DNA of 64,000 bases from Ischnura elegans. Lineage: Eukaryota > Arthropoda > Insecta > Odonata > Coenagrionidae. A model generated the notes under the pieces. The model was not told where the DNA came from, did not search any database, and saw nothing but the letters and a program-made list of their open reading frames with translations. Each line of letters begins with the position of its first letter. Within the stretch, counting starts at the first letter, position 1. This document shows positions 1-64,000 of this stretch, piece by piece. The stretch covers positions 89,959,030-90,023,029 of the forward strand of contig NC_060246.1 of NCBI RefSeq assembly GCF_921293095.1. Reading direction: 5' to 3'. The position numbers were made by a program, and so were the translations under genes.

Positions 1-704
1 ACGGAATGTAATTGGAATTCGTTTTTAACGCTGATTGAAGCTGTGGAAAGGTGCTCCAGCTTTCAATTTTCCTGCAGATTTCGCGAGCGTGTAAATCAAA
101 TTACGCGGGATAGTTTCTTTGCGGTTTTATTTATCCTCGTTCTGGAATGTGGCCGCAGCGTTCAGTTAGGCCATATATTTTCTATCGCGTTGAAATTCTG
201 TGAACGTAACCCCTCAATCTGTTGGAAACGGTTTGCGTGTTTACTTCATCAGCAATGCGAATAGAACAAAGAATAGACTGGAAATCACACCATTTTTTTT
301 AACAAAATTTATTTTGTTTTGGTGATTGTATTCCACTTCTATCTCGATAGGTATATTTTTATTTTAATCATACTGTCTTTAGCTATTTAAGCTTGCCCTA
401 CAAAACTCACTTACTTAGTGGAATGTAAGCCTCTCGGATTATGGATTTATTTTGTATCAAATGCTTAATTAAATTTCAATCCACATTATCGATATTTTAA
501 TCAGAGGAACTTGGTTTTACTTAAAATTGCATTTAACTGCTTGCAATAAATGGTACCGTTAGCATTTATGACCTTTTGCAAAATTTTGAAGACGCAAGTC
601 ATTTAGCATCCGGAATCTATCTCATAAAAGTGATCGAGTGTTTACGCAAAGCCTGTTTGCTGAATCGCAACGTCTATAAACTATTTCAATGCGTTCTTAT
701 CTGC
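1..704. other. AT-rich sequence, nothing recognised
   Basis: No domain, RNA gene or repeat boundary was recognised. The one 73-codon reading frame at 43-264 has no recognisable motif. Confidence 0.5.
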
Positions 705-749
705 AAATACATTCTTATAATTATTATTAATAATTATAAGAATGTATTT
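705..749. repeat. Perfect 45-bp AT-rich palindrome
   Basis: Twenty-two bases on each side of a single central base at 727 are exactly complementary. The arms begin AAATACATTCTTATAATTAT. It would extrude readily as a cruciform or fold as a hairpin. It is followed by more loose AT repeats to about 785. No element ends or target duplications are visible, so it could be a tiny foldback or a product of replication slippage. Confidence 0.85.
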
Positions 750-785
750 AATTAATATTATAATAATTATTATTTTTAATGATTA

Positions 786-1900
786 ATCAGTGCCCTTGTG
801 TATTTGAATGGGCTATAGTGGTAAACACCAACGCACGTTTCATTTCAAACACCAGCGCATCGCAAAAGTACTATATGCATTGCTAATTCTATAACATATC
901 TCCCGCAAAAGCATTCATTATCTAGTGCTAAATTAACTTCGTTAAATTTCATGATGAACTTTCAGCTATCCAAAAAACTGTACAAATTCTATGGTTTTTA
1001 CTTCTAGGCGCTCATGCTAAGCAAGCTAGGCAATAACATTTATTGTGATTGCATGTGCCAGTTTATGAGTTCAAATCAGACAAAAAATCTAAGATATGGA
1101 ACGTCAAGACGCACATCTTTACTACCTTGACTTGAGTCTTCTTTTCATAAGATTTGTTAAAATTTCTATTAAAATAATTAATTTCAGTTAGAGAAAGGGA
1201 AATATGTTTGTATGTCGAATGTTTTGCTCCGTTTTTTATACTGCTCTTTACCTTTATTTATGCGCAGACATGGCGATTGAAAAATTTAATTGGATATCCC
1301 TTAATGTGCTTATTAATATTTGATTTGGACCATGATATTAGCCATGTATGAGTCCATATCCCATGGAAAAGGACCTTCAAACCGCGTACCACCTTCAAGT
1401 AAGCGCAACTTACGTTACGCGCTTTCATTGAATACCATAATTTATGCATGAGCCATGAAGAAACAATAATGAAAGTGCAGAGTAGCCCCGTGGAAGAATT
1501 GTATAATTGTGTCGTGAGAATATGGTTTGTTGAAATCTTTGTAGTCACTTCGTCATGCGCTTGGGTAAGAAACATTCCGTGTTTCATTTTTACGAGAAAT
1601 TTGAAATTCTTAACAGCCCGCATAAGCTTTGTAACGATGAAGTGTATTCTACATAATCGCCTCCTTTAACCCTGAACATTCCTCCCCGCTCTGTGAATAC
1701 GTAGATGTTTTTCATTTCTGACCTTCAACAACACCCGCTCCTCTCCTGGTTGCTATGACTTCTCTTCCTACTCCCCAATTCACTGCCTTTAAGTAATCCT
1801 TCATCCCCCCCTCCTTCAAAGACCTTCCCTATTATCCACCTTTTTAGTCAAACTGTCTCCCCCCTCCCTTGCTATCCATTCCACCCCACCCTTCTCTTGC
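786..1900. other. Unique-looking AT-rich sequence; pyrimidine-rich stretch at its right
   Basis: Open frames on both strands overlap at 1258-1669 but neither shows a known domain, so I read them as chance. From about 1670 to 1900 the plus strand is rich in C and T with many TCC and CCC runs. No gene is supported. Confidence 0.4.
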
Positions 1901-1911
1901 TGGACGGTATA

Positions 1912-2032
1912 TATAGAACGAGGAAGGCCAAATTTGTAACTTGATAATGACACTACGTGTCGAAACCGGGTCGGTACTTAAGTAAATAAAATTGTGCGGA
2001 AGTTTACCATTTTAGTTTATTCTCATGGATCT
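1912..2032 (+). repeat. Repeat tail with hammerhead-like core
   Basis: The stretch around 1942-1990 reads TTGATAATGACAC, TAC, GTGTCGAAACC, then GGGTCGGTAC and an A/T-rich tail. GACAC and GTGTC can pair, followed by GAAA, then a possible CCG-GGT-CGG mini-stem and TA. This resembles the order CUGANGA, stem II, GAAA, stem III, UH of a hammerhead ribozyme. Two core positions are changed and one extra base sits before stem II. Tails of this general look end dispersed repeats in many invertebrates (from memory). The family is not identified. Confidence 0.35.
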
Positions 2033-4185
2033 ATATCTTGCGCTATATTTGAACACGGCTATATTTGTACCTCCCATTGTTTACGCCCTTAATCTTGGAA
2101 ACCCTATCCCACCAAATCCATTTTAGATTAGATCCCGAGAAAAAATGCAATCTCGTGGGTAGGTATCAGAGTTGGTTAAATTTCGACATGGTGAAGGTGA
2201 AACCAGATGAAAATATATTGAGAGTGGAGGAGGGGCATAGTATAGAGAGAGATTCCACTAGGTCAACCGAAATAGCGATCATCTGGAAATACTATAGTGT
2301 GGCTAGAACTTCAATAGTAAACGAAGAATTATTTTTTATTTCTTTGTATAGTCCAACAGTACTACGATCTGATGAGTCCCGTTCGTTATTTGACTTGCTT
2401 TGAGTGAGCAATCTTCTACATGGTTGACGCACTACTAGGACGATTCCATTGAGTTACTGCAACTATGATTATTACGACGATTTTGTTTCATCTTTGCAGT
2501 AGAATGAGATTAAAACTTAAACGCTCTTGCTAAATCTTTCGCCTAGTTAATGTACCATTATATTCAAGAATAATAATTGGATTCTATCCTGCTGTTCATG
2601 TCATCTGTAGGTCTCCAGTTCTAATTTTTGATTCGTTTCTTATTTTTAACGCAATCCACGTCCCTATTTTTTTCTCTTAAATATGAATCCTTCCCAATGT
2701 CAGGATTTCCATTCACTTTATCGTCCAATTAAATTATGGAAAGGGAAGGTTGAAAGCTAATAAAAAACCGTTTATTTTGTTCTAGTTAATTGTTTTTTTC
2801 CCAATTTTAAATGGGGTAGTAGTCGAGGCCCGAAATCGAATCGTGTTAAAAAAGAAGTCCTGCATTGATTTCTTCCAGTGGGAACACGATAGATTTTCAT
2901 TCTTCACTCCGCTCTGCAATCTGCTTCAGCCGATGATTTTCATTCCTTTCGCTCCAATCCCTTTATGCTCTCTTCAGATTTGATGGATTTGGTTCTTTTA
3001 CGATTTCCTGGTTAGTGAAAATCTTTTTTTTTTTAAGGGTTAGGTTTGGCCAGCGGAGTTTGCTGCAAAAAAAGGTGGGGATTGTTTGTCTCCTACTGCG
3101 TTAGCCAATAAGGAAAAAACTAACTCACTACTCGAAGGTGGGAAAATACTAGGTTCCTGAGAGGGGTAACCAAAGAACATAAGGATGTGCAAGTGACAAA
3201 AAATCACTTAACTGTATGAAATAATTACCAAAGCGTATCTTTTTTGTACAATCCTAATTACTTGATGTTTCGAACTTGATAAAGCAAGACTTTTTGTTTT
3301 ATTCTTATGTTTTTTTAAGCAGAATTCTCTATAAACTTATTTTTCGGCCACGTAAGTCAATTATCCTTTCCTTTATTTTTCCTATTATTTACTCAGGGAT
3401 AACTCGTAATTATTTGAACCTTATCATGATGCTGACCAAATACTTTGGCGTCCAGAAATGAATCTAGAGTGAGTCTCTGTGTGTTTAAGCCTATGCATGT
3501 TGTAGTGTATAAGTGCTCATAATTAGTCTTTTTTACAATATTTGAAATTTATATTCATGAGTATTAGGAAATATTAAGGAATTATTTGTGGTTGCAGTGT
3601 GATACTCAAGTTTAGTGATGAAGTATTAGTGTTTCAGCAACAAAGTACTTTGATTCGGTCCTTCATCTCTATTTACACCACATTTAAAATTCAGGGCCAC
3701 CAACGTGGATGTAGTATGTCACGCGTCGCGCTAAAAGTTGTCATGCGGTCATTGTCATGCCATGCAATTTGTGATAATACAGGCCATGTTCCGACGTGGA
3801 GGGGAATATGTCATCACTTTTGGGGGAAATTCTCCGTAAGCACTGGGAGGAAGGACAATGGTACCAGATAATTTCTCAATAACATGACCCTCAACATCTT
3901 TATTTATTCATTCACTAAAAAAGGTTCAAAACAATGAAATCGAATTGTTGCTGTGACAAGTGTTGTTTTCTCAACCTATGGGTTTGGGCTTCATCCCAGC
4001 GGTTGCGAAGATTATTTACAAAATGCCAGATACCTCGGGTTCAACACTCCGTCCGTCAGAAGGCTCGCTCAGCCGTTGTTTTGTGCCATTGGGGCCTTTC
4101 ATTAAGATCACACCATTGCTGACCCAGGGTTTATCTACAACTTTCTTTCCCATATCATACCAGGTTCTAAAAAACTCTGACCAAT
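2033..4185. other. No recognisable gene or element
   Basis: Several open frames of 60-112 codons are present (for example 2065-2403 and 3599-3871) without any recognisable motif or supporting splice context. I regard the stretch as intergenic or intronic. Confidence 0.4.
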
Positions 4186-4430
4186 AGTATCATGTGGGAA
4201 TTTTTCTTCGAGGTTCATTGATCCATTTTGTTCCCATTTCAATCCTAAACGCAGGGAATGGGAACAACGCCAGGTTTCTCTCCAACCTTGTTTCACTACC
4301 ACTTCCTCACGGCGCAAATGATCTCAGCTGTCAGTCATCTCCTCCAAATAACAGCCCACAGTATCAGGTGGGAATTTTTCTTCGAAGCTCATTGCCCCTT
4401 TATGTTTCCACGCCAATCCATTACGCACGG
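4186..4430. repeat. Pair of diverged direct repeats, offset about 184 bp
   Basis: Copy one (about 4186-4255) and copy two (about 4370-4430) both start AGTATCA(T/G)GTGGGAATTTTT and continue CTTCGA(G/A)G(T/C)TCATTG, ending near ACGCA. Identity drops in the second half and copy two is about 9 bp shorter. This looks like an old local duplication. The overlapping reading frames on both strands here are not convincing genes. Confidence 0.65.
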
Positions 4431-6607
4431 AAGAAGAGCGGTGGAAGGGAAAGTGGAAGGAGTATGACGCGGTCATGTTTCGGGGACATGATACCGGAAG
4501 CGAGGGAAAATTACACGGCACTCATTTCGCGGGAGAGAATGGAGAAATGGTGGGTGAGAGAAACGACGGGACGGAGGTTATGACCCTGGTGCCGTGCCAG
4601 AGCCATGTTTAATTTTTTTATGCGCGACCTGGTCGTTTCTTCTTTTTTTTTGTTCGTGCCCTTGCGTCGTATATCCGTCGCCACACTTTTCGATTATGTC
4701 GCCACTTGTTCCAAGTTTGTCGCTCTCGCCCACGCCTGCGGTTTTGCATCTACCGTGTTTCACTCTCTCTCCTCTGCTCAAACATTTCGTCACACTTGCT
4801 TCCCGCCCTTTTTTCGCGCCTGTCTCGCGGGCGATATCAGCTCTTGGACACCGCCTTCGCCGCCAAAAATTAACCCTCGAGCATGTTCGCGCAAAACAGG
4901 TTAAATTGCCTCGTCGACGAAAAACGTGGTATTTCCTGTTTTTTTCGTGGCGTGGTACCGAGATTTTTATCCATGCACCACAATTTAAGGCGGGAAAACA
5001 AATGTTTTAACCATGCCCGGCATTTTATCGCGGGAAAATAAATACATTAGAAAAAATGTATCATTAAAATGCCATTAGAAAGAAAATTTAAATTTCCACC
5101 CTCGTCTTGGTGCTGGAATCGCCGATGGAGATTTTTATTTTGGCGGATAACGATGAAATTATCGAGGAAATACTTATTTTTACGCATAATTATCGTAAGG
5201 TATAGATGTTATGAAATTTTGTAGAGATACGATCATAACCAAGCAAGTTTTGTAACGTGCAGATAAAACCTGTTATAACTTGATTGCAAATGAAACAGCT
5301 TCATGCGCCAGCCTGTTAAAATTGAGTATTATTTTCTGTTTTGAAGCAAAGAAAGAGGCTACTTTTGAAATATTTCCAGCTACTTCCCTCACTTATATTT
5401 TTGAAGCAAAAATCCAATGATACTTCTCTATGTAGCCTTCCACATAATATTTTACGTGAGTTTTGGTAGTGTTCTCATTTCCATCTGTAACAAGAAATCT
5501 CCAGAGAAACAAATTCAACTCTGAATTCGCTTTCATGTCATTCATTTTACCAATCAAGGTCAGCTCATGTCTGGAGATAATTTCTCTTTTTCTCGTTTCC
5601 TTTCATGTATACACTGTTATTCAATTTTCATGTGCACAAAGAACAAAAGTTACCTAAAAGGTCAACAAATTTAAGGAAAAACAATTGATCGATAAATTGC
5701 GTACCTGTTTATCTTACGATTCGCGCTTGAATTTTAAACCTGGAATATGTATCTAATGACGATCCTTTAAAACTCGCAGTAGAAAATCAACTCCTAGCAG
5801 AAACCTCGATAGTTAAATGCATTAACTCCATCAATTATTCACCTTGATGTTGACAAATTTCCTGGGGGGCTATTGCACTTGAAGAGCCGATACGGAGGAA
5901 AGTACGTTTATCTCTAAGCATTTCCATGGGGAGACATTCTAAACTTGAATTCTTTCTTGCCCTTATATTTGGTCGAAATATTTCGCGGAGGAAATTGCCG
6001 CTCAGCGGTGCAAATTTTTTATGCTGATCTCCAAATCATAAGAAGTCAATCTCACCTTCCTTCCTCGGGATACGGTGTTGCGGAAATGAATTAGTGTATT
6101 GCCTTGATTATGTAATAAAAAGAGGAAAATATGAACTCCCTATGCATCTCACTCTCACCCTAGTTACCTGTTTATCAGTCTTTCTATCGTAATGGGAACG
6201 AAGGGTTCGCAAGAATGGCCAATATGTTTCTCCCCTCTCCCCGTGTTTATCTCAGCTTCGGCCTTATTTTCTTATTCAACCTCTCCATAGCCACAACCTG
6301 CGTTCTCCGATATGCCATTACATAAATTTTCAAAACGACTCTCTCCGCCCTCTCGCATCATTGCCTTCTCTTTTTTTCCTCTACCATGTTTCCCTGTGTC
6401 ATAGTCCCTTATTCCCCTCGCAAGTTCTCACCATTGGTCTTCTTCGTTGTTCACTCAATGTCACCTATCTTTGCTCCTTTATATTTCCTCACGCATAAGC
6501 CCGATAAATGCATAAGCCTCATTGAGGGCAAATAAAAAATTGTGAATTTTATTTGACTTACCGATCATGATTATTTTTATGGCTGAATATATATGGCTAC
6601 ATTAATA
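4431..6607. other. No recognisable gene; locally GC-richer at 4430-4920
   Basis: The 4430-4920 part is richer in GC and CpG than its surroundings and open in several frames on both strands (for example 4594-5010 plus). That is expected from composition alone. No domain is recognisable. The rest is ordinary AT-rich sequence. Confidence 0.4.
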
Positions 6608-7541
6608 ATATGCATATTATATTCCCAACTAATAAATAGAGATACGTAAGAAGACCAACAATAAAAATAGGAAGAAATAGTAAATCAACAACGATAATGA
6701 TGAAACATTTTAATCTCAGAAAGATATGCACTCAGTTTCGGAGACAGACCAAACTTGTGCTTCCTTTATCCTCAATTTATCTCGAATAAAAAGTTACAAT
6801 TAAATGCCCATTTGTATGTAGCTCTCTTCATTGTGATATGAAGTGTGTTCATTCACCAACTTTCCGAAAATGAGGAAATTCTTTTCGTATTTTTGCCAAG
6901 CAGCTAAAATATGTCGTTATTTTATTTGGTTTTCTTTCCATTCTCCATTCAATTGAAATTATGACCTTTCAACCCCTTTTTTCCATCGAGTCGATATGTA
7001 CCCTGAGAAAGCTTTTTGGTACACGGATTTTTTGTGTTTCGTTCACCTCTACCAGTAAATAAGTTTTAAGCATCATAAATATATCGATGTACTTTTATTT
7101 ACGAGTTTTCAGCGTGATGAACTGCATTGTAGCTGGCTTTAGTGATAAATGTGTGTGTCCGAGTATTACCTATCATATTTTTAAAATCGCGTATACAAGA
7201 GGACACTATACATATCCAAGGTGCGAAAAACACGAGGATTGAACTTAAAAAATTCCTTCAATAATTGATTTATGCTTAAAACTTGCAAAAAGGAGACCAG
7301 AAAAAAAACCATCTACTGAGAAATTATAGACACATACGTTATTGAGCATTTTTCACCGTAGGCGCCGGAAAGTTAAGAAAATCCAGCTCCGGGTCAAGGA
7401 GCAATGAGAATAGCAGAAATTAAAATAAAAAACCTTTATACCTTTTGAAAGATCTCAGAACCCCTAATGAAGAAATTCTAATGTCACCAATAATTTATAA
7501 AAATTTCATCGCCCATAATATAACCGATTGTGAAATTTCTG
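6608..7541 (+). repeat. Dispersed repeat, copy 1 (about 934 bp)
   Basis: The sequence recurs in the same orientation at 17929-19258. Shared blocks include ATAAGTTTTAAGCATCATAA with GCGTGATGAACTGCAT, AAGCTTTTTGGTACACGGAT, and a right block GAGATCTCAGAACCCCTAAT running to AACCGATTGTGAAATTTCTG. I estimate 80-90 percent identity by eye over aligned parts. There is no long open frame, no terminal inverted repeat and no poly-A tail, so the class is unknown. It could be a non-autonomous transposon, part of a larger element, or a segmental duplication. Confidence 0.8.
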
Positions 7542-10500
7542 GGTACAAGATGCAGTTAAAAATATAAAATTTTAGCGGTGCTATAAACAATAATTATAGC
7601 TATAACTCCGCTTAAACTGTTATAAAAACAATATAAAATCGAACCAAATGCTAAAAAGTGATATATTTAAAAAAATCAAAATCATTGTATATCTCCACGT
7701 ACAATGTGAGGCACTATACCATGATAATAGCAATTATTTTCCAAGTGTTATAGTATTTTGCAGACATTCATGGTTCCTTTCCATAGTTCCATCCATAGTT
7801 ATTTTCTTTAAAAACTGTTGATTTGTTGCTCTTCTATCTGGTTTCGTGGAAATCAACATTGGTTGCTTTCGTATTGCCCCACTTAATCGTTTTAAATGTT
7901 GTGTTTGAAGAGTACAATACGGTAAATGTCAAACAATTAAGAAAATATGTAAAATTTAAAAATTTTCTTCATGATTGTTCCAATCTAATTTGTAAAAACT
8001 TTTAAAAAATAACTACTTAATTAAATTAACATCACTTTTAACCTTTTCACCCATAAGTTATCGCTAAATTAGCCGTGATATCAACCTAACTGCAATAATG
8101 ACTAGTAGTAACTAATTTAAGACATCATGATGTCCATCAATGCATAATTCATTATACACCGGCATGTCTACATCATGAGGCAATGTACTAAATGGTTGCT
8201 AAATGTGTTAGTGTAATTTCTCTCAATTTGTATCCATGTAATTAGTGACTCTACACCGTTTCACGGAAGATTTGCTCCCCCTGCGTTCGTTCTGCCTTGC
8301 CTCACTTGCTATGCTCTCAAGTACCTCACCGTTACTACGAACCAGGAGCTACTAACCAGGTTAGTAGCCGATAGGCGTAGTAGGACTGACACCGATTTAA
8401 TTGAATCTTCTTGTCGGTCAAGAAAGCGAAGCAAGTCGTGGAGGTTTCCCTGATGATGCTCGGTGACCTTAAGTCCGGTCGAGCAAAGTAAGCGGTGCTG
8501 AGCACTTTTATACCTTGCTCGAGACCAGAGAGTAACCTGATGACGACGATTGTTACATCAAGAATCGTGAGAGCCAATGCAGTGTATTTCATTTGAAAAT
8601 TTTTCTTCCCATCGGAATTAGAGGTTAATGCCTTACAAATAAGTTGAAATGTACTAAAAACTACAATATTCAACTTCGTCAGCGATCATGCCATCGATTT
8701 TTTCTGAAAATAAAATATAAATGATATAACATTCAATTTTTCTTCATAAATCATAAGAAGCGTCTTTTTAAGGCGTTATTTAAGGAAATATTGTGGGCTC
8801 ACTGATTGATGACCGCCCTTAAAATCCAATTATATTGTTTGAAAATAGTATTTTATTCAAAAAAATAATTGATCGTTTTTAGGCTGCTCTTGAGCTATAT
8901 CTCTTGAGAAAAGTGCCGTGCAATATAAGATCCATTTTACGTATTTATTTATTAGTGTATGCTGATGAGATCTATTTTTTATATAATCTTTTTGACTGTT
9001 TTCGAATTGAAATGCCTCCATAATTATAGAAAAAAATACTGTGACCCCTTGACGGAACATTTTAAATTATTTGTAGCTCTAAAAGGTGTCGTTTATCTTT
9101 TATACAGCTTAATTCTTTAAGTCTTATTTTTTAAAAACTATTATTCAATGAAAAGATATTTACCTCAGAAATACCCGTTTTATGGCTGCCCAAAAATGGC
9201 GAACCTAAAATCTTACGGTCGTGGGTGATAATTTTTAACCTGGAAATTTCGTTTTCAACATACAACATTGCAGAATTTAGCTCGTTGAGTTGGGGGACCA
9301 TTAGCAGCAGTTAGAATGAATTTGCAGACCAATTAAATTCCGAGCCGGTACTCATTTCACCACGCTATTCAGATTCGAAATGTTTCTCTGCAAGATCATA
9401 AAATATTTCATTAAGGAGAATTAACTTCGTGTAAATATTTGAGTATAAATCCTGATGATCTTGGCGATCAGCAATGAAGCTCATTTTCAAATTCTCGGGA
9501 TCATACATTGCAGACGGAATCGCTTTAGGCGTTCATAAACCAGCACGTTCATTTCGCTTGATGTTATTGCCTACCCTTCGGTAATGAATCACCCACCAGT
9601 ACTTTCAATGTTTCCGCTGAGTGATTTTTAATCAATCCATTCAATGTCAAAGTTGTCCTCGTTTAATTGATATCACGTGGAATCCTGCATTATCTCTTCA
9701 AGGCCGCTTTCATTTCGGTAACCAACTTTCAATTCTTTTCCCGCGGCTTTTTGGAATGATTATACGATCCATGTCCAGATCCCATGACCTTTTCAGTGAT
9801 GCATCGACGTAATTTCATCTTCCGTGGGAATATTAGCTGCCTGATTCGATGAAGTTGACGTCCGTTTCTGTGAGCGATGAAATTCTATGAAAAGAGCTCC
9901 ATTGATCTTAGCACTCCTCAATTATTCCACTTTATTGACATGATAACATGATATTAAAGCGCTTACTCGATTTAAAGCTTTGGAATTCATTGTCCAATAT
10001 TGTTTCGCCCCTCAGAATTACATCAAAGTGTTTGCCAACGAGCATTGAAGCGGTTATCAATCGCCAAAAGTATGTATTTCATTAAAATTACTAGGAATAT
10101 ATCGCTAATTATTTTTGGGTTTAACTAGTTTTTTTACATAATTTTAGATCAATCTTCTTAATAGTGTGATAATATACAGCTTTTCACTTCTATAAAAACA
10201 ATTACTTACCTTATTTTTTATCCTATGTAACGATTGCTATTAATTGTGAATCGATGTATAATATTTTGCAACACAAAACGTTTTCTTAGCTTAATCATTA
10301 AGACTTTGCTAAGTTTTCAAGATGCCCTACTTCTCAATTGCCATAATACTAAGGATGGAAATTAATATTTATATTTACGTTGACAATGGAATGCCTCAAT
10401 GTTTATAAGATGATAACATTTTTTCATCCTTGAAAATTTCTGTCATTTGTCATTTAAATTGGAAATATCTCTCGTAAAATGTTGTAGTATGTCACATTAA

Positions 10501-12348
10501 ACCGGTATATTTGTATTTGGGTAACTATTTTTGCTGTACCCTATCTTTTACTCTAAGACCCCGCCAAATGTAAAGTAAAAGGAGTGAAATGGAAGTATAA
10601 TTTTAGACCACATCTTCTCCCAGGTGAGATTCCGTTTGAACATAAATTTATATTTCAATGTTTCCTCATACTCCTCGAGGCATGGTCCTACCAAATTATA
10701 CATCAATTCCTTCACAGGAAGTGTTTGAGATTATTTGGACTTGTATGTTATAAGGCAGCTGTTAAATGAAAAACTTTTTTTTAATTTTCAATACTTAAGA
10801 GCGACGTAAAATATCATTTCTATGCTACAGAAAGTAGTGGGTGCAACATCGCAGTATAATTTTTTGTGCATTCTGCAGAAAATGTGATCAGACTGTGAGA
10901 TGATGGAGCTCACTGCCGTGAGTATTGATAGCTAAAAACTTCTTCGTTTTATTTCATTGATAGATTTCTTTGGGCATAATTGTAAAGTCTAAGGTTTCAG
11001 AAATCGAATTTTTACAATCAAAAATTCCATTTTTTAAAGGTTGTCTTTTTATCATTTATCAGGAGGGTCGTTGAATACAACATTTAAAATTTCTATGATT
11101 GGGAGATCTTAAAACCTCCATGGTAGACGTGATTCGTGAAAAAATTGCATGCTAATTGTTTGCAGAGTGCGTCGTGATTCTTAAATTTGGTCCTTTTTCC
11201 AGTTTATTTCCATTCTTCGATTTCCTTTTGCTTTTAAACGTACCTTATATCATTTAACTACATCAATAATTCCAATGGTGCTCTAAACTTGATGACTTAG
11301 CTAATAAAGTACAGTAAATTAGAAGAAAATAGCACGTGTCTATGTTTTTATGCAGAGATATTTTTCAAGATATTTTTCGATAAAGTTCACACAGTTATTT
11401 TATTTTCGAAATTTATTACGCTAAAATAATTTATATATTTGTAAAATTATGAAAAAACATTTTTTTTCGTAAATTAGGTTTATTTCAATTTTTATTTTCA
11501 AAATATGTGACTTATTGTTTCTTCTGGCCGCGCAACTGTTCAGTTCATGATAGAATGCTACACATACACGTCCTCTCTTCAACGTGTCCTTAATTCGTCC
11601 CAAGGCACCTGTCGCAGTACCAACCAATTAAGTACCCTATCAAACGTAGCATTTGAGAATAGCAATCAGATACTCGTGGAATGACAGCATTCAAGCATGC
11701 CAGCTGAAGTGCATAGATGACGCAGTTTCACTCAACAAGCCTTTGCGAAGCGTTTGAGGAATTTCCGTCCACGATATCCTAAATTGCTTCCTATCCCGTG
11801 GTATAGCTTTATAATCGATGCAACTGACGCATATTGCTCCCGTGTTGTCTTTATCTCTGAGAGGCGACTGATAGGTTTACGTGGCAATAAGTGAGTAATT
11901 TCTCAATTAAGGGAGGAAGTAACTATTGTTCTCTAGAAGGCTTCCCTTTTGAACTCGATTCAGGGTGTACTATATCATAATTTAGTAGTGTACGTCCTCT
12001 TTTATTATTATTTTTGAATTGAAACAAATATGTTATCAACTATATCAAAATATGATACATTTGAATTTAGGGTATGTCTGAAAGGAGCTGTATGTCAAAT
12101 TTAAAGTTTCCGTCCAAGGTAAATTTGTAAATCTTCACAATTTTTTTCTGACAGAAATAAAGATTCCTTGTCGATGCATTATTATTCAGTCTGCTTAGTT
12201 ATAAATGTCGACAAGCATATTTGTAGGCATCAACGCGATTGGGGCACCTGCTTTTTCTTGCTAATGCCCGTGACGTTTACCCAATTTTCGTTTGCAAATT
12301 TCTGCCCAAATAGTGAGCAATATTTATATCTATATCTATCTATCTATA
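7542..12348. other. AT-rich sequence, nothing recognised
   Basis: Open frames up to 112 codons occur (for example 8335-8673 minus). None has a recognisable domain. Short TATC/TA simple sequence at 12327-12360 abuts the Helitron start. Confidence 0.4.
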
Positions 12349-12739
12349 TCTATATATATAAAAGAAAGTCGAAAAACGTGTTAGTTAGAACACTTATAAC
12401 TCGAGAACGGCTGCACCGATTTCAATGAGATTTGGTTCTTTGGATTTGTCTCAGGCGGGGTTAACATATAGGCCATTAAAAAAGGATTATTTCACAAAAA
12501 AAAATTCATCTCTTTCTTATGGACATGCTTTTAGGAGTTATAGTAACACAACAATTGATAAGTCGGTCAAAACTACAAATTAAATAATTTGTTTGGTTTT
12601 TACCACTTTAATAACTGAATTTAGTAACAATATAACATTTTAATTACTAAATATATTCAAAATATTAATTAAATTGAAATTACATTTAAAAATTAAATTC
12701 GAGCTAATTGTAAGCCCAGCCGTGGCCAAGCTCGAGTTG

Positions 12740-13505
12740 ACACTTCACTACCGTGTTTGTAAACAAATCTCCAAGCAATTGTTGACAAACGGTAATGTCC
12801 GTGTTCCTGTCGAAGAATCGAGTAGTTTTAACTCATTTCCTTGGAATAATTGCAAATTAGTTTCAGCGAAAGGTGAGCTCATCAACAAAGAGTTCCAGAA
12901 TATGATTGATCACCAAAAGAATCAAAAATGGTTGATTTAGCGAGCAAGAACGAATATGTGGATGACTAAAACGAGGTAAATTCAAATAGTTCGTACTCTG
13001 CATGAATTCGAATCTTTTAAATGTGTAACAAACGAAGACGAAATCACCAACTATCTATCTGAATATTTTAAGTCCTTGGACGTACCTGGCTTACCACGGC
13101 ACGATTTACAGCAAAATGTAGTTTCTGTGTTCATGATCTTTCGAAGCCTAAACCAACCATAACTATCCAAAGGAACGCGTTTGGTGATTAAAAAAATTGA
13201 TAATGAATGTGATTCACGCAACTTTACTCAAAGGAAAATTCAAAGGTGAGGAAGTCCTCATTCCGAAGATTCCGTGATCTCAACTTATATGCCCTTTTGA
13301 GCTTAAACGTATTCAATTTCCAATTCGTGTTGCATTCGTGATAACGATTGAAAAATCGCATGGTCAGTCTCAGTTTTTCTGTTGTTTGTGCTCATGGGCT
13401 AATGAAAACGCATGATTTTCTCATGGTCAATTTAACGTGCTATGTTCACGAGTCGATAAACCATCCTCTGTATTTCTTCCGTCGCTTCAAGCGCTTAGCT
13501 AGAAT
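12740..13505 (+). pseudogene. Helitron Pif1-like helicase, C-terminal fragment, broken
   Basis: Two stretches match the C-terminal part of the Helitron Pif1-type DNA helicase that drives rolling-circle transposition. The first (to 12940) reads LLTNGNVRVPVEES then CKLVSAKGELINKEF, the region before the last helicase motifs. The second, from about 13031, reads EYFKSLDVPGLPRHDLQ, then KGTRLVIKK, ISTYMPF, PIRVAFVITIEKSHGQS and CSRVDKPSSVYFFRRF; the last two correspond to helicase motifs V and VI. Stops and frameshifts separate these blocks, for example stops within the NQP-TRLV block and after MPF. The Walker A part and the Rep nuclease are absent. It lies within the Helitron ends and is certainly non-functional. 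The family assignment is from memory of Helitron proteins. Confidence 0.85.
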
Positions 13506-13666
13506 AGGGGGTTTTGGGCGCAGCTAATACCACGGGTCTGTAGGGTATAGAAAACTCGCTAAGGTAAGCGGGAAGTGTGGAGGCACTTCCCCCAGACATT
13601 TTATAACAAAACAAAAACTGTTGTTTATCAGAAGGTGCTTGACGCAAGGCATTAAACCCTAATGTG

Positions 13667-14050
13667 TAGGGCTCACCGTGGTGCGTTTACGCATGCAGCA
13701 CGTTTACGCAGTGCATTTTTTCCAAACAGAGATACTATAACTGGCGCGCCTTGAGTCATTTAATACGAATGCTGCTTCATAGGGGCTTTTCTTGCACGAT
13801 TTTGAGCATCAGTCAAGCGTCGGTCAGGGGTTGTGTCAACCTGCCCCGTGAATGGGCCAAGTGTATGCAACAGACTTGGACCTATAAACATTTTTTTGCA
13901 GCTAATAACGCAAATAGCCAACAACTGCATGCGTATAAATTTTTATTTCATGAACTGCTTTATTAAACCACAATTCCCAAAATTTCTTAAGCTAAAACGT
14001 AAAAAAATTTAATGAAAAAAATCCGCGTAAACGTGCTCCGATCCACCCTA
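13667..14050. mobile_element. TA-flanked MITE nested in the Helitron
   Basis: TA dinucleotides at 13667-13668 and 14049-14050 flank a 380-bp segment starting GGGCTCACC and ending GGATCCACCC. Both ends carry the subterminal block G(C)ACGTTTACGC in opposite orientation (about 13705-13716 and 14031-14042), followed by an A/T-rich run. The left end also has a second, related block, GTGCGTTTACGC. The structure fits a non-autonomous Tc1/mariner/pogo-type element. It interrupts the Helitron 3-prime region and is therefore younger than the Helitron. The 71-codon open frame inside (13751-13966) shows no domain. Confidence 0.6.
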
Positions 14051-14252
14051 TGTAGATTCAATAAAGAAAATGTCTTTCTGACAAGCAATTTTGATACTCA
14101 TTTACGAAGTTTTATTGAATTTGTATCCTTATTTTATTATAATAAATTAAACATTATTAAAAACGATACAGCTGCTCTAGATTTATAAATGGTGTAAGTA
14201 AACTGTTAGTTCATTGATTGTTAGGCGGTACGAAGTTCGCCGGGTCAGCTAG

Positions 14253-17200
14253 TGATATATAAAAAAGGAGCCGTAATATTTGACAAGATTTAGGGCATAA
14301 AAAATGAAGTAATATTTTTGGCAGCAATACTCCCTGAGAAATGTCTATTTTATGAAGCCTTTTCCACATTTTAGGCACTTTTTGTTTTTTTAGGCACACA
14401 ATAGTAAGCTCATTTAATATTTTTCATACTTTATCTACAAAGCTTTCAATTTTACATTCTCTTTTGCATGAGTCCCTGCGAATCAGGAAAATGTATGCGG
14501 AAAATCGAGTGACTTTTGTGTGGGATTATTAAATTACTTACCGGACTAATGTTTAAAATGGTCAAGGAAGAATTGTGCCGCAAATAAATTGAAATTTTTT
14601 TGGGAATTTAATTTCATTTGGAAATACAAATTTATGAGAAATATCATTTCAGGATAAAAATTTCCAGAGTCAAAATATCATACTGTTAGCTATAAGTAAT
14701 TTCTCCATTACCGCTTACATGCCGTATATTCTCTCAATCGCTCTGAGTAAATGATTTTAATTCTTTAAATGGCAAATAATTATTTTTTCGCTGAAGCTTA
14801 TAATTTTTAATATGTCAGCAAAACTTTGTATTTCATCAAATGAAATCCCTATCTCAGGGTGTACGTTTGCATTACGTACGTTTGATATTTTAATGTTATT
14901 TTTTCAGATATTTAAATGTCAGTTCTATTTGCAGGGCGTCCTGCTTGCATAGAGCTGAGAGCACGGTTAATTGTAGTGATTTCCTCTTTGCTCACTGCCC
15001 TTTAGGCTATACCCTTGTCGATAATATATCAGTCATTCATTTCGCCAGTATACTTTTTTCGAATTTTAAATATTTACCGAAGTCATACTACTTTAGAATA
15101 TTGAAAATCATGTAACCAACTTTAAAAAAACTACTAGAGAGTTATCTATATTTAATTGCTTCTCGTTTTCTCTCGATTTTCATCTAAAATAACTTCAACT
15201 CTTCTTCATTAGCCGTCGCCGGACTATTTCATAACTTAAAAATTTTGTTCTTGCTTCCCGTGTCCTTGCAATTCTTGAGGCTGCCTTTATTCGGTGCACG
15301 TTCAATACGTAATGTTTCATTTTCACGCACACATACCAGGCCTTTCCGTAGTTTGTCCTACTAGCATATTGCTGAGAACTACTGGACTAATGCTATTGAT
15401 TACCATCTTGCCCAACGCCCTTCGACCTTCTCCCTTTTCCATTAAAAATTGGACATCTAGCTTGCCATCGCAAACTAAAATTTTTTCTCATAGATAGCTA
15501 ATCATTTGAATCGACATATGAATATCTCCTCCTCCATATCTCTAGAACGTCATCTCTCATACATCTCTCGCCTTTACCAATCCTGCATGCTTTCCACTGC
15601 TTTCCAGGCATGTTTTTTCTAAGAGTAATCCGCATTGCTTTCACCGAAGTTGTGATTTGTTTTTGCGCTCGCAAAGAGGATAAAGATGTTTCACTGATGG
15701 AATAAAGTGCGAGCCAGCTTTCTGCGGAAACAATACCGTGTAATCTTCTTTTTTTCTTCCTCACGTGTGCTTCGATCATCTCGTGCCTGCGTCGCATCTG
15801 CGTCGTCCTCCCACCTTTTTCCCTCCCCTAAAAATCTCACGAGACTAATGGAATCCTGTGTCATTCCAAACATACTCCTCTAACTCTCATATCTCTCATA
15901 TGAAAGAGCCAGATCTCGCTAGTGCCGACAGGGATCCGAATAGCAATTGGATTTTTTTGTAAGCAAAAACTACAATGTTTACGATGGGTGTTTTGTTTTC
16001 TATGCATTTTTTCATAGCCATTGTTGAATCGCAGTCTGTTTGACATGTCGAAATTGGAAAAATCCAGTTTACTTTATGAATAGCCATTTTTTTCGATGAC
16101 AATGCAATCCAGAAAAATTTGTCATTCAATATAGTGAATGTTTAAACAAGATGTTTGATAATATACCGACGTAGTGGTGCCTAAATTTTGGTAAGGTAGG
16201 CATGAGATTAAATGGATTATAATATATTTATTCAGTAATTTTTCATACTACTATTTGTAGTTATTATCTAGTTGCCTAACAAGCCTATTACTATTCACAA
16301 CTTTCTATTTTTTCATCCCATTCTTGTTTTTACTGTGCCCTACGAAAAGATATTTTTGCCTTCATATTTCTTTGTAAAATTCTATTTCCTCTTTGTTCTA
16401 ATAGATGTATTCAGAAATATCACTTTTCGATATTAGCGATGAGGCAAGATATTTAAACAGTAATCAATCATAGTATGAAAATTTTGTTTCAACTCACGAC
16501 TAATATCTTACTTTCCGGAAAATCTATCATTCATGTCAATCGTCTTTGCTTGCAAGTGTTTCTATTACGGGAAGTGTCATTCATGACGGGATTGAATTAG
16601 TCTATCAAATCACCGTGACCAAAGTGCTCGGAAATTAATTTACCTAATCGAGGTTGCAATGTAACCCTATCACCTAGCTGTATGAGTCCCGGAGGGCAGC
16701 ATTCTATCTTATGATGCTGGAGTAAACGGGGCATTAAACTGTTACTTAGAGCCCCAATTAGATGATCGGTTTGGACAACTTGGCTCAAATATTCCTACAA
16801 ACACGCTTATTTAATCCCTTCCATCACTCGAGGGCTCTCATTTGTTCAAGTTGAACCAATTTCGATGTTACCGGATCCTTTTGTTTATTTCTAGCTCTTA
16901 ACTCCATCAAAACGTGACTAAAAGTTGGCTATGAAGCTTTTAGATTCCCTGTTGTCTATATTGTATGCAACTCTACTACCCGTTGTTCAAAGGATGTAAA
17001 GATATGTGGTGCTACGTAGAATAAGGTCAAGGTTGAAAATGAAATATTTATGCTGTGAATGTTGGTTAATTTTTCTTTTAACAATTGGCCTTTTGCCCTG
17101 AAGTAATCCTTTTTATTAGTAATTTTCACATGTCGTAGGTATTTACAAATATTTTTAAGCTTTTGTTCAAGTTTCTTTCTAACCATAGCGCGTAGTCTCC

Positions 17201-17364
17201 CTGTTGGGTATTTCCCCCCCTCCCCTGCGGCGAGTGTCGTCGCCCTCGGGATTTTCCATGGCCCAGCGAAGTCCCTTTCAGACCCCTTTCTCTTGGTCTC
17301 CGCCAAGGGGACTCGACTCACACCCTTTTGGAGTGAGGGAGTGCCGTTACGCGAGGGTCAGTAA
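14253..17364. other. No recognisable gene; GC-rich patch at 17200-17364
   Basis: Minus-strand frames at 15498-16129 and 16597-16788 lack recognisable domains. The stretch 17200-17364 is distinctly GC- and CpG-rich and leads straight into the foldback. Confidence 0.4.
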
Positions 17365-17543
17365 CCCTCATACCCTAACATCGATGCCCTCGCCGACGGC
17401 GTGGGTGTTTGTCAGTGTTCACTGAAAACCGGGAGCGCGGGGAAGCGCACGCCGAAACTCCGCGTCCACACGCTCCCGGTTTACAGTGAACACTGACAAA
17501 CACCCACGCCGTCGGCGAGGGCATCGATGTTACGGTATGAGGG
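17365..17543. repeat. Compact foldback with 73-bp arms
   Basis: The left arm 17365-17437 and right arm 17471-17543 are reverse complements with about two or three differences. They are separated by a 33-nt GC-rich loop. The arms start CCCTCATACC and contain CGCCGACGGCGTGGGTGTTT and GTCAGTGTTCACTG. GC content is much higher than in the surroundings. The RNA or single DNA strand would form a long near-perfect hairpin. No target duplication is evident. It could be a foldback element, a MITE with almost no interior, or a small-RNA precursor. Confidence 0.85.
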
Positions 17544-17928
17544 AAAATTCACGTTACCTACCTAATGTCTCTAAAAGCTATAAAATGCACTCAATTCGTT
17601 CGGTCGCCTCAGTCTTTAAGGCAATTTTAAGCTTGCGTTTATTTTAGCAACTTTAAAAATTCGGAATGAAACGAGATTTTTAACTTTTCGGCTGAGTTTT
17701 TTGGGCCTGAGTTGAGTCTTTCATAGTACCTCACCTTCACTTATCGAAACAAAAAATAGAAATTTGATAACCGAAATTTCTCCGCTAGGCGTCGCTTGAG
17801 ATGCCAATCGCTCTACCGATGAAAGAATATTTCAGCCATCATTTTAATTATGTGAGACTTTTTGAAGATAATCAAGAAATATTTATTCCAATTTTATATG
17901 TATAGACAGACCCCTTATTATTTTAATC
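17544..17928. other. Spacer, nothing recognised
   Basis: AT-rich sequence between the foldback and the second copy of the dispersed repeat. I see no feature. Confidence 0.4.
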
Positions 17929-19258
17929 AATATGCATAATATATTCCAAACTAATAAAAAGAGGTAAGTAAGAAGACCAACAATAAAAATAGCAATTAAT
18001 AGTAAAACAACAACGATAATAATGAAACATATTAATCTGAGGAAGATATGTACTCAGTTTCGTAGACATACCAAACTTGCGCTCCCTTTATCCTCAATTT
18101 ATCTCGAAAAGAAAATCACAAATTATTGTGTATTTGTATTTTGCTCTCTTTATTGTGATATGAAATGAATTCAGCCACCTACCCATCGAAAGTGTGAAAA
18201 TTCTTTTCGTATTTTTGCTGATTGGCTAAAACGTAATGTTATTTTATTTGGTTCTCTTTGCATCCTGTATTTCATTGAAATTATTGCCTTTCAACTCCAT
18301 CCTCTGTCTTCCATTGAGCTGATGCTTTCCTCCCTGACAAAGCTTTTTGGTACACGGATTTTGAGTTTTTTCGTTCACCTCTGCAAGTAAATAAGTTTTA
18401 AGCATCATAAATATATCAATGTATAGATTTATGACTTTTCAGCGTGATGAACTGCATCGTAAGTGGCTTCAGTGATAAATATTTTTGCCCGAATATTACC
18501 TAGCATATTTTTATCATCGCCTTTTCTACCCTGTTGCTCTGAGAGGAAACAATAAAAAGATCCAATGAGCGAAAAACACGCGGATAGAAATTAAAATTTT
18601 GGAGGCTTTATCCTTCAATGATTAATTTTAGCTTATAAAGTTGTAAAAACATTCGCACATTGTGGTCCGTTCACGTAAAATTACGTGTTTCCTCATCCAG
18701 TGGTAGTAGTCCGGTCACGTATTCTTGTATTATGATTTGTCACTCCCCTCTGCGGAATTATTTTGCACTGCTTGACGAAGTTATTGTTCTTGCATAGAAT
18801 AAATAAAAACATATGCATTAAAAATATATGTTCATTATAAAAACGTGTACATTTTAATGCCAAAAAAGTGCCTTAGTTCTCGAGTTGTGTGAGTTTAATG
18901 GTGTACTTGTAGTTTCTGGGTAAAAACTTAAAATTGGCCGGCCTCCGGGGCTAGTCAAATGCAAAGGGCATCGGAAGTGTTTATTGAATGATACGAGGAA
19001 AACCAACTACTGAGAAATCAGAGATAGCTACGTTATCAAACGTTTTCACACCTTAGGTGCTGGAAAATTAGGAGCATCCAGCTCCGGGTCAATGTTTTGT
19101 ATACATTAAGAGATGTAAACGTAGCGTCGCTCCTCTACTCAATTAAAAACCTTTATACCTTTTGAGAGATCTCAGAACCCCTAATGGTGAAATGCTAATG
19201 TCACCAATAGTTTATAAAAATTAAATCGCCCATAATACAACCGATTGTGAAATTTCTG
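17929..19258 (+). repeat. Dispersed repeat, copy 2, with about 340 bp inserted
   Basis: Same orientation and order of blocks as 6608-7541. Relative to copy 1 it carries extra sequence at about 18650-18992, between a TTAGCTTATAAAGTTG block and an ACTACTGAGAAAT block. The extra segment includes a short GC-rich piece (GGCCGGCCTCCGGGGCTAG) and has no clear terminal repeats. Just past the right edge, a short piece (TTATACCTT...GAGAGATCTCAG) is repeated about 106 bp after its first occurrence (19153 and 19259), so the right boundary may be a partial local duplication. Confidence 0.78.
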
Positions 19259-22194
19259 TTATACCTTCGGAGAGATCTCAGCAGGATTGTAAGTAGCCTC
19301 TCTTAATTAATCCATTTATAATCCAATACTGCTTCTAAACTACATAAAAATTATGTACATTTTCAGCTATATTCAGAAAGATTTGAACTACGTATTCTTA
19401 TGCGCAGTTCAGTACAACGGGAAAGTATGTATCTGTCACAATAATTATGAATGAGTAGAAAGTTTTCTCACTTGTAAAATGAAAAGACTTGAAATTTAAT
19501 TTTTCCTAGAAGCATCTCTGTGTTAGAAAGGGTTATATAGGTTAGGCTCTGTGTTAGAAAGGGTTATATCATAAATACTTTTCATCGCATTCATAGTTTT
19601 GCATTATCCATTAAATAATATGGTGATATGGTGAAAAATAACTCACATAAATCGGTGAAGTTTCTTTGTATATGCAATACCTCTGCACACAGAGCAATTA
19701 TTTGCTGCGACTGACGATACCCGATTGTAGCGATGTCACCCCCCTCTAAAAAAAACATTTCATTATTTGAGTATTTCCCTTGTTTAGATCTTCCCCACAC
19801 TGAGAATTTTTTAGTCGAAAAGCTTTTCCTGTTACAGTTAAATCGTCTTATATCTTCGCATTGAGAGAGTCAATTTCAGCATAGTTTCCACTTTCATAAC
19901 TCAAGACAAGGCATGACTGGGTGAATACACTTATTGTACGGTGACTATTTTGCGGCCAAGGTTACAGCAACTTATTGAAAAAATGCGTCAAATATGATTC
20001 CGAATTCGTGAATGGTAGTACGTTTGTGGTTTAAACACATATTGTTTTTATTTATTACAAATGATCTTTCCTTTTATCATATATTTATTCTGACATGGGT
20101 TTAACCTGTGATAATTAACTTTTTGAATAGGTAGATTTATCAGTTTTTAAGAATGAGATTCGATTTGCGACCTTTATATGCATGTGGTTGTTTTCTATTT
20201 ACGGTATTTTTATTGCCAAAATTCTCGTCGTTTTATAATACTGCACCTTCCTAATGTAGGTAAAACTTCTTCCCTTTCTATTCTGAACCTCTTTCTCAAT
20301 CACACATCAGTCGCACATTGAGTCGAGGTACTTATCTGCATTAAAAATGGATTTCCTTCTCTCTTTTATTTTCATATTTCCCTTATTTCATCTGCAAAAA
20401 TGTCCTTAACTTTAGACTTTTACGAAAATATTTAATTAAATTACATTAATTCATATTCATATGAACAAGTTTGAATATATAGACCGCTAATAATAGAATA
20501 TATAGACCGCATAAGAATCTTGTGCCTAAAAAACTGATAAATATATAAATTATAAACTGATAAATTTAATACATGGGACTGGTAAAAGAATAAAAAAGTC
20601 ACTTAATTCTTTAAGGCTAGTGAGGACGACCCTTATGCCACCTTTTCAAAATTCATCCTCATAAAATATTATGGCGTAAAAATTGAAATTTGTTATTCAT
20701 CTCCGGCAACATATTGATGACAAATTTTATTATTGCCTTCCTATCAATGTGGGTAATATTAATATATGCATATGATCTGCTTCTTAGTTACCTTCTTTTG
20801 TTATGTATTACTTTCCCAAGGGATTTATCGTCGCTAAACGTAATATCTATCATGTTCAAAAGCAGCAACTATGACAATTGTCGAAACCAATGTGTTCACA
20901 TATTTTTGCTATCTTAAGATATATCTACACATTTCCACATATTCGAATAAACTAAATATAACACTTTATATGACATAAATAGTATTTGGAAGAGTTTTGA
21001 ATGCATACGAGATCAATTTATCTCCGGTTCCAAGACGATTAAGTTCAGAAAAAGTAAAATATCATAACAATTACGAAAAAATGGAAAAAATGAAAAAGCT
21101 GTTAGCTAAAACATGAGAGGTGATTCCTAGAAACGACGGCCAACACTGAATAGTACGGTATGTAATAGAGCAGCGAGAGGTAATTTGGAGCGCCCAAGAC
21201 GCTCTCGGCTGATTCTATGGCCATTGGAAAACGGGTCGGAGCAGGACGCACGGGTGCGTCCTCCGCAGCGGAAGTGTTAATTATTTTGCCCTTTGCATGT
21301 GTTCAATATTAACTTGTTTCATATTTTGCAAATATTTTTTACTCTTTTTTATGTACACGTCGATAGCTTGATAGCTTGCAATTTTTTAAGCTTGGGAAAT
21401 TACTAGAAAAATAAATGTTATCTGATTATTTACTGCTCATTAATTAGCTGGGAGTAATGCATTCCATGTGAAAAATTGATGAAAAACTATTTCACTGTTG
21501 AGGGATCGAATCTTGGATGTGGAATATTTTCCTCTTTCCCTCATTTCTTTGTGCTTTAAGGTAAATAGTGTATTGTATTGCATACCGGTGTAGGGTATGA
21601 ATTTTGTATTTTTTCTGCATTCTTGACCTTGAAGGACAATAACGGTAACCAATATACGAGCATATACTGGATATTTTTATATGTAAAGTTTCTAATATCT
21701 ATTCAACGGAATTTATGACGGTACGTTCGTTGATAATGCTTCAAATGAGGGAGATGGCAGAAGAAATTCCACCGCTCCTTGATGAAATAACTGCTTGGGC
21801 ATGCACATTTCACAGAATGAAATGGAAAAAAATGGGAAAATTTTTGAATGGTATTCATTACCTTAACGAGCTGCGGGTATCGGTGCATCTATGACCAATT
21901 GTTGGTGGATGAACGGAATTCTGAATTTCAAACGAGAGGAATTTTTTTGCGGATGCGGAATAGGAAATGGTGCCACATATCTTTCTGAAATGCAAATTTT
22001 TTCCGGCTCAGTGAATTTTCCCTTTTCTTGGAATTCCCTACTGCATGAAATGACTGAAAAAAGGCAAATTGTTGCGGAATAGTTGGGCGCAGTCGTTAAA
22101 GCTCCGATCTGGAGCTAATTGAAAGGAAATCATTGGTAAAGAAGATGAACTGTTTAAATTAAGGCAAGGGAAGGGAGCTGAAGGATATAAGTAA
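19259..22194. other. AT-rich sequence with minor short repeats
   Basis: It contains a 23-bp exact direct repeat at 19516 and 19547, and GAATATATAGACCGC twice near 20473-20513. No gene is recognised. Confidence 0.4.
19516..19569 (+). repeat. 23-bp direct repeat, two copies, period 31
   Basis: The block CTCTGTGTTAGAAAGGGTTA plus TAT occurs at 19516 and again at 19547, separated by AGGTTAGG. The copies are identical, so this is a recent small duplication. Confidence 0.85.
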
Positions 22195-22641
22195 ATGAAA
22201 ACTTTCTGCCAATTGAAGTTATTAGCCGATGAGGGTTATTATTTCCGGCAACTTATAGGTAACGGAAATAAATTTAAAGACAATTTTGGCAGTAACTTAT
22301 GGTCTATCAGTGAAGATTGCTCGGGTTTTATTACGAGTAAGGTCCTCCATATCTCCATCCAACGTTCCGGCAAGAAACTCGCCCATCGTCTTCAGGGATG
22401 CATGAATCAAGATTGGTTAGATTGGATTCCTAAATCCCTGAGGACGATGGACCAGTTGCTTATCGAAGACTTGCTGGAAGGAGACATGGCAGTAGAATTG
22501 CTGGAAGGAGACATGGAGGACCTTACCCGGGGCAAAACCCGAGAAATCTTCACTGCTATTGTTCGCTGGGAAAGAACCAGAAGTTACAATACTGATGGGA
22601 CATGGTCTTATAATGGAAAAAATTACTTCTTCCAGGATTAG
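22195..22641 (+). CDS. Unassigned open reading frame, 148 codons, doubtful
   Basis: Apart from the transposase this is the longest open frame in the window. The predicted product is hydrophilic, with a duplicated LLEGDM motif (residues about 93-98 and 102-107) encoded by a 27-bp direct repeat at 22471 and 22498. After it come an acidic stretch and the sequence FTAIVRWERTR. The last phrase loosely recalls BACK-domain helices of BTB-Kelch proteins (FxAIxRWxxxx), but the match is too short to assign. There is no signal peptide or membrane segment. An AATAAA hexamer follows 24 bases after the stop (about 22666). I see no clear splice sites. It could be a chance frame or a decayed processed gene copy. 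It should not be treated as an established gene. Confidence 0.2.
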   Translation: MKTFCQLKLLADEGYYFRQLIGNGNKFKDNFGSNLWSISEDCSGFITSKVLHISIQRSGKKLAHRLQGCMNQDWLDWIPKSLRTMDQLLIEDLLEGDMAVELLEGDMEDLTRGKTREIFTAIVRWERTRSYNTDGTWSYNGKNYFFQD

Positions 22642-24673
22642 TTTCTCTTTGATTTATGGAAATAAAATTTTCGTGAATAGATGTTGAGAGAAGGTAAAAT
22701 AATGAAGAAAGATGGAATTTTGTTACAAGAATACCAAATTACAGCTGGCGTTGACGACGAAAAATGATGCGTTGCCAAGTGAGAAAATGGCAAAAAGGCA
22801 ATTCGTGGGACTGGTTATAGAATAAAAAAGACACATCATGCCCGAAGGATTAAAATTTCCCTCGTGAATATACGAGTATCTTTTTCTCGGACCACGGTTA
22901 AAACAGAACCCTAAAATTCGGCGATCAGCATAATTAAATTTTAAAAATTTGGAAACCGTCCGACTGCATAAAATGTATGAAGTTATATTCTACTCTCATT
23001 TGAGTAGTCGTTCTATGTAAAACGAAGTAAATGTACTTGGTAGTAATTTGGATGAGCTGACGGATCTTATATAATATGTTATCAATTATTCAAATTGCGC
23101 ATGCGGAGTATTTGCTATATAAATTCTTTACTTTTGATCACCTAAAAATCCACAGTGGAGGTTCTAAGATTGCTCAGAGAATATGAACCTGGAAAATAAC
23201 ATTGATAATCTGTTCTCTCGCGTGTACGAAACGGTATTATTCTCTTATTTATTAAACTTATAGCTTATATCTTTTAAGTTAATAAATTGACAAAAATGTA
23301 TGAAAATACTTAAAATGTAATGACTACGGGTATAAATTTCAGTGCAATTCAGTACAGCAATGAGGGAAACACTATCTCGACTGAATTAAATAAGTGACTA
23401 TTGTCATTACATGTAATAAGACTATGACGACTATATGCACTAAATGACTATGTATGCTAAGTCCATTGTCCTGAAGTAATGAATGTATTTATCATAAAGA
23501 GAAAAGCCTTTATAAAGCCAAAAGAATCACGAATAAGAGGCGAGATGGACATTTATGCACGAGATTTACTGGAATTACTATCAAATTTTATCTATGAGAG
23601 TTATATGCTGAATTTAATTCTCCTTCTAAGACTGTTGTTACCCCATTAGTTATCGATATTTTCACTGTATATTTCTTTGTACAATGAAAAAATCAATGAA
23701 GGCAAAATAAAATATCTGTAAAAAATAGTAGGATGGAATTGGAATATGTACGTGAAATTAGTATGTAAGTTAGTCGATCACCCTCGAAAATGAGTATTTG
23801 GATTAATTGTATGACAATAAATATTACCGTACAGCGCCCTCTTCTAAGATTCCCATTACGAGTAGGGAAGGTATTTTAGGGATTATTGGCGTAGAAGATG
23901 TGAAAAGAAAGAAGGGAAAGGAGGTTAGAAAGGGTCATCGATGACGCAAGGAGCCTTTCGCGTTCTTCAAACTTCCTCTCCCGCTCCTTGGCGTTCTCAA
24001 CTTCAGAGGAAAGAGAGCCATCGAATGACATCTTGTTGCGCTCTGCTGATACGAGTACAAACTCAAAGTTTCCAAATTCCCCTAGGAACGGCGGGAAACA
24101 GTTAATCCTATGACAGACGTAATCAGATCCTAGCCTTGAAATAAAAAAAGTTTTAATTTTAAAGCAAAAGTATGTTAATAATTTTAAAGTAAAGCTCATT
24201 CACCTATCCATAGTTCCATCTGATAGTTCTCAATAATTTAGACCAATAATGGGTAATAGAGCTTAGTAAAGGGTTATTAGACATGGTTAGATTACAATAT
24301 ACTCATGATCAAGTAGACTGATGCACAGAATAAGTTTTTCTATATCATGGCGCTAAATTAGTTGAAATGACGCTTCTTTTTAAAATGAATTGCACACTAA
24401 CCTTCGCAACCTTTGCAATTTACTAATTAAGCATACCACTCAGGCCTACTCATCTGGTTTTTGTGAGTTTGAAATGACGTGAGAGCATTAGTAGTGCATC
24501 GTATATTCCAAATAGTAGCGAATAATTGACTGCCTTCTTAGAAGTTAGCAATTTTAGTTTTTGACAAGCTTTAAAAACCTCGATACTGAAAAAGAATGAT
24601 GACTATTTTGATTAGCTAGGACGAAAAACCGCTGACGTTATGTGTGTGATAAAAAGTTTTCTAATTGCAATAA
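22642..24673. other. AT-rich sequence, nothing firm
   Basis: GGGACTGG...AGAATAAAAAAG at 22807-22834 resembles 20575-20602 (about 25 of 28 positions), possibly a relic of a dispersed repeat. The minus frame 23876-24199 shows no domain. Confidence 0.4.
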
Positions 24674-25200
24674 GCCATCGAAGAAGGAAAAAGAAATTAG
24701 AACAAGGAATTTTCTACAGTTGGCGGCGGAGCGAAAACTGGGGTTACTAAAGACATGCGTGAAGAGCAAATACAAGTTTTCTCTAATTTTATGGGAATAC
24801 TTCGTTCATGAATTTTTATACTTGAACCACCTCATCTTCGCATATAAATCGCTCTTCAATCAACATTTTTACAATGAGGACACTTTTGACTATCTAGGAC
24901 GTACGTGACGTGGTATGCGCGATTAAGACTTTGCTCTTAATCGCGCATATCACGTCACGTGCGCATATTGCTTTGAAATGCAGAAAACCATCGAGAACAG
25001 AAGTCGAAATTAGATTTAGGAATTTCTACGATTCGAGGAGAAGTAGAAAACCTGATGTAGTATAGAAATGCATATATAAAATAAACTAGTTTTCTAAGAT
25101 TGACTGGAAATAATTCGTTCATAAATGATTCAAATAGATGATTTTTTTATACTTGAAACACCTCGTATTCGCATAAAAATCGCTCTTCAATCAATATTTC
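24674..25200 (+). repeat. Diverged tandem duplication flanking a hairpin
   Basis: Copy A (about 24674-24870) and copy B (about 24988-25200) share (C/A)CATCGA...GAAATTAGA...AGGAATTT...CTAC at the left and TTTTTATACTTGAA(C/A)CACCTC then ATCGCTCTTCAATCAA at the right. The offset is 314-331 bp because copy B has small insertions. The unit between them contains the hairpin at 24903-24960. It is probably an old local duplication or two members of one repeat family. Confidence 0.75.
24903..24960. repeat. 26-bp-arm hairpin with 6-nt loop
   Basis: Left arm 24903-24928 (ACGTGACGTGGTATGCGCGA then TTAAGA) pairs with 24935-24960 with a single mismatch. The loop is CTTTGC. It is more GC-rich than its surroundings. 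It sits exactly between the two copies of the flanking duplication, so it may be an insertion or a breakpoint feature. Confidence 0.85.
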
Positions 25201-25583
25201 TTGCGCTCATAGAGTCTTCCTCGGCGCGAAATTCGTCCCTCAGCCTTATCTTTTCACGAATTGGAGGATAATTTGAATGGAGCGGGGTGGTGGAATGTCT
25301 TCTTTTCCTACTTTCGGATGGAAGCCCATCCTATTTCTTGGAGTTCTGTGACGAATGAAACGCTCTGGGTCCTAAATGCCTACGGTGGAAAAAATAAATA
25401 ATTGCACCCCCGAAAGTAGGTCGCCGGTGAAATTAAGTGAAGGAGCAATAAAAGGTGTCTTTCGTCTTTGCAATGATATGGTTGACACTTTGAGATGCGT
25501 CATTAAGATTTTAGCCTTCGCATTAGAATTTTCAGTGAATAAAATACTTACTTTTCCTCCTGCACTTGTCTATCGAAGCTGAA

Positions 25584-25846
25584 AATCAATCATTTCTCCG
25601 TTTTATTTACTATTTATTTGCAGTAAACTCTATAAAGGTCATTGTATCGTATGATGAACCGATTTGTTCATTTCCTAATTGCATTAAATTTTACTCTCCG
25701 AGAAAATCTACTGATTTTTTCATTTCCATGTCTTTCCAAGTTCAATGCGCTTTAAGTCCATCATTTGTCCGTTTTTTATAATTTTGTATCTGCAATACAC
25801 TCTATAGAGGCCATCGCTTCGTGTGATTAACAGATTTTCTTCATTA
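25584..25846 (+). repeat. Second diverged tandem duplication, period about 171 bp
   Basis: Copy one 25584-25672 and copy two 25755-25846 share (C/T)CATCATTT-like starts, TCCGTTTT(A/T), GCA(G/A)TA(A/C)ACTCTATA(A/G)AGG and TTGTTCATT-like ends. A further partial start (AATCAATCATTTTCCGTGG) occurs at about 25861. Together with 24674-25200 this makes a 1.2-kb block of local duplications. Confidence 0.65.
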
Positions 25847-25869
25847 CCACGCTCTAGGAAGAATCAATC

Positions 25870-27119
25870 ATTTTCCGTGGCGATTTACTTTTAGCCGTAA
25901 TTGTTGAATTCGCGCAGGAGAATTGGCGAATAAATTATTTCTCCCGCACGATTCCATGGAATTCCCATTATAGAATGGATGTAATTTCTAAAATGTTATT
26001 AGATAAAAGGTATTTGATTTAGACATTCACAAAAATCTGTAATGTCATCATACCTGCTACATCTAATAGGAAGGCGTTAATGAATAGTAGTACGATCTCC
26101 ATTTCCAGCACTATTTATCAAAACATTTAAATCTTTACCAAGTAATGAAGATTTTTTCCTGCTTCTGTTTAACTTGTTAAAATATATGAATATTATATCA
26201 ATAATTCTTTATTTACATATTTAAAAAAACAGATAATTCATTTAAACTTATTTTGCTACGCTGGAGTATATAAAAGGTATACCGAGAAGGGAACACGCCT
26301 GTCGCATAAGGCATTATCTTTCTTTTGAGGTTTCCCATGGAAAAACGACCTTATGCTTATGATCGTCCACATTCAACACAAATTGCGAAAATTTGAGCAT
26401 CGACATTTCTTTTCATATAATTAATTTAGTTAAAAAACTTTTCTTTTTGCTTAAATGATAATAAATGCCGAAGCGAAATATTTAAATTACGTTTCACTTC
26501 CCATAACGCGACGAGCGTCGACCCGAAATTTCCAGCCGCGAAAGAGACTGTTAATTAGTTAATCATGTTGAGGAGGAAAATGAGCATTCTGTTTCATTTC
26601 CTTTATTTTATATTTGAAAAGCGCTTTTCAACCCTCATGTTGATGTTTCCAACCATTGGTCAATGGGCACTCAAAAGGGTATTTAAGTCCTGCAAAAGGC
26701 TACAGCCGCTTCAATTGCCTTGCGGTGTGGTGTCCCCTTTTTATTTGTCGTCCATGAATTATTTATGAGATTTGAGATTCAATAGTCATCCAAACTGTAT
26801 TTTATCTCATTCTTATGAGGTCCTTTTGTAACACTCACTCTTGGATTTATTTCCTTAATAACCATTGTCCCCACGTACAATTATCTTATTTCGCTTTATT
26901 AAGAGTTTGAAATCACTCTTCCACAATTTATAATTTTCAGCAGACGCTTTCTTTTATCCTTCTTCCGCTTAGCATCTGGGATTTAGAAACCCTCTCAACG
27001 AAATCAAATTTTCAGGAGAAAAATATGTGGGTGTTAATCATATTAAAGATGAAAAGAGGCTGAAATAGCTAATTTGGATGAAATTTGTTCATAATTTTAT
27101 ATTTACCACCTTTTTGTTT
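25870..27119. other. AT-rich sequence, nothing recognised
   Basis: No element ends, domains or repeats were found. The open frame at 26565-26768 is short and unassigned. Confidence 0.4.
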
Positions 27120-27297
27120 TTTCGTCTATTTTATTTATTTCCATTACCCCATAAATAGCACATTTACAGCCCCTACAATGGGGAATATTCACACACGCCC
27201 ATTCCCTGGAAAAGGCTTACCTACCCAGACGGGACTCGAACACGCGACCTTCGGTTTGGCAGGAGAGGACTTTACCCCGCCGCCACCAAGGCCGGCA
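27120..27297 (-). mobile_element. tRNA-derived SINE, minus strand
   Basis: Read on the minus strand from 27297, it starts TGCCGGCCTTGGTGGCGGCG (an A-box-like TGGTGGCGGCGG) and about 40 nt later has GTGTTCGAGTCCC, a good RNA polymerase III B box. Next come GGGTAGGTAAGCC and a body with TTTTCCAGGGAATGG. It ends in an ATAAATAAAATAGACG-type A-rich tail near 27120. The first 100 bp match 52265-52365 on the plus strand. SINEs of this kind are transcribed by polymerase III and moved by LINE reverse transcriptase. No flanking target duplication could be fixed. Confidence 0.8.
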
Positions 27298-28454
27298 TTT
27301 TTCATATGCTTGTCAATTATTTACTTGAATCATGAAAGATTGGTTATTGTATAATTTACAATTTCTTATCAGCAACTAATCATGCTGGTATTTAAACAGT
27401 TATAAACGGTTCTTGCGAATGTTACTAACTTCTATATTTTCATTGATTGAATACGGTTGTAAAATACCGTTCTTGATTAAAAAATTCCATTTAATGCTAC
27501 AGATACCAAGTAAGTGACCCAGTTTGGGCATTATTCCAGTTCATTCTTCAGAAGATTGCTCCTACTTAAAGTTTTATTGTAACTCGTCACATAAGGTGTA
27601 AACACGACCCGGTAAAGTAAAACACTTGAGACAAAGTAATAAGTACCTGATCGTATTCCCAACAAAAAAATGAGATATTAATGACCTTGAGCTCCAATTG
27701 ACAAGAATACCTTCCTCTGTTATATTTTTTCCTATTATCCCTAAAAAGAGGTGCACGCTTTTGTATGTTTTTTCGAGAAACGAAACACTCTCAGTCTATT
27801 CAGAGTTCATAGGTGTGTTTGAGGTCCAAAAACAACAATATTTTAGCAAGTAGTCTTCCCTAAATGGAAATTTTTGAAAAGAATTGTCGGATGAAGCGAA
27901 TATTTATAAAAGTATTATGACCCTGTAGAACTACAAACAAAGGAATTGGAGGAATAGAACGGCATCACTTCCCAAGTATGGAAGGAGTTCCCTTGTTATG
28001 GGTAGTTAAGATAAAGTTAGGACTATATTTGGATGAGACAGCGTAAAATTCGTAAGAATTTGGAAGAAGAGTTCAAAAGTGAGGTAATTTTGGGAAAAGG
28101 TATCACCGATTGCCTCCATCCAGATAGTTATCGCTCCAGTTCAAGAACCTTTCTTGGAGTTAATGTCAAATAACCTCTATCTGGGAAAAACGATACGTGC
28201 TTACAAAACTTTTGAGAACGTTTTCATAAATGCCATAAAAGAAGCTTTCAGTACCTTTGATACGCCTTTTCGTACTGATACTCTATGAAATGGTGAGTTT
28301 CGGTTACCTATTGGGTGTTCAAAGTATTTTTTCACCCCACGCTCATATATTGATGTCCTGAGGATTCTTATTCCTCGTTTGATCATACGGCTTTGGAACT
28401 CTGCTATCCGATATGCTTTTAATTGGTTCCCAATTGATTAGTTGCTCCGTATGT
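27298..28454. other. AT-rich sequence, nothing recognised
   Basis: No domains or repeats seen. It ends at the left inverted arm of the 4.6-kb unit. Confidence 0.4.
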
Positions 28455-28831
28455 GTTTTTTTAACTAACTAAGCTTATGTTTGATGAAATACCGACAAAA
28501 AATGGTAGGAACGTAGGTTGTTAGACTTTATACAGCAGATTGCATAAAGCGAAAACCTGTTATGAAAATATGTATTCATAAGTTACCAGGAGAAATTATG
28601 ATTTACCTTTTTAGAAATTAGCGCTTGCGTTTATATTTTCTCTCGCATCCACATGCGTTGTACCTGCTCATATCGTGTATTCTACTTTCGTGATTAGGAA
28701 GCAATTGGGGTGATTAATCCTTTAAAAAAATTTGCTCTTCAAGATCCCCTAATGAAATGTTGTAGATTCTTGGCCTGTGGATTTGATACATTCCTCAGGA
28801 ATACATTTCCCCGAGTAAAACCGTGCGTTTT
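28455..28831 (+). repeat. Left arm of large inverted repeat (377 bp)
   Basis: Nearly identical, in reverse complement, to 32701-33078; I count only about six substitutions plus homopolymer length differences. The outer end starts G(T)7-8 AACTAACTAAGCTTATG and the inner end is GAGTAAAACCGTGC. Homology stops sharply at both edges. The arm itself has no terminal inverted repeats and no open frame of note. Confidence 0.92.
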
Positions 28832-29600
28832 AGGATTTCTAGTATTCGGACCTTAGATCACTTAAGAAAGGTAAATACAAATGCAAGTGCACTGCGTCAG
28901 AAATATTGGAAATGAATATCTATTATAAATAATTACCAGAAGCTTACACAATAAGGGTTGACACAAAAATGATCATATTACACCAAGACAGTCAATAAAG
29001 GAATATTCCATCAGATTCAAAATTTTATTATAGCGGATAGAACAGTACATTACTAACCATCTCTAATGAGAAATACGATCTACATTTCAAAACTGAAAAT
29101 ATTTCAGATTATCAAAAAATGACCTGCGCGATATTAATTCATATTTTTCCTAATTAAATGATCCAAATTCTTTACTTATCAATATGTATATATTCAAATC
29201 AAATACATAATTTTATTCAAAATAAGTAGCTAAATTTATCAATGAAAATAAATTAATGCAACTATTACCTAACAAGAAACAATATTCATTACATTCATTG
29301 CTATTGCGATTTTCTACCTTTGAAGAAAATTCTTCTCTAAGACAACTTCTTGCTTCTTGAGAGACCTGAACTTACCACTCCAAGCTCCTAAAGGGAAGTG
29401 ACCGACACTATTTTGAGTCACCAACTTCAAGTTGCGTGTTTGCACCAATTACTCCTCAGTGCCTTTACTCTCCTCACTTCACTCACTTAACTTACTCTCG
29501 TTCCCAAGTTACAACAGCTCTTCATTTGCCTTTCACTCAGTTCAGCTAATTTTCCTCGTATACATCACACGATCTGAATTTGCTGACTTCAATTTGCCTC

Positions 29601-29692
29601 AAACTACTTCCATCAATGGTAGAATTCCTATGCACACACCCCGCCAAAACTACTTCCATCAATGGTAGAATCCCTATGCACACACCTTGCCA
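29601..29692 (+). repeat. 46-bp tandem repeat, two copies
   Basis: The unit AAACTACTTCCATCAATGGT...CACACACC...GCC occurs at 29601 and 29647 with about three differences. Confidence 0.9.
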
Positions 29693-31904
29693 TTAAGTAA
29701 TCCAAATACGCGAACAGTTCCAACGGCTCTGGAGACATGAGCGTTTCAAATTTCACACAACTACGAGCCCGTCCACCCAGAGAAATTGATTTAGTTTGGT
29801 GAAGGTCAAAGAGTCTTCTAAGCACTCAAACCGATCCAGAAATACGTTTGGATCACATCAGCGATTCCTTAGGCGAGCAGATGAAGAACTTGACTATCCT
29901 TAAGGTAAACATTCGCAAAGAGCATATCTTACTGAAATTCGTAAATATACCATTCGTTAAGTCATTTTAGTATTCCAAGAACCTCTGACGATAATATAAT
30001 TTTTTTAAAAATTGGAAAATTCTCCGAACACAAGCAATCCCACCAATCCCACTTCTGATTTACACAACAGAACATTCCTAATCAATCAATAATTTATGAG
30101 GCAGGCAAAGGTAGCAAAATAAAAAAAAATCCGTTGGCAAAGTAAATCAGTATCGAAGAATATTTTACCACTCACGACCGCACAAAACCCTTGCATATTT
30201 GTGAGAGTACATGTCTGGCGCAGGATTTCCAACTGTCTTCTTGTATTCACTTTGAATAGAGACAGTAAAAACGTGCCAGATGAAAATACTTACCTGAAAG
30301 TTACCTTAATGACATTTAATACCTAATGGAGACTTTCCGTTGGAATCTTTCCATGGAATACTTACAAAAATATTGGCGGTAGATTTCCTGAATAAGCTTG
30401 GATAAATCAATGACATTTTAAGAAGGCCGTCGAAATAAAAACAGTGATGGACATTTTCTACTCCGCACTCGTCCGACTGCGTCTCGAACACGCAAAAATC
30501 ATATGGCGCCCAAGGCACAAAGGTATTATTTCTGACCGATGCAAAATAGCAGCAAAAATTTAAGAAATGAAAATATTGAACGGAGGAGCTACGTGCTAAA
30601 GTTACGCCTGCAAAATAACGAGTAAAACTCTTCCAGTGACCCAGAGGAATTAATCTTCGTACTACCATATTTATAGCTACTAAGAATTGGTTAAAATAAG
30701 GGAAGAATATTTTCAAACGGAGGGGAGTAAGTTATTTGGTTTTACCCTGAGAAACTGAGGTTTAAACCATAGTTAATTACACCACAGTCATAACACTCGC
30801 AGCGCTCGAAGTTATCATTCATCTCTGTTAACTGCTGATGACGTAACACTCCCCGCCTTGCACCTATTGGTGGGATTCGCTGCATTAGTGGTGACATACT
30901 GAAGTAGGTTCTATCGTTCTATCCAAGAACACCAGTAGTTGAATACTTTATGCAACGGGTGGTTGAAGCAGGATGAGTTAAAAAATGACCGTGCAATGTG
31001 GACATTTACAGCCAGCCAAGATTGGAACGGCTGAAATGCTAACTAAAATACCCCAATGCTCAGACATTTTTTTTGGAAAAGTACTTTCCTGTTTTAATAA
31101 AATGACATTAATGTAATTAAAGTATTTATTGGACCTTCTTACCCTCTGCATCACATGGACGACGAAACTATAGACTTTTGCGAAAGAAAACGTAACAATT
31201 TTTAACCTCATAAAATGATAATTGAATTAATGCGACAGTAAAAACATCCAAAGTACACCAGTTTTCAGTGTGAGGACTCAGGATTGGAGTAGTTACGGGA
31301 AGAAATTCCAAGAAATCTTTTACAATCCAGTGGGATCAAAGTGAAAATCTCTTTAAAACTCTCGAATTCATGATAAGGTGAGTCCTAGTCCAAAAGCTAT
31401 ATCATGAGAATCATAGAAGAGCCGATTCTGCAAATCCTAATGTCCGAGAAATTCTTAGTTAAATGGCACACCTGAATCAAAACTGAATTTATACTTTGAA
31501 AATGTATGTCATTCAAATTCTTAACAATTAACACACTATGATCGAGCTCATAGATACAGGTTCATTATTCGATAAATACGATCTATATTTCGTTATATAC
31601 AAAAACCTCGAAAATAAATAACTTCTGCTGTCACTTCTTCTCTATTATATAATCATGTTATTTTCACTATGTTGAATCCACCCATCACAATATTTTCCCC
31701 GATTAATTTTTGCATTAATCCTTATAAAAAATGGAAATTAGCTAAAACCTTATTTTTATTCAACTAAAAAAATATCTGATCCAACTTAACACCACGCGTA
31801 AACCAAAGGTAGAGAACCCTCAAAATAACAAGCGTTGAAAGTAAAGTTAACTCATTAAACGAGAAAGAAGAGTTAGATCCAGGATTTAGACCGATTCTCT
31901 TCAT

Positions 31905-32260
31905 GCTTCATCCAGATGCCCTACTCTCTCGTTCCTCGGACGACGCACGAATGAATTTCCTCCGCCGGTGCCGCGGATGAAGCTCCATCCTCTCGCCCGT
32001 GCACCAGATCCCACCAGCCAGCGTTTTACGTTCAAGAGCCTCCCTCAGTGCTTTCATGTGGGGAGTCCGGTGGACGCAAGCCATGGCAAGTGAACGGTGG
32101 TGAGGGCCACACGCGAAAGAAAAAGAAACCCTCTCGGTGCGCGATAAGCTCAAACCCAGACGTGAGCGCTAAAGCCGTTGGTGGGGATGATGCCACGGGG
32201 AGAGAGACAAAAGCAACCGGGGCTCCAGACTTCCACGCGAGCAACGTAAATAAAGAGCCG
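31905..32260. other. GC/CpG-rich island within the inverted-arm unit
   Basis: CpG dinucleotides and GC content are clearly higher than in the AT-rich surroundings. Frames are open on both strands (31908-32153 and 32032-32244 minus; 32048-32347 plus) without recognisable domains. It lies about 450 bp inside the right arm. It could be a promoter or first exon of a gene carried by the unit, or captured host DNA. Confidence 0.4.
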
Positions 32261-32700
32261 CAAATTAATCTCTTCAGCTTTTCCCTTTATACACAGAAAC
32301 TGGGCCAGAGCCGTTTAAACTTCAATTTACCTTGTTTCCGGAGTTAATCAAATCTCACGGCTGGCTGAAGTATTCTTTTAGAGGATCGTAAGGAAGACTG
32401 CAAGGCCAAATGGTATTCGAGTGGGCCATTTACACATGAAGCCCCGTCTAACATCTGTTTTCATACTCAGCAAAAGAATGAAACTTTTTTAAAAATAAGA
32501 ATGAAACTTTCGTTTTTTTTATGGGTCAAATTTAGTTTTCAATGATGTTGCCTTTTTCAACTCATTAGTTGAAGGTGAACCTCGAATCCATTTATCCATT
32601 AGATAAACTTATTTAATCAATAAAAGCTTAGCTGTTAGCAATGGTGGATAACAACAAAAAACATTTTGAGTTTCAAAGGAAAAAAATATCAAGTAAAAGA

Positions 32701-33078
32701 AAAGGCACGGTTTTACTCGAGGAAATGTATTCCTGAGGAATGTATCAAATCCACAGGCCAAGAATTTACAACATTTCATCAGGGGATCTTGAAGAGCAAA
32801 TTTTTTTAAAGGATTAATCACCCCAATTGCTTCCTAATCACGAAAGTAGAATACACGATATGAGCAGGTACAACGCATGTGGATGCGAGAGAAAATATAA
32901 ACGCAAGCGCTAATTTCTAAAAAGGTAAATCATAATTTCTCCTGGTAACTTATGAATACATATTTTCATAACAGGTTTTCGCTTTATGCAATCTGCTGTA
33001 TAAAGTCTAACAACCTACGTTCCTACCATTTTTTTTCGGTATTTCATCAAACATAAGCTTAGTTAGTTAAAAAAAAAC
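32701..33078 (-). repeat. Right arm of large inverted repeat (378 bp)
   Basis: Reverse complement of 28455-28831 at about 98 percent identity by eye. Its outer edge (33078) lies only 267 bp before the transposase start codon. The flanks outside the two arms share no obvious target duplication. Confidence 0.92.
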
Positions 33079-33108
33079 AATAAATTACAAATAATAAATA
33101 AAAATAGA

Positions 33109-33201
33109 GCTACCTCGGCAATATTGAATGCATAAAATGTATATTATTGCGAGTGCCGGGCAAAGTAGCCACGGTAGCCGTAGCAATTGCCGAAGTAGCT
33201 T
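33109..33201. repeat. 15-bp inverted repeat enclosing a transposase-element motif
   Basis: AGCTACCTCGGCAAT (33109-33123) is complementary to ATTGCCGAAGTAGCT (33187-33201) with one mismatch. Between them is GGGCAAAGTAGCCA (33158-33171), one mismatch from the motif repeated three-prime of the transposase. It could be part of the left subterminal region of the Tigger-like element. Confidence 0.55.
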
Positions 33202-33344
33202 AAATGAATTAATATCTCATCCTATACGTATCTCATCACGCTCCTGGGGAAAGGGACGCAAACACTCATCCCAACTTATTAACATAAAAAATATTATCTT
33301 ATCACATAACTATTAGGATTGATATTGTTACAGGTATTTCCAAG

Positions 33345-33671
33345 ATGCCATATACATACAAGAGAAAGTCTACCCAACAATCATGGGATTCAGAATCAAT
33401 GCGACAGGCAATATTAGCAGTTAAAAGAGATAAAATGCCGTTTGCAACTGCAGCAAAGCAGTTTAACGTTCCTAGAAATACCCTTAAAAGAAGAGTACTT
33501 GAGAAGAATCAAGATGCCACTGGTGAGAAAAAAATACTAGGAAAGTACAGAAAAGTATTTAACGATGAACAAGAGAAGCAACTAGTAGAATTTATTATAG
33601 ACATGGAGAGAAGATTTTATGGAGTCTCACAAAATGACTTACGCCGTGCGGCATACAGCCTCGCAGAATAA
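33345..33671 (+). CDS. N-terminal HTH part of the transposase (108 codons, ends at stop)
   Basis: This is the part upstream of the in-frame TAA. It encodes the pipsqueak/CENPB-type HTH and the start of the second DNA-binding half (to RRAAYSLAE). If translated alone it would give a DNA-binding protein without catalytic domain, which could in principle bind the element's ends. I treat it as a fragment of the broken gene. Confidence 0.7.
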   Translation: MPYTYKRKSTQQSWDSESMRQAILAVKRDKMPFATAAKQFNVPRNTLKRRVLEKNQDATGEKKILGKYRKVFNDEQEKQLVEFIIDMERRFYGVSQNDLRRAAYSLAE

Positions 33672-33707
33672 AACAACATCCATCACACTTTCAACAACGA
33701 AAAAAAG

Positions 33708-34982
33708 ATGGCGGGGAAGGATTGGGTGGCAGGATTTAAAAAAAGGCACCCAAACATAAGTTTGCGGACCCCAGAAGCCACTTCATTAGCAAGAGCTCAA
33801 GGGTTCAACAAGACCAATGTATCTAAATTTTTTGAAATATTAAAAACAGTCCAAGATAAACATAAGTTTGAAGCTCATCGTGTTTTTAATTGTGATGAAA
33901 CCGGGCTTTTAACTGTACAAAATAGACATTCAAAAGTGTTTGCCTTGAAAGGAAGGCGACAGGTGGGTGCGATCACTTCTGCCGAAAGAGGCCTTCTCTC
34001 TACATTAGAAGTCTGTATGTCTGCTGGAGGAACCTTTATTCCTCCCTTTGTCGTTTTTCCCAGGAAGAATATGAAGGCAGAGCTAAGAGACGGAGCACCC
34101 CCTGGTTCAGAATTCGCATGCACTCCTAATGGCTGGATGCAGACCGATATTTTCTTGAAATGGTTCGACCACTTCCTACATCACGCAAAACCTTCACCAG
34201 AGTCACCAGTGCTTCTTATTTTAGATGGGCATGCAACTCACACAAAAAGTATTGACTTCATAATCAAGGCCAGAGAAAATAACACAACTGTGGTATGCTT
34301 ACCTCCACACTGCAGCCATAAGTTACAGCCCCTAGACGTGTCTTTTATGGCACCTTTTAAGACCTACTGCATTCAAGAATTTGAGAATTTCTTCAGGAAT
34401 AACCCTGGGAGAGCCATCACTCAGTTCCAGATTAGTAGACTTCTTGGTGAGGCTTTTTTGCGTGCAGCTGTGCCTGCAACAGCTATTAACGGTTTTCGAA
34501 AATGTGGGATTTTTCCTTATGACCCTGATGTGTTTTGTGATGCTGACTTCCTCCCCTCTGAAGTGTCTGACATTCCAATGACCGACTGCACCATAGGTGC
34601 TAGCCTACAATCAGGTGGAGGTGAACCTGACCCCGCACCACAGAAGAAGAGAACAACAGATGAATCCGAAAAAGGTCAAGATGTAGGCCTAATGATCAAT
34701 CCAAGAAACGGCGGTGAAGATGTCGGTGAAATGGTTAAAGTTAACTTACCTAACAATGAAGATTTGGCAGTTGCTGGACCTAGTGGCCTAAATAAGTCCT
34801 CTTTTGCAATCAGTCCAAGAGATATAATTCCGTTGCCAAAACAAACCTTGACAAAGCAAAGGAAACAAAACAGGAAAAAAGGAAAGACAGCCATCATTAC
34901 AGCTAGCCCGTACAAAAATGAACTGATGGAAGAGATACAAAAGAGACAGGAAGAAGAAGAAAAGAAGAGAGAAAAGAACTGA
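33708..34982 (+). CDS. Catalytic part of the transposase, 424 codons uninterrupted
   Basis: Same frame as the fragment before it, 12 codons after the TAA. All three DDD aspartates are present (residues 63, 173 and 210 from this ATG), as are QPLD and the conserved GFRKCGIFPYDPDVF block near residues 259-273. The intact frame over 1.27 kb suggests the inactivating changes are recent. It ends early because of the frameshift, losing the PHD finger. Confidence 0.85.
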   Translation: MAGKDWVAGFKKRHPNISLRTPEATSLARAQGFNKTNVSKFFEILKTVQDKHKFEAHRVFNCDETGLLTVQNRHSKVFALKGRRQVGAITSAERGLLSTLEVCMSAGGTFIPPFVVFPRKNMKAELRDGAPPGSEFACTPNGWMQTDIFLKWFDHFLHHAKPSPESPVLLILDGHATHTKSIDFIIKARENNTTVVCLPPHCSHKLQPLDVSFMAPFKTYCIQEFENFFRNNPGRAITQFQISRLLGEAFLRAAVPATAINGFRKCGIFPYDPDVFCDADFLPSEVSDIPMTDCTIGASLQSGGGEPDPAPQKKRTTDESEKGQDVGLMINPRNGGEDVGEMVKVNLPNNEDLAVAGPSGLNKSSFAISPRDIIPLPKQTLTKQRKQNRKKGKTAIITASPYKNELMEEIQKRQEEEEKKREKN

Positions 34983-35104
34983 AGACAAAAAAAAATAACC
35001 AAACAAAAAAACGTAATCAACAGCCTAAAAAAACTCTCCAGCTAAAGAGACGACTCAATTTTGACGATGAAGAAGAAGAAAAGCTTAAGGAGCAAGAACA
35101 AGAT

Positions 35105-35254
35105 TGTACGTGTTTCTATTGCAATGAACTATTTTCTAAATCAAAAGACAATGAAGGTTGGATCCGATGTTCTGTGTGCAAAGAATGGGCTCACCAAGAG
35201 TGTGCAGGGGTTGAGGAGGACGATGACGAGTTTGAATGTGAATTTTGTAAATAA
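35105..35254 (+). pseudogene. PHD-type zinc finger exon-like segment, frameshifted tail of transposase
   Basis: The translated segment has cysteine pairs CxxC (CFYC), CxxC (CSVC), a WxHxxC (WAHQEC) and a final CxxC (CEFC) directly before the stop codon. This is the PHD C4HC3 pattern used by chromatin readers of histone H3 tails. It lies one frame away from the main transposase frame. A PHD finger at the end of a pogo/Tigger transposase suggests possible chromatin-guided targeting, which is inference. Confidence 0.8.
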
Positions 35255-35436
35255 TTTGTAAGCCACTAAAAAATCTCTTAATGCTCCAGTAGTCATGAGG
35301 ATTCCTTTTTAACTTTGTTATTCTACATGTAAAAAGAGTATAACAGTTTTTCTACTGGACATATTTCCTTAATTATTTTAGTTTTTGAGACGATTATACA
35401 AGTTAGAAGTAAATTTATCTTTACTGTATTGTGAAA

Positions 35437-35442
35437 AATAAA
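35437..35442 (+). promoter_or_regulatory. Candidate polyadenylation signal
   Basis: AATAAA lies about 180 bp after the stop of the PHD segment and before the terminal motif cluster, a sensible place for the transposase mRNA 3-prime end. Confidence 0.45.
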
Positions 35443-35484
35443 TACCTGAAAATTAAATAGCTGTTGTTTGACGTAAATTGTCAG

Positions 35485-35523
35485 GTCGGGCAAAGTGGCC
35501 AGGGCCTGGCCACTTTGCCCGAC
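35485..35523. repeat. Perfect 39-bp palindrome of the terminal motif
   Basis: Nineteen-base arms around one central base at 35504. Each arm reads GTCGGGCAAAGTGGCCAGG. It consists of two GGGCAAAGTGGCCA motifs in opposite orientation. It may be two abutting element ends or a strong transposase binding site. Confidence 0.9.
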
Positions 35524-35526
35524 ATA

Positions 35527-35730
35527 GGAGGGTAAAGTGGCCATTTAGAGTTTTTTGTTAATAATTTTTTTTTTGCACTTTAACGTATACAATATCATGA
35601 AAAACGCATGTTTACCTGAAACTTTATTTGATATAGTACACATCAATATTTGTTTCGATTAAATTTACTAAAAACAAATGCCAAAAAAAAACACCAAACA
35701 AAAAGGTGGCCACTTTACCCGTCTCTCCCC
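35527..35730. mobile_element. 204-bp TA-flanked MITE related to the Tigger-like element
   Basis: TA at 35525-35526 and 35731-35732 flank GGAGGGTAAAGTGGCCA at the left and TGGCCACTTTACCC plus GTCTCTCCCC at the right. The ends are inverted copies apart from about 5 bp missing at the left. It may be a separate non-autonomous relative or simply the terminal part of the transposase element. Confidence 0.6.
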
Positions 35731-36254
35731 TACCAATGCTAATACTAAATACTTATAAATTCGGGTAAATCGCGGTATTTATTTATATTTCGATTATTTT
35801 TAACTATTATTTAAATGCTTTAGATACTGAAGAACTCTCTATATACTCTCCCTGGATTATTTTATGAAGTACAATGAAAAGAATGAATGGACACTTCCTC
35901 GCTTTGTGAGCTTCATTCGTTAGCTCTTTCCGCAATAATTGAATCAATTCTAGTGGGCTATGACTATTCATTACCCTCGGCTTTACCACTTCCCTCCACA
36001 TCAAAAATTTATATTGTGAATTTGTTCTCACGAAAATCGAAATATTGCTACATAATCTATTTCATAGGCGTTATCTTAAGGGACATTTTTCCATTAAAAA
36101 TCAAATGACTGATTAGATTCCATTCCGATGATTGGAATGACCTAAGAGGACTACTATATTTCCGTTTAAAGAGAAAAAAATTTGACTTTCATCTTGCTGG
36201 GACTATACGTACCTGGTGGGTATGGCATGTAATATGAAAATCATGCCCATTATT

Positions 36255-36415
36255 TCTGCCCGGGTCATCATCCCGGTAAATTGGCTCCATTTACAACGTT
36301 TCGGTCACTCCCTTTGCTACCATCTTCAGGAATGAAGAGTCGACAGCTAATCCTCTACCCCTGACGACGGTTACAAAGAGAGCTTCCTAAACGTTGTAAA
36401 TGAAACCATTCACTT
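36255..36415. repeat. Head-to-head pair of hammerhead-like modules
   Basis: On the minus strand (36329 down to about 36285) the order is CTGAAGA, TGGTAGC...GTGACC, GAAACG, TTGTAAATGG. On the plus strand from 36361 it is CTGACGA, CGGTTAC...CTTCC, TAAACG, TTGTAAATGA. The copies are inverted around about 36345. CTGANGA and GAAA match conserved hammerhead core elements, and the intervening sequence can partly pair. One extra base before stem II and the very short third stem argue against an active ribozyme. An outer hairpin CCGGG-ATGATGA-CCCGG is at 36261-36277. Confidence 0.4.
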
Positions 36416-36419
36416 AGTT

Positions 36420-39400
36420 GGCAAACTGAGAAGACTTTTTGCATTTTGCGTTTCGATTAAAAACCTCAAATATTTCATCCAGAACTTTACTCTTTATTAA
36501 ATCTATTCAGAGCAACCAAAAGTCCTGTTCATTCATTCACATGATAGAGCAAGAGTTTGTTTGTACATTTTCCATAATAAAAAGGGTAGTTAGCAAGTAA
36601 TGGTCTATCTTATACCGGGATCACTTCTAGTTATTATTCTTATCCCATTTCTCTACTTTGAATATCCTTACTTTTATCGAACGGGCATTTTCATCTTGAA
36701 TTCATTATATGGATTCCTCGTGGAGCTCCTGAAATTGAATATTTTGGTCACACGCGATTTGACCCACTTACCTGCCGACGAGGCCGTCGAGAAGGAACAC
36801 ATGGCGAGAACAACAATGAGTCGCTTGCATAAACCAGCGCTGCCATTTGGCAGTGGTGTCCCACTAGGATGGAGGGGCTCGATTTGGAAGGATGGCGATG
36901 CAATTCTCGGAACTCGATCCTAATTTTTTCATTTTCTCTGAGGAGAAAAAAATTTATTTCCTAAATACATTCTTCCATTTTATTTACTTCACAGCATTAG
37001 AGTTGATAGAAAAAGTACCATTATTTTATTATTGAAATTTCGATCGCAACATTGGGTTGAAAACAAACCAGCGGGTCAATTATTTTTTTCCATGGTCGTT
37101 AATCTACTATTATATCGACGTGACCGTCAAATAACTTGAACAATGGAGCATAGAAATAATACGGACGTCAATGTACGGCTGATGCAAATGACATTTATGA
37201 AATTCATGTAGCTGAAGGTATAAAATCACAAATACGAACCAATAAAGGATATGGTATTGATAAGCGAATGTAAATAGTTCGACTTTTGCCCTGTTTCTAT
37301 TAATAAGACTGCTATTTTTATTTATTTCAATGGCCCACCTACGGATGGATATAGTCGCCATTGTGGATACTCGTTCGCATAACAAGGACATGTCCATATT
37401 AGACGACTTATGTGGGCAGCTGAAAGCTATAAAGATGCATTAGCTATGGAGCTGTCGTCAGTCATTATAATTCCCAAAATTTCGCGGTTAGAGATTGTCT
37501 TCAGTTGAAAATATAGGATTCGAAACATTCCTATCGTATTATCTCTGAGTGAATATGAATTTTCCTAACAATATAGCTCTCAAATAAGCTTATTTGCAGG
37601 TTTAGACAATTTGCTATGGGAACTTTGAGGTTGAGAAATAAATAAAAAAGCTTACACAGTGTGACAGCAATGATCGAACTACCTTGCCGCTTTTAGCTTG
37701 GCCAAGTTGATGCTATGCACGAAAAGGGAGATTTATACGGAGGACTAACCTTTTTTAATTTTCCTTTCGATTTCATTATGGAGAGATTTTTATTTCCAAT
37801 AGGTGTGAGTGTGTCGCAAATTGAGTTAGAGGAGAAATTTTTGCAACCGTGGGAGGTCAGCTATGTAACGGTCTCACATTCATTTGAATTCCTCGGTAGC
37901 TTTTTATCATTTTGCAACAAAGCGGAGGTACCAAAAATACCATTACAAATAGGCGTTGCATAATATATGAGTAACTCCATCTGTGGGTAGCTTTTTATTG
38001 TGGATTATTCCAGTATTTAAATTTGCAATAAGAATCGTTTTTAACGCAATTGGTCATGCATGGAATTATGTAGCTGTCGGAATTAAGTACACAATTATGT
38101 ATAAAATATACTATTCTAATGGATGGCTATGAGTCGCCATGGTTTTCTTGACAAAAGAGGTTTTCATTTTGTTTACATTAATTGTACCGGGAAAAGTTGA
38201 ACAGCCTCTAGTTAGGCTTGATACGTAATTTGATAGCTCGAACTCTTTTTGGAAGGTACGGATTCATAAAATGATTTTCAGTGGTTTTTTGAATTTATCT
38301 AATGTTTACACCCCTCGTTAAGAGTCAAACCCTCTGTTTTTGGCATCACGAGTAGCCATTTTTTGAGAGAATTCCGTAATTTTGACTGCTAAATTGATTG
38401 ACCAGTGTGTCAGGTCATTTATTCAGTTTGTGTTGATGCAAATTTTTGATCTCGCACTGATTGGCTACGAATTTTTTTCTGCAGCTGAAGCTGAAAATAA
38501 AATGAAATACGATTTTAAATTATACGTGTCCAACTGTATTGCCAATTCATGTCATTAGACACTTTCCCAGTATTTTTTCCATTCGCTTTCAGTCGCAGCA
38601 AACAAAATCGAACCCTCTTTTCCATTAATGTGTGGAAACATAAAACGTAGCGAAAGAGGTTGGATTTCCACCTTTAAAAAATGTTCTCAAAATATTGAAT
38701 ATAGACCGGTCCACCTATCGAGACCGGTAATCTAAAAAAACAGCAAATTAAATTGTTATATTACACGAGCTATATGTTTTGTGTTGAAATATTACCATGC
38801 TATTGTATTGAAAACCTATTTTTATGCTCAGTTACTTGAATAATGTCGTCACAAAATTGCCATTCAATGGCATGGAATTCCAATACTATTCCGTTATTGA
38901 GTTAAAAAAGGGGAGAATGGTATCAGATCTCTCTCGGTCGAATCAAATCACATGTACTGGATTTGCATCATAATTTTGTGCAAAGCCTATTCTCTATGAG
39001 CAATAAAAAAGAAAAAATTGTGAGCCATCACTCATTGGCGCCTTGCAAGGCCATCATTTTGTCGCTGGAGAGCATTCAAAATTTTTTGTCGCACATGAGC
39101 TCCAGATAGGGGTTGTATGTTTTTTTAAAAGGCAAGAGATTGGTCGCTCTTCTGGGATGTCTCTAGGTGCAGTCGAAGAAAATGCGGAAGGCCGAAGGCA
39201 CGGATGCAAATTGGGATGGGATATTTGGCTGAGGGAGGGAAAGGGGCACCTGGAAAAGGAAGCCGAGATCGGAAGCGAGAGGAAGGGCTGGAGCAGTTGG
39301 GTGGAATAGAAAAGATATAAGAATGGTGCCCGTGCTACTTGCTACGGTATGGAAGGGGTAACGCGACGCCTCGTCTTTTTTTAGAGCTTACTGCGGCCTT

Positions 39401-42400
39401 GGCTCACTTCAGAGGCGTGTTTCGGCTTGTCCAAAAAGTATGAAAAAAAGCTATTTCGAATGGAATATCCCGAGTTGAGAAGGAAAGCTACGTAGACGGC
39501 CTGAACTGGCGCTCCTTGAGTTCTCATGGGGTTGATATATCGGGTTTACATCCGGTGATTTACATTGGTGCAGGGGATTTGACAGGAAACACTGTGGCAT
39601 ATCTGCGCTTAAAGCTTATTGTTTTAACGGTACTTCAAGACGTAAGTTCATGACACAAGTTCGTAATTTAACAAAAGCGTTTCCGTTTGTGATTATTCTA
39701 TGATCCTATTCTCTCTTTGAAGACCCTCTTTTCCACTTGCTTATACTTGTTGCTGGTACTGTATTCGTACTATATTAATGTGATAAATATATAATAAAAT
39801 TTAGAAAAATAACAATGAATTCTCATTCGAACGTAATTTATATTATTGTCTCTTATTAATGATGTAATATTGACCCCATTGTTTCTTATTTGACCATATA
39901 TGAAGTCTCTATTCATAATCACGTTCAATGTGATGGAAGTGAAATAAGTGTGGCCGATAAATTTAAAGTAACATGGTCGTGAAAATTTTCCAGTAGCTTT
40001 CAATTTATTAATGTGCCAGAACTACCACGCAAGGCGTAAAAATTGGGTACAAATGGTACATTATGGCAATGAATATTGCATATATTATTGTAAGTATGGT
40101 AAGAAGAACACATGGATACAAGAGTAGAGCCACAGAAAAAGCAAAAATCATTCCACCCTCTATCGTAGAATATACTTTTTGACCCACTTCTTTAATCATA
40201 ATTCTTACTTCACAACAAAAACGCATGTTACGGGATGTGCTAAAAATAAATTTGTAAAATAATGAAGAGATTAGATGGGCTTAAGTTAACTTTGGGAGAA
40301 AACTCGGTGTCGTAGTGAATTTGGAAAGTATAGTTCATCACAAAAAGTTGGAAAATGACTTTGTTAATTCGCATGTGCTCTTAAGTGACACAATACGGGT
40401 TTCAGAGGAATATAACGTGTTCAAATTAAAATCAAGGTGTAGACATTTAATCATCTAAAACACCATGAAAAACGAAATCGAAATACTATTTTCCTCGCAC
40501 GTGACATGAACCGTAGAAACTCAAACTCAAAAACCGTAGAAACAAAAAATATTTTCTCAAATAGTGATAATAGTTTCCACTAGAGCCTCTAGAAGAGTTC
40601 ATTTTTTAATTCTTTTACTTCTTATAAATGAAATGGATTAGCATATAATAGAATATAATACCCACATAACTTTTTATTATTGCATAAGGAGATGATTCGA
40701 ACGTAGAACGACTCCAAAAGGCCAACATGTCCGTGTGGCGTTGAAAGGTATATGTGTAAAATCCTTTAATGAACCTAATCTTTTCTCTTCCCCTCCAAGT
40801 AATCAGAAGCTCAAAACCCATTCCATTTAAATGCTGGGAATCCCCATCTTCCGGCCACAGTGGTTTTTAAGAATAAAAAATGCTTTCCTTTGTTTTCTTG
40901 CTAATTCCTCGTAATTACTCATTGTCGTAGGTTTCAAATCCTCCCCGCACATTAAAGCTGTGGTATAACATGTGCAAAGAGCCATCTTTATTTAGCAATT
41001 TTATGTTGGAGTCTTCCAGGCAACGAACGACAAGACGGTCAGTGAGGATGGCTTTGTTTTGTCACTTCCAAAAGAATTTTCATGCGTGACTAGTGAATTG
41101 ATGTTTTACTTATCGATTGGCTTATGTTTGTTTGATGGTTGACAGGTTGTATAACGTATTCATCTTAGGATTGATTTTTGGAAGGATCTGCAAAACGTTT
41201 GGTTATCCTGCAAGCATTAAACGTGTTGGCATTATGCTCACTGCAGCTAGATTAGGGAATAGGATTTTTGTTATATTATATGATGTGTTATAAAGCTATT
41301 TATATTCGTCACAAAATTGCCTTTCTTGACCCTCGTTTTTGACCCTACAGAGACATTTTTACGATGATAAAATATACTTTATGTGGGACACAACATGGTT
41401 TTACGACCTTGTGGTCCTTCTTATAAGTATTGATCTAGCCTCTTTTAATAAGAAAAGTGATGATAAATTACCCAAAAAAGTTATTCCGTTTATTATATGA
41501 ATAATTTTTGTTCAGTACTCAGAAGACTGTCCTTGCTCTCAAGGTAAACATATCACTCCCGATAACATTGGAGCGATAGTAAAAAGTTGCAGAATGTGTT
41601 CTTGGTATTTATTTTTCCGATTGCCAGAGTTTAAAAAAACTGGCCTAAAAAAGCATGTTGTACCATATCTCTTCGTCGTATATCTAACTTCTTATATTGC
41701 CCTACCAATATTGCCTTCTTCAATATTGCTATTCCTATGCAAGATATTGCCTTCTATATACGTGACTTCTGTTTCTGGTTTCTAAATGGACGTAGCCTGT
41801 TCTTCTTGCTGATCTTTATTCTAGGAAGGACTGGGTCTTTTATGGAAGTAGGCTTAAATTTTGACTCCACCTTGACCTTCCACTTGTGGCCTCATATTTC
41901 GCGAAACGGGTATGGTCTTCAAATTCAAATGCCACAAAATGTAGCATTTCAAGCCACTTTTTAATTAAAAGGCAACAATGTGCAATTAAACGAGTATATA
42001 CCTTGAAATTTTCACGATAACGACGTACTCTTCGTTTCTCCAAGATAGCTCCCACAACTTGCCGCAAAATTTGAAATAGAAAACTAAATTCTACCACCAT
42101 AACCGTGCTTTGAGATAGATCGTTCCTGGGGAAGAAGGATAGCCTGGGGATGATGCAGAGGAATGGTTGGCAAACGAAAACAATTGAAAAGATTCAAGAA
42201 TTAAGATTTATTAGGACCTTTTGAAAGTAATCTGGAGGAGGGAAAAAATTCCCACCCCGGATTCCTCACCAAAGGAGATTACTTTGACTGCGTTCCAAGC
42301 TCTCCCGCAAAACCTTTCTCACCCATATCCCCCTGACCCAAAACTACCTTGGTTGGGCGGCCAAATTTTTTCGAGCCCTACCAACCCTCTTAAGCCCAAG

Positions 42401-42427
42401 ACTGAGGTGCTTGATTATAATCATTTA
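36420..42427. other. AT-rich sequence, nothing recognised
   Basis: Open frames up to 107 codons (for example 36600-36923 plus, 37110-37397 minus, 39043-39309 plus) have no recognisable domains. A loose fourfold AATATTGC(C/T) repetition lies at 41694-41755. I see no host exons or element ends. Confidence 0.4.
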
Positions 42428-43188
42428 TGTTATGACGAACAATATGTCATCTCTCGTTCAAATGACATTCCCCCACCATGAGACCCGTTCTTACGTCTGC
42501 AGATAGTACACAGCGAAGGAGTGGGGGTGGAGTCACGCGGATACACGACTAGCTATATGCGCTGACGCCAGTTGTTTGTCGGCGAGAGTCTGATTCGATC
42601 GCACTAACAAGGACTCTCTGATTTCTCTTCACCTGTTTCCCCGTTCCCTTGATGAGTTTCCGACGGACCCACTCACAGTGGGTTGAAACCGAAAAATGAT
42701 CGTTGTACATGTGGTGTAAATATCTCGAGGTTACTCGGTGATCCTTTTTTTATAATCCTACACGAACACAAAATGTCGACGAAAAACAGGATCCGCCATT
42801 TTGTATCGTATCGGCCACAAATAATACAACTGAATCGCGAAAGTTGTAAAGAATTAACAATAATAAACTGCATAATTATACTATAAATTTTGTTTCTATT
42901 TAATCACTACCGAAGGTGTGGCATTAGTCTTAACATGCTGAATTTCGAAAAAAATTCAATGAGGGCAATTTTTGCGAAATTTGTTCAACTTTGAGGCCGA
43001 GTAATTTGTTTAAAAAAATATCTATGAAAAACGGTTTACGTCAAAAAATGCACTAATGTATTGACAACAAGTGTGCAAAGTTTCAAATTCCGCACTCAAA
43101 AAAATCGATTTTGAGGTTTTGTCCAGCTTTTTTCGGTTTTAGCCCACTGTGCTACTGTTCGGTCAGGTGATTCATTACTCAAATTACA
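42428..43188 (+). repeat. Candidate 5-prime LTR, interrupted; left edge tentative
   Basis: The right edge is defined by ATTACA (43183-43188) two bases before a primer binding site. The left edge is guessed from TGTTATGACGAAC at 42428, giving TGT...ACA ends. A TATAT (about 42553) with a GC-richer downstream part could be the promoter. Removing the inserted TIR element (42674-43151) leaves about 283 bp. No second LTR was found in the window, so the length cannot be confirmed. Confidence 0.35.
42674..43151. mobile_element. 478-bp TIR element (CACAGTGGG ends)
   Basis: The left end CACAGTGGGTTGAAACCGAA and the reverse complement of the right end, CACAGTGGGCTAAAACCGAA, match at 21 of 23 positions including the following A run. 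Nothing inside resembles a transposase, so it is a non-autonomous DNA element. No target duplication could be fixed. It appears to lie inside the candidate LTR. Confidence 0.75.
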
Positions 43189-43190
43189 AC

Positions 43191-43208
43191 TGGTGTCAGA
43201 AGTGAGAT
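43191..43208 (+). promoter_or_regulatory. Retrotransposon primer binding site, tRNA-Leu type
   Basis: TGGTGTCAGAAGTGAGAT is complementary to the 3-prime end of tRNA-Leu (CCA end plus ...CCCACTTCTGACA, known from animal tRNA-Leu sequences) at 17 of 18 positions. It begins two bases after an ATTACA LTR-like end. This marks the start of minus-strand DNA synthesis in an LTR retrotransposon, probably Ty3/gypsy-like. No gag or pol coding sequence is recognisable downstream. Confidence 0.65.
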
Positions 43209-46200
43209 CTTTAAGCCGGTGCGCCGACTAAACTTTACACGGGCCAAGGGCCTTTAATTTTACGTCGGGCGTATTCAAGGGTATAGTCGAACTTTAAAAA
43301 TTCTCGAGGCAGCGAACCTCTATCCACCCTCGCTGCAATGGAAGAGTCGAACGAGTACAAGTAGAATGATTGGGATAGGTGTGGATTGACTGCGCATTGG
43401 CTTCTTATAACACCAACTGGCACGCAATCATTAACTTTTTCAGTACGAATTCATTTTTAGAAGAAAATTAGGACATTTGAAGGCGCAGAACGATTTTATA
43501 CGAGATTGGATGATTCTTATGTGTCGGTATTAAATGAATGACAACGTTAGTTTGGCAAATATATGTAGGAAAAATCCAAGAGGTCCACGGCATGAAAGAT
43601 TGGGGAGCAAAAAAGACTAATCGGATACATTAACTGGTGATTGACCTACTTTAATTGCACGATCGACGTTAAGACGCGGCGGAGTGGTCCATTAGCCTTG
43701 AAGTGGGCCCTATAGTGTTACCTGAATTCATTCGCCTTCCGACTTAAAACTGCAACTTCAACATCTTGTGCTTTTCATAGTGATCGTGTGAGACCTCATC
43801 CCACCCAATTATCCCTCCCAACCTTTGGTGAGAGGAAGAGTGGAAGGCCCCAAAAAAATCCACCGAATACGGAAGAAAGTGGAAGTACTAGATAAATTGA
43901 CTAACTTTTCTCACCAGGCCGTCCAAACCATCAGCGAAATCACTCTCCACACGGTGACAGCTTTTTTAGCATTTCGTTGCGGAAGTGCCCTTCCGCACTT
44001 GATTCTGACCTTTTACCCCTTCATTTCAGGTCCACATCGACAGAGGGTCGGTGACGGCCGTCCCAGACGATAGCAAAGAAGGGAATATATAGATAGCACT
44101 CTTGCCATCCCAAACCCCTTGCGGGGACCACCTCTAAGGGAAGACGCTAACAAGAGGCGCGCAACCTACCTCTCCCCCCCATATCACCTTGTGCGCTGTG
44201 ATCGTGGGGCCCACCGAGTTTTTCCCTCCACAACATTTGAGAATCAGAGAGAGGAGAGAAGAAATGTTCCCCCACGGAAGCTGCTTATAATTTGCGCCCT
44301 AGCAAGTAGTGAGAGAGGCTTGGTATATAATGGCTATGGTATTGTTAGCTTGTTGCCTGGGATCCATAACGGCATACTTGTGGCTGAGGTGGGTGTGTCA
44401 GAGGGGATTTGAATTGGGATAGGGAGGCGGAAGACTAACAATATTTGCAGTGGACATTGAGACCATTTGATGTTTTTCACTTGATATTTTGTTGTTCTGA
44501 CGGGAAGTGATGTGATAACTATGTTGCAAAGGGCAATTCATTTGTGGGGGTTTACGCCGTTTTATTGTATTTTTGCGAGTTAAAATTTGCATTTGTTTGC
44601 ATGAATCTTCAGATGATTTTTTAATCTTGTAGCCATTCAAGAATGAAACTTTATTCAGGTTTGGGGTCTTTCCCTGAGCCACCTCGCACTTTGAGGACTT
44701 TAATTGTTTTATTTCCTGAGGCTACACCTTCAATCTGTTCACGAAAGCTCTTCCATTTGTGTCGGCATAGTAATTTTTGAAGAACCATCATGCATCACAA
44801 CGAGTGATATGTGAATCTCGCAACTGACAATGCTTTTTCAGACATTTTTCTGAATGTGGGAAAGGTTTTTCAATTCTCCCATTTCTCAATCATAGTTACG
44901 TCGAGAGTCTCTATAACGTTCCATCAATGGTTTATTTTGATAAATCAGATTTTCTGATGCAATTTTATGGGCATCATTGAAAAAAAAACTCATCTAAGGA
45001 ATAAAAGTCACGCGTTGGTTATTTCATATTATATTAGCAGTAAAAACTGTAGGTAAACTTGAATACCATAAAACTAATGATAGTTAAAAATAAGTGAAGG
45101 TCCTGTATAACTTGAACCTCAAGTGCGTTATGGACAATTTAGCACAAAAATATGTTAAATCCCTAATAAAAAGTGATGATATAGCAGTGAGTATAGAAAA
45201 TATGTCATCATCGTCAAATTACGAAGTTTGATTTGTTATATTATATCATAATTTGGTAATTTAACGTTATATTCAACCAAATTTATTCTCAAATTCATAT
45301 TATCTTTTATGCTCTGAAGTAAAATCCTAGTGATGAAAAGAGCATGAGTAGTAATTCAATATCCACTTCTCTCTGTCATCATATCACTTATGCTTTGTAA
45401 AGTAGATTACAGTCGGTGTGGCTTCTAATACCGCTCTTCTTCACCTGCTGTGGCCTTAACATAGTGTATCGATACCGAAAGAATAACGAAAATCGCACGT
45501 TTCCAAGCAATGAATCGCAACGTCTCTCCCAATGCGATGGCCTTTGGCCCCATTTTCTAACACAACTGGCCACCGGTCCACGTGAACCCACGCGCGGCAT
45601 TCATTTAGGCGGTAGTATTCCCGCTCGTTTAGAGCCGAGGTTTACGGCTCCCGCACCCTTATCCTACAAACACTCAACGGCCTTTCTTCTGCCTTCCTCT
45701 TAATACTCTCATTCCGCCACCCTCAGAATCCGCCCTTTTTATGCCCACAACGCTCACGGCCATACACGCCCTATTTTTATTTGGGAGATTAAAAAAAAAT
45801 TATGATGGAAAAAAATAAGTGATAATAAAAATATAAATTAGGGACCGCACCACCACAACAAAGGAATGGTGAGATATCTCCTGGGTGATACAAGCTTCCC
45901 CTGACCTCTGGGGGAAGAGACCGTAGAGTATGCTGGGGGGGGGATGCGGGAGGGTAGGACCCCGAGGAAGGCGCGGCAGAAAAATCCAACCTCATCGCGG
46001 TGTCCGGGAGAGGCTTAAGTCCGTATTCGACTTTTTCCCAGGGACGTGAGGGAGCCAATTTGACTTCTAATGACGGGCTAAGTTCAGAATTTCCACTTAA
46101 TATGCGATCCTCGTGCAAGATGGGCGTTAGTTAGTGTTTTAATTGGTGCCGTTAGCGAGTTGGTATTTCATAAAAGATCGTAGACATTCCCGGCGAATAC

Positions 46201-47771
46201 TATTGATAAAATCTTATCGAGTTTGTAATATATTAAGGCTGTTTAAGGCAAACGTTTCGATGAGAAACTCCCTCATCGTTATCTGGGTTATGACTGACTG
46301 CCAAGTTTGGTCCACGGTGGGTTTTTACTGCAAGCTGTTAGTTTGGGAAAAATATAGGAAAAAATCTTAGTGTCACCAATTAATGCCATTTTAGGAATCA
46401 CTTTCACTGACGCTCAAGTTTGCATTGTCAGGCTGTCATTAGAATACTATGTCAGTTCAGTGGAGACCACTCCACGGGCTTTATATCTCTGGCTTTCATT
46501 TGAACAACCGATAATGGAATGGCTTCGGGGTAAGGTTTATTTTTGCTACCATATTGCCCTGCCGTATGAATATGAAAAAGTGTTTGAAAATATGTCCACT
46601 CAGAACTATCGAGAATTACTCAACCGAAAGATAATATTCCTTAGAGAAGTCTCTCTGGGAGGCATTTTCTTTAATAAATGTATGTATCCTCGCACTCAAA
46701 TATCTTTTCACTATTTCGCTAATGAGTTTTGTTCTCCATGAGATCAACTCAAGAAATTGATCTCAAGTATGGTTTTACTATTTTTCTAATTTTATCAAAT
46801 GAGGACTTTAGTCTCTGTTCTGCGTCTACTCCTAACAATAACCTGCGGCTCCTATAACTACCTGTGTACAACATGAAGCCTGGACATCCAAAGGATAAGT
46901 GTTTCCAAACGTTTCGCGGTACTTGAGCGATGAGTTAGCAGGAATTTCGCTATTTCACGAATCACCTATTTTGGGATAAAAGAAAAAGTAATGTACCTAA
47001 TGAGGGCATATGGGGAAAGATATGATATACTCGATACAATTATTTATGAAATTCATAACTTTGTCTCCTAAAACACGTGTTGCTGCCGTCGAGAAAGCTA
47101 ATTGTTACCATGATAATATATACTGCATTATTTCATGCTCCCACGCCTAAAATAGTACAAAAATTCCGTCAACATGAACGATTGGATTTCTTGAAAACAT
47201 ATTTTTATTTATTTAGGGGAGGGATTTCGGCTTACAAGGTGCCATGTTTCATCATAATGCAACCGCTACCATCTGTAAGGCACTTGAAATGCCGATAAAC
47301 ACCGAATTTTAGAGGTAAATTAGTTACACACTGAAAGCTTGTTTTATTTTGGTTCACATTCACTCCCGTACTCGGGTAGTGGAAAAATATATTGACCGTA
47401 CTTGATTGGAAAGTGATAACGTCAATTTAAATCTTTATTTTTTGGAGTACGAATAAGCCTTTAGGGCATAGATCTTGTACTCAAGGAACATTTCCTGTGC
47501 CAAGAGAGGGGTAGTAACAGTGTAAGTAAGAGGTGTGGGCCGCCGCGTTTCGGTCTAGTTCTCTGAAGTGCGGAACTGATTGCGGGAGGCAATATTTCAT
47601 AATGAATTAAAGGTAGGTACTACATAACAAACGAAATTTCGGTTCTAAAAGGTTATTTTTTTCATATTTCACCGGGATAGACTGTTTTCAGTACGAAATA
47701 TCAAATTTTGGGAATTTTGAAAGTTTTGAAAGCTGAACTTTTGAAAGTCCTAAGCACACGAGTCTCCGTAA
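43209..47771. other. No recognisable gene; possible decayed retrotransposon interior at left
   Basis: After the primer binding site the sequence is GC-richer to about 44400, with open frames at 43825-44073 and 44119-44412. I see no CCHC zinc knuckle, protease or reverse transcriptase motif. The frames at 45789-46118 (minus) and 46370-46741 (plus, 123 codons) are likewise unassigned. Confidence 0.4.
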
Positions 47772-48433
47772 TAGGGTAGTTTCCTTCATCAAAGAAAACG
47801 AATGGCATCGATTGCGATTCGTTACCCACCATTAGCGTATTCATAATATACAAATTATTTGGTTTTATAAATCCCAGTTTAGACGAATGACAATGGTCAA
47901 TTTAACCGCATTTGAAAAAGGCCATATTAGCGCCCATGCGTTGCCACTCCACGTGACGTCACAGGGACCTAGATTCTATACGAGTAGGTAGGAGTTTTAC
48001 ATCGTCTTAGATTTTCAATGCATGCATGAGGCACAGAGCTCAGGGAAACCTCGTGATAATCACCTATTAAAAGTGCCTACGGTCGGAAAGTTGCCTTCGT
48101 TTGATAAGGTATTAATAATCCTCATTTACCCTGCTAGCAGGTAGTGCTTGCTGGGTACTCCGCTACCTGCTAGCAGCTCGCATTGCAGCGACGCACATAT
48201 CCTCCCCCCAAGGTCACCTCATGTGGCGACAGCGGGAACCAGAATGACGTCACACGGGCTTTTCCCAGCATTCATACTTAGCAGTCGCGTTTTCGCGCGC
48301 TTAAAAATTTTCACTTTTCATTTAATCACGAAAAATAAATACCGTCCTTTAAAAATCTAAAAGCGTAAAATACGTACTCCAGGAGAAATAATCTTTCGAT
48401 TTAGGCAATGAAAAATAATAGGAAACCACCCTA
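47772..48433. mobile_element. 658-bp TA-flanked MITE with decayed long arms
   Basis: TA at 47772-47773 and 48432-48433 flank GGGTAGTTTCCTTC at the left and GGAAACCACCC at the right (inverted GGGTGGTTTCC). TGACGTCA palindromes lie at 47954-47961 and 48245-48252, almost equidistant from the centre, as expected if the arms once extended that far. A 14-bp-arm hairpin is near the middle. There is no coding capacity. It is classified as a Tc1/mariner/pogo-like MITE from its TA|GGG...CCC|TA structure. Confidence 0.65.
48131..48176. repeat. 14-bp-arm perfect hairpin
   Basis: CTGCTAGCAGGTAG (48131-48144) and CTACCTGCTAGCAG (48163-48176) are exact complements around an 18-nt loop. It lies close to the centre of the 47772-48433 element. 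Confidence 0.9.
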
Positions 48434-51190
48434 TTGTAAACAAAATTATAGCTCATGAATATGGACTTCTTTTTGGTCATTTTGACTCTAATAAAAAAAT
48501 ATTTTTACAAATTCTGAAGAATAATAAGCTTTTCAATTCTATCTACTTGGCTTCACTACACCCTATATTAAATTTCAGCCAAGCCTCTCTCAGTTCTTGA
48601 ATTTCATCTGCCATCCAGCAAGTGTATATTAACCCATTTTGACCTAAATGGATGATTTTACATCTTCATAAAGAGGCTATGATTTAAAATTACACGGTAT
48701 TTCTGTTATTTAAAGCAATAATTATAAAATACTAGTGTTAGTTATGCTTTCACTCTTTTACGTTGTGTACATTTACCCAAATCTTCCCTTGAAACTTTTG
48801 CAGGTGTTCATTGTTAATTGACTCTATAAATTGTATGGTAATAAAATTATAATCTGAAAAATTGTTATGGAATTTTTAAGTGAGCAAATCATTATTTTGC
48901 AATTCAAAACACTATGCATTCATTTGAACACCATCAAATTTCAGAATGCATAAATTGCAAGTAATTTATATTTCAGTTGGATATTCAATTCATCACTCTA
49001 AATGTCAAGTGTCAAAATATATACTTTTAATTGAGTGTCATAAGCCTCTTTTGTTACGGGGATTGATGCATTCGAGAGGAATGGAAGTCACATGCATTAA
49101 TAAAGAAGTAATTTATTATTCAGCTTTTTTAATGGCATTGCTTATAAATACTGGTGAATGTAAGGGTTTTTATTCAAGAGAAAAATTATATATTTGGTCA
49201 AAATTTGTGATTTGAATATTCATAGTAACTTTTTTTATTTACGCTAAACCTGCTTTATGTTTGCGTAATGAATTTTATAACTGTTCCGATGCAAAGTATT
49301 TTTTTATTCATTGCGACTGATTAGCTCTTAAATTGAGAGAAAGTTGCTGTGGCTCGTGACATTGGCAATTATTTGTTTCCAATTTGAAATAGACGTCACG
49401 GTCCATAAGTATCAAAATTGCACGATCCAGAAAATCTACATACATATCGCTATTATTCATACTTTTCTCTTGATATTTCCATGCTGTCCTCATTCGTAAT
49501 TATCGAGGTCGTTTTGGTTAAATATCCACGGAAAAAGTTTAGAAATATATATATGAAAAATGCACATTTTCACCCGAGAAATTATTTTAATGTTAGCATA
49601 AGAAATGATGGTGTGTCAAAAATTTGATAATTTATTACCTCGTTTATATCATTAAATATTCACGTCGGGGCGTGATTCAATTATTGAGATGAAAAAGGAA
49701 TAAATGGTATGCCACACATACTTAATATTCAGAAACCGCTGTTTTTAAAACTTCAGTTTCATTTTGAAAGGACAGTGGAAGAGATAAAACCACGGATTTG
49801 ATTATGAATAAAATGCGGAATTATTTTTTCTTTATTAATGTAAATTTTCACCGAATGAGGCCCACTGAGGCGAGTTCATTCTAAATTTTAATTAAGAAAG
49901 TTCCCATATTTCCACCCACTTTCCACCGATATATTTATTTCTCACGTACAGTTCTATTTATACTTGCAGTAAGCTTAATAGATATTCCATGAACTTAATA
50001 TTTTTTTCTATCATAACCACCCGTGTTTGCATAAAAACTCGTAAATTACATATATTGCGGATTATAGCTGTTGCATAATTTTCAAGTTTATCGACAGCAA
50101 AAGTGTGAAATGCAAAAAATGGGCGTAGTGTACTGTGAAAAATATGAATAAATAACAACGACTTGCAAGCCAATGAACGAAGATAATTAATTATTTCTTT
50201 TAAAATCAACGGGCTGATATTTATGGAAGTTGGATTCAACATATGAAAAAAATTACTCGGTCTTCTTCCACACATTTATTTTCTATTTGCGATTTCGTTA
50301 CGTTTCGATTGGAAGGTGTCATACTCTGGCACTAGATGTTCCTGAGGCCATTTAAGGATGAGTTTCAAGACAATGTCACCCGTGGGGAAAATCTTTGGAA
50401 GATACCGAAGTTACTGCATCATTTTTATGTTAATATATTAGGCTGGCTTGGGCTTTGACGCTCAAATGCATTTGAAGATAAAATAATCCGCCATATAATG
50501 ACAAGGGTATCCGCAGATATCTCTACTTCAGTGTGACATCACGTGAGTATATTCTCAGATTTAATACGAAATAGCTTATATAATAAAAAAAGGCAAGAGA
50601 AAATTCACAATTGGTGTTGGCAATACAAACAATACCTTTATAATACATTATTGATCTGCTAGATATTTTGATACGTTAATGTTGGTGGACAGTTCATTTA
50701 CATAACTGAAAAAATTATAACCATCAATTATCGGCTAATGAGGCTATTGGTACATCACCATTCCCTGCATGCATATTTGTGACCGTAAGAATATAATCTA
50801 TAACTTAATAAACTATTTATTTAATGCTAACATATTATTTCTTGTACAAGTAACGCGTACTACTATCGTAAAGACCGTTATAATCGTTAAAGAGCTGATT
50901 ATTATTTTGTTTATTTTTTCAAACATTTTAAAACTTTCATGTCATTATTAAACTTTGCTCGAGTTATTCGATATGTTTTGTAGCCAAAATGGGCAATTTC
51001 GTGGTAAAGTCAGTGCAGTACTTATAGTAAGTGTTACGTACCGTACCAAAATGAAATTACCTTCATTACCACATCACCTACATTACTGCCTATCCTACAT
51101 AACTTCCTTACCTTCGCTACTGCCTTTCCTAAAAAAATCTCAGGTTTATTGCTACACATCCTACAAAACCTACTCTAAATAGCATTTTCA
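48434..51190. other. AT-rich sequence, nothing recognised
   Basis: No element ends, domains or repeats seen. All open frames are short. Confidence 0.4.
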
Positions 51191-51465
51191 CTTCTCATCA
51201 GTGGGATTGCCTGGAATTAATTTCGTGGGCGGCGGGGTCCAAAACCAGGGAGGAATATTATTTTAAAAACAGGGTACAAAGTAGAGGGTTTTTAACTAAT
51301 TTTATCACTTTTTATAATAGAAAAATCATTTGTCAAAGTATTTTTTTGTAAATGCATGAATTTTCTGTATTTTCTTCTCTTTTTTGTAATTGTGTTCAAA
51401 TATTTCGGGGGAGGGGAATCGGCCCCTCTGATCTCCCACGTCCCACCGACGCCACTGCTTCTAAT
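51191..51465. mobile_element. hAT-like 259-bp MITE with 8-bp target duplication
   Basis: The element 51199-51457 begins CAGTGGGATTGCCTGG and ends CCCACCGACGCCACTG, so both ends are CAGTGG in inverted orientation. It is flanked by CTTCTCAT (51191-51198) and CTTCTAAT (51458-51465), an 8-bp duplication with one difference. The interior has G-rich ends and an AT-rich middle, with no transposase. The duplication length points to the hAT superfamily; P elements also make 8-bp duplications. Confidence 0.8.
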
Positions 51466-52264
51466 AATCGGTTTTTAAGTATTTACGTCTTCATTGCGCG
51501 TGCCGCGGAAACCTGGTCGGTAACTGCGCAAAAATTTCGCTCTTTGCCTGGGAAAAACTCACGTGTAGAATTCTGTCCCTCCTCTTCTATAGAATGTATC
51601 AAACTCTCGACCCATTTCCGCATTCTCGTTTAACGTCGTGCGCTTGGCCTACCAGAGCATCTTCGGCGGCTCGTTGAGTAGACCCATACCACGGCTGCAG
51701 GGGCCAATTTAGAAACGTGCGCGGCAGTGTAAAAAAAATTGAAGGCAGACGCCCGTGAATCTCATCAAATGGGTTTTTTGGCTTCGGCAGCGCTTGGACA
51801 ACGGATCGCCTGCACCCTTTTATTTTTAATCAAGTCGCTGGCGGCGTCCTTTAACCGGTCTCCTGCATTGGAAGTGGACCATTCGCGACATTCCGTCAGG
51901 CCTGCGCAATGCAATATTTTGATTCATCAGCTGCGACGCAAAAAACCTCCAAGGACCCTGAATGTTAGTGTTAAGGGTCAATATGTCTTAAGTGTCTTCA
52001 ATGGGCGATAATACAGAAATATCGCAGATCATTCATTGATCTAACACGTTGTTTAATGCGGTTTGATGTTGATTTTTGTAAGGTATCGGGTATAATGCCA
52101 TAGGTTACAATCGGGATGCAGTAGGCTACATTTTTTTTTATCGATGGGAAAACGTTATTGATAAGGCTGTATCTACTGTGAGGTGAAACACTAGGTGCAT
52201 GTATTGACCACAGATTTAAAATAAGACCAGCCCTTGTGTAGGTTTCAGTATAAATTTTGCAGGT
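51466..52264. other. GC-richer sequence, no gene recognised
   Basis: About 51480-51960 is relatively GC-rich and open in one plus frame (51739-52011), with no recognisable domain. Confidence 0.4.
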
Positions 52265-52640
52265 TGCCGGCCTTGGTGGCGGTGGGGTATGGTCTTACCA
52301 AACCAAAGGTCACGGGTTCCAGTCCCGCCTTGGTAAGTTATCCTTATCCAGGGCATGGATTTTTCAGTACGTTTGGTAGGGCCTCCTTCGCTTCTATAGC
52401 GCTGGAGTGTTTTATCCCTGTTTCCCTCCCTTCCATCCCTCTCCTTTCCCTGGAGGCGTCGGCGGGCTCCGATCGCGACGGCGCCTCTCTCCCTTTTCCT
52501 TCCTCTCCAGCCCCTCCCCGGGATACCTGGCGTATAAGCCCCTGGCTTGGTTCCGGGCCCCAGTGCGTTGTACCCTTAGCAGGGTTCGCCTTGAACCCTG
52601 AGAGTTCTTGTACGTTTGATTATCAACCGATTTGATCGAT
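52265..52640 (+). mobile_element. tRNA-derived SINE, plus strand, with GC-rich body
   Basis: The head TGCCGGCCTTGGTGGCGGTG carries an A-box-like sequence; about 35 nt later comes GGGTTCCAGTCCC, a B box with one change. The next part, TTATCCAGGGCATGG, corresponds to TTTTCCAGGGAATGG of the minus-strand copy at 27.1 kb. The body 52380-52600 is pyrimidine- and GC-rich with CTGGAGGCGTCGGCGGGCTC and ends near a CGTTTGATTAT block. The open frame 52234-52635 is a by-product of this composition. Confidence 0.75.
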
Positions 52641-52689
52641 AGATTTTCTTCCTCATAGGAAAATCTACTAAAATTGGTAGCATATTAAT

Positions 52690-52960
52690 TGCGTAAGCTT
52701 GGTTCCGCTGATGGTAGGACCTGCCCGCCTTGTGACGGTACAGGATTCCTCGTCCCCTCCCTTCCTTCCCCGTCCTTCCCCTGGAGGCGTCGTCGGGCTC
52801 TCATCGCGGCGGCGCCTCCTTTCCTTGTTCCTTCCCGTCCTTCTCCTTCTGGTGGCAGAGGAAAAAAGCTGATCGCTTATAGTCCCTGCTTCAGGAGTGT
52901 ATCCCGCAAGCCCATCCTAAGTGTTTCGTTCCCACTGCACGTTTGATTATTACATGTTAT
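52690..52960 (+). repeat. Second, headless copy of the SINE-like body
   Basis: About 330 bp after the first body it repeats CTGGAGGCGTCGTCGGGCTC then GCGGCGGCGCCTCC, and ends with the same CGTTTGATTAT block (52613 and 52940). The tRNA-like head is missing or too diverged to see. The arrangement suggests a dimeric SINE or a tandem insertion. Confidence 0.65.
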
Positions 52961-53329
52961 CAAAAACCCCGATGTAAAGGCCGATTCGTCCTGCTTTCGT
53001 TGGTGAGGAATTAATAAATAAAACTCTGCTCCTTGGTAGCTGAAATTCACAATTGTGTTGTAATGTTAAATATTTTGTGGTGGTCGGCATTCCCAAGGAC
53101 CGAGTCGCAAAAGTTTGAAAGAACCATGGTGTGTATGCATTAAAATTAATTCATCATGCAGATCTAGCAATGAATAACTGATGCTATAGTGAATACTGCC
53201 ACTTTAAATTTTCAGAAGATATTTTTTTTAATTTAATCTACTTGTATGTATGATGCAGTGTAATGCATTGCGATGTAGTATTTTGATGCAAAATAAGTGC
53301 AGTATGGACGTTCAACTCCGCATTATGCA

Positions 53330-53587
53330 TGAATCGCTAATAGCAGAAAGGCATCATGACCAAGTTGGACGACTTTTCTTTTTTTTTTCTTTAAGTTGTT
53401 CCTAGGTGCAAGACTCAACGTTTCCTACTAAAAGGAAACATGTTATGAAAACATATGCTTGGTGTTATTAGCATGACATACTTCCTTTTAGTAGGAATAT
53501 TTTAGTCTTGCACCTGGAAACAACTTAAATTTTAAAAAGGCAAATAGTCCAACTTGGACATGACGCTTTTCTGCAGTTAGCGATTCA
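53330..53587. mobile_element. 258-bp hairpin MITE
   Basis: The two halves are imperfect reverse complements: ends TGAATCGCTAA...CCAAGTTGGAC match at about 36 of 41 positions. Inner blocks AAGTTGTT(C/T)C(T/C)AGGTGCAAGACT and TCCTACTAAAAGGAA are also inverted, the latter exactly. The right flank is TA, the left flank CA, so a TA target site with one change is possible. No coding capacity. Confidence 0.8.
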
Positions 53588-53589
53588 TA

Positions 53590-56500
53590 TATGGATTCAT
53601 TTTACGTGTAGGATAGAGTTCACTATTTTGAATGGGATTTGAGTCACAAATGTAGCGTATGGCGTGATATTACGCATGTAGCGTCAGCGCGTTACGATAA
53701 AAGTAAAAGTCACGGGATAAATAATTACTGGCACATGGTAAATACGAAGGATAGTGTCGGTTTTAATAAATTTTCTGTCGATGGATTAATTAAAAAGAGT
53801 GCTTGGTCTTGGATAAGGGATACTGCTGATTGAGTTAAGTCAGGTATCAAAATTCATAACATTCTCCTTAGCACCGAATCAGAACCCTACGAAAGAGAAC
53901 CATTTTGACAAGGCCCAGTCAGCAGTAGGTATCCGTTGTCCATGATTCAAGCACCTAACGGCTGGGAAGAAGATATTGAAACCTACACTCTCCCTCGTAT
54001 TTACCAGTTATTAGTTATCATTAATCACTATCTCTACCTAATATTCGCGTACGTAAGAAAAGTAGAAATTGAAAAATTGCGATTTAAAAAATTTATTGAT
54101 AAAGATGGCTACCAATTACACTCATCCATGATTAATTGTGTTGCCCACACTTGGAAACCATATTATTTTCAGCTCACAGCGATGGGGGCTGTAAAACAAA
54201 GTTCTTATTACTGCATAGTGCGACCTATAAAATCTTCTATTAATTAAATTTAAGATATGGAAATCCAATGGTAAAAGAAAACTATTCATTTTGTTAAGCG
54301 GCTGTATAATCGTCTCCCTTTAAATTCCGTAAGTGTCCAAAGCAAAGAAAATTATTTGAATCATCTCTCGTCTTCCAAATTCCATCCGTCAGAGTGGAAA
54401 GGTCCCAGCCAGGACGTCGGCCGATTCCCTACCGCCTTCCACTATGCTAAGGGCCCGTGATGCGAGGTAAATTGGTGGAGAACGCGGGAATTTGTAAGAT
54501 TTTATTATCTCTCAATTGATTACCCATCGGGAGAGTCCCTCGCTAGGGTCATCAAGAACATCAAAAGTGTTGGTGATACAGCGGGAGAGCTATTAATATT
54601 GTAACAAATTTTGAAAGAGCAATAGTTTGGAAAGTAAAGTATCTGAACGTCTAAGACTCCTCCTGGAAGTTGCCACTGATTAGGAAAATAAATGAACCTT
54701 GATCTTGCGTTCGCAGTAAATTATTTGCACGAAAAATAAATGGAATAGGAAATGCTTTTCTCCTATGTTTTTGTTTCTATGTTTTGAGAAACGAACTACT
54801 TTTTATTTTTTTCTCCATAAGCAGACCATTCTGCGCACATTATACTTCCATGAAATTTTCAGTGTAATCGATAAAAAGGTCCCTGACAGCGCAACAGTAT
54901 ACTCTCCTTTCTATAATTAACTAAATTAAAGATTCAAGCGCCGCGTGGGACATTTTTCCATGATCTGATCGGGTCGATCCAAATACAAAAGCTCATCTGC
55001 TTCGCCGGAAAATCGTGTAAGTCCCCTAAGCTTAAAATATTTTCACATTTACCATTTTTGGAACTCTTTAATGCAATGTGGACTCGTGCTGACCCCTATT
55101 CCGGAATAGGCGTTGCTAAACTTGGTTATAGTAAGCGATGCTGCGGCCATGAAAAACACGCGGACGAGAGACGAACGCTATCAGCAGTGAGGCACTCAGC
55201 TACTCTCTCTTCCACCCTTTTGAATGACTATTTCATTCCTTCTTTCAGGTTTCCGGGCCCCTTTTTATCCACCTCGCGACGTTCATCAAGGCACTGCTGA
55301 ATCAGCCCTCCGTGCTCCAAAGTCCCACACTTCCACGACCGTGGTTTTCCTCCCATCGCCTCTTCCATCCAACGAGTAAACATCGGGAAACGTATTTGCA
55401 ACCCATGCTCGTAGGACACACACGCTGTGATAACCTTCGAGCACCACGTCCGGACCCTGAAAAAGGCGGAGACAAGTGCAGTGTGAGGCAGCGGATGGGA
55501 ATACTTGAGTGTGAGCGATGGGACGAACGTTTCTTTTTTTAAGCTTATATCAGTTCACCTGTTCCGATTTTCGAGTCGGTTCATCTTCTTTAATCTAGAA
55601 TCTAATCCTACTCAGTATGCGATTCAGAACATCTTTAAATGCCCTCCTATCGCTCACATCCGTGCAAAATTATTTTTATTGCCAAATGAAATCACCGGAG
55701 GAGGACACGTGGAAGAACCGGAAAACTTTCTTATTCCTCAAAGAAATATTTTTAAAAAATTATGTTTTGATATTACAATGAGAAGTGATAAAGGAAAAAT
55801 TATTTTCTGTTAAAATTTTTTTCTTATTTTTCGCACCGTATACATTGAAGGTTGGGGCCAACTCGTCTTCTTTATTTAAATTAACGTTATAAATTATTGA
55901 TATTGATTTCATTCACGAATTTGATAAATGTAGGCATTGAGAAGTCATAATTTCGTCTCTATATAATGTATTTAAATATTTCTCATACCGTAAAACTCCA
56001 AAAGAATGATTTTGCTCCGAAAATGCCATTCAATTTCACTAGAACTTAATTCCGGATATCCTGCTGATATTCTAGTGGATGATGATGATTTGGTGGTGTA
56101 CCTGAATCATCATCGTTGTCATCACTGGTCAACAATTACTACTCTGTTATGATTTATCCAGCAATTCTAGCATCTGCTTTCTTTCTCCCATGTTTTTGTA
56201 TATTCACACTGGCGTAATTATTCTCTTTGAAATTGCTACAACCAGTTGAATATATTTAATCCGAAGCTTCCCTTTGCAGCTCTTGCCCAGTTGTAACGGT
56301 TTACCTTAACTAACCAGAAAATAAAGGATTAAGGTACAAGATGGCGTCAAATTAAATGATTGCTTGCGGAAAATATTTGACATCTTTCGGTGCTTATAAT
56401 TTTGCACCTTTGGGCATAACTGCGTAAAAATGTCTTGTTTATTCATTAATATCATTTCATTGAATTCTAAATCAGTTATTTGTAGGTTATTTATCACTTT

Positions 56501-59500
56501 TCATTCGTTTCTGCCTGTATAATGCACAGTTTGTCATTAATACTAAAATAAAATTTACTTAAAAATCATAGTTTTGTACTCTCTTTCTTTGTAAAAATAT
56601 CTCAGAAAATATACTCAGTTTCTTGTCTTGCAGTGAGAAATTCGCCTTTTTTGGTCGACTTTGGAAAGACTTCCGTGTGTCTAACGGCACGCTTTTGGGA
56701 CTCTATATACCTACAAAAAAAACACTATCATGCTCGCCGTATAAAATATAACCGTGTCCTATGCATGCACATCACATACGAAAGCTTTTATTTAAGCTCG
56801 TGGTATTTACTTCGAATTAAATTTCTTCCTCGAATTTTGCTTTGGTTATCCGATGACGCTCCATTTATCTCTTTTAATGACTGCTCATGATTAGAATTTT
56901 TAGTATGCCGCAGTATTGATGAATTATCTTTTGAACAAAATTTTCTTCTTACAACGATGAAATGGTTCCCAGTTTTCCTTTTAGGGCATATTGTCATCGC
57001 AAATTAATGCACGTGGAGCTTCAATCCTTCTATATTCCCCAACATTCTCGTCCGTATTTTCGTCTTATATCACGTGAATGATGCACACTGCTTTCATCTT
57101 TTTTCCGAGGATTTTACTTCCCAACAAACAAGTCCATCGTGGTCCCAGTTTCAAATCAGGCTGCGCTTGAATCATTCATCGATTCCCACATTAATTTACT
57201 TTTTGCAAGACACTCTTAAAATCTTGCCTTCAATTTTTCTGTAGTCAAACTGTATTTATTTTTTCCTAAGCAGCTTAAACCAAATGCTGGTTTGGTAAAT
57301 TAAGTTATCATTTTTCTATTTATTTTGAAGCGTATTAATGTATTTTGAAGTATTAGTAAAAATACTTTATTTGGTAAAATTATCGTTTCAAAGAATTCCA
57401 GTTTTCAAGGATAAAGCGATCATATAGGTTTCTTTTGCGGAATGAATTTTTTTAATAAAATGCACTTGATTAAAGAGAATGAGAAATTATTTGTATTTTC
57501 TTAAACAATTATTATTAATTATAATTAAAATTAAATGCCATCGATGTGTACCGGCTCATTTATATATAATAATTTTTATAAATATTGTCAAATGTTGTGA
57601 TTGTCTTCGGGTGGGTCAAGATATAAAAAAAAATATTTTCAGTGATTTTTTTTATGTTACATTGTTGTATTAGCATTTTTATTGGTCTAGATGTTCTTTA
57701 TTTGCCACGAGAATTTCAAGGAGGTAAGGTTAGTTTTCAATGAATGATTTATCAAGAAAAACGACTGTCCAGTTAAGAGAGAGTATTGTGTCCTCTTGTA
57801 TTGTATTTTTAGGCACAGAATCTCGGGGAATGAATATTGTCCATAAAATCGAGGAAAATGACGGTTACTGGGCAGAAAATTCACCTTTCGACATCATTAC
57901 TCAAGCCCCATGCTTGTCGTAGACGTAGTAGGTGCCAGCTTCCTCTTCTACCTGCCACGCCACCTAGCATCATTCCGCTGCAGCGATGTCAACTTAGCAT
58001 GATCTCCTTTGTCCTTCCTCCCATTCTCAAGTCTGATGCTTGATCTTGTTCATCTACGGAATCGTGCCTTAACCTTGCAGCATTAATTGAAGATCACTTG
58101 TGTAAACTATGTGCATGACGTGTGGCTGTTGAACAATCTCACCCGAGTCTTTTCGCATTGAAGTCAAATGCAGTCCGCGCCTTAGGGATGAAAGCGGAAA
58201 GCTGGGGATAAATAGGTTGTACCTGGTCCTGCTGTGCGAGGCTTAACTAAATTTTAGAATTGTAGTTATTTCACTTACATTAGCTTGAATAAAACATGGA
58301 ATACCATGATATACAGTGAAAAAATAATGCCACATACCATGGGTAAATATGTATATATATCTCAATTTGAAGTAATTAATTTGGCATATTAGCCTCTGAT
58401 CTTAATGTGTGCATTTTCAGCATTATATCTCCCTTCTTATGGAATGAAATTTTATTTGGACCATTCGGCCTTCTTATTTTCTTCGATAAGAGCTTCTATT
58501 TGTTGTTTTTGGGCTGAGAATGACAGTTTTATACCTTTATAGAGTGTAAAATTTCGCAAAAAATTAGGTACTCACTGTATTTTGAACTATTTCAATTCAG
58601 CTGCAAGAAATATCGGATTATCAATTTTTATTTTTATTTCTTTTGCGGAATAAACTTGCAAAAAAAATTGGCGTTCCTCCCTAGCAAGCTTTTCAAGTAA
58701 GGGCTTGTAAGGAATATCATCACAAACGAGTAAGCAAAAATGAGATAATCAATTGTAATTGATTTAGTTTGTCTAGAGACCAAGACAAATCTATAAAATG
58801 AAATACTGTTGAATGAGTTACTCTTTTTTGTTATCAATAATTGGTTTAAATTTTATGCTCACTATCCGAAGCCATTAGTCATCAGTAAAGTACCTTACCC
58901 TTGCCAATGCGAAAAGGTTTCTATTTTTTATAAATCTATTTAATTCCTTAATTCTGAGGCAATTTATGTATTTTTCTTTCCTTTTGAACTTATTTCCCAA
59001 TCACAAAAATAGTAAACTTATATGACTTCTTTCCCTTGTTTTTCCGACTTGTGGTTCATTCTATTTAAGATTTTCCGTTTGCAAAACCCTTTTAGTTTGA
59101 GGGTAAATTAGTTGAACAAATGACTCATGATCTTTTCTATCCTAGCGCGTTGTTCGGGTGACAATTATTTCACCAAGGGATCGAGCTATTAATAAAGTTT
59201 TTGTAAGTATTGGGGGTAAGAGTGCTTGCCTACTGTTCGAAGTTTCCCGTTTTCAAATGCTGAGGCAAGCCCTCTGATAAAATCGTCTAAGGGCGAGGAG
59301 TCCAATGGAAGGGATCCGGCTTCCATATTCTGAATAGGTGAAATTCACCATCCATAACTAAGTCAGGTGTGATGTGTACATTCGCCTACCCAAGCCAAAC
59401 TTTACTTCGATTAAAATTGACTTCGATTGGGAAATGACGCCATTTTTTTCGAATGACGATCAAAATTATTTAGATTTTTTTATGTGTGACATAAGAGAAG

Positions 59501-59552
59501 AAAAGAAAAAACCCGCGCGTGCGCAACCACATGTAGGCAGTGAAGCTCCGTT
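53590..59552. other. AT-rich sequence, nothing recognised
   Basis: Open frames (for example 53936-54247, 55058-55300, 55505-55813) lack recognisable domains. No repeat boundaries were found. Confidence 0.4.
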
Positions 59553-60000
59553 TTAACCCTTTAAGACCCAAAATGTTTTGCCGTGAATTTTTATTAAATT
59601 TCAGTAGTCAGGTTGCGTAAATATAATCAATGGAGTACGTCAATGCATTTGGTTCATATTTCCCCCACACATGTAGATTTCAAAGCATGTTGCTTCAGAG
59701 CAACACTGGGCCGAAAGGGAACTTTTTCAGAATGATCCGCTGTATATGATTATTTCATTGTGTGAAAAATCCAAAAAAAAAAAGCATTCGCCTTGACCAA
59801 GATCCTTTTCATTTTTTTCAGTTGGAGTGTGGGATATCAGCAACACCTTCCTCCTTTTCTAGACGTATGCACTTTCCGTTTGCTATGCATATTTAAATAT
59901 TAACAATATCCCAACAGAATGACCAAAGCAGGGATGCTTACATGTACCAAATTCCCCATTGTTCCTTGTAGACCCGTTGTTGCTTCGAAGCAACATACAT
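59553..60000 (+). mobile_element. Possible piggyBac-like MITE, right end not found
   Basis: The left end reads TTAA (59553-59556) then CCCTTTAAGACCCAAAATG, the TTAA-CCC start seen in piggyBac-type elements. Inside are two similar short palindromes, GTTGCTTCAGAGCAAC (59689-59704, imperfect) and GTTGCTTCGAAGCAAC (59979-59994, perfect). A matching GGG-TTAA right end was not found, so the element may be truncated or the call may be wrong. The end coordinate is nominal. Confidence 0.35.
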
Positions 60001-63000
60001 TTCGGAAAAGATTTATAGATAATAAAAAACACGTCACCATCTCGTTTTTTTGCGATAGTTGAATTTAAGCATTAATTTTTATTATATTTCTTAAAACATG
60101 ATTAAACGATGATAAATGAAAATAAATCTTCCTGACTACCAGGATGTTAGCGGAAACTTTTAATCGCCCTGCAATCCTCATTTCATTCTTCCCTATCAAA
60201 GCGAAATAACACCAAGTGTATATATTAACTCCAAAGATACAGCTTTCAAGCAGAATTAAAGCTGCTTTAACAACATGCATTTATTATTAATTTCAGGTAC
60301 TTGAAATATATGTTGTTTATAAGCAGCATTCGGCGCTATAGGGTCAAATAGTATATACCCTTCCTGGCTCGCTGAAACGGGCAAATATATTCAAGACAAA
60401 GTGAGGTCTTGCGCCAAGCTAGATCAAAATCGCTTCGCACTGCTGAATACTTTTCCAAATAACAATGTCGCGAGCAGACCACCCTAACTTCTCCGTAGTC
60501 TGAGGAAAAAATGTTCGTGACCTTGCTATTGCCTTCGCCTTGCCGTGTCCTTGAGGCTGTGGGCGTCAAAGACCCCCAACGGGTCGAGCATCTCTATTGT
60601 CGACCTCGTTTGGAAATGGAAAAGGTGCCAGTGTGTGTATCTTCCCATCCGTATGGGCGATGGAGAGGTCTGGAGGCAGAAACGAGGTCGTCGAGGCAAG
60701 ACTGATAAAGGGAAAAGTGGGCGCGGCTCGTCGGAAGGCGCTCTTCAGTTATTCTTTCTTTCCTTCTTTTTTCATGCATATCGCGCGCATGTGGCGATGG
60801 GTCCGCGAGCGACGAAATTATTCTCCTCGCCGCTGCCGCCAGTCTTTTGTCTTTTCCGTGCTGGCCTTTTGTGCACGGCTCTTTTGGAGTGGCCACCGCG
60901 GGAATTTATTTTGTGCTCATCCCGCGTGAGGGCGTGTGGGATCGGGAGAATTGTGTCACGGCATCCTGCGTCAATAATAACTCATGCGCTTCCACTGGAG
61001 GGAATTTTTCACTTCTATCGGGTGTAATCCTAGTTTTCCATTATTTGTTATCCACATGCTGAGTTTTTCTGGATAGCTCTTGCTGTTAGTGTATGTTAAT
61101 TGTGGGGGCGAGAAGCCAAGAGGTACAAGTGAATTTGGTTTCCAAACAGAGTTAGGTACAGAAATCAGATTGTTTATGCAACGTTTTATTTCAACTCCAA
61201 ATATTTGCTAGTAACTTACCCAACTCCATTTCGTAAGGTGGATTGGTGAAGAAGACGGTGCAGCGTTGTAATTCTTTTCTCCACGACCCCATTCTAAATT
61301 GTGTTTCCGTCAGTCAGTCAGTCAGTCAGTTATGTAAATATTCGTTTACTTAAATATAACCTCTATTCTCTTTCTTACATTGCTTTAATTTCACTCCTTT
61401 AGTGAAGGAGAACTGAGATCCCATTTTAATGCGTAGGTAAGATAGCGCTGAAAGAGAACGTGAAGAAAACAACGGCTGTCCTTGTCCTTGAATTTCAGTG
61501 CCTAGGTGGCTAGGTTTTATCATTTAATTTCAGAGCCAATTCCAGTGAGGGACCGAAGTTGAGAGCACCTTCGCCTTGCAGTCAGACGCTGCCACCGTTG
61601 CGAGTTGAGAAGTTGGACAGTAACGCAACCAGCGTAAAATTTACGCAGAGTTGCGCAAGGTTAAGCGTGCGAAGATTGAGTACATTAAAACTTTCTTTAT
61701 AGAGTCTATTTCAATGTACGTTTCGTCCGTTATTCTGCAGAGACCGTCTCATTGCCGAGCATGGAAATCTGGAGCCATATTTTACCCGTTTTTTTCGATA
61801 GCCTTGCTTATCCTCTTGTAAATAACAGCAGTAACGCAGAGCTTGTTGCTCCCCGAGTTGGATATATCCCTACTAATAATTTGCGCTTTGGCATACTAGC
61901 CTGTCCACCTAGTATTTGGGCGTCCCATTTTGATGTTCGAGAAAACGCAGTGCCATCCACCCCGGTCTACCAAACGGTGTTAGTTTAATGCTGAATGAGG
62001 GTAATATTAGCGAAACTAGACAAGGCAATTTGTAGTAGTACTTTTGATAAATGCCTACGTGTTTTCTCCTCCACTGGTGCCGCAGCTTTTCAAAGCGTAG
62101 TTATCAAACATATTTTTATGTAGAGCAGGTGTTACGGCATTTATTATTTATTTATTTGATTATTATCGCCCTGTGATTGATGGTGCAAATTATTTTGACT
62201 CACCTTCACAATATAAAATCTCCGTTCAAGTTCCCGATTATTTTGTCGAATCAATTGCATGAGCAAACATTTCCAAGAATAACAAATTAACATCAGTGGA
62301 AATAATCGACAATTTTTACGTGCACCTTGTGCAAAATTCAGAATGATAGATGCGTGCATGGATACAATAATAGGTTCTATAATAAATGGATGAATATTTA
62401 TTTGTTATAATATGAAATAGCGCATTTTATGATCAGATAGGTACTTCTCTCGTATTTCCCGGCACATTCCTGGCATATCGGCGCGGCTTCACCTGCTACT
62501 TATTTCCTTGTAGCTGCATGCACTATTGCTTGTCTCATTCTCCGAGGAGTGCGTAACATTTGAATAATACTTTTTAGCTTTCCTTGGGAGGGATAGTCTT
62601 TAATGGCAAAACCTTGGCACTCCCTGGCTTACACTCACCTCAATGGCATCAGTCAGCAGTATCATTACGTGTGGATTATGTTATCTGTGCTGCTGGGCTG
62701 AGTCGATTAGAGTGCTTCAAGGGCAAGTCAAGAAGTATTGTCTGGGATTAAAAAATTGTCACTTTCCGAGAATAGTGAATAGGCGATGGACTGTTTCGGC
62801 CAGAATGCCAAAGAGCATGGAATGAAATACTTCGTGTAAAAAAATCCAATTAAAATAGAAAGTAGAAAAATGTGTGATCAACTCCGTAGTGGAACGCTAA
62901 AATATACTGATTATTTAAATACTAGTTGGTATCTTAGAGTTTTATTGTAAAAAACGGAAACCAAACGGGAGGAAGCTCTGTACCTTCGGGAAGAACACAA

Positions 63001-64000
63001 AATTGCCAACCTTATTTGTAAATATTTCCTGTGATTTCTGCCGCACATACCATGTTACTAGCATGCATTAGTTATTTGGTGGCATATTTGCTTGTTGTGG
63101 TGGTAACGTTTGATCGCTTGATTGATGTCATATGTTCTAAGACACAATCTTCTGGTAGGATAAGCCCGTTTAAGCCACCGTATCAACCCCCGTCGCACAG
63201 ATATCACCACATCTAGGGTTAGGAGAGTGCGTGAGGGTAGCACAGGAGATGCTTCCTCATCCGATGAGCTTCTTGTCACGGTGGGTGAGCTGCGTAGGTG
63301 GCGGAGGATGAGGTTTGGTGTGAACGGGGGCTTATTGAAGGGATAGACTGAAAGCTACGGCGGGCTGTGGGCCGCCAAAAGAGAGTTCTACTCGGTTGAG
63401 CGTCCTAGGAGACGAGGGTTAGTCAGTCAAAGGAATATCAGAGGCTCGCACTTTGTTGCCGGGGGAGGAAGAGGAGTATGAGGAAGGGCGTGGGCGGCCG
63501 GCCATTCTTTTCGCCATGCCTTGTGCCGCCGCCTCATGATTAAAGGAAAGAATGGATTGGACCGAAAGACCCTTTGCCCGCGGGGAATTTTTTCGAGGTA
63601 TTAAAATGGGTCTTAAGCCACGCAGCAGTTACCTCTCATGCTTTCGTCGTGACATATGCATTACCATCATTTATTGAGCCCCCACTCAGCCGTCACGAGG
63701 TGTCCTTAATTCATTTGAAAGGGAATTTCTTTAGGAAAAATTTAACGAAAGGACTACTCTGGCGCACTGTGCCGCATATTTTTCAAAGAAAATTTTTGAG
63801 CTCAAAATTGCGAAACCGCTTACTTAAAATAGCTATAAGAGCATTTAAAGGAAGATAAATGGGCAAATTAAAATTTTGGGTAAATTTAAAGTATTTTGAA
63901 CTGCTCTTCAGTCTTTTCTCCAATTACGAATTGAATTCAATGTACTTTCAATTGATTTTTTCTCTTCGAATCAATTCTTTTCCTGTCATTGGGTGATAGA
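60001..64000. other. No recognisable gene; GC-richer at 60540-60960 and 63230-63600
   Basis: In the 60540-60960 patch frames are open on both strands at once (for example 60545-61027 plus and 60594-60896 minus), as expected from composition; no domain is visible. The rest is AT-rich with a GTCA microsatellite at 61309. Confidence 0.4.
61309..61331 (+). repeat. (GTCA)n microsatellite, about 5.5 units
   Basis: An uninterrupted run of GTCA units ending GTT. Short and unremarkable, but a usable polymorphic marker type. Confidence 0.95.

Follow-up and report, generated by a model that had tools for sequence, protein, structure and literature searches.

A 4.6-kb unit with inverted arms beside a truncated Tigger-like transposon in Ischnura elegans: a probable local inverted duplication by template-switch repair

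A 4.6-kb unit in the genome of the damselfly Ischnura elegans, composed of two nearly identical inverted arms and a 3.9-kb interior, is probably a recent local inverted duplication of single-copy host DNA formed by template-switch DNA repair, and not a transposon. The unit lies within a 64-kb window, meaning the whole stretch of DNA analyzed here, and is followed on its right by a damaged Tigger/pogo-like DNA transposon. We infer template-switch repair because the truncated Tigger end, a fold-back piece of Tigger itself, and an inverted copy of host DNA lie together, the last only 28 bp away.

The left arm (positions 28452-28831, plus strand) and the right arm (32700-33079, minus strand) match each other pairwise in an ungapped inverted alignment of 380 nt with six differences (98.42% identity), separated by a spacing of 3868 nt. 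Homology ends within a few bases at each of the four arm edges, confirming the inverted arms and the sharp borders given in the preliminary description. T runs form the outermost bases of the arms, and trimming leaves a 371-nt core, the reliable part of the arm, with four differences (1.1% divergence). In a microhomology check, A/T runs were the sole short matches at both arm edges; such matches count as poor microhomology and are weak evidence. The divergence of 1.1-1.6% fits the recent formation proposed earlier. As for gene conversion, proposed as its alternative, an identical run of at least 254 nt with four differences in 371 has a P of about 0.05 under random placement, which makes conversion between the arms a possibility.

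At the thresholds used, no further copy of the arm or the interior is present in the 64-kb window. Self-comparison of the window (E ≤ 1e-6) revealed two other inverted pairs, one of 57 bp at 84% and one of about 99 bp at 79% (27199-27297 and 52265-52358), the latter presumably resembling a tRNA-derived short repeat. A direct repeat pair at 6602-7541 and 17923-19258 shares 77-78% identity over ~730 and ~260 aligned columns. The window contains no Rfam family at gathering score and no tRNA detected by ARAGORN. In a control covering 200 kb of contig C2, with thresholds of ≥100 bp, ≥85% identity, and a distance of <30 kb, a single inverted pair passed, a 101-bp hairpin with a 152-bp gap; judged on this small 200-kb sample, an inverted pair such as the arms is uncommon. 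Tandem Repeats Finder (score ≥50) detected no tandem arrays within either arm, the left arm taken as single-stranded DNA lacks strong folding (z -0.91), and an exact 26-mer of the arm has no match in viral contigs.

Whole-genome searches, covering 1,722,721,009 bases in 110 contigs, place the arms at one locus. The arm query returned two candidates and two matches, both of them the arms themselves, and the left flank (27700-28470) matches itself alone. The interior (28832-32699) matches itself and at least 39 other places, all within 31585-31725 and at 72-84% identity; this count is a lower bound, with 40 of 50 candidates scored. Simple repeats and very frequent words are passed over by the search. 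Searches of this type pick up copies at 72-84% identity (the interior repeat) and at 65-68% (distant Tigger relatives), so an ordinary repeat family of the arms should have been seen, and by these matches the arms are taken to be a single-locus sequence. The preliminary description had proposed just such an arm search of the host genome, and its outcome, a single locus in 1.72 Gb around an interior that is single copy save for one old repeat, favors the local inverted duplication listed there as the last of three options.

HiFi reads are usually longer than 4.6 kb. An assembly artefact, in whose favor nothing was found, is therefore scarcely credible: the arms differ from each other at 4-6 sites, the 3.9-kb interior is unique, and the Ischnura elegans assembly ioIscEleg1.1 was built from HiFi reads, as stated in an excerpt of its description (PMC9975421).

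The other two options, both involving mobile elements, did not survive the tests of copy number and target-site duplication (TSD). Around the whole unit, within 14 bp of its edges, the best candidate TSD is 6 nt long with its second copy inside the right arm; of 150 places chosen at random, 44 reach at least 6 and 15 reach at least 7. Around the single arms, the best candidates reach 5 nt (left) and 7 nt (right, composed of A-runs), neither above random places. A large foldback or long-terminal-inverted-repeat transposon is not supported, given the copy number, with only the arms themselves matched (2/2), together with the lack of a TSD above random. Two oppositely oriented copies of one dispersed element were likewise rejected, with no further copies in the genome and no TSD above random at either arm. 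Outward A-tailed retroposed copies, considered for the A-runs at the tips, show no target duplication beyond the A-runs and were also discarded.

Apart from the ~140-bp segment at 31585-31725, the interior occurs once in the genome; the segment is a dispersed repeat whose divergence from its other copies suggests that it is older than the arms. The interior itself would accordingly predate the arms, judging by divergence, because it holds this much older repeat. The interior fully contains 19 stop-free fragments of 50 aa or longer, and scanning all of them yielded no Pfam match above the gathering cut-off, in agreement with the earlier statement that no transposase is recognizable there; two further fragments running into the right arm and one in the left arm have no match whatever. 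Sub-threshold rows appear in five of the 19 fragments (E 0.02-0.07, each to another family) and are taken as chance. The interior was also described as containing a CpG-rich island: the patch exists (GC 0.54, CpG o/e 0.99), but it is ordinary here, as CpG o/e is 0.97 across the whole window and about a dozen places in it exceed GC 0.5 and o/e 0.6 over 300 bp. At 29601-29692, a 46-bp unit is present in two tandem copies that are 93% alike.

These properties of the arms and interior bear on one further mobile-element reading, insertion at TTAA of a single-copy transposon whose terminal inverted repeats measure ~370 bp; we consider it very improbable. Each arm tip does carry TTAA (28461-28464 and 33067-33070), and the T-run before and A-run after the unit would form a plausible target. 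Being a palindrome, however, TTAA is bound to appear twice in homologous inverted arms, so its presence at both tips provides no independent evidence. Arm homology, moreover, continues past TTAA into the T-run, no other copy of the arm or the interior was found, the interior carries an old repeat, and the fragments scanned contain no Pfam domain above cut-off.

To the right, the unit abuts a Tigger-like gene, as first reported, with 106 bp separating the right arm from the truncated body of a Tigger/pogo-like DNA transposon (33186-35730, plus strand). This copy is missing its left ~460 bp and retains an intact right end followed by TA at 35731-35732. Its transposase (33345-35261), interrupted by a single in-frame stop at 33669-33671, matches the Pfam families DDE_1 (2.7e-23) and HTH_psq (2.8e-06), both above cut-off, and HTH_Tnp_Tc5 below cut-off only; the name Tigger derives from the DDE_1 and HTH_psq domains and from the earlier reader, not from a repeat library. 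Inverted ends of the form GGGGAG... and flanked outside by TA are found at the left in the relatives on C15, C3, and C6 and at the right in those on C15 and C3 and in the window copy. The marks of the Tigger/pogo-like class are thus all present: the DDE_1 domain, the inverted ends, and a TA target. By eye, a cysteine-rich, zinc-finger-like stretch is visible in another frame past the end of the main transposase frame.

Four close relatives of the window copy occur in the genome, those on C3 and C15 at 98% identity, the one on C6 at 97%, and the one on C2 also at 97%, with a match limited to 786 bp of the query. All three of the extended relatives (C15, C3, and C6) possess a left end, located 461 bp upstream of the point at which the window copy is truncated. 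The C2 relative (C2:52929471-52930071) aligns along the ~350 bp of upstream sequence retrieved and carries one extra unit of ~25 bp, arranged in tandem in its left part. The C6 copy ends before the right end and is another truncated member of a young family. The Tigger copies show two to three differences in 243 positions at the left end and one to five in 257-258 at the right end.

The junction between the unit and the transposon is composite. Reading rightward, the right arm is followed by a 28-bp AT-rich link (33080-33107), a 72-bp inverted Tigger piece (33108-33179, minus strand), a 6-bp filler (33180-33185), and the Tigger body starting at 33186. The 72-bp piece is 94-96% identical to family copies (three copies aligned), with 69 of 72 positions alike in the C15 copy, and has the opposite orientation in all four relatives. 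It may stem from another Tigger copy, because three of its 72 sites differ from the family. The 31-nt pattern at 33077-33107, which spans the link, occurs nowhere else in the genome when up to three mismatches are allowed, and the longest match of the link within the window is 15 bp at 37312-37326. Two properties characteristic of repair duplications are found here: the arm, left-flank, and interior searches identify the source as single-copy local DNA, and the junction beside the right arm is complex, combining the 72-bp inverted piece, the 6-bp filler, and the loss of ~460 bp.

Template-switch repair would account for this arrangement as follows. A break at or near the left end of the Tigger copy, presumably made by transposase, would have been accompanied by loss of the left ~460 bp. 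One broken end would then have been extended by copying, first through the 72-bp fold-back of Tigger itself and next, past the short AT-rich stretch, through ~370-380 bp of host sequence from 4 kb away, placed in inverted orientation as the right arm, before the ends were joined. The left arm would probably have served as source, with the right arm as the derived, inserted copy; the outer edges do not give this polarity, because the genome searches show no dispersed repeat crossing either of the two outer arm edges. Ages estimated from divergence would be compatible, the 1.1% of the arm core being of the same order as that among the Tigger copies (97-98% identical to the window copy).

Both inverted pieces, the 72-bp Tigger piece and the right arm, may come from one event. 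In its full form, this proposal holds that one break at an insect germ-line DNA transposon, followed by chained inverted switches, first into the transposon and then into host DNA, wrote the 4.6-kb unit in one step; we put it forward tentatively, as a possibility that falls short of even confidence. The arm and the Tigger damage may also represent two events, because no other copy of the 28-bp link is present in the genome, so that it possibly belongs to the original flank. In such a combination, host DNA would have been duplicated locally in inverted orientation, and the Tigger left end, 28 bp off, would have undergone fold-back repair on another, unrelated occasion. This agrees with the uniqueness of the link, which is expected of original flank, but is distinctly improbable: closeness by chance amounts to about 0.3-2% in a rough post hoc estimate (four edges, ±28 bp, 10-64 kb), and the divergences of the arms and of Tigger are similar.

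The main rival of template-switch repair is a staggered-break micro-inversion of the 3.9-kb interior, in which an overhang filled in at one breakpoint would be duplicated, in inverted orientation, at both ends, with the other break at Tigger. It accounts for the arms equally well, predicting an interior and flanking inverted arms that all consist of single-copy sequence; the position of one break beside the damaged Tigger fits as well, and the mechanism is known at Drosophila inversions according to an excerpt of PMC7584159. It nevertheless appears unlikely. Had the interior once ended at the intact Tigger left end, a Tigger remnant might persist at the left inner edge near 28832; a blastn comparison of the window with three Tigger left ends shows none at that place, although such a remnant may have been lost. 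The inversion alone also leaves the 72-bp inverted Tigger piece unexplained, a piece that template-switch repair would produce in the same series of copying steps.

A transposon-looking structure can be a repair scar, and copy number together with the state of a neighboring transposon tells the two apart. Were the one-step reading both true and general, broken transposon ends would give rise to new long inverted repeats that are foldback-like yet immobile. Long inverted repeats can bring about inversion of the intervening DNA or exchange sequence with each other. Inverted pairs like these arms also mislead repeat annotation. The wider importance of the present case is modest, as it concerns one locus in which no known gene was found. 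No description of the locus was found in the literature, as judged from titles and the beginnings of abstracts, which is no proof of its being undescribed.

Foldback and long-terminal-inverted-repeat transposons share with this unit the long, near-identical inverted arms and an interior without known protein domains. Foldback proper carries internal tandem repeats in its arms. The unit differs from these transposons in having no other genomic copies, no TSD above chance, and no tandem repeats in the arms. Another parallel is provided by the breakpoints of the Drosophila O7 inversion, where, in the excerpted text of PMC7584159, a single-copy segment is likewise inverted at both ends of a unique interior, and where template switching is proposed as an alternative explanation for inverted duplications. 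Compared with O7, the interior here is only 3.9 kb, and an inversion would be hypothetical at this locus.

The templated insertions of yeast and cancer offer the remaining comparison. As summarized in part of PMC11724301, local inverted templated insertions, including ones of several pieces, occur at breaks; most templated events at induced breaks measure ~50-300 bp, cancers are said to have insertions exceeding a megabase, and fold-backs at breaks range from 2 to ~150 bp, most being under 14. Measured against the values in that part of the source, the right arm is longer than the usual ~50-300 bp and the 72-bp fold-back is longer than most. The setting also differs, here an insect genome beside a transposon, with the mechanism read from one sequence. 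Several switches are permitted by the MMBIR model (PMC2621351). With the insertions in the excerpt of PMC11724301, the unit shares local inverted copies and several pieces per junction and, putatively, in its A/T runs, short shared bases at the edges, and it is most likely a new instance of this known kind of repair product.
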